Of a stretch of DNA of 64,000 bases, positions 1-64,000 are shown in pieces. Source of the DNA: Candidatus Limivivens intestinipullorum (GTDB lineage: Bacteria > Bacillota > Clostridia > Lachnospirales > Lachnospiraceae); assembly GCA_018711185.1 (NCBI GenBank), contig DVIQ01000019.1, positions 59,879 to 123,878 on the forward strand, in the 5' to 3' direction. Both the position numbers and the translations under genes were made by a program. A model generated the notes under the pieces. That model was not told the DNA's origin. It was given only the letters and a program-made list of their open reading frames with translations, and searched no databases. Every line of letters begins with the position of its first letter. Position 1 is the stretch's first letter.

Positions 1-447
1 GCTCAGGCGGCTGCCAGAGCTGGTCTGATGTCCAAAGAGGCGAAGGATCTGTGCGGCGCCGGTCTGAAGAGAGTCTGCGAGCTGGCTGATATCCCGCCGG
101 TATTACATATGGGTTCCTGCGTGGATATTTCCCGTATGATGATCCTGGTTGCCACCCTGGCAAAGGATTCCGGCCTGAACATTTCTCAGCTTCCGGTTGT
201 GGGCTGCGCTCCGGAATGGATGTCTGAGAAAGCGGTATCCATCGGAAATTACGTGGTAGCTACCGGTATTGATACCTTCCTGGGCGTTGACCCGTATGTA
301 TCCGGTTCCGATCAGGTGGCAGAACTTCTGACCTCCGGTATCCGTGACTGGGTAGAAGCTTCCTACACCGTAGAGAAGGATATTGAAAAGCTGGGAGATC
401 GGATGATCGAACGGATCGAAGAGAAGAGAGCGGCCATCGGTATCTGA
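1..447 (+). CDS. acsA: Carbon monoxide dehydrogenase catalytic subunit, C-terminal part (gene starts before window)
   Basis: Open in frame from base 1; PPVLHMGSCVDISR...GCAPEWMSEKAVSIG motifs typical of Ni-CODH; followed by cooC and acsB. Confidence 0.93.
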   Translation, partial: AQAAARAGLMSKEAKDLCGAGLKRVCELADIPPVLHMGSCVDISRMMILVATLAKDSGLNISQLPVVGCAPEWMSEKAVSIGNYVVATGIDTFLGVDPYVSGSDQVAELLTSGIRDWVEASYTVEKDIEKLGDRMIERIEEKRAAIGI

Positions 448-488
448 CAAAGAGGAAGGCGGAAGCGGCGCTTCGCCGCTGAAATGAC

Positions 489-517
489 GTAACGGTTCAG
501 CAGGGCTGAACCGTCAC
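489..517. repeat. Copy A, solo 29-bp palindrome GTAACGGTTCAGCAGGGCTGAACCGTCAC
   Basis: Inverted repeat; flanks GAAATGAC (481-488) / GAAATGTC (518-525) match 7/8; intergenic between acsA and cooC. Confidence 0.85.
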
Positions 518-588
518 GAAATGTCCGGACCAGACATGGACGGATGTGAACGGCCGCAATATATAGAAAAGAAAAGGATGAAGAAAGC

Positions 589-1353
589 ATGAAAATTGCA
601 GTAACCGGAAAAGGCGGAGTGGGAAAGACAACATTTGCTGCGACTCTTGCCAGACTTTATGCGGCGGAGGGAAAGCATGTGCTTGCTGCGGACGTTGATC
701 CGGATGCAAATTTCGGCCTGGCGCTGGGCTTTCCGGAGGAAGTGCTGGATTCCATTGTTCCGATTACAAAAATGCGCAAGCTTGTGCAGGAGCGGACCGG
801 GGCAAATGAATACAACCAGTTTTATACGCTGAACCCGAAGGTGGACGATATCCCCGACACCTATTCGAAGGTGTACAACGGCGTAAAGCTTCTGGTACTC
901 GGAACGGTGGATACGGCCGGAAGCGGCTGTGTCTGCCCGGAGCATGTGATGCTGAAGCGCATTATCAGCCATCTGGTCCTGCGAAGCGATGACATTGTGA
1001 TTCTGGATATGGAGGCTGGCCTGGAGCACCTGGCCAGAGGAACCACAGCCGGAATGGATCAGTTTGTGGTAGTGATCGAGCCCGGTGCCAGAAGCATCCA
1101 GACCTACCGGAACGTAAAGCGTCTGGCAGCGGATCTGGGTGTGAAGCAGGTGCGTGTGGTGGCCAACAAGGTACGGGATGAAGCGGACGAGGCGTTCATC
1201 CGGGAAAGGATACCGGAGGAAGATCTGCTGGGATTCGTGCATTACAATACCGAGGTCATCGACGCGGACCGTCAGGGCGTATCCCCTTATGATATGAGTC
1301 CGAAGGCCGTGGAGGAGATTCGGGCGATTAAAGAAAAAATAGATAATTGCTGA
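589..1353 (+). CDS. cooC: CODH nickel-insertion accessory ATPase CooC/AcsF
   Basis: MKIAVTGKGGVGKTTFAATLARL deviant Walker A, MinD/CooC family; sits between CODH and ACS genes. Confidence 0.93.
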   Translation: MKIAVTGKGGVGKTTFAATLARLYAAEGKHVLAADVDPDANFGLALGFPEEVLDSIVPITKMRKLVQERTGANEYNQFYTLNPKVDDIPDTYSKVYNGVKLLVLGTVDTAGSGCVCPEHVMLKRIISHLVLRSDDIVILDMEAGLEHLARGTTAGMDQFVVVIEPGARSIQTYRNVKRLAADLGVKQVRVVANKVRDEADEAFIRERIPEEDLLGFVHYNTEVIDADRQGVSPYDMSPKAVEEIRAIKEKIDNC

Positions 1354-1372
1354 GTGATTGGAGGTAAAGACA

Positions 1373-3499
1373 TTGACTTTATTTGATGTTGTTTTTAGTG
1401 GAAATGACGCTGCCTATGGTCTTGCTGAGGGCGCGATCGACGCTGCCATTGAAAAGTATGGCGCGGATAAGGCTGTTTCTTTTCCGGATACGGCTTACAG
1501 CCTGCCCTGCTACTATGCCGTAACCGGCACAAAGGTGAATACCCTGGGCGATTTAAAGAACGCTCTGGGCGTGGTAAAGACCCTGATGACCAGAGAGCAG
1601 CGCTTAAATGACGCGTTTATGTCCGGTGTTGCCACGGCGCTGTGCGCTGAGTTCCTGGAAGTTCTGAAATATGTTGACAACCCCACGCCTTATGAGGCTC
1701 CCTGCGCCGGTCATCTGCCGGATGCGGCAATCCGTGAGCTGGGTGTGCCGCTGGTAACCGGAGATATCCCGGGTGTTGCCGTTATCCTTGGCGCTGCTCC
1801 CACCGCGGAGGAAGGCGTTGAGCTGGTAAAGAGCTATCAGGCACAGGGCATTCTGGTGACGCTGGTGGGCGGCATCATCGACCAGTGCGTGGAGATGGGC
1901 TATAAGACCGGCGCAAATGTGCGTGTAATCCCGCTGGGAAAAGATGTGACGGCCGTTGTTCACGCGGTATCCGTTGCGGTTCGCGCGGCTTTGATCTTCG
2001 GAAATATTCAGGCAGGCGATGCCGCTGGCCTGATGAAGTACACCATGGAGCGTGTTCCGGCATTCGTAAATGCTTTTGCTCCCCTTGATCCGGTTATCGT
2101 TGCCGCAGGCGCAGGTGCCATCGCCCTGGGCTTCCCGGTAATTACGAACGAGGAGACTTTCCGCGTACCCAAGAGCCTGATCGTACAGAAGGATATTTCC
2201 AAATTCAACGCCACCTCTCTGGAAGCAAGAGATATTAAGATCAAGGTTACGAAGATTGATATTCCGGTGGCGTTCGCTTCCGCTTTCGAGGGCGAGATTA
2301 TCCGCCGCGGCGACATGCAGGTAGAGTTCGACGGTTCTCGTGTAGACTGCTGTGAGCTGGTTCTGGACGTAGAGGATGCCTCCAAGGTAGAAGACCATAA
2401 GATCGAAGTGATCGGGCCGGATATCGATGAGTTCGAGGTTGGCTCCAAGCATTCCATCGCTTATGTGGTAGAGGTAACGGGCAAGAGCATGCAGCCGGAT
2501 TTCGAGCCGGTATTTGAGCGTAAGTTCCACAGCTATCTGAACTGCATCGAGGGTGTAATGCACACCGGACAGCGTGACATGATCCGTATCCGTGTCAGCA
2601 AGGACGCTTTCAACGCCGGCTTCCGTGTAAAGCACATCGGTGAGGTGCTCTACGCGAGAGTAAAGAGCGAATTCGCCGCGGTTGTGGACAAGTGCCAGGT
2701 GAAGATTTACACAGATCCCGCCGAGTGCACCAGAATCCGTCATGAGGTTGCGATCCCGATGTTCGACAAGCGTGACGAGAGACTGACGACTCTGACGGAC
2801 GAGTCTGTAGACGTATATTACAGCTGCATCATGTGCCAGGCATTCTCCCCCAGCCACGTGTGCATCGTAACGCCGGAAAGACTTGGTCTGTGCGGCGCCG
2901 TATCCTGGCTGGACGCAAAGGCAACCCATGAGCTGGATCCCCAGGGACCCTGCCAGGTGGTTACCAAGGAAAAGCCCATCGATGAGCGTATCGGTGAGTA
3001 CGAAGACGTAAATGAGGTTGTAAAGAAGCTTTCCCAGGGCGCTCTGGAGGATGTATCCCTGTACTCCATCATTGAAAAACCCATGACCTCCTGCGGATGC
3101 TTCGAGTGTATCTGCGGTATTGAGCCTCTCTCCAACGGCGTCTGCATCGCGAACCGTGAATACGCCGGAATGACCCCCATCGGAATGACTTTCTCCGAGC
3201 TGGCTTCCATGACCGGCGGCGGTGTGCAGACTCCCGGCTTTATGGGACACGGCAAGCACTTCATTGCTTCCAAGAAGTTCATGAAGGCAGAGGGCGGCGT
3301 TGCGAGAATCGTATGGATGCCTAAGGAACTGAAGGATCAGGTAAGAGACAGACTGAATGAGACCGCGAAGGAAATGTACGGCATTGAGAACTTCTGCGAC
3401 ATGATCGGTGATGAGACGGTTGCTGAGGATCCGGAGACCTTGCTGGCATTCCTGACTGAGAAGGGACATCCCGCTCTTTCCATGGAGCCGATGATGTAA
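1373..3499 (+). CDS. acsB: Acetyl-CoA synthase (CO-methylating), beta subunit
   Basis: A-cluster cysteine motifs CIMCQAFSPSHVCIVTPERLGLCGA and SCGCFECICGIEP; TTG start at 1373 chosen because GGAGG lies at 1360-1364. Confidence 0.95.
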   Translation: MTLFDVVFSGNDAAYGLAEGAIDAAIEKYGADKAVSFPDTAYSLPCYYAVTGTKVNTLGDLKNALGVVKTLMTREQRLNDAFMSGVATALCAEFLEVLKYVDNPTPYEAPCAGHLPDAAIRELGVPLVTGDIPGVAVILGAAPTAEEGVELVKSYQAQGILVTLVGGIIDQCVEMGYKTGANVRVIPLGKDVTAVVHAVSVAVRAALIFGNIQAGDAAGLMKYTMERVPAFVNAFAPLDPVIVAAGAGAIALGFPVITNEETFRVPKSLIVQKDISKFNATSLEARDIKIKVTKIDIPVAFASAFEGEIIRRGDMQVEFDGSRVDCCELVLDVEDASKVEDHKIEVIGPDIDEFEVGSKHSIAYVVEVTGKSMQPDFEPVFERKFHSYLNCIEGVMHTGQRDMIRIRVSKDAFNAGFRVKHIGEVLYARVKSEFAAVVDKCQVKIYTDPAECTRIRHEVAIPMFDKRDERLTTLTDESVDVYYSCIMCQAFSPSHVCIVTPERLGLCGAVSWLDAKATHELDPQGPCQVVTKEKPIDERIGEYEDVNEVVKKLSQGALEDVSLYSIIEKPMTSCGCFECICGIEPLSNGVCIANREYAGMTPIGMTFSELASMTGGGVQTPGFMGHGKHFIASKKFMKAEGGVARIVWMPKELKDQVRDRLNETAKEMYGIENFCDMIGDETVAEDPETLLAFLTEKGHPALSMEPMM

Positions 3500-3563
3500 T
3501 TCGGAGATCCTATCGTTTGAGCTGGCGGGGAAACGGCTTTCCGCCGTTTTCCCGCCGCTTTTC

Positions 3564-3697
3564 GTAACGGTTCAGCTTTGCTGAACCGTTACATGCAAAA
3601 TCCATTTAAAATCGCCTGCGGCGATGGGATTTTGCACTCCTGAATCACATTCTTACGGTCTGCGCAGCATGTGCGCAGACCTGGGCTGTACAGTTAC
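3564..3697 (-). repeat. Copy B, full-length element (134 bp) with three hairpins
   Basis: Perfect GTAACGGTTCAGCtttGCTGAACCGTTAC, GCAAAATCC..ATCGCCtgcGGCGAT..GGATTTTGC and GGTCTGCGCAgcatgTGCGCAGACC, ending CTGTACAGTTAC. Its reverse complement aligns along its length with copy C. Confidence 0.92.
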
Positions 3698-3727
3698 GTT
3701 TTTTCAGGTATATTTTGCCGAAGATTA

Positions 3728-3756
3728 TTGAAATTTCAGCAGGGCTGTAGTAAAAT
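3728..3756 (+). promoter_or_regulatory. Putative sigma-A promoter for acsDCEV
   Basis: TTGAAA-N17-TAAAAT about 50 bp upstream of the acsD RBS. Confidence 0.6.
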
Positions 3757-3808
3757 AGAGACAATGTGATTTTACAACAGTCACCATTAAGAAGGAGGTT
3801 TTTTTACA

Positions 3809-4750
3809 ATGCCGTTTAATGCAAAATCAGGAAAGTTCAGTGCAAACATCAACACGGTGACCATGGGTACCGGGGATAAGGCGGTCAAGATTGGCGGAGA
3901 GAATGTACTGCCTTTTTTCACCTTTGACGCTCCTGTGGAGAACGCACCGAAGGTTGGTATTGAGATTACAGACTTTGGTCTGGAGAATGAGCCGGACTGT
4001 GTGAAGAAATATTATGAGGGCTGCGAGACAGTCGTTGACATGGCAAAGAAAGCCGCATCCATGGAAGGAGTTGATTTCCTGTGCTTCCGTATGGAGGGCG
4101 GCGATCCCAATGGCGCGAACAAATCCACCGAAGAGCTGATCTCTACTCTGAAAGAGGTTGCCGCTGCGGTTGATATCCCTCTTGTAGTGGCGGGCTGCAA
4201 GCATGTGGAGAAGGATGCGGAGCTGCTTTCCAAGGCTGCTGAGGCTGTAGACGGTAAGAATGCCGTGATCCTGGCTGCAAAGGAAGAAAATTATAAGACC
4301 ATCGGCGCTGCTGCCGGGCTTGCTTACAAGCAGATCGTAGGCGGTGAGTCTGCCGTTGATATTAACCTGGCGAAACAGCTGAATGTACTGATGACCCAGC
4401 TTGGCGTAGATCCCAAGAGCATTGTTATGAATGTTGGATCCGCGGCAGCGGGCTATGGATTTGAGTATGTTGTGTCCACGATGCAGCGTGTAAAGGCCGC
4501 CGCTCTGGGACAGAACGATAATACCCTGCAGATGCCGATTATTACTCCTGTAGCTTCCGAGGTATGGGGCGTAAAAGAGGCGGTAGCCTCCGAAGCGGAC
4601 ATGCCGGAGTGGGGAGATGCCGAGAAGCGCGGCGTTGATATGGAAATCGAGACCGCCGCAGCCGTACTGGCCGCTGGTTCCAATGCCGTTATCCTGAAGC
4701 ATCCCACAGCTATTGCGACCATTTCCAAGATGATTAAAGAGTTAATGTAA
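3809..4750 (+). CDS. acsD: Corrinoid iron-sulfur protein small subunit
   Basis: CdhD/AcsD-like TIM-barrel sequence; AAGGAGG RBS; gene order. Confidence 0.93.
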   Translation: MPFNAKSGKFSANINTVTMGTGDKAVKIGGENVLPFFTFDAPVENAPKVGIEITDFGLENEPDCVKKYYEGCETVVDMAKKAASMEGVDFLCFRMEGGDPNGANKSTEELISTLKEVAAAVDIPLVVAGCKHVEKDAELLSKAAEAVDGKNAVILAAKEENYKTIGAAAGLAYKQIVGGESAVDINLAKQLNVLMTQLGVDPKSIVMNVGSAAAGYGFEYVVSTMQRVKAAALGQNDNTLQMPIITPVASEVWGVKEAVASEADMPEWGDAEKRGVDMEIETAAAVLAAGSNAVILKHPTAIATISKMIKELM

Positions 4751-4781
4751 TTGCATCGCTACATAAGGAGGATATGTTATT

Positions 4782-6140
4782 ATGGCACTGAAAGGTCTGG
4801 ATATTTTTAAACTGTCACCGAAGAAGAACTGCAAGGAGTGCGGAAGCCCCACCTGTATGGCATTTTCCATGAAGGTTGCCCAGGGTGCTGTGGATATCAG
4901 CGCTTGTCCGTATTTCTCAGAGGAAGCAAAGGCTACCCTGTCCGAGGCTACCGCTCCGCCAATGAAGACCATCAAGGTTGGTACAGGCGAGAACGAGATT
5001 TCTCTGGGCGGCGAGACCGTTATGCAGAGACATGAAAAGACCTTTGTAAGCAAGACAAGATATGCGGTTACGGTATGCAACTGCATGGATGAGGCGGCCA
5101 TCGACGCAAAACTTGCTGATATGACAAAGGTAGATTACGAGCGTATCGGCGAGAGAATGTTCGTAGAGATGGTATATGTGAACTATACCGCTGACGGCGC
5201 TTATGATTATACTGAGCTGGTTAAGAAGGCTGCGGCTACCGGCCGTGTGCTGATTCTTGGCTGCGAGGATCCGGAAGTGGCGAAGGCGGCTCTGGCTGTA
5301 TGCAAGGACGGCAAGCCGATCTTAAACGGCGCAACCGCTGCCAACTATGAGGCCATGAACCAGGTAGCTGTGGAAGCGGGCGTTACCCTTGGCGTAAAGG
5401 GCGCGGATATCAACGAACTGTATGACACCGTAGTGGCTCTGGAAGGCAAAGGAAATAAGAATCTGGTAATCGACTGCGGCACATCTTCCATTAAGGACGC
5501 TATGGCGGTGGCTGTCCAGTTCCGCCGCGCGGCTATTAAGGACGGCAACAGAAGCTGCGGTTATCCGTCTATCGTAAATGTTGCGGCTCTGGCGAAGGGC
5601 GATATGCATATGCAGGCAGCTCTGGCTTCTCTGTTTACCATGAACTATGGTTCCATCGTTGTTATGGAAGAGATGACCTACGCGGAGGCGCTTCCTCTGT
5701 ACGGCCTGCGTCAGAACGTATTCACCGATCCTCAGAAGCCCATGAAGGTAACTCCGGGCATCTACTCCATCAACGGCGGAGACGAGAACTCCATCTGTCT
5801 GACCACCGTAGATTTCGCCCTTACCTATTTCGTGGTTTCCGGCGAGCTGGAGAGATCCGGCGTACCCTGCAACCTGATTATCTCCGATGCGGGCGGTCTT
5901 TCCGTACTGACCTCCTGGGCAGCCGGCAAGTTCTCCGCGAACTCCATCGCGAAGTTCTGGGCAGAGGCGGATATCGAAGGACAGATCAAGAACCGTACCC
6001 TGGTACTGCCCGGCAAGGTTGCCGTATTAAAGGGTGAGGTAGAGGCCAAGCTTCCGGGCTGGAACGTGATCGTTGGACCGGCAGAGGCTGTTCAGCTTGT
6101 GAAATTCCTGAAGGATCTGAAGGATCAGGGACAGTGCTGA
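4782..6140 (+). CDS. acsC: Corrinoid iron-sulfur protein large subunit
   Basis: N-terminal NCKECGSPTCMAFSMKVAQGAVDISACPYFSEEA 4Fe-4S motif; gene order. Confidence 0.95.
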   Translation: MALKGLDIFKLSPKKNCKECGSPTCMAFSMKVAQGAVDISACPYFSEEAKATLSEATAPPMKTIKVGTGENEISLGGETVMQRHEKTFVSKTRYAVTVCNCMDEAAIDAKLADMTKVDYERIGERMFVEMVYVNYTADGAYDYTELVKKAAATGRVLILGCEDPEVAKAALAVCKDGKPILNGATAANYEAMNQVAVEAGVTLGVKGADINELYDTVVALEGKGNKNLVIDCGTSSIKDAMAVAVQFRRAAIKDGNRSCGYPSIVNVAALAKGDMHMQAALASLFTMNYGSIVVMEEMTYAEALPLYGLRQNVFTDPQKPMKVTPGIYSINGGDENSICLTTVDFALTYFVVSGELERSGVPCNLIISDAGGLSVLTSWAAGKFSANSIAKFWAEADIEGQIKNRTLVLPGKVAVLKGEVEAKLPGWNVIVGPAEAVQLVKFLKDLKDQGQC

Positions 6141-6153
6141 TTAAGCGACGGCT

Positions 6154-6206
6154 GTAACGAAATCACATTGCTATTTGACGGTCCGCGCTTTTAGGCGCGG
6201 GCCGTA
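6154..6206 (-). repeat. Copy J, probable diverged relic of the repeat family (hairpin a region)
   Basis: GTAACGAAATCACATT...TTGACGGTCCGCGC ttttag GCGCGGGCCGTAAG shares AATCACATT and the ACGGTCCGCGC arm with copies B and D; 11-bp stem 6178-6205. Confidence 0.5.
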
Positions 6207-6235
6207 AGATAAAGAACAAGTAAAGGAGAACTGCA

Positions 6236-7021
6236 ATGGCAAAATTTATCACAATTGGAGAAAGAATTCACTGTATTTCCCCGGCAATCCGCAAAGCTAT
6301 GGCTGAGAGAGATCCGGAGCCGATCTTAAAGCGCGCGAAGGAGCAGATTGCTGCCGGCGCAACCTATCTGGATGTAAACATCGGACCTGCAGAGAACGAC
6401 GGCGAGGAGCTGATGAAGTGGGCGGTTCAGCTGATTCAGAGCGAGTGCGACAACGTACCCCTGGCTCTGGATACCTCAAATAAAAAAGCCATTGAGGCTG
6501 GTATTTCCGTTTACAACAGATCCAAGGGCAAGCCGATTGTAAACTCCGCGGATGCCGGTGACAGAATCGAGAACATTGACCTGGCCGCTGCCAATGATGC
6601 TATCGTTATCGCCCTGTGCTCCGCCGACGGCGTTGCCGCTGACAACGACGAGCGCATGATGCACTGCCAGAACATGCTGGAAAGAGGTCTTGAGCACGGC
6701 ATGGAGCCTACAGATCTGTGGTTTGACCCGCTGTTCCTGGTTGTCAAGGGAATGCAGGACAAGCAGATGGATGTTCTTGAGTGCATCAAGATGTTCTCTG
6801 ACATGGGCCTGAACTCCACCGGCGGTCTCTCCAATAACTCCAATGGTATGCCCAAGCATATTCGTCCGATTATGGATTCCGCGCTGGTTGCCATGTGCAT
6901 GATGCAGGGCCTTACCTCCGCGATCGTAAATCCCTGCGACCTGCGTCTGATGGAAACCATTAAATCCTGTGATATTTTCAAGAACAATACCCTTTACGCA
7001 GACTCTTATCTGGAGATCTGA
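6236..7021 (+). CDS. acsE: 5-methyltetrahydrofolate:corrinoid/iron-sulfur protein methyltransferase
   Basis: Pterin-binding domain protein (GERIHCISPAIRKAM...YLDVNIGPAENDGEELMKW); position after acsC. Confidence 0.94.
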   Translation: MAKFITIGERIHCISPAIRKAMAERDPEPILKRAKEQIAAGATYLDVNIGPAENDGEELMKWAVQLIQSECDNVPLALDTSNKKAIEAGISVYNRSKGKPIVNSADAGDRIENIDLAAANDAIVIALCSADGVAADNDERMMHCQNMLERGLEHGMEPTDLWFDPLFLVVKGMQDKQMDVLECIKMFSDMGLNSTGGLSNNSNGMPKHIRPIMDSALVAMCMMQGLTSAIVNPCDLRLMETIKSCDIFKNNTLYADSYLEI

Positions 7022-7024
7022 TGT

Positions 7025-8947
7025 ATGCATAAGGTCACTTTTAAGTTTGAGAACAGCGAAGATGTAACAGTCTTCGCTGCTTTCGGTGAAAACCTTCTTG
7101 AGGTAGCGAGAAAAACAAATGTAGCTATCGATGCCCCTTGCTCCGGCAACGCCTCCTGCGGCAAATGCAAGGTGAAGCTGGTGGGAGGGGAGCTTGACTC
7201 TAAGCAGACCCGCCATATTACGGATGAGGAATACGCCCTTGGCTGGAGGCTTGCCTGCGTCAGCAAAGTTGTTTCAGATGTGGAGGTTCTGGTGCCGGAT
7301 ATCGCTTCCGCTTACCGGAGCCGTATGAAGGTGGCCGACTTGAGTTCTCCGGAGGAAATTCGCATTTTTGAGGATCTGAAGGAGCAGATTGCGGAAGTGG
7401 GAATTGCACTGAGGAATAACCTTGAGGCTATAAATCTTGAGATGGCCGAACCCACGCTGGACGATACGATGCCGGATAACGAGCGTCTTACCAGAAGCCT
7501 CCAGGAGGCTACCGGAGTTTCCAGAATCCGGATTCCCTACACAGTAATCAAAAAGCTGGCACAGGTTCTCAGGGAAAATCACTTCCGGGTGCAGGCGATT
7601 GTGAGAAAAACAGAAAAGGATGTTTTCGTGTACGATGTTCTCGCCCAGAATGAGAATCCTGTCGTGGGCGGCCTGGCCGTGGACATCGGGACCACCACGG
7701 TGTCGGCTGTGATTATCAATATGCTGGACGGAAAAATCCTGGCGAAGGGCAGCGGCGGAAACGGACAGATTCGTTACGGCGCGGACGTGATTAACCGCAT
7801 CATCGAATCGGTTAAGCCCGGCGGAAGAGAAAAACTTCAGGACGCCATCGTTAAGGAAACCTTAAATCCGCTGACGAAGACCATGTGCAGACAGGCAGGT
7901 ATCCGTCCTGAGCAGATCTACCGTATGTGCGTAGCCGGCAATACCACGATGAATCATCTGCTTGTGGGCGTGGACGCGGATCCGGTCCGCATGGAACCGT
8001 ATATCCCCACGTTCTTTAAGACGAACTCGCTGTTTGCCAACGATATTGGGGTGGATATCAACCCGGACGCTCACATTATTCTTGCGCCGAATATCGGAAG
8101 CTATGTGGGCGGCGACATTACCGCGGGGACTTTCGTATCCATGATCTGGAACAAACCGGAGTTTTCCCTGTTTATCGATCTGGGAACCAACGGCGAGATC
8201 GTGTTCGGCAATTCGGACTTCCTGATGAGCTGTGCCTGCTCCGCGGGTCCAGCCTTTGAGGGCGGCGATATCAGCTGCGGCATGCGCGCCACAGATGGAG
8301 CCATTGAGGCCTGCACCATTGACGAGGAGACCATGGAGCCGTCCCTGACCATTGTGGGAGCTCCCGGCACAAAGCCGGTGGGAATCTGCGGTTCCGGCAT
8401 TATCGACATTATCGCGGAGCTGTACCGCTGCAAGATGCTGAGCCCCAAAGGAAAGTTTATCCGGGAGGGGAAACGTATCCGCCATGATAAATACGGAATG
8501 GGAAGCTATGTCCTTGCCTTTGAGGATGAGGCGGATTCGGTGAAGGATATTGAGATCACAGAGGTGGACATCGATAACTTTATCCGGGCAAAGGGCGCGA
8601 TTTTCTCAGCCATACGGACGATGCTGAGCTACTGTGACTTTGATGTCAGCATGATCGAGAATGTTTATGTGGCAGGCGGTATCGGCAGCGGCATCAATAT
8701 GCAGAATGCCATTCGGATCGGTATGTTCCCGGCACTTCCGGTGGAGATGTACCATTATATCGGAAACTCTTCCCTTGCGGGCGCTTACGCCATGCTGTAT
8801 TCTACGGAAGCGGAGCGCAAGGTTTACGAAGTGGCTCAGAATATGACCTACATTGAATTAAGCGCGATACCACAGTACATGGATGAGTTTGTTGCGGCCT
8901 GCTTTTTGCCGCATACAGACGCCTCTCTGTTTGAAGGAGTCGAATAA
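7025..8947 (+). CDS. acsV: Corrinoid activation/regeneration protein (RACE family, 2Fe-2S N-terminus)
   Basis: CSGNASCGKCKVKLVGGEL 2Fe-2S motif plus ASKHA-like C-terminus (AVDIGTTTVSAVIINMLDG); DUF4445-type protein. Confidence 0.92.
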   Translation: MHKVTFKFENSEDVTVFAAFGENLLEVARKTNVAIDAPCSGNASCGKCKVKLVGGELDSKQTRHITDEEYALGWRLACVSKVVSDVEVLVPDIASAYRSRMKVADLSSPEEIRIFEDLKEQIAEVGIALRNNLEAINLEMAEPTLDDTMPDNERLTRSLQEATGVSRIRIPYTVIKKLAQVLRENHFRVQAIVRKTEKDVFVYDVLAQNENPVVGGLAVDIGTTTVSAVIINMLDGKILAKGSGGNGQIRYGADVINRIIESVKPGGREKLQDAIVKETLNPLTKTMCRQAGIRPEQIYRMCVAGNTTMNHLLVGVDADPVRMEPYIPTFFKTNSLFANDIGVDINPDAHIILAPNIGSYVGGDITAGTFVSMIWNKPEFSLFIDLGTNGEIVFGNSDFLMSCACSAGPAFEGGDISCGMRATDGAIEACTIDEETMEPSLTIVGAPGTKPVGICGSGIIDIIAELYRCKMLSPKGKFIREGKRIRHDKYGMGSYVLAFEDEADSVKDIEITEVDIDNFIRAKGAIFSAIRTMLSYCDFDVSMIENVYVAGGIGSGINMQNAIRIGMFPALPVEMYHYIGNSSLAGAYAMLYSTEAERKVYEVAQNMTYIELSAIPQYMDEFVAACFLPHTDASLFEGVE

Positions 8948-8956
8948 CCGGTACGG

Positions 8957-8992
8957 GGCTGCTGTGCTGGAAACACACAGCAGCCTTTTTTT
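8957..8992 (+). terminator. Rho-independent terminator after acsV
   Basis: GGCTGCTGTG ctggaaac ACACAGCAGCC TTTTTTT. Confidence 0.85.
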
Positions 8993-9025
8993 AATCGAAT
9001 CAGAGAAGTACCCAGGAGATCTGAA

Positions 9026-9670
9026 ATGGAAATTGATTACAGAAAAGACAGCAAGGAAGGGATTCCCTTCGAACACTACTTAGAGGAATTCGCGAGGCTC
9101 GATCCCGCGGAGGCATCCGGGCGGACCGGTATCCCCTATAATCCGAACACCAGGGAGTTTTCTGTACGGATGATGCAGAAGGAGTTTCTGGTATCCTGGC
9201 CGGACTGCGGCGTGAAAAAGGCGGATCCCGGGGATACGGGGTACGGAGCCGCGGAGGATACCATTGCGGCGAAGATTATGATTATCCGTCTGCTTACCAG
9301 AGGAGTACAGGCCATGTCTACCGGAAAGTTTTTGACGTACCGGGAGATTCCGTGGGGAGAAGTGTATTTCCGGCAGTTTAACGGGCGATGTATTATGAGG
9401 CTTGCCTTTTCCTATGGAAGCCGCCTGGATGTCTTCCGGGCCGCTATGGAAAAGCTGGGGGCGAAGAAATTGGATCTGGGCGACGCCTCCTATGAGTTTG
9501 AATTTTTGAACGGCTATTTTGTGCGTTTCATTCTCTGGGCGGGAGATGAAGAATTTTCACCGTCGGCCCAGATTTTGTTTTCCGACAATTTCCCGCTTTC
9601 CTTTCAGGCGGAGGATCTGGCGGTGGTAGGTGATATTTCCATCGGTACGCTGAAGAAAGCGGGTGTTTAA
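9026..9670 (+). CDS. DUF3786-type protein associated with ACS loci
   Basis: 214-aa ORF with RBS; sequence resembles DUF3786 proteins found near corrinoid/ACS genes. Confidence 0.7.
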   Translation: MEIDYRKDSKEGIPFEHYLEEFARLDPAEASGRTGIPYNPNTREFSVRMMQKEFLVSWPDCGVKKADPGDTGYGAAEDTIAAKIMIIRLLTRGVQAMSTGKFLTYREIPWGEVYFRQFNGRCIMRLAFSYGSRLDVFRAAMEKLGAKKLDLGDASYEFEFLNGYFVRFILWAGDEEFSPSAQILFSDNFPLSFQAEDLAVVGDISIGTLKKAGV

Positions 9671-9732
9671 CCGAACAGAGGGAGGAGATCCTCCTCTGTC
9701 CGATGACAAATTGATGAAGGAGAATATGTATT

Positions 9733-10362
9733 ATGGGATTTTCAACAGTACCTTGCAATGAATTTGTGGAAGTGCTGGCTTCCAAAGCGCCGGTTCCGGG
9801 CGGCGGCGGAGCGTCCGCGCTGGTGGGCGCTGTGGGCACAGCTCTCGGAAACATGGTGGGAAGCCTGACAGTAGGCAAAAAGAAATACGCGGATGTGGAA
9901 GAAGAGATGTACGCGCTGAAGGAAAAATGCGATAAGCTTCAGGCGGAGCTTCTGACTCTGGTGGAGAAGGACGCGGAGGTATTTGAGCCCCTTTCTAAGG
10001 CATATGGAATGCCCAGGGCTACCGAGGAGGAAAAGGCGGAGAAAGCCCGCGTGATGGAGATCGTTCTGAAAGACGCCTGCTCTGTTCCCATGGAGATCAT
10101 GGAAAAGTGCTGTGAAGCGCTGGAACTGATTAAAGAATTTGCCGCCAAGGGTTCCGCTCTGGCTATCAGCGATGCCGGTGTGGGCGCTGTGTTCTGCAAA
10201 GCGGCTCTCCAGGGCGCGTCCTTAAACGTCTACATCAACACGAAATCCATGGCAAACCGGGAATACGCGGAAGAGCTCAACGCGAAGGCGGACGCAATGC
10301 TCGCGAAATACCCGGCGATGGCGGATGAGATTTTCAACAGCGTACTCGGAAGATTGAAATAA
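9733..10362 (+). CDS. fchA: Formimidoyl-THF cyclodeaminase / methenyl-THF cyclohydrolase family
   Basis: KAPVPGGGGASALVGAVGTALGNMVG motif; followed by folD. Confidence 0.9.
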   Translation: MGFSTVPCNEFVEVLASKAPVPGGGGASALVGAVGTALGNMVGSLTVGKKKYADVEEEMYALKEKCDKLQAELLTLVEKDAEVFEPLSKAYGMPRATEEEKAEKARVMEIVLKDACSVPMEIMEKCCEALELIKEFAAKGSALAISDAGVGAVFCKAALQGASLNVYINTKSMANREYAEELNAKADAMLAKYPAMADEIFNSVLGRLK

Positions 10363-10380
10363 GAGAGGGAGTTTTGAAAA

Positions 10381-11232
10381 ATGGCGAAGAGATTATTAGG
10401 CAAAGAGGTAACGGCTGCTCTGAATGAAAGGATCAAGGCGCAGGCAGAGGAGTTAAAGGCAAAGGGTGTGGTTCCCACGCTGGGAATCATCCGTGTAGGA
10501 GAAAACGAGAGCGATATTTCCTATGAGAGAGGAGCCACCAAGCGCTGCGAAACCCTGGGCGTAGAGTATAAAACGATCCTGCTTCCGGCGGACGTATCCC
10601 AGGAGGAGCTTTTAAAGGTGATCGATCAGGTGAACAAGGACGCGTCGATCCACGGCGTGCTTCTGTTCCGTCCCCTTCCCAGACATCTGGATTCGGATGT
10701 GATCGAAAATGCCCTGGATCCGGCAAAGGATGTGGACTGCATGACCGACGGCTCTATGTCCGGCGTGTTCACCGGAAAGAACGTTGGCTTCCCGCCCTGT
10801 ACGCCCCAGGCCTGCATGGAGATTCTGGATCACTACGGCATTGACTGCACCGGAAAGAAGGCGGTTGTGATCGGCCGCTCTCTGGTTGTCGGAAAGCCGG
10901 CGGCTATGATGCTTCTGAAGAAGAACGCCACCGTTACGATTTGTCATACGAGAACCGTTGATATGCCCTCTGTGGTAAAGGAAGCGGATATCGTGATCGT
11001 GGCAGCCGGTCGCGCAGGTGTTGTGGACGGAAGCTACCTGGCTCCCGGACAGGTGGTAATCGACGTAGGTATCAATGTAAATGAAGAAGGAAAGCTCTGC
11101 GGCGATGTGAAGTTTGACGAGGCAGAACCCATTGTGGAAGCCATTACCCCGGTTCCCGGCGGCGTTGGAAGCGTAACCACCTCCGTTTTGGTGGGCCATG
11201 TGGTAGAGGCTGCCGCGCGTACGCTGCAGTAA
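10381..11232 (+). CDS. folD: Methylene-THF dehydrogenase/cyclohydrolase
   Basis: VVIGRSLVVGKPAAMMLL and TPVPGGVGSVTTSVLVGHVVEAA signatures. Confidence 0.95.
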   Translation: MAKRLLGKEVTAALNERIKAQAEELKAKGVVPTLGIIRVGENESDISYERGATKRCETLGVEYKTILLPADVSQEELLKVIDQVNKDASIHGVLLFRPLPRHLDSDVIENALDPAKDVDCMTDGSMSGVFTGKNVGFPPCTPQACMEILDHYGIDCTGKKAVVIGRSLVVGKPAAMMLLKKNATVTICHTRTVDMPSVVKEADIVIVAAGRAGVVDGSYLAPGQVVIDVGINVNEEGKLCGDVKFDEAEPIVEAITPVPGGVGSVTTSVLVGHVVEAAARTLQ

Positions 11233-11255
11233 GATGCACGCAGGAGGATGGAAGC

Positions 11256-11555
11256 ATGGTTCATCATATTGTAATGTGGAAGTTTAAGCCGGAGATTCCA
11301 AAGGAGGATCAGGAGGCGCTGAAGGCCGCTATGGCGGAAAACCTGAAGAGCCTGGTGGGCAAGGTTCCCGGCCTGCTTACCGTGGAATTTGTGAGCAGTC
11401 CGATGGATTCCAGCACCCATGACATTGCCCTGGTGACGACTCTGGAGAAAAAAGAGGATGTGGCGGTTTACGGCGCGCATCCGGAGCATGTGAAGGTGGC
11501 GGATACTTATATCCGGCCATATGTGACAGATCGGGTATGCCTGGATTATGAATAA
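11256..11555 (+). CDS. Dabb family stress-responsive alpha/beta-barrel protein
   Basis: MVHHIVMWKFKPEI..., about 100 aa, typical Dabb. Confidence 0.85.
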   Translation: MVHHIVMWKFKPEIPKEDQEALKAAMAENLKSLVGKVPGLLTVEFVSSPMDSSTHDIALVTTLEKKEDVAVYGAHPEHVKVADTYIRPYVTDRVCLDYE

Positions 11556-11620
11556 ACAGGGAACCGACTTTCGCGCGAAGCGCGGATGGGCAGCGGATTC
11601 CCAGCAGATGGAGAAATAAA

Positions 11621-11659
11621 CAGAAGGGTTCGCGCTTTTGAAAGACGCGAACCCTTCTG
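11621..11659. terminator. Putative terminator/stem-loop between convergent genes
   Basis: CAGAAGGGTTCGCG cttttgaaaga CGCGAACCCTTCTG perfect 14-bp stem; no strong T-tract. Confidence 0.5.
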
Positions 11660-11762
11660 CTGCTCCGACAATATGCGGCAAGGCGTAAGTCTGCCGCTAT
11701 TTACGGCGGACGCAAACGCTTGCGTTTTGCGGCATAAGAAGATGATTCGGGCAAATATGCTT

Positions 11763-12404
11763 TTATAGTATGTAGGTTTTTGCCACCTGGGCCGCGTCGT
11801 AGGCATTGTCTGTGTAGGCGTCCGCTCCGATCTGCCGGGCAAATTCCTGGGTGACAGGAGCTCCGCCCACCATAATCTTGAAATGCTCCCGCTCCGGCAG
11901 GCGATTCAATGCCTTTACGATATTTTTCATGTTTTCAAGGGAGGTGGTCAGCAGAGAAGAGATGCAGACCACGGCGGCATCAGGGTGATCTTTGACAGCT
12001 TGTATAAAGGCCTTGTCTGTGACATCGATTCCAAGGTCAATTACCTGAAAGCCCGCGCTTTCAAACATCAGGCCAACCAGATTTTTTCCTACATCGTGGA
12101 GATCTCCCGCCGCGGTTCCAAGAATGATGATTCCTTTTGGCGCGTATTCCTGCCCTGTTTCTTCCAGATAACGGTGAATCACGGCAAGACCGTATTTCAT
12201 ACATCGTGCCGCGGATAATACTTTTGCGATGTAAATTTCTTCATTTTTATATTTAAGCCCCACGGTTTTCATGGTGGGAGCCAAAGCGTCGTTTATAATA
12301 GAGACTGGATCGACGCCTGCCTCTAAAGCCGTGCTTATAAGCTGTTCGGTTAATTTTGGTTTTCCATCTAAAATAGAATCTGAAATATCCTGTAAGTAGT
12401 TCAT
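11763..12404 (-). CDS. Corrinoid (B12-binding) methyltransferase-associated protein
   Basis: Four-helix cap plus B12-binding domain with DLHDVGKNLVGLM (DxHxxG). Confidence 0.9.
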   Translation of the reverse strand: MNYLQDISDSILDGKPKLTEQLISTALEAGVDPVSIINDALAPTMKTVGLKYKNEEIYIAKVLSAARCMKYGLAVIHRYLEETGQEYAPKGIIILGTAAGDLHDVGKNLVGLMFESAGFQVIDLGIDVTDKAFIQAVKDHPDAAVVCISSLLTTSLENMKNIVKALNRLPEREHFKIMVGGAPVTQEFARQIGADAYTDNAYDAAQVAKTYIL

Positions 12405-12449
12405 AGTCTGTATTCTTTCGGGTCGTTCAGAGGCTGCGTTGCCTGAATA

Positions 12450-12998
12450 TTATTTCGCGGGTTCCATAAAGAGGAAACAGGAGGTATAGGCGATTTTGGA
12501 ACTTCCATAATAGTAGGGAAGAGCATTGTCTTTACAGACCTGGTTTACCAGAAGACCGTAGGCCTCCATGGAATGGGTCATCTTTTCCGGAAAACGACAG
12601 GGCTGATCCGGATAGGTGCAGTCTTTGCATCGGGTACAGGTGCCGGCGCCAAGAGGAAGCACCGGGCCGTCTTTGCGGAAGCGATCCGTCAGGACAAGAA
12701 AAGCCTCTTTATGTCGTTTTTCTGTCTCCATCATTCCCTCGTAATCCAGGGAATCCTCTACATCTCCGATCGTCTGGACCAGAATGCCGCTTTTGCAGCG
12801 GGAAATGGCGTCGGCGCACTCCGAAAGAGAGCCGCAGCCGGGCGGGCAGGCCCAGTTTTTATTGTACATATGGCACTGGTCGGAAGCGCACATGGAACGT
12901 ACCTCTTTCATAGGCCGGAGAGTGGCTGGATCCAGATACACAGCGGCAGAAAAGCCGGCTTCCTTTGCCATACTTATCATTTGCTCCACAGTATACAT
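12450..12998 (-). CDS. DUF2284 domain, cysteine-rich metal-binding protein
   Basis: CASDQCHMYNKNWACPPGCGSLSEC and CTRCKDCTYPDQPCRFPE motifs. Confidence 0.85.
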   Translation of the reverse strand: MYTVEQMISMAKEAGFSAAVYLDPATLRPMKEVRSMCASDQCHMYNKNWACPPGCGSLSECADAISRCKSGILVQTIGDVEDSLDYEGMMETEKRHKEAFLVLTDRFRKDGPVLPLGAGTCTRCKDCTYPDQPCRFPEKMTHSMEAYGLLVNQVCKDNALPYYYGSSKIAYTSCFLFMEPAK

Positions 12999-13020
12999 AA
13001 ATTACCTCCCGTAAAAGTAA

Positions 13021-13044
13021 GCCCCTGCAGCAATCTGCAGGGGC
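13021..13044 (-). terminator. Strong intercistronic stem-loop
   Basis: GCCCCTGCAG caat CTGCAGGGGC perfect 10-bp stem between the two minus-strand genes; no T-tract, so terminator versus processing/stabilising hairpin is undetermined. Confidence 0.5.
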
Positions 13045-13060
13045 CTGCTGGCAATTTTGT

Positions 13061-13088
13061 GTAACAGTTCAGCCTGGCTGAACGCTGC
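13061..13088. repeat. Copy I, degenerate solo palindrome GTAACAGTTCAGCCTGGCTGAACGCTGC
   Basis: Left arm and loop match the family; right terminus diverged; flanks GCAATTTTGT / GCAATTCGT similar. Confidence 0.65.
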
Positions 13089-13099
13089 AATTCGTCAGT

Positions 13100-13741
13100 T
13101 TAAGCGGCAACCAAAGCCTTGGCGGCCTTTGCAGCGGAAGCGGCATCCGGCGTATAGCAGTCAGCACCAATCTCATCGGCAAACTCCTGGGTAATGGGAG
13201 CGCCGCCAACCATAACTTTGATCTTGCTTCTCCAGGGCTGCTCATTTAAGGCCTTAACGGTATCCCGCAGAGCCGGCATCGTAGTGGTCAGCAGAGCGGA
13301 GCAGCCTACAATATTGGTATCCGGGTTGTCGTTTACTGCCTGGATAAATTTCTCAATGGGAACGTCAACGCCAAGGTCGATTACCTCGAAGCCCGCGCTC
13401 TCGATCATCATGATAACCAGGTTCTTGCCGATATCATGAAGGTCGCCCGCTACGGTACCCATAATCATCTTGCCGGCACTTCCCGCTGCGCCTGTGGCCA
13501 GATGGGGCTTTAATACCTCAACGCCTTTCTTCATAGCCCTTGCCGCAACCAGCATCTCGGGAACGAAGATTTCGTTGTTTTTAAACTTCTCACCAACAAC
13601 ATCCATAGCGCCGATCATACCGGTGTTTAAGATCTCGGTGGCGTCAATCCCTGCGTCCAGGGCAGCCTGTACCAGGCCGGGGATCAGTTTTGCTTTACCT
13701 TTTTCGACAGCTTCCGCTACTGCCTTTAATTCTTCCTGCAT
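13100..13741 (-). CDS. Corrinoid (B12-binding) methyltransferase-associated protein, paralogue
   Basis: DLHDIGKNLVIMM motif; same architecture as 11763..12404. Confidence 0.92.
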   Translation of the reverse strand: MQEELKAVAEAVEKGKAKLIPGLVQAALDAGIDATEILNTGMIGAMDVVGEKFKNNEIFVPEMLVAARAMKKGVEVLKPHLATGAAGSAGKMIMGTVAGDLHDIGKNLVIMMIESAGFEVIDLGVDVPIEKFIQAVNDNPDTNIVGCSALLTTTMPALRDTVKALNEQPWRSKIKVMVGGAPITQEFADEIGADCYTPDAASAAKAAKALVAA

Positions 13742-13773
13742 TTGAAAATACCTCCTTATGTATTTGTATTTTC

Positions 13774-13802
13774 ATTATAGCAGAAAGAAAACAAAGAGTT
13801 AA
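13774..13802 (-). promoter_or_regulatory. Putative promoter for the corrinoid protein gene
   Basis: On minus strand TTAACT-N17-TATAAT. Confidence 0.55.
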
Positions 13803-13814
13803 TCCAACAAATCA

Positions 13815-13853
13815 TTGACTTTTCCAGATGATTTTCCTACAATATGTAGGAAA
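13815..13853 (+). promoter_or_regulatory. Putative PucR-gene promoter overlapped by a perfect palindromic operator
   Basis: TTGACT-N17-TACAAT (13815-13843); TTTCCTACA ATA TGTAGGAAA palindrome at 13833-13853, overlapping the -10 and adjoining the RBS. Confidence 0.55.
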
Positions 13854-13863
13854 GGAGATTGCC

Positions 13864-15387
13864 ATGAAAATCAGTCCGCAGATCTTGAAAATGAGATTGG
13901 AAACCTGGGGGTTTGGGCTTTCCGGAAATGTTCCAGGAAGAGGAATGTATCTGGGAAGACCGGTATTTTATACGGAAACGGAAAATGAGGAGGAGGAAAG
14001 ATTGTATATATTGCCGGGAGGAACCCGGCTTCCGGACAGAGCGGGCACAAAAAGGCAGGTTTTTGTGACCGGGCCGGACGCGGAGCCGCCAAGTGGGGCA
14101 AAGTATACGATACTGCGGTTTTCTTCCCTGCAGGATTCCTGCAAAATGATGAACGCCGTTCAGCGTGTTTTTGATTTCTATGATGCCTGGGAGGAAGCGC
14201 TGTACCGCTCCCTGGATGACGAGGGAGATCTGCAGACGCTGCTGGATGAGAGCATGGAGGTTTTCGGAGGAAATCCGCTGACGGTGAGTACCGCAGATTT
14301 TTTCCTTCTGGCCCATTCTTCTGTTATGGATGAGAAGGAGGAGCTCAGAGAACTTCTGGACCCGAACAACCTCTTTGAGTTTTGTACGGCTTTTAAGCAG
14401 GACGAAGAATACAATAAAGCCAGGACGCTTCAGCATGCCTTCTACTACCCTGGGTATATTACCGGGTACCGGAACCTTTGCGTAAATATTTTTGATCATG
14501 GGATTTATACCTACCGCATTGCAATACCGGAAACTCTGGGCAGCTTTCAGCCGGGAATGCAGGAGCTTTTGGAGTTTATGGCAGGATTTGTCGCCAAATA
14601 CCTGAAATACCGTTATCGAAAGAACAGCGCTTTTTTCACCACGCTGCATCAGCTTCTGGTGGCTGCACTGAAAGGGGAGAGCGGCCGGGACGAGCAAAGA
14701 GACCGCCGGCTGCAGGAATACGGCTGGAGTCCCAGGCACAGCTATATATGTCTGGACTTTAAGACGGCTATGCTGGATCAGCAGAATTTAACGGTTAATT
14801 TTATATGCCGGCACATTGAAGCCCTGATTCCCAATTCCTGCGCCTTTCCCTATGAGGAAGATATCGTAGCCTTTGTGAACCTGACCCGTTTCGGAAAAAC
14901 AGTGGATGAAATGTTCCGCAGTATTATTATATTTTTGCGGGACAGCTATCTAAAGGTGGGAGCCAGCCGCTGTTTTACCGGCTTTGAGGAGCTTGGAAAC
15001 TATTACCTGCAGGCGAAAGCGGCTTTGGAGGCGGGAAATGAACAAGCTCCCTATCAATGGAGCCATCGCTTTGAGGACGCCGCCCTTGGCTATATGCTTC
15101 GCCACTGTACCGGCAAGCTCCCGCCAAGGCTCTGGATTTCGGAAAAGCTGGGTATTTTAAAGGAGCATGACAGAGAGCACCGCACGGAGTTTTACCGTAC
15201 ACTGAAGCTTTTTCTGGAAAATAACCTGAATACGGTTCGGACGGCAAAGGAGCTGTACATTCACCGGAGTACCTTTCTTTACCGCATGGAGCGGATAAAA
15301 GAGATGACGGGAGTGGATCTGGACAACCGGGACCAGCGGCTGTATCTGATGATCAGCTTCCGGCTTATGGAATTGGAGGAATCGTAA
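13864..15387 (+). CDS. PucR-family (CdaR-like) transcriptional regulator with C-terminal HTH
   Basis: C-terminal LFLENNLNTVRTAKELYIHRSTFLYRMERIKEMTGVDLDNRDQRLYLMISFRLME is the PucR C-terminal HTH signature. Confidence 0.88.
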   Translation: MKISPQILKMRLETWGFGLSGNVPGRGMYLGRPVFYTETENEEEERLYILPGGTRLPDRAGTKRQVFVTGPDAEPPSGAKYTILRFSSLQDSCKMMNAVQRVFDFYDAWEEALYRSLDDEGDLQTLLDESMEVFGGNPLTVSTADFFLLAHSSVMDEKEELRELLDPNNLFEFCTAFKQDEEYNKARTLQHAFYYPGYITGYRNLCVNIFDHGIYTYRIAIPETLGSFQPGMQELLEFMAGFVAKYLKYRYRKNSAFFTTLHQLLVAALKGESGRDEQRDRRLQEYGWSPRHSYICLDFKTAMLDQQNLTVNFICRHIEALIPNSCAFPYEEDIVAFVNLTRFGKTVDEMFRSIIIFLRDSYLKVGASRCFTGFEELGNYYLQAKAALEAGNEQAPYQWSHRFEDAALGYMLRHCTGKLPPRLWISEKLGILKEHDREHRTEFYRTLKLFLENNLNTVRTAKELYIHRSTFLYRMERIKEMTGVDLDNRDQRLYLMISFRLMELEES

Positions 15388-15552
15388 CATGCAGTCCAGG
15401 TCTACGTATATGCAGCGCAGACCGTAAGAATGTGATTCAGGCGTGAGCGGATTCCATTCGCGAAGCGAATTTTCAATGAATCCGCGATGTTGCTGTTCAC
15501 GGACCGGAGGGCCGTGAATAGTAACATCGATTCAGCAGAGCTGAACTGTTAC
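15384..15552 (+). repeat. Copy E, long element (169 bp) with an additional internal palindrome
   Basis: Starts GTAACATGCAGTCCAGGTCT...GACCGTAAGAATGTGATTCAGG; hairpin GCGGATTC.ATTCGCgaaGCGAAT..GAATCCGC; ends GATTCAGCAGAGCTGAACTGTTAC. Same orientation as copy C. Confidence 0.85.
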
Positions 15553-15565
15553 GAGAATAAGGGAA

Positions 15566-15593
15566 TTGACACAGAGAAAATTTATGATATAAT
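15566..15593 (+). promoter_or_regulatory. Sigma-A type promoter upstream of the cobalamin riboswitch
   Basis: TTGACA-N16-TATAAT. Confidence 0.7.
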
Positions 15594-15611
15594 AGTCTTG
15601 TGTAAATTCAT

Positions 15612-15800
15612 AGGCCTGTCAAGTGCGGAGCATTCCGAAAAGGGAATTAGGTGTAAGTCCTAAGCGATCCGGTCACTGTAAGCAGCGAGGGCGGTTCAAA
15701 ATCCATTGCAATACCCATTTTGTGAGAAGGAGAGCCGCGCGTTTGAGCTGTAAGCCAGGAAACCTGCTTGATAGTTGAGATGCGCTTCCGAGTAAAGCGA
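15612..15800 (+). ncRNA. Cobalamin (B12) riboswitch
   Basis: GGAATTAGGTGTAAGTCCTAAGC ... GGTCACTGTAAGCAGCGAG ... TAAGCCAGGAAACCTGCTTG (B12 box 15753-15770). End coordinates approximate. Confidence 0.88.
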
Positions 15801-15953
15801 TACATCCATCACGGACAGACGTGTCCGGTCAGATGTCTGCAGGGTAGCGGGCATATTTTCTTTGACTTTTGTATGTAATATCTCATTGCATATGAACATA
15901 CACGAACATACCTCCTTCTGAAGACAGGAATCCGCATCCTGTTTTCAAGAATG

Positions 15954-16007
15954 ACAGCCGGGACAGATTCCACCTTCCGCAAACAGGAATCCGTTCCGGC
16001 TGTTTTT
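15954..16007 (+). terminator. Intrinsic terminator downstream of the B12 riboswitch (possible expression platform)
   Basis: ACAGCCGG GACAGATTCC - loop - GGAATCCGTT CCGGCTGT followed by TTTT; about 17 of 18 pairs. Confidence 0.82.
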
Positions 16008-16008
16008 C

Positions 16009-16037
16009 GTATAATTCCAGGGATCCCCGCATATATT
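16009..16037 (+). promoter_or_regulatory. Putative sigma-E type promoter for spoIVA
   Basis: GTATAATT - 13 nt - CATATATT, resembling the sigma-E pattern (-35 GHATATT, -10 CATACAnT). Confidence 0.45.
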
Positions 16038-16064
16038 CTACCAGTACAGCGAAGGGGGATTTTA

Positions 16065-17534
16065 ATGGAAGAATTTAACCTGTATAAAGACATCAGTGCC
16101 AGGACGAAGGGAGAGATATTTCTGGGGGTGGTTGGCCCTGTGCGCACGGGAAAATCCACCTTCGTCCGCCGCTTTATGGAACAGCTGGTACTCCCGCAGA
16201 TGGAGGAAAATGACCGGACAGTGGCCAGGGATGAACTCCCGGTAAGCGGCAAAGGAAAAACCATAACCACAGTGGAACCGAAGTTCGTCCCAAAGGAGGC
16301 GGCCGCTATCACGCTGGCAGAAGGCCTTGAAGCCAAAATCCGCCTTGTGGACTGCGTTGGATTTGTGACGCCGGGGGCGGCGGGCCTTGGAGAGAACAGT
16401 CAGACCCGAATGGTGAAAACTCCCTGGTCCTCCGAGGAGCTGCCTTTTGCCACCGCCGCCCAGATCGGCACGGAAAAGGTGATTCGAGATCACTCCACGG
16501 CAGGCGTCCTCATTACCTGCGACGGCACATTTGGCGAGCTTCCCAGACAGGATTTTGAGGAACCGGAGAGACGGACGGTGGAGGAGCTGAAAAAAGCCGG
16601 AAAGCCGTTTATCGTTCTGGTAAATTCAGAAAGACCATATGGAGAAGAGGCGAAGCAGACGGTGGCCTATATGGAACGTACATATCAGGTATCCGCCATG
16701 GCCGTGAACTGTGAGCAGCTTCGTCCGGAGGATATTTTGAAAATTCTGGAGAAGCTTCTGTATGAGTTCCCATTGTGCAGAATTGACTATTATCTCCCAA
16801 GATGGATTGAAACGCTGGAGGACGATCACCCGATAAAATCGGCTATGATTGAAGAAATTGCCGGTTTGATGCAGGGAATGGAGAAAATCCGGGATGTAAA
16901 GAAAGAAAAGCTCCAGCTTACGAACGCCTACGTGAAGGAGACAAAGCTGGATCAGGTATTCCTGGACCGGGGAAGCGCCTCTGTCCGCATCGATGTGGAC
17001 GAAAAATACTACTACGAAATGCTGAGCAGCCTCACGGGAACACCGGTGCAGAGCGAATATCATCTGATTTCCATGCTTCGGGAGCTGACCCAGAAAAAAT
17101 CTGCCTATGAGAAGGTGGAGACCGCGGTGGAGGCGGCCAGGGGAGCCGGATACGGGGTGATTATGCCGGAACTTTCGGAAATTACCTTGGAGGAGCCCGC
17201 TATTATCCGGCAGGGAAACAAATACGGAGTGAAAATACGGGCGGCAAGTCCCTCGATTCACCTGATCCGTGCCGACGTTGTCACAGAGATTGCACCGATT
17301 GTGGGAAATGAGCAGCAGGCCAGGGATCTGATGGAATACATCAAAGACAACAGCAGCGGGCCGGACGGGATCTGGGACACCACGATTTTTGGAAAATCGA
17401 TTCGCCAGCTCGTGGACGAGGGCATCCGCACCAGGATTTCTTCCATTGGCGATGAAAGCCAGCAGAAGCTTCAGGGTACGATGAAACGGATCGTAAACGA
17501 ATCCAAAGGAAGCCTTATCTGTATTATTATTTAA
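16065..17534 (+). CDS. spoIVA: Stage IV sporulation protein A
   Basis: MEEFNLYKDISARTKGEIFLGVVGPVRTGKSTFVRRFMEQLVLPQ; ATG at 16065 preceded by GAAGGGGG RBS. Confidence 0.96.
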   Translation: MEEFNLYKDISARTKGEIFLGVVGPVRTGKSTFVRRFMEQLVLPQMEENDRTVARDELPVSGKGKTITTVEPKFVPKEAAAITLAEGLEAKIRLVDCVGFVTPGAAGLGENSQTRMVKTPWSSEELPFATAAQIGTEKVIRDHSTAGVLITCDGTFGELPRQDFEEPERRTVEELKKAGKPFIVLVNSERPYGEEAKQTVAYMERTYQVSAMAVNCEQLRPEDILKILEKLLYEFPLCRIDYYLPRWIETLEDDHPIKSAMIEEIAGLMQGMEKIRDVKKEKLQLTNAYVKETKLDQVFLDRGSASVRIDVDEKYYYEMLSSLTGTPVQSEYHLISMLRELTQKKSAYEKVETAVEAARGAGYGVIMPELSEITLEEPAIIRQGNKYGVKIRAASPSIHLIRADVVTEIAPIVGNEQQARDLMEYIKDNSSGPDGIWDTTIFGKSIRQLVDEGIRTRISSIGDESQQKLQGTMKRIVNESKGSLICIII

Positions 17535-17626
17535 CTGAATCCGGAAAGTCTCCTGCCTGCAACAGCAGGAGGCGGAAGCTTGCCTGTTGCCATAAGCGAT
17601 TGTTCGTTTGTGACAAAAAGCGGCAG

Positions 17627-17663
17627 GGCCGTTTATGCAGTACGCTGAAAAACGGCCTTTTTT
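17627..17663 (+). terminator. Terminator after spoIVA
   Basis: GGCCGTTT ... AAACGGCC TTTTTT. Confidence 0.8.
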
Positions 17664-17739
17664 CGCGTGTGAAGGCATATCGTGGAAGTTTTCGGCGAAA
17701 TAGTCAGGGGGAAAGGGGAGACGGCGTCGAAACATTAAT

Positions 17740-17768
17740 TTGACATTCCGCAAAATATGGTTTATAAT
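17740..17768 (+). promoter_or_regulatory. Consensus sigma-A promoter
   Basis: TTGACA-N17-TATAAT upstream of the 17945 gene. Confidence 0.75.
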
Positions 17769-17944
17769 AACCCTAGTTTTTTAATAAAATTGTAATAAAC
17801 AATGCCAGATTTCCCACGGAAACATTAAGATTCATTAAGATTCAGGGCTTTGAACTTTTACGGGCTTTGAATACAAAGCTGCAGTCCGCTTCGCAGAAAG
17901 GGTTCAGAACGGTCCGCATTTAAAGGAGAGGTTAAAAGGTTCTT

Positions 17945-19357
17945 ATGAAAAAGTTTGTTAAAAGGATGCTTATGGTAACCGCGGTATTATTCCTGTGCAT
18001 TATTCCGGTGAGAGCGGATGCCGCCAGCTGGGTAAAAAATCCGGATGGGAGCTACAGCTGCTATGAGGACGGAAAACTTTTAAAAAGCCAGCGGTTTGGC
18101 AATTACTACGTGGATTCTTCCGGAAGGATGGTGACGAACCGCTGGGTGAAGCGCCGCTTTTATGGAGACGATGGAAAGTACATAAAGCAGTTTAAAGGCG
18201 GCTGGCAGCAGATTCAGGGAAACTGGTATTATTACAGCGCCAGCGGCCAGAAAAGAATCGGCTGGCTGACAAAAAACGGAAGAAAGTATTATTTTAATGA
18301 GGACGGCGTACTTCAGACGCGCTGGACGGAGATCGATGGAGTTACTTACTATTTCCATACCAGAAAGGGCTACATGCTCACCGGTATGTGGAAGATTCGT
18401 GGGAAGTATTACTATTTCAGCAATACAGGCGAGCAGATTTTCGGCTGGATGAGGAAAGGGTCAAAAACCTATTACTTCGATCCGGAAACCGGCGAGCGTA
18501 CCACATCTTTCCGGGAGATCGACGGAAACACCTACTACTTTAACAGCGTAGGCGTGATGAAAGTAGGCTGGACAAGGATCAACGGAGAAAAATACTTTTT
18601 CAGCAAGAATAAGAACGGCGTTATGCTGACCGGCCTTCAGAAAATCAGCGGAAAACTGTATTACTTTGATAAGGACGGCGTTCTGCAGACGAATACGACG
18701 ATTACCGTCAATGACCAGACCTACAGTGTTGACGGCTCCGGTGTCTGCACAGAGAAGTATTCCGGCGTGACATCCGGGGTTTCCGATACGATGCTGTTCT
18801 TCACCCTGTTTGAGTCCGGCGGGGACGCTTACGGACAAGTGGGCGGCGACAACGGCAGCGCCTGCGGAAAGTATCAGTTCGATTACCGGTATTCGCTGCT
18901 TCCGTTTATTAAGTATTGCTATTCCAGCGATCCTACGTTCTTTAAGGAGTTTAAAACTTTCGCAAGATATACGGATTCGCAGAAGTATAAGCTCAAGAGC
19001 AATACAAAGCTGTACTCTGCCTGGAGAAAGATCTATAATCGGGACAGGGATCGGTTTAAGGCTTACCAGGATTCCTACGCGAAGCAGGAGTATTACGATG
19101 TGACGGAGCGGGTTCTCAGTTCCACCTTCGGCATCAGTCTGGCGGGCCGTCCGGATGTTGTGAAAGGCGCGGTGTTCAGCTATTCCATTCAGCATGGACA
19201 GACCTCCGCGGCGCTGGCAGTAAAGAACGCGGGCATAAAAAACAGTACGTCCAATAAGCAGTTTTTACAGAAGTTATATCAGTATCGGATAAAGCAGTAT
19301 CCGGCATACAAGACCAGATACAATTCAGAGCTCAGCCTTGCGCTGTCGCTTCTGTAA
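17945..19357 (+). CDS. Secreted cell-wall-binding-repeat protein with C-terminal lysozyme/muramidase-like domain
   Basis: Signal peptide; multiple CW-binding repeats (GWxxxxGKxYYFxxxG); C-terminal region ESGGDAYGQVGGDNGSACGKYQFDYRYSLLPFI resembles a lysozyme-like fold by motif only. Confidence 0.75.
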   Translation: MKKFVKRMLMVTAVLFLCIIPVRADAASWVKNPDGSYSCYEDGKLLKSQRFGNYYVDSSGRMVTNRWVKRRFYGDDGKYIKQFKGGWQQIQGNWYYYSASGQKRIGWLTKNGRKYYFNEDGVLQTRWTEIDGVTYYFHTRKGYMLTGMWKIRGKYYYFSNTGEQIFGWMRKGSKTYYFDPETGERTTSFREIDGNTYYFNSVGVMKVGWTRINGEKYFFSKNKNGVMLTGLQKISGKLYYFDKDGVLQTNTTITVNDQTYSVDGSGVCTEKYSGVTSGVSDTMLFFTLFESGGDAYGQVGGDNGSACGKYQFDYRYSLLPFIKYCYSSDPTFFKEFKTFARYTDSQKYKLKSNTKLYSAWRKIYNRDRDRFKAYQDSYAKQEYYDVTERVLSSTFGISLAGRPDVVKGAVFSYSIQHGQTSAALAVKNAGIKNSTSNKQFLQKLYQYRIKQYPAYKTRYNSELSLALSLL

Positions 19358-19379
19358 TCTGAAAAGAAAAGTGCGCAGT

Positions 19380-19413
19380 GAGCCTCGAGGACAGATAAGC
19401 CCTCGGGGCTTTT
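19380..19413 (+). terminator. Terminator after the cell-wall-binding protein gene
   Basis: AGCCTCGAGG acagataag CCCTCGGGGCTTTT. Confidence 0.65.
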
Positions 19414-19419
19414 CGATTC

Positions 19420-19448
19420 TTGACAGAACACTATGCCGAAACTATAAT
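19420..19448 (+). promoter_or_regulatory. Consensus sigma-A promoter of the cobTUS operon
   Basis: TTGACA-N17-TATAAT. Confidence 0.75.
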
Positions 19449-19553
19449 AAAAACGATGACGGACGGCCGCAAAGACTTATGCGGCCCAGCAGCGCGGCGC
19501 GGCAGAACAGCGGCGCCCGCGAAAACAGAGGAGAAAGAGGAGGCGGTTTTGCC

Positions 19554-20603
19554 ATGACGTTACAGGAAACGGTTCAGTCGATTAAAAAGCCGGATGAAAA
19601 GGCGATGGAGCAGTGTAAAAAGCGCTGGAACAGCATCGCGAAGCCTTTGAACAGTCTGGGAAAGATGGAGGATTTTCTGGTGAAAATTGCCGGGATGACC
19701 GGAAGCAGCCAGATTGATCTTGGAAAAAAAGGACTTGTGATCATGTGCGCGGATAATGGCGTGGTGGAGGAAGGCGTGACCCAAACTGGCCAGGAGGTAA
19801 CGGCGATTGTGGCTGAAAATTTCCTGAAAAATCAGGCTACGGCTAGTATTATGAGCCGGAAAGTGGGGGCGGATGTGTTCCCAGTCGACATTGGAATCGC
19901 GTCGGATACGGTTCTTCCAAACCGTAAGGTGGCTTATGGAACGAAAAATATGACAAAGGAGCCTGCCATGACAAGGGAAGAGGCGGTCAAGGCACTGGAA
20001 ACGGGAATCGCTATAGTGGAGGAACTGAAAGAAAAAGACTACCGGATTTTAGCCACAGGGGAAATGGGTATCGGAAATACCACCACCAGCAGCGCTGTGA
20101 CGGCGGTTTTGCTGGGGCTTGAGCCGGAGCAGGTTACCGGAAGAGGAGCGGGACTCAGCTCTCAGGGCTTGGAGAGGAAGATCAACGCCATCAAACGGGC
20201 TATTGCCTGCAACCGGCCAGACCCGGCGGACGGCGTGGATGTCCTGGCGAAGGTAGGCGGGTTTGACCTGGCCGGGCTTGCCGGTGTGTTCCTGGGCGGC
20301 GCGGCCAATGGAATCCCGATTGTGATCGACGGCTTTATCTCGGCAGCCGCTGCCCTTGCAGCCGCGGCGATTTGTCCCGAAGCAAAGTCTTATATGATTC
20401 CTTCCCATATTTCCAAGGAACCGGGAGCGCGTTTGATTATGGAGGCTCTGGGGCTGGAAGGCGCGCTGGATATGGATATGTGCCTGGGAGAAGGAACCGG
20501 AGCGGTTACGCTGTTTCCGATTCTGGATTTGGCCTGCTGTGTCTATGACAGCATGAGTACCTTCCAGGATATTCATGTGGAAGAATACAAGCCCCTTGTG
20601 TGA
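19554..20603 (+). CDS. cobT: Nicotinate-nucleotide--dimethylbenzimidazole phosphoribosyltransferase
   Basis: MTLQETVQSIKKPDEKAMEQ...; GEMGIGNTTTSSAVTAVLLG motif. Confidence 0.95.
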   Translation: MTLQETVQSIKKPDEKAMEQCKKRWNSIAKPLNSLGKMEDFLVKIAGMTGSSQIDLGKKGLVIMCADNGVVEEGVTQTGQEVTAIVAENFLKNQATASIMSRKVGADVFPVDIGIASDTVLPNRKVAYGTKNMTKEPAMTREEAVKALETGIAIVEELKEKDYRILATGEMGIGNTTTSSAVTAVLLGLEPEQVTGRGAGLSSQGLERKINAIKRAIACNRPDPADGVDVLAKVGGFDLAGLAGVFLGGAANGIPIVIDGFISAAAALAAAAICPEAKSYMIPSHISKEPGARLIMEALGLEGALDMDMCLGEGTGAVTLFPILDLACCVYDSMSTFQDIHVEEYKPLV

Positions 20604-20619
20604 CCGGAAGGAGAAGAAG

Positions 20620-21150
20620 ATGTTTGTGGTGATAACCGGAGGAAGCGGAAGCGGGAAATCCGCCTACGCGGAAAAAACGGTACAGTCCTTTGGCGCATAC
20701 CGGCGCATCTACGTGGCTACCATGGACTGCCATGACCAGGAGAGCGTTAAGAGAATCAAGCGTCACCGGGAAATGCGCAGCGGAAAGGGGTTCGAGACCC
20801 TGGAGTGTCCCAGAAATCTGGCGGAGGCATCCATACCGGAGGAATCCGTGGTTCTCCTTGAATGCATGTCAAACCTGGCGGCCAATGAAATGTTCGCCCC
20901 GGAAGGAGCAGGAGAGCGCACTGTGGAAGCCGTTATGGAGGGGGTAACCCATCTCCTTGCGAAAGCGGCTCATGTCGTGGTGGTTACAAACGAAATTTTT
21001 TCCGACGGATATGTCTATGACCCTGATACGACCCGCTACCAGGAAGCTCTTGGGCTGATCAATCAGCAGATGGCAAAACTTGCGGACGCGGTAGTGGAAG
21101 TGGTCTGCGGGATCCCTCTTTGCCTGAAAGGAAAGGAGCTGCCGGTATGA
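20620..21150 (+). CDS. cobU: Adenosylcobinamide kinase/adenosylcobinamide-phosphate guanylyltransferase
   Basis: VVITGGSGSGKSAYAEK P-loop; position between cobT and cobS. Confidence 0.93.
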   Translation: MFVVITGGSGSGKSAYAEKTVQSFGAYRRIYVATMDCHDQESVKRIKRHREMRSGKGFETLECPRNLAEASIPEESVVLLECMSNLAANEMFAPEGAGERTVEAVMEGVTHLLAKAAHVVVVTNEIFSDGYVYDPDTTRYQEALGLINQQMAKLADAVVEVVCGIPLCLKGKELPV

Positions 21151-21911
21151 ATCTGATACGCAGTTTTTTTATCGCGTTTTCTATGTATTCCAAAATTCCG
21201 ATGCCGAAAACCGACTGGACCAAAGAAGCGATGCGGTATGCGATGTGCTTTTTTCCGTTGGTTGGGGCTGTGATCGGATTTCTGCTTCTGGGCTGGAATT
21301 GGCTTGGAAGCAGATATTTCGGTTATGACAGCTTGTTTTTTGTAATTGTCTGTGTACTGCTGCCTGTGGCTGTGACGGGAGGGATTCATCTGGACGGCCT
21401 TTTAGATACGGCGGACGCTCTTTCTTCTTATAAGCCAATGGAGGAAAAACTGGCGATTCTGAAGGATTCCCACGCGGGCGCCTTTGCGATTATTGTCTGT
21501 GCCTGCTACTTCCTTGCGGATCTGGCGGTTTATTCAGAATTATCCGCTGAAGCGGCGCCGGTTCTGGCTCTTTCATTCGTGCTGTCCCGGGCTTTCAGCG
21601 GCCTTTCTGTAGTTTCCTTTCGGATGGCAAAGAATACGGGGCTGGCGGCTACTTTTTCAGATATGGCATTAAAAGGCCGGGTACGGATCGTAATGGTTGC
21701 CTACATCGTGGTCTGCGCTTTGGGAATGCTTGTCATAAGCCCGGTTTTGGGCCTGGCGGGCTTCTTGGGCGCTCTGTCGGTATTCCTTTTTTACCGACGC
21801 ATGGCTTATAAAAAATTCGGGGGGATTACCGGCGATCTGGCCGGCTTCTTTCTCCAGATCTGTGAGCTGATCACGGCGGCCTGCATTGTTCTGGCGGCAA
21901 AGTTTTTATAG
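21147..21911 (+). CDS. cobS: Adenosylcobinamide-GDP ribazoletransferase
   Basis: MNLIRSFFIAFSMYSKIPMPK...GGIHLDGLLDTADAL signatures. Confidence 0.95.
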   Translation: MNLIRSFFIAFSMYSKIPMPKTDWTKEAMRYAMCFFPLVGAVIGFLLLGWNWLGSRYFGYDSLFFVIVCVLLPVAVTGGIHLDGLLDTADALSSYKPMEEKLAILKDSHAGAFAIIVCACYFLADLAVYSELSAEAAPVLALSFVLSRAFSGLSVVSFRMAKNTGLAATFSDMALKGRVRIVMVAYIVVCALGMLVISPVLGLAGFLGALSVFLFYRRMAYKKFGGITGDLAGFFLQICELITAACIVLAAKFL

Positions 21912-21933
21912 ATAACGTTAGGAGTGGAAAAAG

Positions 21934-22320
21934 ATGAAGCTGATAATCGGAGGCGCTTTTCAGGGAAAGCTTGCCTACGCTTCCGCTGCTGCGGAAATTG
22001 CTCCGGAGGAATTTGCCGACGGAGCGGCCTGCGGGTTTGAGGTTCTGGATACCTGCAGAGGGATGAACCACTTTCATGAATATGTGCGCAGGTATTTGGC
22101 GGAGGGACGTTCTGTAGAGGAGCTGCCCGAGCGGATTGTCCAAAAGAATCCGGAAGTCGTGCTGGTGGCCAATGAGCTGGGCTGCGGGATCGTACCCATG
22201 GATCCCTTTGAACGGCAGTTTCGGGAGGCCTTTGGGCGTCTTTGCTGCCGTCTGGCCCAGGAGGCGAAAGAAGTACACCGGGTGATCTGCGGTCTTGGCA
22301 CGGTGATCCGACGTGGATAG
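21934..22320 (+). CDS. Short CobU-like protein with altered P-loop
   Basis: MKLIIGGAFQGKLAYA...NPEVVLVANELGCGIVPMDPFERQFREAFGRLCCRLAQEAKEVHRVICGLG resembles the CobU fold. Confidence 0.75.
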   Translation: MKLIIGGAFQGKLAYASAAAEIAPEEFADGAACGFEVLDTCRGMNHFHEYVRRYLAEGRSVEELPERIVQKNPEVVLVANELGCGIVPMDPFERQFREAFGRLCCRLAQEAKEVHRVICGLGTVIRRG

Positions 22321-22915
22321 GCATATCTGCCTGATCAGGCATGGAAAGACGGCGGGAAACCTTCTTGGGCGTTATATCGGAACGACGGACGAGCCCCTTT
22401 GCCCGGCGGGAATCCGTGCCCTTGAGGGAATCCGTATCAGGGATGTCTCTAAAATTTACGCAAGCCCCCTGAAACGGTGCGTGCAGACGGCTGGAATCAT
22501 CTGGCCGGACAAAACGCCTGCGCGGATAGACGAGCTGAGGGAATGTGATTTCGGTGAGTTTGAAAATAAAAACTATAAGGAGCTTTCCGGGAATGCCGCT
22601 TACCAGGCATGGATTGACAGCGGGGGGCTTCTTCCGTTTCCGGGAGGCGAGGATACGGAGAGCTTCCGAAGCCGGTGCAGGGAGGGATTCCTGCGGCTGG
22701 TCCGGGATATGGAAGATAACGAAATTTTCTGTGCCGCCGCTGTGTGCCACGGCGGAACGATTATGAGCATCCTGGAAAAATGGGGCAGACCCCGGAAAGG
22801 CTTTTATGACTGGCATGTGGAAAACGGAAGCGGATATTGGGTGACCGTACCAAAGCGGTGGGACGGCGTACAGGCATTTTCCTCCTGGACACTTTTGGAT
22901 AACATTGCCATATGA
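22313..22915 (+). CDS. Histidine phosphatase family protein (CobC-like)
   Basis: ICLIRHGKTAGN RHG motif; overlaps the cobalamin cluster. Confidence 0.85.
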   Translation: MDRHICLIRHGKTAGNLLGRYIGTTDEPLCPAGIRALEGIRIRDVSKIYASPLKRCVQTAGIIWPDKTPARIDELRECDFGEFENKNYKELSGNAAYQAWIDSGGLLPFPGGEDTESFRSRCREGFLRLVRDMEDNEIFCAAAVCHGGTIMSILEKWGRPRKGFYDWHVENGSGYWVTVPKRWDGVQAFSSWTLLDNIAI

Positions 22916-22963
22916 TCTGATTTGCAGGCGAACATATGGTTGCGTAACGAAAGGTTTTGTGCT

Positions 22964-23320
22964 ATGATACAAAAAAATGACTGGATTCTGGCGGGAGGGA
23001 TTTTCCTGGCGGCAGTGCTTCTGTTCGCGGGAATGCTTTTGCTGCGCCGGCCGGGAAGTGAAATTGAAATCAGCATAGACGGAGAGCGGCTTGGCGTTTA
23101 TTCCCTGGATGAAGAACAGATTATCGACGCGGGAGAGGGAAACCGCGTCGAGATCGCCGACGGGCAGGCAAGGATGCTCTGGGCGGACTGTCCGGATCAG
23201 TTCTGTGCCCGCCAGACGGCGATAAGCCGGGTGGGGGAGACCATTGTCTGCCTTCCAAACAGAGTGACGGTACGTGTGCTCCAGGGAGAAACGCCGGAGT
23301 ATGATGCCGTGGCCAGATAG
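22964..23320 (+). CDS. NusG domain II-containing protein
   Basis: IEISIDGERLGVYSLDEEQIID...CPDQFCARQTAISRVGETIVCLPNRVTVRV. Confidence 0.85.
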   Translation: MIQKNDWILAGGIFLAAVLLFAGMLLLRRPGSEIEISIDGERLGVYSLDEEQIIDAGEGNRVEIADGQARMLWADCPDQFCARQTAISRVGETIVCLPNRVTVRVLQGETPEYDAVAR

Positions 23321-23329
23321 GAGGGAGCC

Positions 23330-23827
23330 ATGAAGAAGAATAAGACGGCATTCCTTGGAATGATGACCTGTCTGGCCTTGATTTTTTCGTACGTGGAGTC
23401 TTTGATTCCCATTCCCATACCGATTCCCGGCATAAAGCTGGGGCTGGCGAACCTCCTGACAGTGATTCTGCTGTATGCCATAGGACCGTGGGAAGCCTTT
23501 GCGGTAAATGTGGTCAGAGTGGTTCTGTCCGGTTTTCTGTTCGGCAGTCTCTCTGCGATTCTTTACAGCCTGGCAGGCTGCGCCGTCAGCTTTCTTGCCA
23601 TGGCGGCGCTGAAGAAAAGCGGCCGCTTTTCGGCGGTGGGAGTGAGTATCGCCGGAGGAAGCGCCCATAATATCGGCCAGATCCTTGTGGCGGCTCTGGT
23701 GCTGGACAGTGTGGATTTGTTTTTCTATGCTCCGGTGCTGCTGATTGCGGGAGAGGTTACCGGCCTTTTGATTGGGATCGCGGCAGGAGAGGTCTTAAAA
23801 AGAATTGGGCGAGGAGAGTTTTCATGA
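23330..23827 (+). CDS. Gx transporter family membrane protein
   Basis: IPIPIPGIKLGLANLLTVILLY; adjacent to the NusG-II gene, a common pairing in Firmicutes. Confidence 0.85.
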   Translation: MKKNKTAFLGMMTCLALIFSYVESLIPIPIPIPGIKLGLANLLTVILLYAIGPWEAFAVNVVRVVLSGFLFGSLSAILYSLAGCAVSFLAMAALKKSGRFSAVGVSIAGGSAHNIGQILVAALVLDSVDLFFYAPVLLIAGEVTGLLIGIAAGEVLKRIGRGEFS

Positions 23828-24438
23828 TTGCGTTTGTAAAGGGAGAGGTGGTCCGGCTTCTGGACGGAGCGGTGATCCTGGATCTTGGACAGGTTGGCTG
23901 TCGGATTTTTCTGTCGGGGAGGGATCTGGCGGCGCTGCCGGGAACTGGAAAAAAAGTAAAGCTTCACACTTACTTAAATGTCAAAGAGGATGCCATGCAG
24001 CTCTTTGGCTTTTTGAACGAACAGGATCTGGAGGTATTCCGGCTTCTGATCGGCGTAAGCGGGATCGGGCCCAAGGCGGCTCTGGGGATTCTTGGCAGCC
24101 TGACGGCGGACGATCTGCGGTTCGCGGTCCTGGCGGAGGACGCGAAGACACTGGCCAGGGCGCCGGGGATCGGCCTGAAGACCGCCCGGAAGATGATTCT
24201 GGAGCTGAAGGATAAACTGAGCCTTGAAGAGGCCTTCGAGAAGAAGATCGAGGGCGTCGGACAGGAGGTAAAAAGCGCCGGCTTTAACGAGTCGTGTCAG
24301 GAGGCTGTGGAGGCGCTGGCTGCCCTGGGGTATTCGGCTTCTGACGCTTTAAAGGCTGTGCGCGCCTCGGAACCGGACGAGACCATGAGCACAGAGGACA
24401 TTCTTAAGGCCGCCCTGAAGCAGATGGCAAGGAGTTGA
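23824..24438 (+). CDS. ruvA: Holliday junction helicase RuvA
   Basis: [12 protein letters not shown]...[14 protein letters not shown]; adjacent ruvB. Confidence 0.96.
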
Positions 24439-24439
24439 C

Positions 24440-25438
24440 ATGGGAAAACGGATTATTACCACAGAGATACTGGAGGAGGATAAGCGAACCGAGGCCGGTT
24501 TGCGCCCACAGACTCTGGATGAATACATCGGACAGGAAAAGGTAAAAAATAACCTGAGGGTTTACATCGAAGCGGCAAAGCAAAGGGGCGATTCTCTGGA
24601 TCACGTACTTTTTTACGGGCCGCCGGGACTTGGAAAGACCACCCTGGCCGGGATCATTGCCAATGAAATGAAGGTGAATCTGAAGGTGACCTCCGGTCCG
24701 GCCATTGAAAAGCCGGGAGAAATGGCTGCCATTTTAAACAATCTCCAGGAAGGGGATGTGCTTTTCGTGGACGAGATTCACAGACTGAACCGCCAGGTGG
24801 AGGAAGTTCTATACCCTGCCATGGAGGATTTTGCCATTGACATCCTGATCGGAAAAGGGGCCGCCGCCCGCTCTGTCCGCCTGGACCTTCCCAAATTTAC
24901 GCTGGTGGGAGCGACCACCAGGGCGGGACTTCTGACGGCGCCCCTGCGGGATCGGTTCGGTGTGGTAAGCCACCTGGAGTTTTATACGGAGGAGGAGCTT
25001 GAGACCATTATTCTGCGAAGCGCCGGTACCTTAGGCGTAGAGATCGAGGAAAAGGGAGCCGCGGAGCTTGCGAGACGGTCCAGGGGGACGCCCAGGCTGG
25101 CTAACCGTCTGCTGCGCAGAGTCCGGGATTTCGCCCAGGTGAAATACGATGGGCGGATTACGGAGGATGTGGCGGTATTCGCTCTGGATCTTCTGGAGGT
25201 GGATCGGTATGGCCTGGATCAGACGGATCGTACTCTGCTTTTGACCCTTATCGACAAATTTAACGGTGGGCCGGTGGGATTGGATACCCTGGCGGCCGCG
25301 GTAGGGGAGGATTCCGGGACCATTGAGGAAGTTTATGAGCCTTATCTGATTAAAAACGGCTTTCTTCTTCGCACGCCCAGGGGACGCATGGTGTCGAAAC
25401 TGGCTTACCATCATCTGGGAATCCGACAGCCCGATTAA
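24440..25438 (+). CDS. ruvB: Holliday junction helicase RuvB
   Basis: [19 protein letters not shown]...[19 protein letters not shown]. Confidence 0.98.
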
Positions 25439-25449
25439 GCGCGTCAGCA

Positions 25450-25501
25450 ACGATTTTAAATGGATTTTTCATGTAACGGTTCAGCAGGGCTGAACTGTTA
25501 C
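25450..25501 (+). repeat. Copy F, 5'-truncated element ending in the intact 29-bp palindrome (25473-25501)
   Basis: CGATTTTAAATGGATTTTTCAT followed by GTAACGGTTCAGCAGGGCTGAACTGTTAC, matching the distal part of copies B and C. Confidence 0.85.
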
Positions 25502-25592
25502 AATTTTCGGCAGAATTTTCAAGAATGGGCGTTGTAAATTTCGGAGATTTTGTTTATAATAGGAGCAGAACCTAGAGAAAGGAAGAACGACC

Positions 25593-26009
25593 ATGTCATC
25601 CAAGAATAAAACCGAGGTATTGATCGCTGGGAAGATCTTTACTCTGAGCGGATATGAAAGTGAAGAGTATCTGCAGAAGGTTGCTACATATATAAACAAC
25701 AAGGTGGCCGAATTTAAAAAACTGGATGGCTACAACCGCCAGTCGAAGGACAACAAAAGCATGCTGCTGGAGCTGAATATCGCGGACGATTACTTTAAGG
25801 CCAAGACTCAGGTGGAGATGCTTGAGGAGGAGCTGTCGGAGAAGGATAAGGAGCTCTATGACTTAAAACATGAGCTGATCGGCGTTCAGATTAAGCTGGA
25901 GACCGCGGAGAAGGCTATGCAGGACATGCAGAAGGAGTCTACGGAATACCAGAAGAAGATCGTGCGGCTTGAAACAGAGTTGGGGAACCACGGAAATAAC
26001 AGAAAATAA
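25593..26009 (+). CDS. zapA: Cell division protein ZapA
   Basis: NKTEVLIAGKIFTLSGYESEEYLQKVATYINNKVAE. Confidence 0.88.
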   Translation: MSSKNKTEVLIAGKIFTLSGYESEEYLQKVATYINNKVAEFKKLDGYNRQSKDNKSMLLELNIADDYFKAKTQVEMLEEELSEKDKELYDLKHELIGVQIKLETAEKAMQDMQKESTEYQKKIVRLETELGNHGNNRK

Positions 26010-26121
26010 GGACAGAGGGACCGCGAGGCCGCGGGTGCCCTCTTCATTCATTTATGGAAGAAATTTCGCAGCGGTCCGGCGGAACGGAACTGCTGCGAAA
26101 TTTCCTGACGGGAGAAAATAT

Positions 26122-28482
26122 ATGATGACAGAACTGCTGGCCCCGGCGGGGTCCTTTGAAAGTCTGCGGGCTGCGCTTTTGGCCGGAGCGGACGCGGTAT
26201 ATGTGGGGGGCGGACGCTTCGGCGCCAGGGCTTACGCCCAAAATTTCGGACAGGAAGAACTTATGGAGGCCATTGACCTTTGCCATTTAAAGGGGAAACA
26301 CCTCTATCTGACGGTGAACACACTTTTAAAGGAACGGGAACTTGCAGGAGAATTATATGATTACATTGCGCCTCTCTATGAACGTGGACTGGACGCGGTT
26401 CTCGTACAGGATTTCGGCGTGTTCCGTTTCCTGAAAAGAGAATTTCCCGAACTGCCTCTTCACGGGAGCACACAGATGACGGTTCATTCTTCCATGGGGG
26501 CACGTTTTCTCCAGGAAGCGGGGGCTTCCAGGGTTGTGGTTGCCAGGGAACTTTCTCTGGAAGAAATCCGTGGCATCCGCAGGGAGACCAGCCTGGAGAT
26601 CGAAGCCTTTGTTCACGGTGCCCTGTGCTACAGCTTTTCCGGCCAGTGCCTGTTAAGCAGCATGATCGGCGGCAGAAGCGGGAACCGTGGGCGGTGCGCC
26701 CAGCCCTGCCGTCTTCCCTATACGCTGATCAAGGGAGAACGGACGGTGCTCAGGGAGAAGTATCTGCTAAGCCCCAGGGACATCTGCACCCTGTCCATTC
26801 TGCCGGAAATTATAGAGGCCGGCGTCTGTTCCCTGAAGATCGAAGGGAGAATGAAGAATCCGGAGTACGCGGCGCTGACAGTTGGGATTTACCGGAAATA
26901 TGTGGACCGTTTTCTTCAGAATGGAAAAGAAAACTGGACAGTGGAGGAGCAGGATATACGGGATCTTATGGATCTGTATAATCGCGGGGGCTTTTCCACG
27001 GGCTACTATAAAACCCGTAACGGCAGGGAGATGATGTCTTTGGACTGTCCAAGCCATTACGGGACAGCAGGGGCGAAGGTACAGGGAACGGAGAAAGGAA
27101 AGACGGTGCTGACGGCCCTTGAGGATTTAAACGGCCAGGACGTGCTGGAGGGCGGCTACACTCTGGGAGCGCCCGTAAAAAAGGGACGGATCTTTTCCAT
27201 GCGTATGCAGGAAGGCTGCCGAAAGGGCCAGGTTCTGCGCAGAACGAAAAACGCTGCGCTTCTTGCCGAACTTTCCGCCTTTTTAAAGAACCGGCCGGAA
27301 AAAGAAAAAATTAATGGGAAATTAATAATTTCGTTGCAAAAACCTGCTATACTTATGGTTGAAAATGCGCTCTGCCAGGCAGAAGCACGGGGAGAAATGG
27401 CACAGCCCGCCAAAAACCAGGGCCTGACGGAGGACGCGCTGAGAAAGCAAATGGAAAAGACAGGAAATACGCCCTTTGTTTTTGAGAAGCTGGATATTTC
27501 GGTGGAAAAAGGCTGTTTTCTGCCGATTCAAAGCCTGAATGAGCTGCGAAGGCAGGCCTTGGACGAGCTTAAGCGCCGGACTCTGGAACGCTTTTTTCGG
27601 GTACTGCCGTCAAGGGAGCCTGCCAAAGAAGGGGGCGGGGGCGGCGTTAAAGAAAAGCGGGATTTTTCTTTTTCGCTGACCGCTCTGGTGCAGACGGAGG
27701 AACAGCTTGCGGCCGTATTATCCCAGGAGAAGATCGGACGGGTTTACCTGGACGGGCTGGAAGGGATGTATCGCGGGGAAAAAGCCGCCAGGTACAGGGA
27801 AAGGTGCAGGCTTTGCGGGAAAGAGGCCTGGGCGGTTCTTCCCGCTATTTTCCGGCTGGAAACCAGAAAGACATGGGACAGGGAGCAGACAGCCCGGGTT
27901 TTGGCTTCCTATGACGGGATACTGATCCGGAATATCGAAGAGTTTTTTTATCTTCGCGAAGCCGGCGTTTCCTCGGAACGGATGATGGGGGACGGCAGTA
28001 TCTATTTGTATAATCGAGAAACCAGGGCTTTCTGGCAGGAACTGGGTCTGCGCCGCTTTACCGTATCCCCGGAGCTGAATACTGGGGAGATCGCCGATGT
28101 GGGATGTGAGGACAGTGAATTGGTGGTCTACGGCAGGACAGCCCTTATGACCAGCGCCCAGTGCGTCAAAAAAACGGCGGGACTGTGCGACAGGCATCCG
28201 GAGGTTTTGTATCTGAAAGACCGAAAAGGCGCGCGTTTTCCGGTAAAGACCAGCTGCGGCTTCTGCTATAACACAATTTATAACGGGGTTCCTCTGGTAC
28301 TTCTGGACTGCGAAGAGGAAATCCGGCGGGTGCGGCCCATGTCCCTGAGACTTTCCTTTACCACAGAGAGCGGGGAAGAGACGGCGGCGGCCGTCAGGCT
28401 TTTTGCGGGTATGACAGAGGGCTTTCGTTTGTCTTTCCCGGGATCGTTTACCCGGGGGCATTTCAAGAGAGGAATAGAGTAG
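26122..28482 (+). CDS. U32 family peptidase
   Basis: MMTELLAPAGSFESLRAALLAGADAVYVGG and EAFVHGALCYSFSGQCLLSSMIGGRSGNRGRCAQPCR; start set to ATG 26122 after GGGAGAA. Confidence 0.93.
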   Translation: MMTELLAPAGSFESLRAALLAGADAVYVGGGRFGARAYAQNFGQEELMEAIDLCHLKGKHLYLTVNTLLKERELAGELYDYIAPLYERGLDAVLVQDFGVFRFLKREFPELPLHGSTQMTVHSSMGARFLQEAGASRVVVARELSLEEIRGIRRETSLEIEAFVHGALCYSFSGQCLLSSMIGGRSGNRGRCAQPCRLPYTLIKGERTVLREKYLLSPRDICTLSILPEIIEAGVCSLKIEGRMKNPEYAALTVGIYRKYVDRFLQNGKENWTVEEQDIRDLMDLYNRGGFSTGYYKTRNGREMMSLDCPSHYGTAGAKVQGTEKGKTVLTALEDLNGQDVLEGGYTLGAPVKKGRIFSMRMQEGCRKGQVLRRTKNAALLAELSAFLKNRPEKEKINGKLIISLQKPAILMVENALCQAEARGEMAQPAKNQGLTEDALRKQMEKTGNTPFVFEKLDISVEKGCFLPIQSLNELRRQALDELKRRTLERFFRVLPSREPAKEGGGGGVKEKRDFSFSLTALVQTEEQLAAVLSQEKIGRVYLDGLEGMYRGEKAARYRERCRLCGKEAWAVLPAIFRLETRKTWDREQTARVLASYDGILIRNIEEFFYLREAGVSSERMMGDGSIYLYNRETRAFWQELGLRRFTVSPELNTGEIADVGCEDSELVVYGRTALMTSAQCVKKTAGLCDRHPEVLYLKDRKGARFPVKTSCGFCYNTIYNGVPLVLLDCEEEIRRVRPMSLRLSFTTESGEETAAAVRLFAGMTEGFRLSFPGSFTRGHFKRGIE

Positions 28483-28490
28483 GTGATCCA

Positions 28491-29837
28491 TTGACAAGGC
28501 TAATCATTGACATATCCAGATATGTCCTGTTCGGATTGATTTTGATTTATTCGATTCAGAGCTTCCTGGTATTTGTAAAAAGAGATGAGGAATCCAGAGA
28601 ATTTTTATTTCTGCGGCAGAATGTAGTAATGTTCTGCATTCATTTCGTAGCGTTTATGGTTCTCTATCTGCGTATGGAAGAACCCATGCTCCTGTTTTTT
28701 TACGGGGCGCAGGTGATTTATCTGGCGGCAACCCTGGTATTTTACCGAAATCTGTATCCAAAGGCATCAAAGCTTTTGGTGAACAATATGTGCATGCTGA
28801 TTACAGTGGGCTTTATCATGGTGACGCGGCTTTCCTATGACGACTCCATTCAGCAGTTCAAGATGCTGATCGCGGGTACGGTGGTTTCCCTGGCGGTGCC
28901 GGTGGTGATCCGAAAGGTGAAGGCCATCGCCAGCTGGTCATGGCTTTATGCCATCGCGGGAATCGGCCTTTTGGCGGCGGTAACGGTTCTGGGCGAGGAG
29001 ACGGGCGGAGCGAAGCTGTCGCTAAGCTTTGGCCCCATCGCGCTGCAGCCCTCGGAGTTCATAAAGATTACCTTCGCCCTCTTCGCGGCAGGAATGCTTT
29101 CAAAGTCCGTGAAATTCGGAAATGTGGCGCTGACTACGGTTCTGGCGGCGGCTCATGTGCTTTTACTTGTGGTGTCCACGGATCTGGGAAGCGCGCTGAT
29201 TTATTTCGTGGCGTATCTTGTGATGCTCTATGCCAGTACCAGAGACTGGCGCTACCTGGGATTGGGCGTTGTGGCGGGCTGCGCGGCGGCGGTGGCAGCC
29301 TATATGCTGTTCGCCCATGTGAAGGTCCGGGTGCAGGTGTGGCAGGATCCCTTCGCGGATTACGCGGGGAGCGGCTATCAGATCGCCCAGGCGCTGTTCG
29401 CGATCGGAGCGGGAGGCTGGTTCGGCACGGGACTGTGCCAGGGCTCTCCCGGAGCGATTCCCGTGGTGGAGGACTTTATGTTCGCTGCCATCGCGGAGGA
29501 GCTGGGAAGCCTCTTCTGCATCTGTCTGATCCTGATTTATATGAGCTGCTTTATCATGTTTATTAATGTTGCCTTGAAAATGGAGAAAGGGTTTTACCGG
29601 CTGACGGCCCTGGGACTTGGCTGTATGCTGGCGGTTCAGGTTTTCCTTACAGTTGGGGGAGCGATGAAAATGATCCCGATGACCGGCGTTACCCTGCCCT
29701 TTATCAGTACCGGAGGAAGTTCCCTTCTTGCGACGCTGATTATGTTCGCGATTGTGCAGGGAATGTACATTCTTAGAAGAGATGAGGAGCATGATGAGGA
29801 GGAAGAAGAAGAATACCGAGGAGCTTACAGTGAGTGA
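28491..29837 (+). CDS. FtsW/RodA/SpoVE family membrane protein
   Basis: Multi-TM; PLPFISTGGSSLLAT-like signature (LPFISTGGSSLLATLIMFAIVQG). Confidence 0.9.
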   Translation: MTRLIIDISRYVLFGLILIYSIQSFLVFVKRDEESREFLFLRQNVVMFCIHFVAFMVLYLRMEEPMLLFFYGAQVIYLAATLVFYRNLYPKASKLLVNNMCMLITVGFIMVTRLSYDDSIQQFKMLIAGTVVSLAVPVVIRKVKAIASWSWLYAIAGIGLLAAVTVLGEETGGAKLSLSFGPIALQPSEFIKITFALFAAGMLSKSVKFGNVALTTVLAAAHVLLLVVSTDLGSALIYFVAYLVMLYASTRDWRYLGLGVVAGCAAAVAAYMLFAHVKVRVQVWQDPFADYAGSGYQIAQALFAIGAGGWFGTGLCQGSPGAIPVVEDFMFAAIAEELGSLFCICLILIYMSCFIMFINVALKMEKGFYRLTALGLGCMLAVQVFLTVGGAMKMIPMTGVTLPFISTGGSSLLATLIMFAIVQGMYILRRDEEHDEEEEEEYRGAYSE

Positions 29838-31362
29838 AGTTCCCGTCTATGGCGAGGACCCGAAGCCTCAGAAAGAAAAGATAGACATTCTTGACATTAC
29901 GAAGCCCAAGGCTGTGCGGGAGCCTCCGAAAAACCGTAAGGAACGCAACCGTGCCATGGTAAAGGCCAGCTACTTTATGGTGGCGATGTTTTTAAGTCTT
30001 GTGGTGTATCTTGTGTATTTTAATGTGATCCGGGCGGACTCCATCAATTCCAACGCCTATAATACGAAACAAAGCGCCAAGGAGAACATGATTATCCGGG
30101 GTGCGATCTATTCGGCGGACGGCCAGCCTCTGGCTATTACGAATGTGGACGCCGGCGGAAACGAAAGCAGGGTGTATCCTTATTATCAGACCTTTTCCCA
30201 TGTGGTGGGATATGCCACGAACGGCCGCTCCGGGATTGAGTCGGTCTATAACGATGAGCTTCTGACCTGCAGCTCTTCGATTCTGCAGCAGATCGAGGAC
30301 TCGGCCCAGAACGTAAAGGTCCGGGGAGACAGCCTGTATCTGACACTGAATACCAGTCTGCAGAGGGCAGCCTACGACGCGTTGGGAAATTACGGATACA
30401 ACGGCGCGGTGGTGGTTCTTGAACCGGATACCGGGAAGATTCTTGCCATGGTTTCCAGGCCGGGCTTTGATCCCAATACCATATCCCAGGACTGGGATAT
30501 TCTGGTATCGGATGAGGCGAACAGCCCGCTTTTGAACCGGGCGACCCAGGGACTTTACCCGCCGGGATCCACCTTTAAGGTACTCACTACCCTTGCCTAT
30601 ATCCGGGAAAATCCGGACGATTACCAGAATTTTACTTTTAACTGCCAGGGGCTTGTGTCCATGGGAGACGTAAATATCACCTGTTACGGAGGATCTGTTC
30701 ATGGAAGCGAGACTCTTGAACAGGCGTTTATGAATTCCTGCAACGGCGCCTTTGCCACCATTGGAACCGAGCTGGAGTACGATGCGTACCGGGATATCTG
30801 CGAGGATTTCTTTTTCAATGACTCCATTGACCTGGTTTTGCCGACATCAGAAAGCCAGTTTGAGCTGGAGTCCGGATCTTCCGTGGGCGAACAGATGACA
30901 ACAGCTATTGGCCAGGGAGATACCCTTGCGACACCCCTGCAGATGGCTATGGTGGCGGCTGCCGTGGCAAATAACGGTACGATCATGAAGCCCTATCTGC
31001 TGGATTACATCGCAACCTATGACGGAGATGTGGTTCGGGAGTACAACCCGTCCAGCTATCGGACCGTGATGTCCTCCGCTGAGGCGGAGATTCTGGCCGG
31101 GTATATGACCAGCACCGCCCAGTCCGGAACCGCTTCCGCCCTGTCGGGCAATGGCTATACGGTGGCCGGAAAGACGGGTTCCGCCGAGTATGAAATCGAC
31201 GGATCCGAGAATATGGGAACCCACAGCTGGTTTATTGGCTACTCCAACGTGGAGGATCCGGACATTGCCATTGCCGTAATCGCGGAGAATGGCGGTTCCG
31301 GCAGCAGTACAGCGGTCCCCATCGCGAAATATATTTTCGACGCGTATTATTACGGCTATTGA
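29791..31362 (+). CDS. Penicillin-binding protein (class B transpeptidase)
   Basis: LYPPGSTFKVLTTLAY (SxxK), SCN motif NSCNGAFATIG, KTGSAEYE. Confidence 0.93.
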   Translation: MMRRKKKNTEELTVSEVPVYGEDPKPQKEKIDILDITKPKAVREPPKNRKERNRAMVKASYFMVAMFLSLVVYLVYFNVIRADSINSNAYNTKQSAKENMIIRGAIYSADGQPLAITNVDAGGNESRVYPYYQTFSHVVGYATNGRSGIESVYNDELLTCSSSILQQIEDSAQNVKVRGDSLYLTLNTSLQRAAYDALGNYGYNGAVVVLEPDTGKILAMVSRPGFDPNTISQDWDILVSDEANSPLLNRATQGLYPPGSTFKVLTTLAYIRENPDDYQNFTFNCQGLVSMGDVNITCYGGSVHGSETLEQAFMNSCNGAFATIGTELEYDAYRDICEDFFFNDSIDLVLPTSESQFELESGSSVGEQMTTAIGQGDTLATPLQMAMVAAAVANNGTIMKPYLLDYIATYDGDVVREYNPSSYRTVMSSAEAEILAGYMTSTAQSGTASALSGNGYTVAGKTGSAEYEIDGSENMGTHSWFIGYSNVEDPDIAIAVIAENGGSGSSTAVPIAKYIFDAYYYGY

Positions 31363-31462
31363 TTTCCATTTTGCACTCCTGTATTTTGGCATTGCATTCT
31401 CAGGCAAAAAGATGTATACTAATGTCAGTCAAATGACACAACGCATAACAGGAGGAATTGCA

Positions 31463-31915
31463 ATGATTGAAGCAACGAGCTGTGGCGGTGTGGTTATATT
31501 TCGCGGAAAGATTCTGCTTCTGTACAAAAGCTATAAAAATAAGTATGAAGGCTGGGTCCTTCCGAAAGGAACTGTTGAGGCCGGTGAAGAGTTTAAGGAT
31601 ACGGCAGCTCGGGAGGTTCTGGAAGAAACAGGAGTGCAGGCGTCGATTATCAAATATGTTGGAAAAAGCCAGTATACCTTCAATGTACCTGAAGACACGG
31701 TGGCAAAGGACGTGCACTGGTATCTGATGATGTCTGACAGCTATTACAGCAAGCCGCAGCGCGAGGAGTATTTTATTGACTCCGGCTATTATAAGTATCA
31801 CGAGGCTTACCATCTTCTGAAATTTTCCAATGAAAAAATGATACTGGAAAAAGCGTACAGCGAGTATCTGGATCTGAAAAAGAAAAATTTGTGGGGTAGC
31901 CGAAAGTATTTTTGA
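31463..31915 (+). CDS. NUDIX hydrolase
   Basis: GTVEAGEEFKDTAAREVLEETGVQ Nudix box; GGAGG RBS before ATG 31463. Confidence 0.92.
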   Translation: MIEATSCGGVVIFRGKILLLYKSYKNKYEGWVLPKGTVEAGEEFKDTAAREVLEETGVQASIIKYVGKSQYTFNVPEDTVAKDVHWYLMMSDSYYSKPQREEYFIDSGYYKYHEAYHLLKFSNEKMILEKAYSEYLDLKKKNLWGSRKYF

Positions 31916-31950
31916 AAAAGGGTGTGCCAGGTGCACACCCTTTTCGTTTT
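31916..31950 (+). terminator. Terminator after the NUDIX gene
   Basis: AAAAGGGTGTGC caggt GCACACCCTTTTCGTTTT. Confidence 0.8.
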
Positions 31951-32048
31951 AATAATTTTTTTGCTGTAATTTACTGCGAAGTCTGGTAAAATAAAAGCAG
32001 CTACAATTCAGAAAAGCATCCAGATAATTGGATAAAGGAGGATTGCGT

Positions 32049-33545
32049 ATGCTGGAGAAAATCGATCTGTCAAAGAAAATGAGCAAAGAAGAGTTTGATA
32101 AGGTCATCGACGGGCTGGAGGCGAAGGCCGGGCTCTTGCAGAGGGAGTGCCGTGAGCTGAAAATTCCGGTGATCATTCTCTTCGAAGGATTCGGGGCCTC
32201 CGGAAAGGGAACACTGATCAACAGCCTGATTCATGCGCTGGATCCCAGGGGCTTCCGGGTTTATGCCATAAACGGGGAGTCAGAGGACGAGATTATGCGC
32301 CCGTATCTCTGGCGCTTCTGGACGAAAACGCCGGAGAAGGGACGCATCGCTATTTTTGACCGGAGCTGGTATAAAAGGGTACTTACAGACCGCTTTGACG
32401 GCATCACTTCAGAAAAGGAGCTGGGGTATGCCTTCGATGAAATCCTGTCTTTTGAGAATACCCTGGCGGATGACGGATTTGTTATCCTCAAGTTCTTCCT
32501 GGATATTACGAAAAAGGAACAGGAGAAGCGCTTCGAGAAGCTTCTGGCCAGCAAGGAGACGGCATGGCGTGTTTCCAAGGGAGATCTCAAGAGAAATAAG
32601 CATTTCGATGAATATAAGCGCCTGAATGAGGAAATGCTCCAGAAAACCGATACGGATTTCGCTCCCTGGAATATTGTGGAGGCGGTAAATAAGGAATACG
32701 CGGTAGTTAAGATCTTTCACACGGTCATCAACCGGCTGTCCGAGGCTGTCTTGCGGGCCAAAGCCGCCAGAGAAGCGAAGGAGAAGCCTTCTGTGAAAGA
32801 AGAGCCGGTGAAGTTTAAATCTTCTATTCTGAGCAGTGTGGACTTGTCCCTTTCCATGGAGAAGGAGGAGTACCGTCAGCGGCGGAAAGAGCTCCAGAAG
32901 AGGCTGAATTTCCTTCACAGCGAGCTATACCGCAGAAGGATTCCGGTGATTCTCGGCTTTGAGGGATGGGATGCCGGCGGCAAGGGCGGCGCCATCAAAC
33001 GGCTGACGGAGTGCCTGGATCCCAGGGGATATGCCGTACACCCCACGGCCTCGCCAAACGACATCGAGAAGGCGCACCATTATTTATGGCGTTTTTGGGA
33101 GGACATTCCAAAGGCCGGACACATTACGATTTTTGACCGCACATGGTACGGCAGAGTGATGGTGGAGCGCATCGAGGGCTTCTGTACGGAAAACGAATGG
33201 CGCAGAGCTTATAAGGAAATGAACGACATGGAGGCCCAGTGGGCCAATTACGGAGCGATTGTGCTGAAGTTCTGGCTCCAGATCGATAAGGACGAGCAGG
33301 AAAGACGTTTCAACGAGCGCATGAACACGCCGGAGAAGCGCTGGAAAATTACGGATGAGGATTGGCGGAACCGCGAAAAATGGGATCAGTATGAGAGCGC
33401 GGTGGACGAAATGCTGATTCGGACATCTACGACCTACGCGCCATGGATTATTGTAGAAGGAAACAGCAAGTATTATGCGAGGATCAAGGTTCTGGAAACT
33501 GTAGTAAAGGCTTTGGAAGAGCGGATGAAGGAAGACGATAAATGA
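32049..33545 (+). CDS. Tandem-domain PPK2 (polyphosphate:AMP phosphotransferase type)
   Basis: Two PPK2 domains: GFGASGKGTLINSLIHALDPRGF and GWDAGGKGGAIKRLTECLDPRGY; FDRSWYKR / FDRTWYGRV. Confidence 0.92.
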   Translation: MLEKIDLSKKMSKEEFDKVIDGLEAKAGLLQRECRELKIPVIILFEGFGASGKGTLINSLIHALDPRGFRVYAINGESEDEIMRPYLWRFWTKTPEKGRIAIFDRSWYKRVLTDRFDGITSEKELGYAFDEILSFENTLADDGFVILKFFLDITKKEQEKRFEKLLASKETAWRVSKGDLKRNKHFDEYKRLNEEMLQKTDTDFAPWNIVEAVNKEYAVVKIFHTVINRLSEAVLRAKAAREAKEKPSVKEEPVKFKSSILSSVDLSLSMEKEEYRQRRKELQKRLNFLHSELYRRRIPVILGFEGWDAGGKGGAIKRLTECLDPRGYAVHPTASPNDIEKAHHYLWRFWEDIPKAGHITIFDRTWYGRVMVERIEGFCTENEWRRAYKEMNDMEAQWANYGAIVLKFWLQIDKDEQERRFNERMNTPEKRWKITDEDWRNREKWDQYESAVDEMLIRTSTTYAPWIIVEGNSKYYARIKVLETVVKALEERMKEDDK

Positions 33546-33883
33546 AGCGGCAGACATGGCTTGCGCCTCTCTATTTCGGCGAGACGGCAGAAAAAAAGAA
33601 AGACAGGCTGATAAGGAAATTAAACCGGAGTAAGGGGATGCCCGCGGACGTTTACCTGATTACCCTGGCAGCCAACGGACGGGATGTCTTTGACATTTTG
33701 TCCGCGGTCTGGCTGATGCAGCCTGCTGTGAAAAAAAGGCTGCCAATTGTGGTGGGAATCGCCTGCGGGCGGGAAGAGGCCATGGAGGTTGTTCTGGGAA
33801 TTGCCCGGGAGGTGTATGAAAAGACCGGGGGCGCCGATATCCGCCGGTATATTCTGGAGCGTTATCAAAAAGAAGGATTATGA
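33542..33883 (+). CDS. Conserved hypothetical protein (113 aa)
   Basis: ORF overlaps the PPK2 stop (ATGA-type overlap); no family recognised. Confidence 0.75.
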   Translation: MKRQTWLAPLYFGETAEKKKDRLIRKLNRSKGMPADVYLITLAANGRDVFDILSAVWLMQPAVKKRLPIVVGIACGREEAMEVVLGIAREVYEKTGGADIRRYILERYQKEGL

Positions 33884-33896
33884 CAGGGGATTGTAT

Positions 33897-34943
33897 ATGC
33901 TACATATTTTGTTGGTTATACTGAAAACAGCAGGAATCATCCTGGGCGTGGTTCTTCTTCTGGCGGCGGTTTTGATCGGCGCGGTACTCCTGGTTCCGCT
34001 CCGCTACCGTATTGAAGGGCGGTGCGGGCCCAAGGAAAAGGATGCGGCCCTTTCGGTGACCTGGTTTGGAAGGCTGATCCGGGTACAGGCCCGGGCTTCG
34101 GCGGAAAAGGGCGTGGCTGTGGAGGCTAGGGCGGCGTGGATTACGCTGCTGCGCTTTCCAAAAGGGAAAGACGGTTCGGGAAGAAAGAAAAAAATAGCCG
34201 GACGTCCGCCAAAATCCGGCGCAGCGGCAAAGAAACGGCGAGAGAAGCCGGGAGAGAAAGCGGCCCACAGAACAGGGGCCGTGGATGCGGAGAGAGAAAT
34301 TCGCGCCGAGCATCCGGCCCGGAGAGAAGAAGCCAAGGGCCCGGCAGCACAGGGTGTACCAACCCGCAGCGCAGGACCGGAAAAGACAGAGAATGAAGTC
34401 CGGGCCGACTCCGGCGAGGGGCGGATCAGGGGACTGCTGACTGCCCTGTGGGAAAAAGGAAAAGCTCTTTTTCACTTTCTGGCCGCTTTGCCGGAAAAAA
34501 TCCGACAATGCCGGGAAAGGGTTCTGGGATTTTTCCGGAAACTGAAGGAAATCGGCAGCCGGTGGAGAAAACTTAGGGAAAAGATCTCCTGGTATCTGGA
34601 AATTTGGAAAGAGGAGGAGACTTGGCGTTTGCTGAAGGCAGGAATGGAGCATCTGCGCTATCTGTGGCGGCACTACCGGCCCAGACGATCTGAGGGATTC
34701 CTGCGCTTCGGCTTTCCGGATCCTTCCGTTACGGGACAGGCCGCGGGGGTTTTGTATCTTATCTTTTCAAATCCGGGCAATACCATCACCCTTTGTCCGG
34801 AGTTTTCCACAGATGTGATCATCGGCGAGGGGGAACTGATGATAAAGGGGAGGATACGGCTCATCCATCTGGTGAGGACCGGTTTTTCTCTTTTTCGAAA
34901 TCAGGATCTGCGCCATTTCCTGAGACGAATCCGGGAAAAGTAA
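33897..34943 (+). CDS. DUF2953-type membrane protein with long charged linker
   Basis: N-terminal TM; C-terminal FGFPDPSVTGQAAGVLYLIF typical of DUF2953; next to gerW-like gene. Confidence 0.8.
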   Translation: MLHILLVILKTAGIILGVVLLLAAVLIGAVLLVPLRYRIEGRCGPKEKDAALSVTWFGRLIRVQARASAEKGVAVEARAAWITLLRFPKGKDGSGRKKKIAGRPPKSGAAAKKRREKPGEKAAHRTGAVDAEREIRAEHPARREEAKGPAAQGVPTRSAGPEKTENEVRADSGEGRIRGLLTALWEKGKALFHFLAALPEKIRQCRERVLGFFRKLKEIGSRWRKLREKISWYLEIWKEEETWRLLKAGMEHLRYLWRHYRPRRSEGFLRFGFPDPSVTGQAAGVLYLIFSNPGNTITLCPEFSTDVIIGEGELMIKGRIRLIHLVRTGFSLFRNQDLRHFLRRIREK

Positions 34944-35019
34944 CAGTTCAGTTTTGCACTCCTGAATCACGTTCTTACGGTCCGCGCAGCATGTGCGCAG
35001 ACCTGGTCTGAACTGTTGC
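34940..35019 (-). repeat. Copy D, internally deleted element (80 bp)
   Basis: GTAACAGTTCAG|TTTTGCACTCCTGAATCACGTTCTTACGGTCCGCGCAGCATGTGCGCAGACCTGGTCTGAACTGTTGC; flanked by CGGGAAAAG direct repeats (34932-34940 and 35019-35027). Confidence 0.9.
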
Positions 35020-35057
35020 GGGAAAAGGCATGATAAAATAGTAGGAGGAATAGAATC

Positions 35058-35450
35058 ATGGCATCAGAAAATAATTTTCAGAATACGGTAGATTCGCTGT
35101 TTAAAGGAATGGACAGCTTTATTACAACGAAAACCGTGGTGGGAGAGGCTATCACCGTGGGGGATACCATTATTCTGCCGCTGGTGGATGTGACCTTCGG
35201 CGTGGCCGCGACGGCCAAGGCGGAGGACAAGAAAAACGGCGGCGGAGGCGGAATGGGCGGAAAGATGACGCCCAGCGCCGTGCTGGTAATCCAGAACGGA
35301 ACAACAAAGCTTGTGAACATAAAGAATCAGGACGGTCTGACGAAGATCCTGGACATGGTGCCGGATTTTGTGAGCCGGTTTACCTCCGGCTCCGGCGAGC
35401 CCCAAGCCGGCCAGGAGAGCGAGGAACCGCAGAAAAACACGGTGGAATAG
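35058..35450 (+). CDS. GerW/YtfJ family sporulation protein
   Basis: GDTIILPLVDVTFGVAATAKAEDKKNGGGGGMGGKMTPSAVLVIQNG. Confidence 0.92.
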   Translation: MASENNFQNTVDSLFKGMDSFITTKTVVGEAITVGDTIILPLVDVTFGVAATAKAEDKKNGGGGGMGGKMTPSAVLVIQNGTTKLVNIKNQDGLTKILDMVPDFVSRFTSGSGEPQAGQESEEPQKNTVE

Positions 35451-35452
35451 AG

Positions 35453-35490
35453 AAAGAAGGGAAGGATTGCGAATAAACCTTCCCTTCTTT
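35453..35490 (+). terminator. Perfect 13-bp stem terminator
   Basis: AAAGAAGGGAAGG attgcgaataaa CCTTCCCTTCTTT. Confidence 0.8.
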
Positions 35491-35579
35491 GGCATATAAA
35501 TAGAAATAAGAAAAGCCCGGCCAGGTCCCCCGATGCGGACATGGCCTGTGCGGCTTCTGCCGCCAGTCGGAGGGAGCTT

Positions 35580-35726
35580 ATGAGGCGTATTGTCGGATAC
35601 ACCTTATTTTTTATAGGGATCGGAATGCTGATCGCCTTTTTTATGCCCAATGAGTTTGTCACGCTGCTTCTGGCGGCAGGATTGCTGATCCTGGGCTACC
35701 TGCTTTTTTGCGGCTGCAGGCAATAA
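35580..35726 (+). CDS. Small membrane protein (48 aa)
   Basis: MRRIVGYTLFFIGIGMLIAFFMPNEFVTLLLAAGLLILGYLLFCGCRQ; upstream GGAGG. Confidence 0.7.
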   Translation: MRRIVGYTLFFIGIGMLIAFFMPNEFVTLLLAAGLLILGYLLFCGCRQ

Positions 35727-35750
35727 AAAAGGAGCAGCCTTGGCTGCTCC
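35724..35750 (-). terminator. Terminator for rpmB
   Basis: On minus strand GGAGCAGCC aa GGCTGCTCC TTTTTT. Confidence 0.85.
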
Positions 35751-35764
35751 GGGTCAGCGTTATG

Positions 35765-35953
35765 TTACGCTCTTTCTACTTTGCCGGATCTTAAGCAAGA
35801 AGTACAAACATACATCTTCCTGGTGTTCCCTCCGTCAACCTTTACGCGGACGGATTTGATGTTGGACTTCCACATCTTGTTCGATCTTCTATGAGAATGA
35901 CTCACCTTGATTCCGAAATGAGCACCCTTATCACAAATAGCACACTTTGCCAT
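35765..35953 (-). CDS. rpmB: 50S ribosomal protein L28
   Basis: MAKCAICDKGAHFGIKVSHSHRRSNKMWKSNIKSVRVKVDG. Confidence 0.97.
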   Translation of the reverse strand: MAKCAICDKGAHFGIKVSHSHRRSNKMWKSNIKSVRVKVDGGNTRKMYVCTSCLRSGKVERA

Positions 35954-36196
35954 GACTGCACCTCCTTGACATTGATTTAGTCTCTCAAGCAGAAGCAGAC
36001 AGTGGAATCTGCTATGCTACTTGCCCCTTTCTTCTGCATGGAACGCAGAAAAAGGATATAGACTCACGACATTGATTATTCTAGCAGATACCGCCGGGTT
36101 TTGCAAGCATAAATTCGTACTTTTTCTATTTTTTCGAAAAAAGGCATTTCTTTTTACGGGAAAACGGGGTATAATAGGGAAAACAGGAGCGCGGAC

Positions 36197-36225
36197 GTAA
36201 CGGTTCAGCAGGGCTGAACTGTTAC
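36197..36225. repeat. Copy G, solo palindrome GTAACGGTTCAGCAGGGCTGAACTGTTAC
   Basis: Family match; flanks GCGCGGAC / GCGCAAAC (6/8). Confidence 0.85.
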
Positions 36226-36246
36226 GCGCAAACAGGAGGGTTGAGA

Positions 36247-36603
36247 ATGAAGGGACGCATGAATACAGAATTAGGTTCGATTCTGATTGATACCGACGTC
36301 ATCGCAACGTATGCCGGAAGTGTCGCGGTGGAGTGCTTTGGTATTGTGGGCATGGCGGCCGTAAACATGAAGGACGGCCTGGTCAAGCTTTTAAAGAGAG
36401 AGAGTCTGACGCAGGGGATCAGCGTCAGCATAAATGACAATAAAATTTCGCTGGATTTTCACGTGATTGTAGCGTACGGCGTCAGCATATCGGCAGTGGC
36501 GGACAACCTGATCAGCAATGTAAAGTATCAGGTGGAAGAGTTCACTGGTATGGAAATTGAAAAAATAAATATTTATGTCGAAGGTGTTCGAGCAATCGAT
36601 TAA
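36247..36603 (+). CDS. Asp23/Gls24 family envelope stress protein
   Basis: ELGSILIDTDVIATYAGSVAVECFGIVGMAA; upstream of DAK2 gene as usual. Confidence 0.9.
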   Translation: MKGRMNTELGSILIDTDVIATYAGSVAVECFGIVGMAAVNMKDGLVKLLKRESLTQGISVSINDNKISLDFHVIVAYGVSISAVADNLISNVKYQVEEFTGMEIEKINIYVEGVRAID

Positions 36604-36615
36604 GGAGGAGCTGTT

Positions 36616-38286
36616 TTGGAAACAAGTACGATAAATGCCAGTCTTTGCGCGAAAATGTTCCTGGCCGGGGCGAAAAATCTGGAGGCAAACAAAGAGTGGA
36701 TTAATGAGCTGAATGTTTTTCCCGTTCCGGACGGAGATACGGGGACGAATATGACGATGACGATTATGTCGGCGGCCAGGGAGGTCGCGGAGCTTTCGTC
36801 CCCTGATATGCCCGCGCTGGCGAAGGCCATTTCTTCCGGTTCTCTGCGCGGAGCCAGAGGAAACTCAGGCGTTATCCTCTCACAGCTTCTTCGCGGCTTT
36901 ACGAAAACCATCCGGGACTACAGCGAGATTGACACAGAGGTTTTGGCGGCGGCCATGCAGAAGGCGGTGGAGACAGCCTATAAGGCGGTTATGAAGCCCA
37001 AGGAAGGTACCATCCTGACGGTAGCCAAAGGCGCGGCGGACAAAGCGGCCCAGCTTTTGGAGACAGATATGGGGATGGCGGATTTCCTGGGGGAGATCAT
37101 CGAGCATGCGGAGTATGTACTCTCCCAGACACCGGAGATGCTTCCTGTGCTGAAGGAAGCCGGCGTGGTGGATTCCGGCGGCCAGGGCCTGGTTCAGGTA
37201 TTAAAAGGGGCCTATGACGCTTTCCTTGGAAAAGAGATCGACTATTCTATTGCGGATTCGCAGGAGGAACGCCCGGCGAGACGGGAGACGGTACCTGCCC
37301 GGCAGCAGGAGGCGGACATTAAATTCGGCTACTGCACGGAGTTTATTATTATGCTGGAACAGGAGCTTCCGGAGCAGAAGCTGGCGGATTTCAAGAGCTT
37401 TCTGGAATCCATCGGGGATTCCATTGTACTGGTGGCGGATGAGGATATTGTCAAGGTCCATGTACATACAAACGACCCTGGCAAAGCCATTTCCCGCGCG
37501 CTGACCTACGGACAGCTCTCAAGGATGAAGATCGACAACATGCGGGAGGAGCACCATGAAAAACTGATTAAGGACGCGGAAAAGCTTGCGGCGAAGCAGA
37601 AGGAAGAGGAGAAAAAAGCGCCCAGAAAGCCGGTGGGCTTTATCTCCGTGTCTGTGGGAGACGGTATAGGTGAAATTTTCAGAGGACTTGGCGCCGATTA
37701 TCTGATTGAGGGCGGCCAGACTATGAACCCAAGCACCGATGATATGGTAAAGGCCATTGAAAAGGTAAACGCCGACAATATTTTCATTCTCCCGAATAAC
37801 AAAAACATTATTCTGGCGGCGAATCAGGCTCAGTACCTGGTGAAGGACAAGAAGGTGTTCGTGATTCCCACAAAGACGATTCCCCAGGGTATCACGGCGA
37901 TTATCAGCTACAATGCCGAGCGGACGCCGGAGGAAAACGAGGAGACGCTGAAAGAGGAGATCAAGAAGGTAAAGACCGGTCAGATCACTTACGCGGTACG
38001 CGATACGCATATTGATGACAAGGATATTCACGAAGGAGATCTGATGGGAATTGGAGACAAAGGCATCCTCACGGTGGGCCGTGATCTGAGTGAGGTGACA
38101 AGGGAAACCATTGACCAGATGACAGATGAGGATACAGAGCTGATCAGTATTTACTACGGCGAGGATGTAAGCCCCGAGGACGCGGAGCGTTTTGGCGGCA
38201 GCATCATGGAAGAGTATCCGGACTGCGATGTGGAGATCTACGCCGGCGGCCAGCCCATTTATTACTACGTGGTATCTGTAGAATAA
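36616..38286 (+). CDS. DAK2 domain/FakA-like fatty acid kinase family protein
   Basis: NVFPVPDGDTGTNMTMTIMSA; GARGNSGVILSQLLRGF; TTG start with AGGAGG RBS. Confidence 0.92.
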   Translation: METSTINASLCAKMFLAGAKNLEANKEWINELNVFPVPDGDTGTNMTMTIMSAAREVAELSSPDMPALAKAISSGSLRGARGNSGVILSQLLRGFTKTIRDYSEIDTEVLAAAMQKAVETAYKAVMKPKEGTILTVAKGAADKAAQLLETDMGMADFLGEIIEHAEYVLSQTPEMLPVLKEAGVVDSGGQGLVQVLKGAYDAFLGKEIDYSIADSQEERPARRETVPARQQEADIKFGYCTEFIIMLEQELPEQKLADFKSFLESIGDSIVLVADEDIVKVHVHTNDPGKAISRALTYGQLSRMKIDNMREEHHEKLIKDAEKLAAKQKEEEKKAPRKPVGFISVSVGDGIGEIFRGLGADYLIEGGQTMNPSTDDMVKAIEKVNADNIFILPNNKNIILAANQAQYLVKDKKVFVIPTKTIPQGITAIISYNAERTPEENEETLKEEIKKVKTGQITYAVRDTHIDDKDIHEGDLMGIGDKGILTVGRDLSEVTRETIDQMTDEDTELISIYYGEDVSPEDAERFGGSIMEEYPDCDVEIYAGGQPIYYYVVSVE

Positions 38287-38356
38287 AGACAACTGTGAGT
38301 TACGTGAAGGTATTGAACAGTTACGAATAAAGAAGATTTAAAAAACAGGAGTTAGG

Positions 38357-40387
38357 ATGAAAGAATATACCCCGCTGGACTCTTTAAAGGGCATCGGGGA
38401 AAAAACGAAGCAGATTTTTTGCCGCGCGGGGATTGAGAGCGTGGGGGATCTGCTTCATTATTTTCCCAGAGTCTACGACACACTGAAAGAGCCCACAGCC
38501 ATCAGCGAAGTGACAGAGGACGAGGTACAGGCTGTCTGCGCCTCCCTGGAGGGGGAGCCAAGGACGGTTTATGCCAGAGCCCGGCAGACCACCACCGGAC
38601 TTCTCAGGGAAGGAGAGGCGTATCTGTACGTGATCTGGTATCACATGCCTTATATGAAAAACGCCCTGAAACGGGGAAGCCGCTATGTATTCCGGGGCCG
38701 AGTGACCCGCAGAAGCGGCCGCCTTATGATGGAGCAGCCTGCCGTGTACACGGCAGAGGATTACGAAAGGGCCAGGAAAGCGCTGCAGCCGGTCTATCCC
38801 CTCTGTGAAGGACTCACTAACAAAATGCTCCAGAAAGCCATCCGCCAGGCACTGGACGATCCGGAGCTTACGGAGGAATATCTGCCCCAGGAAATAAGAA
38901 AAAGCCTGGGACTTGCGGATTACGCCTTTGCCCTGGAGCAGATCCATTTTCCAAAGGACCGCAAAACTCTGGTGTTTGCCAGACATCGGCTGGTTTTCGA
39001 TGAATTCTACACCTTTCTGCTGGCAGTGCAAAGTCTCAGAGAAGACCGGGCCAAAAAGCCTGCGGCCTTTCCGATGAAAGAACCGGAGGGGCTGGACGCC
39101 CTTGCGGCGAGACTGGACTTTCAGCTTACCAGGGCCCAGGAACGGGTATGGAGAGAGATACGCGCGGATCTGGCCTCGGACCGGGCCTGTGCCAGGCTGA
39201 TCCAGGGGGATGTGGGCTCGGGAAAAACCATCCTGGCTTTTCTTGCTATGATTTTTACCGCCGAGAACGGCTTTCAGAGCGCGCTGATGGTTCCAACGGA
39301 GGTACTGGCTGTCCAGCATTTCCACGCCTTGACGGAGCTTCTGGATAAGCTGGGACTGCCCTTTCACGCGGAGCTTCTCACTGGCTCCCTGACGGCAAAA
39401 CAGAAGCGGGAAGCCCTGGAGCGAATCAAAACGGGAGAGGCGGACTTCGCGGTGGGAACCCATGCCCTGATCCAGGACAAAGTATCCTTCGACAGGCTGG
39501 CCCTGGTGATTACCGATGAACAGCACCGGTTCGGAGTACGGCAGAGAGAGGCCCTTGGAGAAAAGGGCGGCCTTCCCCACACCCTGGTCATGAGCGCCAC
39601 CCCGATTCCCAGAACTCTGGCGGTTATTCTGTATGGAGATCTGGATATTTCCGTGGTGGACGAGCTCCCGGCCCACCGGCTCCCCATCAAAAACTGCGTG
39701 GTGGATACCAGGTACCGCCAAAAGGCCTGGGAGTTCATAAAAAAAGAGGCAGACAAAGGCCATCAGGCCTATGTGATCTGCCCCATGGTGGAGGAGAGCG
39801 AGGGCATGGAGGCGGAAAACGTCCAGGATTACGCGAGACGGATTGCCGAAGCGCTGCCGGCCTGGATTCAGGTGGGGATTCTGCATGGCAGGATGAAGCC
39901 CAGAGAAAAAAATGAAATCATGGACCGCTTCCTGAGAAATGAAATCCAGGTGCTGGTTTCCACTACCGTGGTGGAGGTCGGGGTTAATGTGCCAAACGCC
40001 ACCGTGATGATGGTGGAGAACGCGGAGCGGTTTGGCCTGGCCCAGCTTCACCAGCTCCGGGGCCGGGTGGGAAGAGGAAAGGATCAATCCTACTGCATTA
40101 TGGTTCACAGTACGGACAGCCGGCGCATACGGGAGCGGCTGGAAATCCTGAACCATTCCAATGACGGCTTCTATATCGCGGAGGAGGATCTGAAACTGCG
40201 GGGCCCAGGCGATCTGTTTGGCGTGCGCCAGAGCGGAATCGCCGGCTTTAAAATCGGCGACGTTTTCCAGGATGCAGGGATACTGGCGGAAGCGAAAAAG
40301 GCGGTGGAATCCTGTCCTGTGGAGCCGCAAATGCGGGAAAAAGCCTGCAGGTACTGGAATTTGAACAAGGATAAATTGAATTTATAG
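38357..40387 (+). CDS. recG: ATP-dependent DNA helicase RecG
   Basis: LIQGDVGSGKTILAFLAM, DEQHRFGVRQREAL, QLRGRVGRGKDQSYCIM. Confidence 0.97.
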   Translation: MKEYTPLDSLKGIGEKTKQIFCRAGIESVGDLLHYFPRVYDTLKEPTAISEVTEDEVQAVCASLEGEPRTVYARARQTTTGLLREGEAYLYVIWYHMPYMKNALKRGSRYVFRGRVTRRSGRLMMEQPAVYTAEDYERARKALQPVYPLCEGLTNKMLQKAIRQALDDPELTEEYLPQEIRKSLGLADYAFALEQIHFPKDRKTLVFARHRLVFDEFYTFLLAVQSLREDRAKKPAAFPMKEPEGLDALAARLDFQLTRAQERVWREIRADLASDRACARLIQGDVGSGKTILAFLAMIFTAENGFQSALMVPTEVLAVQHFHALTELLDKLGLPFHAELLTGSLTAKQKREALERIKTGEADFAVGTHALIQDKVSFDRLALVITDEQHRFGVRQREALGEKGGLPHTLVMSATPIPRTLAVILYGDLDISVVDELPAHRLPIKNCVVDTRYRQKAWEFIKKEADKGHQAYVICPMVEESEGMEAENVQDYARRIAEALPAWIQVGILHGRMKPREKNEIMDRFLRNEIQVLVSTTVVEVGVNVPNATVMMVENAERFGLAQLHQLRGRVGRGKDQSYCIMVHSTDSRRIRERLEILNHSNDGFYIAEEDLKLRGPGDLFGVRQSGIAGFKIGDVFQDAGILAEAKKAVESCPVEPQMREKACRYWNLNKDKLNL

Positions 40388-40575
40388 TTGCTATTTTCTG
40401 CAAATTGGTATATTATGTTGTAGATTACAGATATGTTTTCCGCCCGATTCTGGTTGAGGCTTGCAGGAAGGACTCATGGACGGGACGTTCTGTAAACTAT
40501 TGTTTTTGTCCGGCGAAGAAGGACTGGCAAGAGTCCGGTCAGGCCGGGCAAGTGTCTGGATTTAGGAGGATTATT

Positions 40576-41004
40576 ATGGAAAAAAAGAAAACCGGAAGAA
40601 CCAGAGCCGCGAAGACCACTGCGAAAGCAGCGGCTGAGAAAGCGGTCGAGGTGACAGTAGCGGCAGCGGAAAAGGTATCGGAGACTGCCGCGGAAGTAGC
40701 GGAGAAGGTATCCGCCGCGGATCTGCCGGCAAAGGCGGAGAAGGCTGTGGAAAAAGCGGCCGAGAAGGTTCCTGCAAAGAAGACCACTGCCAGAAGGACG
40801 GCAGTAAAGGAAACGGTGTACCTGCAGTACATGGGCAAAGAGATTAATCAGAACGACATAATAGAGGAAGTAAAGAAAATTTGGACGGAACAGTTGGGCA
40901 AGAAAGCTTCCGAGATGAAGACCCTGGCCGTTTACTTAAAACCGGAAGAGAATACCGCTTACTATGTAATCAACGACGAAGTAAGAGGCAGCGTACAGAT
41001 CTGA
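40576..41004 (+). CDS. DUF6465-like protein with Lys/Ala/Glu-rich N-terminal tail
   Basis: RBS AGGAGG before ATG 40576; low-complexity AEK-rich tail then folded YLQYMGKEINQNDIIEEVKKIW... domain. Confidence 0.75.
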   Translation: MEKKKTGRTRAAKTTAKAAAEKAVEVTVAAAEKVSETAAEVAEKVSAADLPAKAEKAVEKAAEKVPAKKTTARRTAVKETVYLQYMGKEINQNDIIEEVKKIWTEQLGKKASEMKTLAVYLKPEENTAYYVINDEVRGSVQI

Positions 41005-41048
41005 GCAACTGAATAACCGGAAGCGCCTGTACGGCGACAATTTCCAGA

Positions 41049-41087
41049 CAAAACGGACTGCCGCATTGCGACAGCCCGTTTTGTTTT
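41049..41087 (+). terminator. Terminator
   Basis: CAAAACGG-CTG-CCGCATTGCG-CAG-CCCGTTTTG TTTT. Confidence 0.75.
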
Positions 41088-41136
41088 CCGCAACCGCTGC
41101 GTTTAGCAGGGTTTTGGTTATGGCTTCTGAAACGTT

Positions 41137-41361
41137 TTAGTACTGCTGCATACCGCCCTGACCGGACATCTGTCTTTCCTGTGCCTCGATCATTTTTTTT
41201 ACCATATAGCCGCCAACGCTTCCGTTCTGCTTGGAAGTCAGGTTGCCGTTATATCCGTCCGTCAGAGGTACGCCGATTTCACTGGCCACTTCCATTTTGA
41301 AACGATCCAGTGCACCCTTTGCTTCCGGTACTGCCGCTGTGTTCGATGAACGATTTGCCAT
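41137..41361 (-). CDS. Small acid-soluble spore protein, alpha/beta type
   Basis: MANRSSNTAAVPEAKGALDRFKMEVASEIGVPLTDGYNGNLTSKQNGSVGGYMVKKMIEAQ. Confidence 0.97.
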   Translation of the reverse strand: MANRSSNTAAVPEAKGALDRFKMEVASEIGVPLTDGYNGNLTSKQNGSVGGYMVKKMIEAQERQMSGQGGMQQY

Positions 41362-41682
41362 AATAAACGCCTCCTTGTTTTCGCTTTTGTTTTTTTGTAC
41401 GGCGTTCGCCGCGGGAAATCCGCTGCGGACGCCGCCCTTTTGAGTGATCGTGAGAATCCGGCGTCTTTCACATATGCTTTTTACAAATGCAATGGACATC
41501 TGGATTCTCTGGCTTTACCAGTGTCCATTGCCATGATTCATGGTATGTTCACGGTATCGCCGTTTCGCAATAAGCACTGCGCTTTTTGTTTCCCGCAATG
41601 TTTTATTGCAACAATAGTATGTGAAAAATCCGGATTCTTAAACTAGCAATCCATTCCTCTCCTGACAAATTGTTACAATTCT

Positions 41683-41817
41683 GTAACAGTTCAGCCCAGG
41701 TTCGCGCACATGCTGCGCGGACCGTAAGAACGTGATTCAGGAGTGCGAAAATCCCATCGCCGCAGGCGATTTCAAATGGATTTTCGCAGTTACGGTTCAG
41801 CAAGGCTGAACTGTTAC
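41683..41817 (+). repeat. Copy C, full-length element (135 bp), inverted relative to copy B
   Basis: GTAACAGTTCAGCCCAGGTTCGCGCACATGCTGCGCGGACCGTAAGAACGTGATTCAGGAGTGCGAAAATCCCATCGCCGCAGGCGATTTCAAATGGATTTTCGCAGTTACGGTTCAGCAAGGCTGAACTGTTAC; flanks ACAATTCT / ACATTTCT (7/8). Confidence 0.93.
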
Positions 41818-41929
41818 ACATTTCTTTTCGCTTATTAAAAAAAAGCATTGTACCGGTAAAAAAACCTGTGATATAATGAGAAGAGCGGGCAAGTGTGAGG
41901 CCGTTTTAAACAATAGAAGAGGTGAAAAA

Positions 41930-42322
41930 ATGAATATTGGGTTTATTGCACACAACTCCAAGAAGAACCTGATCGAAGATTTTTGCCTTGCCTACAAAAG
42001 AATACTTGAAAAGCATGAGCTGTATGCCACTGGAACCACCGGACGGCATATTGAGGAAGTGACGAATCTGAAGGTGCATAAGTTTCTTCCGGGAAGCGTA
42101 GGCGGGGACAGGCAGTTTGCGGAGATGATCCAGAGAAACAGCATGGACATGGTTATATTCTTTTACAATCCGGCCATGATTAATCCCAAGGAGCCGGACA
42201 TCGATATGATATCAAAGTATTGCGACCAGTACAATATTCCGATTGCTACGAATATTGCCACGGCGGAATCCCTGATTATCGGCCTGTCCAAGGGTGATCT
42301 GGAATGGAGGGAGCATTTATGA
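41930..42322 (+). CDS. mgsA: Methylglyoxal synthase
   Basis: MNIGFIAHNSKKNLIEDFCLAY...LYATGTTGRHIEE...GSVGGDRQFAEMI. Confidence 0.93.
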   Translation: MNIGFIAHNSKKNLIEDFCLAYKRILEKHELYATGTTGRHIEEVTNLKVHKFLPGSVGGDRQFAEMIQRNSMDMVIFFYNPAMINPKEPDIDMISKYCDQYNIPIATNIATAESLIIGLSKGDLEWREHL

Positions 42323-43992
42323 CCATCAATGACATACAGAACCTGTTTACCTTTGCGGGTGGCCTTGGGATGTTCCTGTTCGGCATGCACAGTATGTCGG
42401 GAGGAATCCAAAAGTCAGCCGGGCAGAGAATGCAGGAGCTGCTTGGCATTTTGACGAATCATAGAGTTCTGGCGATTTTGATGGGCGCCCTGGTGACTGC
42501 GATTATCCAGAGCAGCGGGGCGACGACGGTTATGGTTGTGGGATTTGTAAACGCGGGTATTCTGACGCTGAACCAGGCGGTGGGAGTGATCATGGGCGCG
42601 AACATCGGCACCTGTATCACAGCGTGGATCGTTTCCTTAGGGCAGATTGGCGACAGCTTTCAGGCTTTGTCCCCGTCCCTGTACGCACCCCTCCTGGTAG
42701 GCATCGGCGCTTTTTTGATTATGTTCGGCAAAAAGCAGCGGACCAGAGTCTATGGAGAGATCCTGACCGGTCTGGGGCTTTTGTTTATCGGACTGGACTT
42801 TATGAAAAATTCCGCGGAAGCGTATACGGATCTCCCCATTTTTACGGATGCGTTTTCCCTTTTTGGCTCCAACCCCATCCTTGGAATCCTGATCGGTATG
42901 GTGGTGACGGGCATTATGCAGAGTTCTTCAGCATCCGTAGGAATTCTGCAGACGTTGGCGTCCACCGGCGCCTTTGTAACGGCCAGTTCGGCGATCTATA
43001 TCAGCTTGGGATCGAATATCGGTTCCTGTTTTACGGCGCTACTGTCCAGCATCGGCACGCCAAGGAACGCCAAGAGGGCCGCGGTGATTCATCTGTCTTT
43101 TAATGTGATCGGTACGATTATATTCGGAACAGCTATCTACATCTTTACCCTTTTCCGTCCTGTACTGCTTCATACCCAGATTGACAGCGTCGGGATTTCC
43201 GTTTTCCATACGGTGTTTAATATCCTTTGCACGATTCTCTTGTTCCCGTTTTCGGATAAGCTGGTTGCCCTCTCGGGTCTGCTGGTTAAGGGCAGCGATG
43301 AGGAGAGCTCGGCGGATGCCAACGAAGAGACGGTTACACTGCGCCATCTTGACGAGCGTATCCTGGAATCTCCGTCTTTCGCGGTGGAGAACGCTATTCT
43401 GGAAGTGGTGCATATGGGGAAAATCACCCTGGAGAATATGGAACGGGCCTGTGAGGCAGTGCTGACTTTTGATGAGAAAAAGATCGATCAGGTTTACAAT
43501 ACCGAAAAGACCATCAACAAAATGGAAAAGATGATTACCGAATACCTGGTAAAAATCACGAACCTTTCCCTGAATGAGGAACAGCATATGATTGTCAATA
43601 ATCTGTTCTATTCTGTCAGCGACATTGAACGGGTGGGAGACCACTCGGAGAACATCGCGGAGCTGGTGGACCGCAGGGATAAGGAGCCTATTTCCTTCTC
43701 TGAGGAGGCACGGGGAGAGCTTCGGGAAATCATGGAGGTGACAGCCTCTGCCTTCCGGTATTCCATAAAGGCCCGGGAGGACGTCAGCGCGTCGGCTGCC
43801 GCCAAGGTGGTGAAATACGAAGATATGGTAGACAATATGGAAGAAGAACTGAGGGAGCGCCATATTGAGCGCCTTTCCAAACAGCTCTGCAATCCGGAAA
43901 GCGGCGTGATTTTCCTGGATATTATCAGCAACCTGGAGAGAATTTCGGATCACGCGTACAACCTGGCCGGATACGTTATGTCTGAGCATTAA
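42319..43992 (+). CDS. Na/Pi cotransporter family protein with C-terminal PhoU-like domain
   Basis: Duplicated QSSGATTVMVVGFVNAG / MQSSSASVGILQTLAS motifs; C-terminal helical PhoU-like region. Confidence 0.93.
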   Translation: MTINDIQNLFTFAGGLGMFLFGMHSMSGGIQKSAGQRMQELLGILTNHRVLAILMGALVTAIIQSSGATTVMVVGFVNAGILTLNQAVGVIMGANIGTCITAWIVSLGQIGDSFQALSPSLYAPLLVGIGAFLIMFGKKQRTRVYGEILTGLGLLFIGLDFMKNSAEAYTDLPIFTDAFSLFGSNPILGILIGMVVTGIMQSSSASVGILQTLASTGAFVTASSAIYISLGSNIGSCFTALLSSIGTPRNAKRAAVIHLSFNVIGTIIFGTAIYIFTLFRPVLLHTQIDSVGISVFHTVFNILCTILLFPFSDKLVALSGLLVKGSDEESSADANEETVTLRHLDERILESPSFAVENAILEVVHMGKITLENMERACEAVLTFDEKKIDQVYNTEKTINKMEKMITEYLVKITNLSLNEEQHMIVNNLFYSVSDIERVGDHSENIAELVDRRDKEPISFSEEARGELREIMEVTASAFRYSIKAREDVSASAAAKVVKYEDMVDNMEEELRERHIERLSKQLCNPESGVIFLDIISNLERISDHAYNLAGYVMSEH

Positions 43993-44082
43993 TTCCATGG
44001 ATTGAGTACAGAAATACAGGAAAGGAGCAGCAGGGAGGCAAAGCGGGTACAGGCCGAACGGCTGCGGAGAGGATCATGGAAC

Positions 44083-44778
44083 ATGGCAGATTTCATATAT
44101 TTGGTTGAGGATGATGACAATATCAGAGAACTGGTGGTTTACGCTCTGAAAACCGCCGGTTTCGAGGCAGAAGGCTTTCCGACAGCGGCAGCCTTTTACC
44201 GGGGGCTGGAAAAACGCCTGCCGAACCTTCTTCTGCTGGACATCATGCTGCCCGACGAGGACGGCATGAGCATATTGAAAAAGGTAAAAGGCAGCAGCCG
44301 GACAAAGAATATTCCGGTGATTATGCTGACTGCCAAATCCACGGAGTACGACAAGGTCATGGGACTGGATACCGGGGCGGACGACTATGTGACGAAGCCC
44401 TTTGGAGTTATGGAGCTTCTCTCGCGGATTCGCGCGGTGCTGCGCCGGGCAAAAACGGACGCGGGGACGGAGGACAGCCAGATTATCTCCATGGGAGATC
44501 TGGTTCTGGATACCCAGAAGCACGAGGTGCGGGTTCAGGGAAAGTCCGTGGTTCTCACTTACAAGGAATTTGAGCTTTTAAGCTATCTGATGAAAAACAA
44601 AAACATTGTTCTGACCAGGGATAAGATCCTGGATGTGATTTGGAACTATGAGTATGAGGGGGAAAGCCGCACTGTGGACGTCCACATCGGCTCCCTGCGG
44701 CAGAAGCTGGGTCCCTGCGGGAACCGGATCAAGACGGTCCGCGGCGTGGGCTATAAGCTGGAGGATCTGGAATCATGA
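44083..44778 (+). CDS. phoP: Response regulator, OmpR/PhoB family
   Basis: Receiver domain LLLDIMLPDEDGMSILKKV and winged-helix C-terminus; followed by PhoR-like kinase and near pst genes. Confidence 0.88.
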   Translation: MADFIYLVEDDDNIRELVVYALKTAGFEAEGFPTAAAFYRGLEKRLPNLLLLDIMLPDEDGMSILKKVKGSSRTKNIPVIMLTAKSTEYDKVMGLDTGADDYVTKPFGVMELLSRIRAVLRRAKTDAGTEDSQIISMGDLVLDTQKHEVRVQGKSVVLTYKEFELLSYLMKNKNIVLTRDKILDVIWNYEYEGESRTVDVHIGSLRQKLGPCGNRIKTVRGVGYKLEDLES

Positions 44779-46436
44779 AACGAAGGATTTATCTCAGCTT
44801 CCTGGCCCTGGCTGCCTTGACGATACTTTTGGTTTCCTGCATCTTCGCGTTTTTTTTCGGTCACATTTTCCGGCAGGAGACGGAAGCCGAGGTGACCGCC
44901 GAAGCAGAATATACGGCTGCCATCTGTGAGGAGGTTTCGGACGCGGTATCCTTCTGCAGCCGGCTTGGGGAGCGGGCGGCGTCCAGGATTACCCTGATCG
45001 GCGCGGACGGAACAGTCCTATACGACAGCAACGCGGATTCGCAGGAAATGGAGAATCACCTGGACCGGCCGGAGATTCTCCAGGCCAGAGAGGAGGGAAC
45101 GGGCATCAGCCGCAGACTTTCCGAGACCATGCGGACGGTCACCTACTACGCGGCGGTGCGGCTCTCCGACGGAAGCTTTATCCGGGTGTCGGCGGAGCAC
45201 TCCAGCGACTTTGAGATTTTCCTGAAAATTTTGCCCTATCTGCTGGCCGCGGCCGCAGTGATGATGGTGGGAGCGCTGATTACGGCCCGGTATCTGACCA
45301 GGAAATTCGTGCGAACCATCAATAAAATCGATCTGAAGCACCCGGAGAAGGAGCAGACCTTTCCGGAGCTGGCCCCTCTGCTGGATCGGATGGCTGAGCA
45401 GAACCGGCAGATCGAGCGGCAGATGGCGGATCTTCTGGAACAGGAACGAAAATTCAGCACCATCACACGAAACATGAACGAGGGCCTGATTTTGCTGGAC
45501 TCTTCGGAACGGATCCAGTTTATCAATGACAGCCTGAAAAATACTCTGGGAGCCAGCCAGATGGACTACACCGGGAAAAGCATTTCCTTATTCAACCGCA
45601 GCCATGAGATGGCGGAGATTATCCGGGCGGCACTAAAAGGGCAGGCCGGGGACGCTACGGTGACATTTTATGAGAGAAAGCTCCATATTTACGGAAATCC
45701 CGTGGTGGAGGACGGAAAGGTGACGGGCGTTGTGCTCTTCCTGGTTGACATCAGCGAGAAGGACAAGGCGGAGCAGATGCGCCGGGAATTTACGGCGAAT
45801 GTCTCCCACGAGCTGAAAACGCCTCTGACCTCCATCTCCGGATTCGCGGAGCTGATTCAGACGGGGATGGTTCAGGACGGAGACATTCCCATGTTCGCCG
45901 GGAAAATCCGGGATGAGGCGGGAAGACTGCTTGTCCTGATCAATGATATTATTAAACTGAGCCGTATGGACGAGGGCCAGAACATCCAGGCAAAAGAAGT
46001 GGTGGACCTGGCCGATGTGGGAAGAGAGGTGCAGACCCGCCTGCAGCCGGTGGCGGAGCGCCAGCACGTAAATCTGATGGTGGAGCTTTCTTCTGTGAAG
46101 CTTCTGGGCGTCCGCTCCATGTTCTACGACGCGGTATACAATCTCTGCGAGAACGCCATCAAATACAACCGGGAAAACGGCGAGGTGCTTCTGGAAATCT
46201 TTGAAAAGGAGGAGCATCCCATCGTCCGGGTTACGGATACGGGCATCGGCATTCCTCCGGAACACCAGGAGCGGATCTTCGAGCGCTTTTACCGGGTGGA
46301 CAAAAGCCATTCCCGGCAGACCGGCGGGACGGGCCTGGGTCTTTCCATTGTAAAGCATGTGGTGGAGTACCATGGAGGATATATCGAAATCCACAGCCGG
46401 GAAGGAGCCGGGACTGTGATTACGCTGCATTTTTAA
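44775..46436 (+). CDS. phoR: PhoR-like sensor histidine kinase
   Basis: PAS-type region, FTANVSHELKTPLTSISGFAELIQTG H-box, GGTGLGLSIVKHVVEYHGG. Confidence 0.88.
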   Translation: MKRRIYLSFLALAALTILLVSCIFAFFFGHIFRQETEAEVTAEAEYTAAICEEVSDAVSFCSRLGERAASRITLIGADGTVLYDSNADSQEMENHLDRPEILQAREEGTGISRRLSETMRTVTYYAAVRLSDGSFIRVSAEHSSDFEIFLKILPYLLAAAAVMMVGALITARYLTRKFVRTINKIDLKHPEKEQTFPELAPLLDRMAEQNRQIERQMADLLEQERKFSTITRNMNEGLILLDSSERIQFINDSLKNTLGASQMDYTGKSISLFNRSHEMAEIIRAALKGQAGDATVTFYERKLHIYGNPVVEDGKVTGVVLFLVDISEKDKAEQMRREFTANVSHELKTPLTSISGFAELIQTGMVQDGDIPMFAGKIRDEAGRLLVLINDIIKLSRMDEGQNIQAKEVVDLADVGREVQTRLQPVAERQHVNLMVELSSVKLLGVRSMFYDAVYNLCENAIKYNRENGEVLLEIFEKEEHPIVRVTDTGIGIPPEHQERIFERFYRVDKSHSRQTGGTGLGLSIVKHVVEYHGGYIEIHSREGAGTVITLHF

Positions 46437-46477
46437 GGAGGTCCCTTCGCCGTGGCCGGCGGGGGGCCTCCTTTTTT
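46434..46477 (+). terminator. Terminator after phoR
   Basis: AAGGAGGTCCC ... GGGGGCCTCC TTTTTT. Confidence 0.8.
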
Positions 46478-46507
46478 CGAAAGCTGAAAATATGGAATAG
46501 CTCCGTT

Positions 46508-47236
46508 TTACGGAAGCAAAAAATCTATGCTTTCGAAGGAAAAGCGGTCGAGGAGCTCGCCGCTTTCCGGATCGCAGACGGCGAGTTCTTCGATATGGAA
46601 AGAGTCTGCTGCTTCAAGGTATTCGTCTTTTTTTATATAGCCATCAAAACCTTCTTCTCCGCGAACTTTTATGAAACCCGGAAATTTATCTGTGTTCGTG
46701 ATACCGCAGATACTGCCGAAGGAGCTTCCCTTTGAGGTTTCATCATCTTTTTCGATGTTTTGCATGTTTTTTGCCTTTTTGGAGTCAATGCTGTACAGGG
46801 TTCCGGCATGATAGGGAATCCCTTTGTTTGGCCGTCGGATATAGAAGATAATGTCCGCGCTGTAGACGCCGGAGATCTCCTTGTCCGCGGAGAAAAAAAC
46901 GATTTCCCTGGCGCTGCGCATGCAGTAGTGGATGTGCGTGGAATAGAGAAGAGCGCCGTTGGTGGAAAAGTAGCGAATCTGTATGCCGGCAGTACCTAAA
47001 GGGATTTTTTTCCCTTTTGGGGAGGAAACGCGGATGAGGATTCCTTTCTTGGCATCCGGCGGATTAAGCTGGGAGAGAATACGGTAAGAATGCTTCCCAT
47101 AAGTGATGGATGCGTCCGCTGTCGGAATCTTTGAACGGCTTTTGGAATTTGCCGCATAGGTACAGCAGCTTTGGGTAATGCAGAGAAACAACAATAGAAT
47201 AAAATAAGAAAATCTTCTTTTTTTGCTTAAATTCAT
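46508..47236 (-). CDS. Secreted/lipoprotein-like hypothetical protein
   Basis: N-terminal signal sequence FSYFILLLFLCITQSCCTYAANS; no family recognised. Confidence 0.7.
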   Translation of the reverse strand: MNLSKKRRFSYFILLLFLCITQSCCTYAANSKSRSKIPTADASITYGKHSYRILSQLNPPDAKKGILIRVSSPKGKKIPLGTAGIQIRYFSTNGALLYSTHIHYCMRSAREIVFFSADKEISGVYSADIIFYIRRPNKGIPYHAGTLYSIDSKKAKNMQNIEKDDETSKGSSFGSICGITNTDKFPGFIKVRGEEGFDGYIKKDEYLEAADSFHIEELAVCDPESGELLDRFSFESIDFLLP

Positions 47237-47324
47237 AACTTCTTCCCTATTTTACACGAGCATGAGAAATAGAATTCATAAATGTTCTAACTTTATCCTG
47301 GAAGTATATAAGCAAAAAGAGTGT

Positions 47325-47393
47325 TTAATAAAAACTTAACAATTATTAAAAACTTATTAATATATTGTAGCACCAGAGCAGAAATGCTATAAT
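47325..47393 (+). promoter_or_regulatory. Putative Pho-box array plus promoter
   Basis: TTAATA (47325), TTAACA (47336), TTAAAA (47346), TTAATA (47357) at 11/10/11-bp steps, then TTGTAG-N17-TATAAT (47365-47393). Confidence 0.45.
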
Positions 47394-47426
47394 GCCCCTG
47401 AGAGGGATTACAGAAGATCACGAATC

Positions 47427-47455
47427 GTAACAGTTCAGCAGGGCTGAACTGTTAC
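47427..47455. repeat. Copy H, solo palindrome GTAACAGTTCAGCAGGGCTGAACTGTTAC
   Basis: Flanked by perfect direct repeats CACGAATCG at 47419-47427 and 47456-47464. Confidence 0.93.
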
Positions 47456-47493
47456 CACGAATCGCCTCCCCGGGAGGCAGAAAAGAGGTCATT

Positions 47494-48444
47494 ATGAAAG
47501 GTATGAAAAATTTGAAACGTGCCGCGCTGATTCTGGCGGCTGTAAGCTGCTGTGTTTTCTCTGGGGGTATGACGTCCAGCGCGAAAACGGCGGTTTCCGA
47601 GGAGAAGACGGTATATAAGCCTTCCGTACTGACAGAGGTAACGGCCAAGTCCAGAAAGGTGCAGGTGTACGTCTATGAAAACACAACGCTGTATGTGAAA
47701 GCGGGGAATAAACGGATTTACAAGAAAAGCTTTTCCTCGGAGGGCGTAAAACGAATTACAATTCCTGCCCAGAAAAAGGGAACGACCCTGTCTTTCTGGC
47801 TTGTGAATGAGAACAATGGCAAGAAAGGCGCCGTGGTGAAGACCAGGGTTCTGGCAAAAAATACCTCCGCCCGGGTGGAGGCTCCAAAAGTAACCCAGGA
47901 AGGACAGGACCTTCTGATTAAGGGAGAAATGGGGGACAGAGTCTATGTCCGCCAGACCAGAGGAAGCCGAAAAAACAAATGGTATCTGGTCGGAGTGATT
48001 ACCTCGAAGAGAGGACTGAAGGTCCGTGTGGAGACGCCAGATGCGGATTCCAAAACCATCCCCTGCATGGTGCGGCTGAAGGGGGCCAACGGCAAGTTCA
48101 GCAAAACGGTGACATTAAAGCTGCGTGCTTCGGATTTCCCCACAGGCGTGGAAGAGCAGAACTCCTGGGATAAGCAGACGGGGGATCTCGAACCGCAGTA
48201 TGTAAGTGGGAAGATGCGGATTGTGGAGAAAGAAGAGAACTCCCTTCTTTTGCAGGACAGCCGGGAACAGCTCTACTATGTTTCCCGGAGCGCGGTGAAG
48301 AAAATCCTTACAAGCGGCAGTCTGGAAACGTCTTTCGCCAAATTAGAGAAGGGACAGGATGTTTGGATTTACTATAACGGTGAAGTGATGGAGAGCTATC
48401 CGCTGCAAATTTCGGAAGTTTTGGAAATGATGATTGCGAAGTAA
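47494..48444 (+). CDS. Secreted basic protein with C-terminal YobA/DUF3221-like region
   Basis: Signal peptide; C-terminus EKEENSLLLQDSREQLYYVS...KLEKGQDVWIYYNGEVMESYPLQ. Confidence 0.7.
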   Translation: MKGMKNLKRAALILAAVSCCVFSGGMTSSAKTAVSEEKTVYKPSVLTEVTAKSRKVQVYVYENTTLYVKAGNKRIYKKSFSSEGVKRITIPAQKKGTTLSFWLVNENNGKKGAVVKTRVLAKNTSARVEAPKVTQEGQDLLIKGEMGDRVYVRQTRGSRKNKWYLVGVITSKRGLKVRVETPDADSKTIPCMVRLKGANGKFSKTVTLKLRASDFPTGVEEQNSWDKQTGDLEPQYVSGKMRIVEKEENSLLLQDSREQLYYVSRSAVKKILTSGSLETSFAKLEKGQDVWIYYNGEVMESYPLQISEVLEMMIAK

Positions 48445-48480
48445 AAAGAGAAGGTTTCTTAACGAGCGCCCGCTGATCAG

Positions 48481-49527
48481 TCAGTGGGCGTTGTTTTCTT
48501 CAACAGCGTCAGCAAATTCGCCCCGGATTTCCTCGTTGGGAATAAAGGCGGTCTGATTTTTTTGGTCATAGGCCAAATATCCCAGATGAATCAGCAAGGT
48601 CAATACATCGTCTTTATTTCGGAACGATACCATATCGTTCTGGAAGGAGCGAACTTTGACCTTTACACGGTCACCGGAGAGTATGGAGAGAATTGCTGTT
48701 TTCAGCCCGTCAAAGTCCATATTCATAAGCGGCCGTATAGATTCGTAAGTGCCGGTATCAGACCAGTAGCTTTGAAATTCGCCCCGGAGCATAACGCTTA
48801 CAACGGCTTTGGGATTATACACATGCAAGCCAGACAGCTGGTACCCGTCATACCAGCTTTGCACTTGCGCATAATCTCTGTGGTATTGCTGGCATAATTC
48901 TCTGACTTCCTCTTCGGTAAAGCCAACATAGGGTGCCAGGATGCTTGCGTCGAGCATTGTAAATTCATCAAAATTATTTAAAGCGGACTGTGTCTTCAGC
49001 TTTTTGATCGGTAAAATACCGGTTAAATATGCAAGACAAATGAATTTCGTGCCCGTTGCGGTATTGATGCAGGATAGTGCATCGGCAAGGGATGTGACCG
49101 CGTTGGGAACCAGGCCTTTGTATTCCATCCTGAGCTCTTCCAGGACATGCTCTTTAATATAGGAAACAACATTTTCTAAGCTTCCTGACGGATCGATGCA
49201 CCATTGGACATCAAAGTGAATGACTGCGTACTTATTTAAATGCGCTTGGAAATCTTTATCCCGGCCGGTTTTTAAATGAGAAAACATTTCGCTGGAATCA
49301 CAGCCCTTGCTGTAATAAGCAGTAAGCATATCTGCCGTAATCGATTTTCCGAAACGGCGCGGCCGGCTGTTGCAGATCCATGCCTGCTTCGTGTTCAGCA
49401 CTCTGTTTGTATAACTTAATAGTTCCGATTTATCAACGTAAATTTCAGAGTTCAGGGCCACTTGAAAAGCACTGTTGTCCGGGTTTACAAATCTTCCCAT
49501 TTTCTCCAAAACCTCCTTTCGAAACAC
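48481..49527 (-). pseudogene. Decayed AAA-ATPase-like / PD-(D/E)XK (DUF1703-type) protein
   Basis: N-terminal region VALNSEIYVDKSELLSYTNRV...NSRPRRFGKSITADML and TGILPIKK typical of the family, but the Walker B segment and C-terminal nuclease domain are missing. Confidence 0.65.
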
Positions 49528-49593
49528 AGGATGTTCTTTGTCTGCTGTATCACCATTGTAACACAGGGAATCCCATATCTCAAGAAGCGCTGA

Positions 49594-49648
49594 TTTTACA
49601 TTGATTTTACAAAAAGCAAATATGTTCTTGACGAAGCTCCATTAAAAT
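49594..49648 (+). promoter_or_regulatory. Putative Pho-box region and -10 for pstS
   Basis: TTTTACA at 49594 and 49605, CTTGACG at 49627 in 11-bp phase, then TAAAAT at 49643. Confidence 0.45.
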
Positions 49649-49719
49649 AAGTCCCGTAAGATAAAGAAAACAAAAACAGAAAAGAAATCAAAAGTCAAAT
49701 TGATGGAGGATGAAAGAAC

Positions 49720-50676
49720 ATGAAAAGATTAGCAGCAATCGCAGCAATCAGTTTACTGGGAGTAGCCACAGTAGGTGCAACCGCATCTGCAGAAGGATTA
49801 AGCGGAACGATCGTTATCACCGGATCCACTTCTGTAGAACCGATTCTGACCGATATGGCTGATGAATTTATGGCTCAGAACCCGGATGTAGACATTCAGT
49901 ATACAGGAAGCGGATCTTCCGCAGGTATCACCGATACCAAGGCCGGCACCAACAACATCGGCGCTTCTTCCAGATATCTTCATGAGGATGAAGAGGAAGA
50001 CGGCCTGAACACCGAGATCTTCGCTTATGATGGAATCGCGGTAATCGTAAACCCGGCAAACGAAGCGGTTGAAGATATCACACCGGAGCAGCTGGCAGAC
50101 ATCTATTCCGGAAAGATCACCAACTGGAGCGAGCTGGGTGGCGAGGATCAGGATATCTTCGTAGTATCCCGTGAGGAGAGCTCAGGAACAAGAGACGCTT
50201 TCGAAGAGCTGATCGGTCTTGAGGATGCAGGCGGACTGAGCGGAAACGCTTCTGTTTCTGAAGGAAACGGCCCGGTACAGGCAGCGGTAGCTGAGAATGA
50301 GTACGCAATCGGATATGTATCCTTCTCTTATGTAGATGATACGGTTAAGCCGCTGACCGTTGGCGGTGTAGAGGCTACTGCTGAGAATGCTCTGAACGGA
50401 ACCTATCCGCTTTCCAGACCGTTCCTGTTCTGCTGGTTCGATGAGAACGTAACCGAGGCAGGTCAGGCATTCCTTGACTTCGCTCTGACTGACGAGGCTC
50501 AGGAGTTCGTTGTTGAGCACGGCGGAATCACCGTAGCTGAGGAAGAAGAGGCTATGGCTGAGAGCGAGACTGCAGCTGAGGGCGATACCGAGGCGGCTGA
50601 GACCACGGAAGAGACCACTGCTGACAGCGAGGCAGCTGAGACGGAAGCTGCTGAGAGCGAGACCGCAGCGGAATAA
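49720..50676 (+). CDS. pstS: Phosphate ABC transporter substrate-binding protein with acidic C-terminal tail
   Basis: GTIVITGSTSVEPILTDMADEFMAQNPDVDIQYTGSGSSAGI...; followed by pstCAB-phoU. Confidence 0.93.
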   Translation: MKRLAAIAAISLLGVATVGATASAEGLSGTIVITGSTSVEPILTDMADEFMAQNPDVDIQYTGSGSSAGITDTKAGTNNIGASSRYLHEDEEEDGLNTEIFAYDGIAVIVNPANEAVEDITPEQLADIYSGKITNWSELGGEDQDIFVVSREESSGTRDAFEELIGLEDAGGLSGNASVSEGNGPVQAAVAENEYAIGYVSFSYVDDTVKPLTVGGVEATAENALNGTYPLSRPFLFCWFDENVTEAGQAFLDFALTDEAQEFVVEHGGITVAEEEEAMAESETAAEGDTEAAETTEETTADSEAAETEAAESETAAE

Positions 50677-50710
50677 TCCTGCGCGGGCGCGACACAATAA
50701 TAGTATAATT

Positions 50711-50752
50711 AAAGCCTTCGGACATCGAGGCATAGGGAGGTCCGAGGGCTTT
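50711..50752 (+). terminator. Intercistronic stem-loop between pstS and pstC (attenuator/partial terminator)
   Basis: AAAGCCTTCGGAC ... GTCCGAGGGCTTT 13-bp stem followed by short ATTATT. Confidence 0.6.
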
Positions 50753-50810
50753 ATTATGGAAAGAAACGAAAAACTCGTTGATAAACGTATTCTGAGAGAA
50801 AGAGCATATT

Positions 50811-51701
50811 ATGAGCCGAAATGTAAAAAGAGACATATTGGAAAAGGTTGTGGAGGCCATCTTTTTGATTTGCGCGCTGGTTGGGGTTGTATCGGTGGCT
50901 GCCATTATTATCTTCGTTTTTTATCAGGGCCTGCATCCGTTTTTTGGAAGCGATGCCTATAGCTTCTGGGATTTCATCTCGGGAACAAGATGGGCGCCCA
51001 GCGAGGATGTTTATGGGGTATTTTTCATGATTGTGGCTTCCGTGCTTGCTACGCTGGGAGCAATTATTATCGGTGTTCCGCTGGGAGTGCTGACGGCTGT
51101 TTTTATTGCGGAGATCGCGCCAAAAAATGCGGTAAAAGTAATTAAGCCAGCGGTGGAGCTGTTGGCGGGAATTCCCTCAGTTCTTTACGGTGCCTTCGGT
51201 CTGGGCGTGATTGTTCCTTTGATCCGCGAGATTTCACCGGAAGTGCAGGGACAGTCCCTTCTGGCGGTTATCATTGTATTGACGATCATGGTACTGCCTA
51301 CGATCGTTTCGCTGTCCGAGGCAGCAATCAAAGCGGTTCCAAAATCTTACCGTGAAGCTTCTCTTGGACTCGGCGCTTCAAAGATGCAGACAATTTTTAA
51401 GGTTGTTGTGCCGGCGGCGAAATCTGGTATTCTTTCGGCGGCGGTTCTTGGAATCGGCCGTGCCATCGGCGAGACCATGGCGGTTATGATGATCGCCGGA
51501 AACCCGACTCAGGGCCTTCCCGACAGCATATGGTCCATGGTAAGACCGCTGACAACGAATATCGCGATGGAAATGAGCTATTCTTCCGGACGTCAGCAGG
51601 AAATGCTGTTCGCCACCGGCGTGATTCTGTTTGTTTTCATTATGATTGTAAACTTGACGCTGATTAGACTTACCCATAAGGCAGGTGAAAAGGACAAATG
51701 A
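50811..51701 (+). CDS. pstC: Phosphate ABC transporter permease PstC
   Basis: Permease sequence with ASLGLGASKMQTIFKVVVPAAKSGILSAAVLGIGRAIGETMAV. Confidence 0.95.
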   Translation: MSRNVKRDILEKVVEAIFLICALVGVVSVAAIIIFVFYQGLHPFFGSDAYSFWDFISGTRWAPSEDVYGVFFMIVASVLATLGAIIIGVPLGVLTAVFIAEIAPKNAVKVIKPAVELLAGIPSVLYGAFGLGVIVPLIREISPEVQGQSLLAVIIVLTIMVLPTIVSLSEAAIKAVPKSYREASLGLGASKMQTIFKVVVPAAKSGILSAAVLGIGRAIGETMAVMMIAGNPTQGLPDSIWSMVRPLTTNIAMEMSYSSGRQQEMLFATGVILFVFIMIVNLTLIRLTHKAGEKDK

Positions 51702-52780
51702 GCAGGAAAACAAAAGACAGGCTTACCCAGGCGGCGGTGTACGGCTCCGCGGGCCTGACGGTTGTGATACTGGTACTGATTATCGGTTTTATTGTGATAA
51801 GGGGACTTCCGGGTATAAATTTGTCCTTCCTGACCAGAAGCTGGGAGGACGAGACAACCTACATTTTATTGGATACGGATTTGACGGAGGACGCGATTCA
51901 GGCCGGAACCATCGATGAACTGGGCGTAACGCTGACAGAGGATGAAACCGGGCTTCTGGTGGAAAATCTGGATTCGGATTCCCCGCTGAAAAGCGCTTCG
52001 AACATTCAGGGAGATCCCTTTGAAGTGAAAACAGGGGATTACATTACCCGCGCCACCGAGGAGGACAACGGACAGCTCCGCCTGCGTGTGGAACGGCCCG
52101 GCGGCGGTATTGTCCCGATGCTGGTGACGACCATCTATATGATCCTGCTGTCTCTGCTGGTGGCGGCCCCCATCGGTATTTTTTCCGCGGTGTATTTGAT
52201 CGAGTACGCGAAGCCCGGAAAGATTATGACGCTGATTCACTTTGCCATTGAAAACCTGGCAGGTATTCCTTCGATTATTTACGGTTTGTTCGGCTGCCTG
52301 TTCTTTGTTCGGGTATGTCATTTCCAGTATTCGCTGCTGGCAGGCGCGCTTACTTTGAGTATTATGCTTCTTCCGACGATCATTACGACCACCGAGGAAT
52401 CGTTGAAGGCCATTCCGCGGACATATCGGGAATCTTCGCTGGGACTTGGAGCTACCAAGCTGCAGACGGTAACCAAGGTGGTGCTTCCAAATGCCCTTCC
52501 CGGTATTCTGGTGGCAGTGCTGCTGGCTATGGGAAGAATTGTAGGTGAATCCGCCGCCCTTCTGCTTACGGCAGGTACGGTGGCCAGTATTCCCACTGCT
52601 CTTTGGGGAAACGCGGCCAGCGGCGCGACCCTGACCATTAAGATGTACACCCTGATGAAGGAGGAGAATGATTTGACAACAGCCTGCGCGATTGGTATTG
52701 TGCTGCTGGTGATTGTCATTGTCCTGAACTTTGCTTCAAAGATGATTACGAAGAAATTGATGTCGAAAAAAGGAGAGTAA
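51698..52780 (+). CDS. pstA: Phosphate ABC transporter permease PstA with extracytoplasmic insertion
   Basis: SSLGLGATKLQTVTKVVLPNALPGILVAVLLAMGRIVGESAALL. Confidence 0.94.
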   Translation: MSRKTKDRLTQAAVYGSAGLTVVILVLIIGFIVIRGLPGINLSFLTRSWEDETTYILLDTDLTEDAIQAGTIDELGVTLTEDETGLLVENLDSDSPLKSASNIQGDPFEVKTGDYITRATEEDNGQLRLRVERPGGGIVPMLVTTIYMILLSLLVAAPIGIFSAVYLIEYAKPGKIMTLIHFAIENLAGIPSIIYGLFGCLFFVRVCHFQYSLLAGALTLSIMLLPTIITTTEESLKAIPRTYRESSLGLGATKLQTVTKVVLPNALPGILVAVLLAMGRIVGESAALLLTAGTVASIPTALWGNAASGATLTIKMYTLMKEENDLTTACAIGIVLLVIVIVLNFASKMITKKLMSKKGE

Positions 52781-52783
52781 ACC

Positions 52784-53548
52784 ATGGAAGGAACGGCAAT
52801 GCCCAAATTTACTATAAAGGATCTTGACCTTTATTACGGGGATTTTAAGGCGCTGAACAAAATTAATATGGAAATTCCGCAAAAGCAGATTGTTGCCTTT
52901 ATTGGCCCTTCCGGATGTGGAAAATCCACGTTTTTGAAGACGCTCAATCGGATGAACGATCTGATCGAGGGTGTGCGCATCGAAGGGAAGGTACTGCTTG
53001 ATAATACGGATATTTACAGCGATATTGATGTGATTAAGCTCAGACAGAGGGTCGGCATGGTTTTCCAGCAGCCAAATCCCTTCCCTATGAGTATTTACGA
53101 TAATGTCGCCTATGGCCCCAGAATCCACGGAATCAAGAAGAAAGCTCAGCTGGACGAGATTGTTGAGCGAAGCCTGAAACAGGCGGCGATCTGGGATGAG
53201 GTAAAGGATCGTCTGAAGAAGAATGCTCTGGGAATGTCCGGCGGACAGCAGCAGAGAATCTGTATCGCCAGAGCGCTGGCCGTGGAACCCGAAGTGATCC
53301 TGATGGATGAGCCCACCAGCGCCCTGGACCCCATCTCCACACTGAAGATTGAGGATCTGGCCGTGGAGCTTAAACAGAAGTACACGATTGTCATTGTTAC
53401 CCATAATATGCAGCAGGCCAGCCGTATTTCCGATAAGACGGCCTTCTTCCTGACCGGAGATGTAATCGAGTATGGCGAAACCTCGCAGATCTTCAATAAC
53501 CCCAGGGAAAAGAAGACAGAAGAGTACATTACGGGCCGTTTTGGTTGA
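52784..53548 (+). CDS. pstB: Phosphate ABC transporter ATP-binding protein PstB
   Basis: [58 protein letters not shown]. Confidence 0.97.
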
Positions 53549-53604
53549 TAAAAGAGCGGAAATGTGATATAAATAGAGTATAAAAAATTAAGGAGAGCAG
53601 GATC

Positions 53605-54267
53605 ATGACTACCAGAAAAGTGTATGCAGAGGAGCTGAATGAGCTTGCGCTGGAGGTAAGCAAAATGGGCGGCCAGCTTGAGCATATGATTGATGAGGTC
53701 AGCGAGGCCTTGAAGAATATGGATTCCAAGCTGGCTGAAAAGATTATGAAAGAGGACGACATTGTGGATGACATGGAGCGGAAGATTGAAAAGGCATGTA
53801 TCCGCATTGTGGCCAAACAGCAGCCGGTGGCGACGGATCTGCGCCGCGTTACGTCTGTGATGAGACTGATTTCCGATATTGAGCGGGTTGCGGATCACTG
53901 CAGCGATATCTCCGAGTATATCCTGGAAATCAACGAGGACACACCGGTGAAGGCGCCGGAGATGCTGTTCACCATGCTGGAGGATGTGAAGAAGATGGCG
54001 GTTGACACCATCGACAGCTTCGTGGAGGAGGACCTGGAAAAAAGCAAGCGGGTAGCCGGAAGCGACGATAAGATCGACAACTATTTCCTGCAGATCAAGG
54101 ATAACCTGTGCAAATCCATGCATGAAGACATTGAGCATATCAAAACCTATGTCGATTACCTGATGATTACGAAATATGTGGAGAGAATGGCGGATCACTG
54201 CACGAATATCGCGGAGTGGGTAAGCTTTATTATCACCGGAGATCTGGATCAGTATATGAACAGCTGA
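53605..54267 (+). CDS. phoU: Phosphate signalling protein PhoU
   Basis: Duplicated three-helix repeat; RIVAKQQPVATDLRRVTSVMRLISDIERVADHC. Confidence 0.95.
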   Translation: MTTRKVYAEELNELALEVSKMGGQLEHMIDEVSEALKNMDSKLAEKIMKEDDIVDDMERKIEKACIRIVAKQQPVATDLRRVTSVMRLISDIERVADHCSDISEYILEINEDTPVKAPEMLFTMLEDVKKMAVDTIDSFVEEDLEKSKRVAGSDDKIDNYFLQIKDNLCKSMHEDIEHIKTYVDYLMITKYVERMADHCTNIAEWVSFIITGDLDQYMNS

Positions 54268-54290
54268 CCTTCGCGGGCTGAATATTATAC

Positions 54291-54327
54291 GGCAGACGCT
54301 TTTAAAGGAAGTGTCTGCCCTTTTTTT
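54291..54327 (+). terminator. Terminator after phoU
   Basis: GGCAGACGCTT ttaaagg AAGTGTCTGCC CTTTTTTT. Confidence 0.88.
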
Positions 54328-54407
54328 GTGAAAAAGATTGACATAAACCCCCATAAACTACTATAATGAGAATGATTGAGAAAAAGGCTGCAACGGGGAG
54401 GAGACCC

Positions 54408-54998
54408 ATGAGAGTCATTTCAGGTACAGCAAAAAGCCTGCCTCTTAAAACGGTTCCGGGCATGGACACCAGGCCCACCACGGACCGGATTAAGGAGACC
54501 CTTTTTAATATGCTTGCGCCTTATGTACAGGGCGCGCGTTTCCTGGATCTGTTCGCGGGAAGCGGCGCTATCGGCATAGAGGCTTTAAGCCGCGGAGCTC
54601 ACGAAGCGGTGTTTGTGGAAAAAAACCGAAGGGCTGTTCAGTGCATCCGGGAGAATCTGGAGTTTACCAGGCTTTCCAAGGAGGCGGAGGTTTTACAGGA
54701 GGATGTGTTTGCCGCTCTGGAACGGCTGGAAAGAAGGGCCGGGGAGCTGTCCATTTCCCGGGACGGCGGCCGGCCGTATATCTTCGATGTGGTTTTTCTG
54801 GATCCGCCTTACAACTGCCTTTTGGAGAAGCAGGTGCTGGAGGTTCTGGCCCATTCCTGTCTCATAGACGGGGACAGTCTGATCGTGGCGGAAGCATCTT
54901 TGCAGACCGCATTCGATTATCTTGAAGCGCTGGGCTTTGAACAGATAAAATTAAAAAAATATAAGACAAACGTTCATCTGTTCTGCAGGCGGGCGTAA
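54408..54998 (+). CDS. rsmD: 16S rRNA (guanine966-N2)-methyltransferase
   Basis: MRVISGTAKSLPLKTVPG...RPTTDRIKETLFNML...FLDLFAGSGAIGIEALSRGA. Confidence 0.94.
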   Translation: MRVISGTAKSLPLKTVPGMDTRPTTDRIKETLFNMLAPYVQGARFLDLFAGSGAIGIEALSRGAHEAVFVEKNRRAVQCIRENLEFTRLSKEAEVLQEDVFAALERLERRAGELSISRDGGRPYIFDVVFLDPPYNCLLEKQVLEVLAHSCLIDGDSLIVAEASLQTAFDYLEALGFEQIKLKKYKTNVHLFCRRA

Positions 54999-55065
54999 AG
55001 CCGGATTGGAGCAGGCTCCCAAATGGCCTGAATGACGCAGCCAATGCGGTCAGGAGGAGAAAAAC

Positions 55066-55563
55066 ATGAGAATAGCAGTTTATCCGGGAAGCTTTGATCC
55101 GGTGACATTCGGCCATCTGGATGTGATCCGGCGTTCCGCGCGCCTTGTGGACGAGCTGGTGGTGGGTGTCCTGCATAACAGCGCAAAAACGCCGTTGTTT
55201 TCTGCGGAAGAACGTGTTAATATATTAGAGGAAGTGACGAAGGACATTCCAAATGTCCGAATTGAGTCGTTTTCCGGCTTGTCCGTTGAGTTTGCCAGAA
55301 AGTGCGGCGCGCAGTTTATCGTGCGCGGTCTGCGGGCGATCACGGATTTTGATTATGAACTTCAGATGGCACAGACAAACAGTGTGCTGAATCCCGATAT
55401 TGATACGATTTTTCTTACCACGAGTCTCCAGTACGCGTATTTGAGTTCGTCTACTGTAAAAGAACTGGCGGCTTATGGAGGGGATGTTTCCAAATCGGTT
55501 CCCCCGGCTGTGGTGGATCGTCTGTACAGCAGATTTGGGAAAGCTATGAATAATGAAAAGTAA
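55066..55563 (+). CDS. coaD: Phosphopantetheine adenylyltransferase
   Basis: [23 protein letters not shown]. Confidence 0.97.
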
Positions 55564-55575
55564 GGAGAGAGTGAT

Positions 55576-56181
55576 ATGAGCAGCAGAATTGAGCAGATCA
55601 TCGAAGAAATCGAGGAGTACGTTGACAGTTGTAAGTTTCAGCCGCTGTCATCTACGAAAATCGTTGTAAATAAAGAGGAGCTTGAGGAGCTCCTTCGGGA
55701 GCTTCGCATGAAGACTCCGGATGAGATCAAGCGTTATCAGAAGATCATCAGCAACAAGGACGCCATTCTCCAGGATGCTCAGGCAAAGGCGGACAAGCTG
55801 ATTGCCGAGGCCACGGAGCGCACCCAGCGCATGGTGGATGAGAGCGAAGTGATGCAGCAGGCCAATGCCCAGGCCCAGGAGCTTCTGGACCGGACGAACC
55901 AGCAGGCGCAGCAGATACTGGACAATGCCACCAATGACGCGAACAATATCCGTATGGGCGCCCTCCAGTACACGGACGAGATGCTGGCGAACCTGGAAAA
56001 GATTATGAGTCACACCATCGATTCTGCCGGTACGAAGTACAACAACTTTATTAATTCCATACAGTCCTGCTACGATATTGTAAATAAGAACCGCAGGGAG
56101 CTCTCTCCCCAGGCGGCTCCCACCAACTATACCACAGAGCCGGATACCATGGGGCTTGACGAAGAGGAACCTCTGGACTAA
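55576..56181 (+). CDS. Coiled-coil hypothetical protein (DivIVA-like/ATPase-like)
   Basis: Long helical segment QKIISNKDAILQDAQAKADKLIAEATERTQRMVDES; downstream of coaD. Confidence 0.75.
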   Translation: MSSRIEQIIEEIEEYVDSCKFQPLSSTKIVVNKEELEELLRELRMKTPDEIKRYQKIISNKDAILQDAQAKADKLIAEATERTQRMVDESEVMQQANAQAQELLDRTNQQAQQILDNATNDANNIRMGALQYTDEMLANLEKIMSHTIDSAGTKYNNFINSIQSCYDIVNKNRRELSPQAAPTNYTTEPDTMGLDEEEPLD

Positions 56182-57107
56182 GGCTGCAGGATGCCCAGGA
56201 TTTGCAGAAGAAAAACCGTGAGGCCGCCGCACACAGCGAGGGCCAGCCTGGAAACAATATATTTTTTTATGCTTAATCCGGAACCCTTCAGTACGCTTGC
56301 TGTCTGGGCCAGTGTACAAAGACCGCCGAAAATGACCATGGAAATGATTGCAGGGAGAAGCAGGGGGGCAGTGAGGGTGTCTGCCGTCCGGTCGATTCCT
56401 CCCGTCAGTTCCAGAATTCCCGTAAGGAGACAGAGCGTTTCCCGGGAGAGAAAGGGCAGGCATTCCAGTATTTTGGCGAGGATGGAAAAGAGGATGATAT
56501 ATCCTCCCAGTTTTATGAGTGTAATTGCGGCATCGTAGATACAGGCATCCAGCAGCCCGAAGGTGATTTGGGAGCTGGATGCCTTTTCCGTCTCAGGTAC
56601 CTTCGGCCCGGGCGGAAGCAGGCTGACGGACAGACAGCCGTACAGCAGCGGAAGTCCGTAGATGATTCCCAGAAGGATGGGGGCCTGGCTGTCCATGCCC
56701 AGGTTTTGATGGATTAGAAAGGTGAGGACAAAGCCGGGGCTCGCGTTGTTGCAGAAGCTTAACAGACACTGTCCTTCCCGCGCTGAGATTTTCCCGTTCC
56801 GGCGCAGATCCCCCAGGATCTTCGCCCCAGTGGGAAAGCCGCAGAGCATTCCGGCGGTCAGGGCAAAGAGACCGCCCCAGGACAGCTTTTTGAAAGGGCC
56901 GGGGAGCCGTTTCGCTAGCCGGGAGAGGGAGGAGAGCATGCCGGACTGGATGCAGAAGCCGGAGAGAATTAAAAAGGGAAGAAGTGTGGGTACCAGAGTA
57001 TGAAACCAAAGGGTCAGGCCATAGGCGGAGGCTTCCAGAGCCGGAGCGGGCCTGGAAGCCAGAAAGCCGAAAACCAGGGCTGTGAGGCAGGTATAAAGGA
57101 CACGCAT
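56178..57107 (-). CDS. YlbJ-type sporulation integral membrane protein / nucleoside-recognition protein
   Basis: LWFHTLVPTLLPFLILSGFCI and GMLCGFPTGAKI signatures. Confidence 0.85.
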   Translation of the reverse strand: MRVLYTCLTALVFGFLASRPAPALEASAYGLTLWFHTLVPTLLPFLILSGFCIQSGMLSSLSRLAKRLPGPFKKLSWGGLFALTAGMLCGFPTGAKILGDLRRNGKISAREGQCLLSFCNNASPGFVLTFLIHQNLGMDSQAPILLGIIYGLPLLYGCLSVSLLPPGPKVPETEKASSSQITFGLLDACIYDAAITLIKLGGYIILFSILAKILECLPFLSRETLCLLTGILELTGGIDRTADTLTAPLLLPAIISMVIFGGLCTLAQTASVLKGSGLSIKKYIVSRLALAVCGGLTVFLLQILGILQP

Positions 57108-57257
57108 GATATGCAGGTACCATTTTCGTTTTTTACAGTATATGGGGAGTGAACGCGAGTTTTTCCAGTTCTATTTGAAGGACAGCGCGCATATATCATA
57201 TAGGAGGCGCAAAAGCAAAGCATCTGTGGAAAAACAGAATAATGTAAGGAGAGGTTT

Positions 57258-58061
57258 ATGGAAATACAATTATGGAGAGAAATTTTAACCCCATACGATC
57301 AGGCGGTAAAGGAGCTGATCGTTAAGTTTGAACACTTGATAAAAGAACATAAGGAGAAGGGGATTTACTGCCCCATTGAACAGGTAAAGGGGCGGCTGAA
57401 AGCGATTTCCAGTATTCTGGATAAAGCGCAGAAAAAGAACATTGAGATCAGCCAGATCGAAAAGAAGCTGGACGATATTGCCGGGATAAGGCTGATCTGT
57501 CAGTTTGTGGAGGATATTTACAAGGTGGTGGAGATTATCCGGAAGCGCAGCGACCTGCGGGTGGTCAGCGAGAAGGATTACATAAACCACATGAAGGACA
57601 GCGGCTACCGGAGCTATCATATCATTGCCGAGTACGATGTGGAGACTTTAAAGGGTCATAAGACCATTAATGTGGAAATTCAGATCCGGACGCTGGCTAT
57701 GGACTTCTGGTCCACCATCGAGCATTCCCTTCAGTATAAATATAAAAAAAATATTCCGGATCACATCCGGGAGCGGCTGAGCCGGGCGGCTGACGCCATT
57801 ATTGTCCTGGATAATGAGATGAGCTCTGTGCGGAGCGAGATCATGGATGCCCAGAATTCTTTCCTGATTCAGGCGAATATGGTGGCGGACATTCTCACGA
57901 ACATCCAGAACCTGTATCATCTGGCAAATAAGCGGGAAATGCTGAAAATCCAGGATGAGTTTTACCGCATTTACAAGGAGGATAACCTGGAGCATCTGGA
58001 GCGCTTCCGCCGGGAACTGGATTTGATGGCGGAGGGCTATCGGGCCCAGTCCTACCACTGA
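57258..58061 (+). CDS. Small alarmone synthetase (GTP pyrophosphokinase family)
   Basis: RLKAISSILDKAQKK...DDIAGIRLICQFVEDIY...KDYINHMKDSGYRSYHIIAEYDVE. Confidence 0.92.
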   Translation: MEIQLWREILTPYDQAVKELIVKFEHLIKEHKEKGIYCPIEQVKGRLKAISSILDKAQKKNIEISQIEKKLDDIAGIRLICQFVEDIYKVVEIIRKRSDLRVVSEKDYINHMKDSGYRSYHIIAEYDVETLKGHKTINVEIQIRTLAMDFWSTIEHSLQYKYKKNIPDHIRERLSRAADAIIVLDNEMSSVRSEIMDAQNSFLIQANMVADILTNIQNLYHLANKREMLKIQDEFYRIYKEDNLEHLERFRRELDLMAEGYRAQSYH

Positions 58062-58084
58062 GCTTTGAAGGGAGGAAACAGTTT

Positions 58085-59464
58085 ATGAAGCTGCCGGAGC
58101 AGTTTCAGGAGCAGATGAAAGCCCTTCTGGGGGCAGAATACCAGGATTATGAGGAGAGCTTTGGCCAGGAACGCAGCTTTGGCCTGCGGGTAAACCGCAA
58201 AAAGATTTCGGTGGAGGACTTTCTGGACCGGGTGTCCTTTTCTCTGTCAAAGGTGCCCTGGACGGAGAATGGATTTTATTATCGGGAAGATGAGCCGGTA
58301 ACCAGGCATCCGTATTATTACGCGGGCCTTTATTATATCCAGGAGCCAAGCGCCATGATGCCGGCCCGCTGTCTGCCGGTAAGGCCCGGGGACCGGGTTT
58401 TGGATCTGTGCGCGGCTCCGGGGGGAAAGTCCACGGAGCTGGGGGCCAGACTTGAGGGCAGGGGACTGCTGGTTTCCAATGACATCAGCCGTTCCAGAGC
58501 GCAGGCGCTATTGAAAAACCTGGAGCTTTTCGGCATTTCGAATCTGCTGGTCACCAGCGAGACGCCTGGGAAGCTTCTGGGCTGTTTCCCGGAATATTTT
58601 GACAAGATCCTGACGGACGTGCCCTGTTCAGGGGAAGGCATGTTCCGGCGGGAGCCGGGGATGATCAAAAGCTGGATGGAGAGAGGGCCGGAGTATTATA
58701 TTCCGATTCAGAGGGAAATCCTGGAAGCGGCAGTCGGCATGCTGGCTCCCGGAGGGATGCTTTTGTATTCCACCTGCACCTTTAACCGGGAGGAGGACGA
58801 GGGCAATATTTCCTGGCTTCTGGAACGGCACCCGGAGATGTCCCTGGAACCGGTGGAATGGCAGGAGGGCTTTTCCGCCGGATTTTTGGAGCATACCGTG
58901 CGGATCTGGCCACATAAGGTACGGGGCGAAGGACATTTCGCGGCTCTGTTGAAAAAGAAAGGGAGCGTCCAGCGGGAAGTGGCGGCTGCGCAGAAAAGCC
59001 GGACAGTCATGCCTGTGACAGCGAGAAGGGACAAGGCCGGAGACGTTTCCCGTCAGGCTATGTCGGAGCTTTCGGAATTTCTGGACGGGATGTCCTTTCC
59101 GGAAAAAGAGAGCGGAAAGCTTGAGATCCGGGGCGGGAAAGCGTATCTTCTGCCGGAGGCGTTTCCGGCTCTTCCCGGTATCCGGCTTCTGCGGACAGGC
59201 CTGTATCTGGGCGATCTGAAAAAGGAGCGGTTCGAGCCGTCCCAGGCCCTGGCCATGTGTCTGAGGGCCGAAGGGGTATCAAAGGCCCTGGATTTGCCGC
59301 TGGAGGATGAGCGGGCGATCCGCTACCTGAAAGGAGAAACTCTGGAAACGGATAACTCCAGAGGATGGATACTGGTCTGTACGGACGGGTTTGGCCTGGG
59401 ATGGGCCAAGGCCGCCGGAGGGACTTTAAAGAATAAATATTGCGCGGGATGGAGAATGCAGTGA
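58085..59464 (+). CDS. RsmF-type rRNA m5C methyltransferase (NOL1/NOP2/sun family)
   Basis: YIQEPSAMMPARCLPVRPGDRVLDLCAAPGGKSTELGARL; DVPCSGEGMFRREP. Confidence 0.94.
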   Translation: MKLPEQFQEQMKALLGAEYQDYEESFGQERSFGLRVNRKKISVEDFLDRVSFSLSKVPWTENGFYYREDEPVTRHPYYYAGLYYIQEPSAMMPARCLPVRPGDRVLDLCAAPGGKSTELGARLEGRGLLVSNDISRSRAQALLKNLELFGISNLLVTSETPGKLLGCFPEYFDKILTDVPCSGEGMFRREPGMIKSWMERGPEYYIPIQREILEAAVGMLAPGGMLLYSTCTFNREEDEGNISWLLERHPEMSLEPVEWQEGFSAGFLEHTVRIWPHKVRGEGHFAALLKKKGSVQREVAAAQKSRTVMPVTARRDKAGDVSRQAMSELSEFLDGMSFPEKESGKLEIRGGKAYLLPEAFPALPGIRLLRTGLYLGDLKKERFEPSQALAMCLRAEGVSKALDLPLEDERAIRYLKGETLETDNSRGWILVCTDGFGLGWAKAAGGTLKNKYCAGWRMQ

Positions 59465-60225
59465 TGGGAAAGATACGTCTGGACAAGTATCTGGCGGATG
59501 CCGGAGAGGGAACCAGAAGCCAGGTTAAGGAGCTGATCCGCAGGGGTCAGGTTCTTGTAGACGGCGTCTGTGTGAAAACACCGGAATATAAACTGGACAC
59601 CGATACGGCAAAGGTGATGTGCCGGGGAAAGGAGCTGAGCCGGGAAGGGCTTGTTTATTATCTTTTCCACAAGCCGGCGGGCTGTCTGACGGCCACGGAG
59701 GATGTCTCCCAGCCGGTGGTGATGGATTATCTGAAGGAAGCCCCCGGCAAGGGACTTTTTCCCGTAGGAAGGCTTGACAAGGACACGGAAGGGCTTCTGC
59801 TGATTACCAACGACGGGGAGCTGGCCCACGGACTTCTGTCTCCCAGACGTCATGTGGAGAAAACCTATTACGTGGAGGTACGGGGCGTTCTTACGGAAAA
59901 AGAGGAGGAGCTTTTCGCCTCCGGCATGGAGATCGGCGATGAAAAACCTGCTCTTCCTGCCCGTCTGGATATTCTGGAAAGCGGCCGGCGCTCAAAGGCC
60001 CGGGTGACGATCCGGGAGGGACGGTATCACCAGATAAAACGGATGTTCGCCGCGGCGGGAATGGAAGTGACTTATCTGAAACGGCTGTCCATGGGAGGGC
60101 TGACCCTTCCGGAGGAGCTGGGAAAAGGGGCCTTTCGGGCATTGACTTTGGAGGAAGTCCGGAGGCTGAAAGAGGCCGCGGCAGGCGGCCGGATAAGTGA
60201 AGAAAAACCCGGGCCGCCGGCCTGA
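59464..60225 (+). CDS. Pseudouridine synthase (RsuA/RluB family)
   Basis: S4 domain IRLDKYLADAGEGTRSQVKELIRRGQV; VGRLDKDTEGLLLITNDGELAHGL. Confidence 0.94.
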   Translation: MGKIRLDKYLADAGEGTRSQVKELIRRGQVLVDGVCVKTPEYKLDTDTAKVMCRGKELSREGLVYYLFHKPAGCLTATEDVSQPVVMDYLKEAPGKGLFPVGRLDKDTEGLLLITNDGELAHGLLSPRRHVEKTYYVEVRGVLTEKEEELFASGMEIGDEKPALPARLDILESGRRSKARVTIREGRYHQIKRMFAAAGMEVTYLKRLSMGGLTLPEELGKGAFRALTLEEVRRLKEAAAGGRISEEKPGPPA

Positions 60226-60266
60226 CTGGGACAGAAAAATTACGACAGAGGAAAAGGAGACGGAAG

Positions 60267-60929
60267 ATGAAGCAGAAAAAAGCAGTGCTGTTTGACATGG
60301 ACGGAACCCTGGTGGACTCCATGTGGATGTGGGAGGATATTGACATTGAATATCTGGGACGCTTTGGAATCTCTCTGCCATCGGATCTGCAGAAGGCCAT
60401 CGAGGGCATGAGCTTTTCGGAGACGGCGGCTTATTTTAAGGAGCGCTTTTCCCTTCCGTGTACTTTGGAAGAGATTAAGGCGGACTGGAACCGGATGGCC
60501 TATGAAAAGTACGCCAGGGAAGTTCCCTTAAAGCCCGGCGCCGGACGCTTTCTGGCGGAGATGAAGAGACAGGGGATTCCCATGGGGATTGCCACCAGCA
60601 ACAGCATGGAGCTTGTGCGGGCGGTGCTGGGCCGGCATAGAATTGCGGACTGCTTTGGAACTATCTGCATCGGCTGCCAGGTGGCAAAGGGCAAGCCTGC
60701 GCCGGATATTTATTTAAAGGCGGCTGCGGATCTTGGGGTGCGGCCGGAGGAGTGTCTGGTTTTTGAGGACGTTCCCATGGGCATTCTGGCGGGGAAAAAT
60801 GCCGGGATGGAGGTATGCGCCGTGGAGGATGCGTTTTCCGAGGACCAGCGGGAGGAAAAGCGGCGGCTGGCGGACTATTATATACGCAGCTACGATGAAA
60901 TACTGGATGGAACCTATGAGGTTTTGTAG
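60267..60929 (+). CDS. HAD family hydrolase (beta-phosphoglucomutase-like)
   Basis: AVLFDMDGTLVDSMWMWEDIDIEYL; CLVFEDVPMGILAGKNAGMEV. Confidence 0.9.
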   Translation: MKQKKAVLFDMDGTLVDSMWMWEDIDIEYLGRFGISLPSDLQKAIEGMSFSETAAYFKERFSLPCTLEEIKADWNRMAYEKYAREVPLKPGAGRFLAEMKRQGIPMGIATSNSMELVRAVLGRHRIADCFGTICIGCQVAKGKPAPDIYLKAAADLGVRPEECLVFEDVPMGILAGKNAGMEVCAVEDAFSEDQREEKRRLADYYIRSYDEILDGTYEVL

Positions 60930-60971
60930 AACGCCTGCCGCGAAAAGCGCGCCGGGACGGAGGTACGGAAT

Positions 60972-63056
60972 ATGAGCAGAGGTTTTTTACCCATATCCCG
61001 GAAGGATATGGAGGAGCGGGGAATTGACCAGCTTGATTTTGTCTATGTGAGCGGAGACGCCTATGTGGATCATCCCTCTTTTGGAACGGCGATTATTACG
61101 CGCATGCTGGAAGCAAACGGGTTTTCCGTGGGAATTATCGCGCAGCCGGACTGGAAGGATGACGCAAGCATTGCGATTTTGGGAAAACCGAGACTGGGTT
61201 TTCTGGTAAGCGCCGGAAACATGGATTCCATGGTGAACCATTACGCGGTGTCCAAAAAGCGGAGGAAAACGGATGCCTATACGCCCGGCGGGCTCATGGG
61301 AAAACGGCCTGACCGGGCTGTGATTGTCTATGGAAACCTGATTCGCCGGACATACAAGGATGTTCCGGTGATTATAGGGGGTATCGAGGCATCTCTGCGC
61401 CGCCTGGCCCACTATGACTACTGGGAGGACCGCATACGGCGTTCAGTCCTTCTTGACTCAGGGGCAGATCTTCTGTCTTACGGAATGGGAGAGCACAGCA
61501 TTCTGGAAATCGCCCAGGCTTTGGATGCCGGGATTGCCGTCCGGGACATTACCTTTGTGCGGGGGACGGTTTTTCGGGCAAAAAGTCTGGAAAATGTGTA
61601 CGACTACGAGCTGCTGCCGTCCTATGAGGAGCTTTTGGAGGATCGGACAGCCTATGCCAGGAGCTTTGGAATCCAGTATAAAAATACGGATCCTTATTCC
61701 GGAAGGCGGCTGGCGGAGCCGTATCCGGACGGGATTTACGTGGTGCAGAACCCGGCGGCAGAGCCCCTGACCAGGCAGGAGATGGACGACATCTACGCGT
61801 ATCCCTACATGCGCGCCTGGCATCCCTCCTATGAGGCGGCTGGCGGGGTTCCCGCGGCCCAGGAAATCCAGTTCAGCCTGGTGAGCTGCCGGGGGTGCTT
61901 TGGCGCCTGCAATTTCTGTGCTCTGACCTTCCACCAGGGCCGGATTATCCAGTCCAGGAGCCAGGAGTCCATTCTGGCCGAGGCCAGGCTTCTGACGGAG
62001 GAGAAAGATTTTAAAGGATATATTCACGATGTGGGAGGCCCCACGGCAAACTTCCGGGTTCCCGCCTGCAAAAAGCAGGAGACAAAGGGCGCCTGCCGGG
62101 ACCGTCAGTGCCTGTTTCCAAAGCCCTGTCCGAATCTGCGGGCGGACCACAGCGATTATCTGGAGCTGCTTCAAAGGCTGCGGGCCCTGCCGGGAATCAA
62201 AAAGGTGTTCGTCCGCTCCGGGATTCGGTTTGATTACCTGCTGTGCGACAAGGACGACCGGTTTTTCCGGGAGCTGGTAAAGTATCATATCAGTGGGCAG
62301 CTGAAAGTGGCGCCGGAGCATGTGTCCGACCGGGTTCTCGCCTGTATGGGCAAGCCTCCGCACCGGGTATACCAGGAGTTCGCCAAGAAATACCAGAGGC
62401 TGAACCGGGAAGAGGGGATGAACCAGTATCTGGTTCCCTATCTGATGTCCTCCCATCCGGGCTGTACCATGAAGGACGCTGTGGAACTGGCCTGCTACCT
62501 GCACTCTATCGGCCATATGCCCGAGCAGGTTCAGGATTTCTATCCGACGCCTTCCACGGTGTCCACCTGCATGTATTATACGGGGCTGGACCCCAGGACC
62601 ATGGAAAAGGTCTATGTTCCCAGGGATCCCCATGAAAAGGCCATGCAGCGGGCGCTGATGCAGTACCGCAGGCCGGAAAACCGAGCGTTGGTGGAGGAGG
62701 CCCTGCGTGCGGCCGGGAGAGAAGACCTGATCGGGTACGGGAAGGAATGTCTGATACGACCGGCGGGCAAAAAGACGCGGGTATCCGGCTACCGGGCCGG
62801 ACGAAACGCCGGCGTATCCGCATCCGGCCGCGGAGAATACCGCGGAACGGGCGGCTCCGGCGAGGGACGCAAGGGGGCAGGTGTGCGCTTTTTCGAAAAC
62901 CGAGAACAGACAGGCGAACGGTTCCGGGAAGACCGTGAACGGACAGAAGAACGGTTCCGGAAAGACCGTGAACGAAGAGGAGAGCGGATGGGCGGAAGCG
63001 GGGGAGCTTCCGGGAAAAAGACCATCCGGAATATACACAAAAAAAAGAGGCGATGA
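60972..63056 (+). CDS. YgiQ family radical SAM protein with repetitive charged C-terminal tail
   Basis: LVSCRGCFGACNFCALTFHQGRIIQSRS radical SAM motif; C-terminal GERFREDRERTEERFRKDRERRGERM. Confidence 0.93.
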   Translation: MSRGFLPISRKDMEERGIDQLDFVYVSGDAYVDHPSFGTAIITRMLEANGFSVGIIAQPDWKDDASIAILGKPRLGFLVSAGNMDSMVNHYAVSKKRRKTDAYTPGGLMGKRPDRAVIVYGNLIRRTYKDVPVIIGGIEASLRRLAHYDYWEDRIRRSVLLDSGADLLSYGMGEHSILEIAQALDAGIAVRDITFVRGTVFRAKSLENVYDYELLPSYEELLEDRTAYARSFGIQYKNTDPYSGRRLAEPYPDGIYVVQNPAAEPLTRQEMDDIYAYPYMRAWHPSYEAAGGVPAAQEIQFSLVSCRGCFGACNFCALTFHQGRIIQSRSQESILAEARLLTEEKDFKGYIHDVGGPTANFRVPACKKQETKGACRDRQCLFPKPCPNLRADHSDYLELLQRLRALPGIKKVFVRSGIRFDYLLCDKDDRFFRELVKYHISGQLKVAPEHVSDRVLACMGKPPHRVYQEFAKKYQRLNREEGMNQYLVPYLMSSHPGCTMKDAVELACYLHSIGHMPEQVQDFYPTPSTVSTCMYYTGLDPRTMEKVYVPRDPHEKAMQRALMQYRRPENRALVEEALRAAGREDLIGYGKECLIRPAGKKTRVSGYRAGRNAGVSASGRGEYRGTGGSGEGRKGAGVRFFENREQTGERFREDRERTEERFRKDRERRGERMGGSGGASGKKTIRNIHKKKRR
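62901..62987 (+). repeat. 33-bp in-frame tandem repeats (2.6 units) in the YgiQ C-terminus
   Basis: cgagaacagacaggcgaacggttccgggaagac / cgtgaacggacagaagaacggttccggaaagac / cgtgaacgaagaggagagcgg. Confidence 0.85.
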
Positions 63057-63850
63057 TGAGATTGAAAATTGCTGTGATAACCGGAGCGTCCTCCGGGATG
63101 GGCCGGGAGTTTGCCCGGCAGATCAGCCGCTGCTATCCATGGCTGGATGAACTGTGGCTTCTGGGAAGGAATCGGCAGCGGCTGGAGGCTGTCAAGGAGA
63201 CACTTGAGATGGAGGATCTTCCCCGAAAAATGAGAATCCGCCTGATTCCCTGCGACCTGGGAACCAGGGCGGGCAGAGACGTGGTGCAGGGCTGGCTTAT
63301 GAAGGAATGCCCGGCCATTAAGCTTTTAGTCAACGCCGCCGGAACGGGCGTGATCGGCAGGATCAGCCGTCTTCCAGTGACGGAGCAGACGGAAACGGTC
63401 CGGGTAAACTGCGAAGCTCTGACGGCGGTGACGTGTATGTGTCTGCCGTATCTGAAAAAAGGAAGCCATATCATCCAGATGGCCTCCGCGGCCGCGTTTT
63501 TCCCTCAGCCCGGATTTGCTGTCTACGCGGCGTCCAAATCCTATGTTTTAAGCTTTTCCCTGGCGCTGCGCCGGGAAATGGCGGATCAGGGGGTTACGGT
63601 GACCGCGGTCTGTCCGGGACCGGTGGACACCCCGTTCTTCGGCCACGCGGAGACTTACGAAAAGCGGCCTGCCTATAAGCAGAAGGCCATGGCGGATCCC
63701 AAAAAGGTGGTGAGGCAAGCCATTGAGGACGCGGCAGTGGGAAGATCCATGTCCATCTACGGAGCCCCTGCCAAGGCTTTGGCGGCTGCCTGCCGCCTGC
63801 TTCCCCAGAGCTTTCTGACCTGGGCCGCGGATTCCCTGAAAAATCTGTGA
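63053..63850 (+). CDS. SDR family NAD(P)-dependent oxidoreductase
   Basis: AVITGASSGMGREFARQI; YAASKSYVLSFS (YxxxK). Confidence 0.92.
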   Translation: MMRLKIAVITGASSGMGREFARQISRCYPWLDELWLLGRNRQRLEAVKETLEMEDLPRKMRIRLIPCDLGTRAGRDVVQGWLMKECPAIKLLVNAAGTGVIGRISRLPVTEQTETVRVNCEALTAVTCMCLPYLKKGSHIIQMASAAAFFPQPGFAVYAASKSYVLSFSLALRREMADQGVTVTAVCPGPVDTPFFGHAETYEKRPAYKQKAMADPKKVVRQAIEDAAVGRSMSIYGAPAKALAAACRLLPQSFLTWAADSLKNL

Positions 63851-63922
63851 CGAAGGGGCCGGGACAGTCCCGGACAGAAGCTGCTCGGCGGGCGGCGGAT
63901 TTTATACAGAAAAGAGGAAACT

Positions 63923-64000
63923 ATGAGAGGAATAGGAAAGAAACGAATCCCGAAAGGGCAGCCGGGCTATATCCGCTCGGAGAAGGTACGGCGCTCCCTG
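63923..64000 (+). CDS. N-terminal fragment of the next gene (runs off window)
   Basis: ATG after AGAGGAAA RBS, open to the window end: MRGIGKKRIPKGQPGYIRSEKVRRSL. Confidence 0.6.
   Translation, partial: MRGIGKKRIPKGQPGYIRSEKVRRSL

Follow-up and report, generated by a model that had tools for sequence, protein, structure and literature searches.

Bacterial MITEs, such as MITEAba12, are short, non-coding elements with terminal inverted repeats and target duplications (PMC6382973). Members of the IS66 family of insertion sequences are recorded with 8-bp direct repeats (PMC3281130), and both IS66 insertion with 8-bp direct repeats and the classical IS66 terminus, GTAAGCG, have been described (PMC11946415). 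In REPINs, the longer inverted pair is mobile and singlets are its remnants, with singlets also arising by deletion between two REPs (PMC3116915).

The palindromes described here, from a Lachnospiraceae genome, can be compared with each of these systems. Like bacterial MITEs, the family is short and non-coding with terminal inverted repeats and target duplications; unlike MITEs in general, one of its ends is a near-perfect 29-bp palindrome that repeats the opposite terminus. With the IS66 family it has in common the 8-bp direct repeats, termini beginning GTNA and a PF03050 transposase in related full-length elements, and it departs from that family in its GTWAC-N-GTTCA termini, which are not GTAAGCG, and in a MITE that carries no gene. 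The resemblance to REPINs and REP singlets lies in short palindromes present in hundreds of copies and in a decay that resembles that from REPIN to singlet, whereas the true 8-bp target duplications, the DDE-type termini and the absence of any associated RAYT seen are unlike REPIN/RAYT systems. The kind of element is already known; the element itself was found in no description in the literature searched, which was covered in part, and has no Rfam match above the gathering threshold.

The palindrome at copy H and its genome-wide class

The window, a stretch of 64,000 nucleotides of Candidatus Limivivens intestinipullorum, contains a perfect 13+3+13 palindrome, copy H, in the layout CACGAATC / GTAACAGTTCAGC-AGG-GCTGAACTGTTAC / CACGAATC(G) (Table 1). 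An earlier note described the palindrome as bracketed by a perfect 9-bp duplication, and CACGAATCG is present at 47419-47427 and again at 47456-47464. The perfect repeat abutting the element stands, but its exact unit is 8 bp, since the ninth matching base arises from the G with which the element starts and a chance flanking G at 47464. Counting both strands, the window contains four occurrences of the 8-mer CACGAATC, where 2.1 are expected; two of the four flank copy H.

Table 1. Coordinates of copy H, its surroundings and further family members in the window
Feature	Position	Strand
Left copy of 8-bp target duplication, CACGAATC	47419..47426	.
Solo 29-bp palindrome (copy H), GTAACAGTTCAGC-AGG-GCTGAACTGTTAC	47427..47455	+
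Copy H left arm; A at position 6, like MITE left termini	47427..47439	+
Copy H right arm; equals outer right terminus of 134-bp MITE	47443..47455	+
Right copy of 8-bp target duplication, CACGAATC	47456..47463	.
Downstream gene, 316 aa; DUF3221-like C-terminus slightly under Pfam cut-off	47494..48444	+
Full-length 135-bp MITE; duplication acaattct/acatttct (7/8; 8-bp flanks each side)	41683..41817	+
Full-length 134-bp MITE; decayed duplication (5/8)	3564..3697	-
Second solo 29-bp palindrome; duplication gcgcggac/gcgcaaac (6/8)	36197..36225	+
Third solo 29-bp palindrome; duplication gaaatgac/gaaatgtc (7/8)	489..517	+
80-bp internal-deletion derivative of MITE	34940..35019	-
Right-end MITE palindrome with inner motif; left part missing	25473..25501	+

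The host genome (G000), a 3.77-Mb draft in 118 contigs that includes the window, harbors approximately 330 palindromes with the core GTTCAGCNNNGCTGAAC at up to 2 mismatches, compared with 1 for a reversed control pattern. Flank statistics were drawn from an exhaustive scan of 1.62 Mb of this genome for palindromes with up to 6 mismatches, and expected values from left and right flanks re-paired at random. The scan returned 172 palindromes: 93 that adjoin a conserved inner motif (…AAATGGATTTTGCAT), together with 79 that are solo-like. Perfect 8-bp flanking repeats surround 15 of the 79 solos (0.05 expected), and a match of at least 7/8 is seen in 26 (0.33 expected). Each of the other repeat widths (4-7 and 9-12) gives at most 2 perfect matches among the solos, and the same test applied as a negative control to the 93 motif-linked right-end palindromes gives a single perfect 8-bp repeat. 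The sequence of the flanking repeat varies from copy to copy at a constant 8 bp and a constant offset. The excess at 8 bp indicates that 8-bp target duplications are a property of the solo palindromes as a group, of which copy H is among the cleanest cases.

Several features of the duplications and their arrangement were recorded alongside. The 52 perfect duplications in the host genome, 9 of which come from elements counted on both strands, are A+T-rich (39% GC vs 52% for the genome) and frequently end in C (24/52), which suggests a target preference. At G000:C109:56184-56265, two solo palindromes share three tandem copies of gccaaata/gccaaatg, as if a second insertion had targeted the duplication of the first. 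At C107:11769-11820 (contig coordinates offset by 4999), a second terminus, GTAACCG, immediately follows a duplication.

Loci without the palindrome were sought in relatives. Neither of the two congeners examined aligns at the copy H locus, and the related-locus search found no relatives of the downstream 316-aa protein. For another solo (L114:7003-7031), the congener G002 is without the palindrome, in an intergenic spacer too diverged for a single target to be read. Paralogous empty sites within the host genome gave nothing convincing among the few sites tried. When GTDB species genomes, possibly excluding records of the window's own genome, were searched for the 29-mer, it was found in one organism, Lacrimispora saccharolytica strain An817, whose five copies include two solos flanked by perfect 8-bp duplications. 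One An817 solo, identical to copy H and perfectly duplicated (L275:6777-6805), disrupts the reading frame in the final codons of a regulator gene, which we take to be a conserved ArsR-like regulator with an alpha-L-arabinofuranosidase-like neighbour. When the An817 flanks are joined at one duplication, the reading frame ends …VRINYSPMKTGE and stop; the interrupted gene instead continues into an aberrant tail. In other genera, thirty homologues have the same end point without palindrome or duplication, the closest ending …VRISYSPYDTGNK and stop. The uninterrupted homologue ends are the empty site that insertion predicts, seen at another locus of this element family. Together with the copy population, they strongly support what the earlier note had proposed for copy H, namely insertion with target duplication, and copy H is best regarded as a genuine transposon footprint with an 8-bp duplication.

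Copy H precedes the start codon of the 316-aa gene by 38 bp and is predicted to fold into a very stable hairpin in the leader RNA, so that it could influence expression of that gene. A second perfect hairpin, GCCTCCCCGGGAGGC (window 47464-47478), lies directly after copy H in the same leader.

A 134-bp MITE and related IS66-like elements

An element of 134-135 bp (GTAACAGTTCAGCCCAGGTCTGCGCACATGCTGCGCGGACCGTAAGAACGTGATTCAGGAGTGCAAAATCCCATCGCCGCAGGCGATTTTAAATGGATTTTGCAT then GTAACGGTTCAGCAGGGCTGAACTGTTAC) has the motif-linked palindromes as its right end and carries terminal inverted repeats GTAACAGTTCAGCC, of which 14 bp are perfect in the 134-bp form. This element is non-coding, contains no gene and is too short for a transposase gene; as single-stranded DNA it folds far better than shuffled sequences (z -8.1). 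After removal of double counts, 74 unique copies with both ends are present in 1.62 Mb, 58 of them 134-136 bp long. Perfect 8-bp duplications flank 28 of the 74 (0.03 expected), and 35 of the 74 match at 7/8 or better. Terminal inverted repeats (13-bp arms in copy H), a target duplication of fixed length, and short multi-copy units identify the element as a MITE, a non-autonomous DDE transposon, and the palindromes belong to the same high-copy family. Related MITEs in four further genomes (G095, G015, G113 and G104) also have perfect 8-bp duplications.

IS66-like elements in other members of the bacterial family have the ends GTWAC-N-GTTCA[C/G] and 8-bp duplications. One is a 2358-bp element (L214) with ends GTTACTGTTCAC / GTTACTGTTCAG and the perfect duplication gccggaat; another, of 1984 bp (L252), has GTTACAGTTCACACCC at both ends and the perfect duplication gtattaga. 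A 2249-bp contig (L245) starts and ends with GTTACTGTTCA, as collapsed multi-copy insertion sequences do, and three more loci (L248, L250 and L251) have matching termini on both sides. The DDE_Tnp_IS66 domain (PF03050) was detected above cut-off in L205 and L206, L214 and L252 being found by homology; related transposases score just under the NCBIfam IS66 cut-off (172 and 151 vs 180). Terminus type and duplication length of the MITE match those of IS66-like transposases of related genomes. The MITE ends are GTAAC/GTTAC-N-GTTCA and not the classical GTAAGCG, which was seen in another IS66 element of the bacterial family (L188); the MITE is for this reason tied to a divergent IS66-like group and not filed as classical IS66.

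Candidate autonomous partners with similar ends were found in related genomes and none in the host genome, where a search for homologues of the L205- and L214-like IS66 transposases returned nothing. It is therefore likely either that the MITE is stranded or that its partner falls in a gap of the assembly. Two candidates within the host genome were rejected as partners. The classical IS66 on contig C72 lacks such termini. The 1785-bp unit on contig C44 has its own ends and its own duplication within a palindrome; it is an IS4-family insertion sequence with a 448-aa transposase (NF033592 above cut-off), true ends CCAATGTCAGTTAGTTAAG that are not shared with the palindrome, and the 8-bp duplication GGCCTGAA inside a solo palindrome. 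The IS4-family element is intact at L092:10487-12233 (G000:C44:30487-32233), and the palindrome that received it still shows its own outer duplication, ctttttat/ctttttct.

At several loci, among them L068 ~6470, L116 ~5350 and L124, a further repeated unit was noticed in which the ends GTTACTATTCAC / GTGAATAGTAAC enclose CACAGCAGCCGCAAACACCTG. Its terminus resembles the IS66-like GTTACTGTTCAC, and it may be a sister MITE.

Origin of the 29-bp palindrome

The earlier note left open whether the 29-bp palindrome alone or a precursor that collapsed to it is the mobile unit; of these, a collapsed precursor is favoured. Copy H is read, with a probability of roughly 75%, as the remnant of a MITE that was inserted with an 8-bp duplication, moved by an IS66-like transposase and subsequently collapsed. 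In the proposed sequence of events, the MITE would have inserted at the copy H locus and duplicated 8 bp of target, having been moved in trans by an IS66-like transposase from an insertion sequence now absent from or unassembled in the host genome. The interior would then have been lost by slippage or recombination of the left terminus, GTAACAGTTCAGC, with the right-end palindrome's inner arm, GTAACGGTTCAGC, and the product would be exactly the 29-bp palindrome between the original duplications.

The structure of the MITE bears directly on this proposal. Its left terminus and inner arm are 13-bp direct repeats (12/13) placed 105 bp apart, so that a single deletion gives exactly a 29-bp solo with the duplication kept. 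An end palindrome that repeats the opposite terminus predisposes the element to exact collapse. Internal deletions of other lengths were each found once or twice, compared with many instances of 29 bp, which marks the 29-bp product as special. Position 6 distinguishes the two repeats, with A in 46/57 and G in none of the MITE left termini, and G in 49/57 and A in 7 of the inner arms. Among 36 solo left arms there are 11 A, 23 G and 2 C, copy H having A; this mix differs from both left termini (p=4e-12) and inner arms (p=0.03) and is what crossovers to the left or to the right of position 6 would produce. Against this reading, no locus was seen with the 134-bp element in one strain and the 29-mer with the same duplication in another, and the host genome yielded no L205- or L214-like transposase.

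Alternatively, the transposase could use the two 13-bp arms as ends and move the 29-mer directly, making 8-bp duplications; the MITE right-end palindrome would in that case be one of these units contained within a longer element. The many solos with perfect duplications, near-perfect palindromes included, agree with this, as does the inner-arm base G in 64% of solo left arms. Position 6 of the right arm is C in 13/36 solos compared with 6/57 MITEs, an excess which suggests that some solos come from a subfamily poorly represented among present MITEs and which counts against collapse and for direct movement. Direct movement is in turn opposed by the left-terminus base A in copy H and 10 other solos, and by the fact that deletion between the direct repeats already predicts a product of exactly 29 bp. 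Two 13-bp ends placed 3 bp apart, moreover, would leave no DNA for joining the ends in a normal transposition complex. Divergence does not separate collapse from independent mobility: solos with good duplications and MITE right ends show mean mismatches of 1.88 and 1.55 (p=0.32), and without a clear difference in divergence solos need not be older. Direct use of the arms as ends is considered unlikely for these solos, and the corresponding proposition that the 29-bp palindrome is a complete transposon, moved by an IS66-like transposase that acts in trans and duplicates 8 bp of target, is doubtful to the same degree. Collapse of the MITE is preferred to a 29-mer that jumps independently, but is not proven.

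Spread of a REP-type palindrome by a RAYT, a Y1 (HUH) transposase, would account for the high copy number of short intergenic palindromes, and the genome contains four Y1_Tnp genes or fragments, none seen with flanking palindromes in a non-systematic check. The 8-bp duplications, the 14-bp terminal inverted repeats and the 134-bp inverted-repeat parent point instead to a DDE transposase, and to our knowledge REP/RAYT systems make no such target duplications; this origin is very improbable. Even less credible is a chance pair of CACGAATC or an operator-type regulatory direct repeat that encloses a leader hairpin. The element does lie in the leader of the downstream gene with a strong predicted hairpin, but the repeat differs at every copy, always at 8 bp and at the same offset, as a target duplication predicts and a conserved operator does not.

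If the 29-mer did move by itself, it would rank with the smallest transposable units on record. The favoured collapse shows concretely how a 134-bp MITE could become a 29-bp solo hairpin. In a Lachnospiraceae genome, palindromes that look like REPs can be the footprints of DDE-transposase MITEs, with countable 8-bp duplications, and not RAYT REPs.
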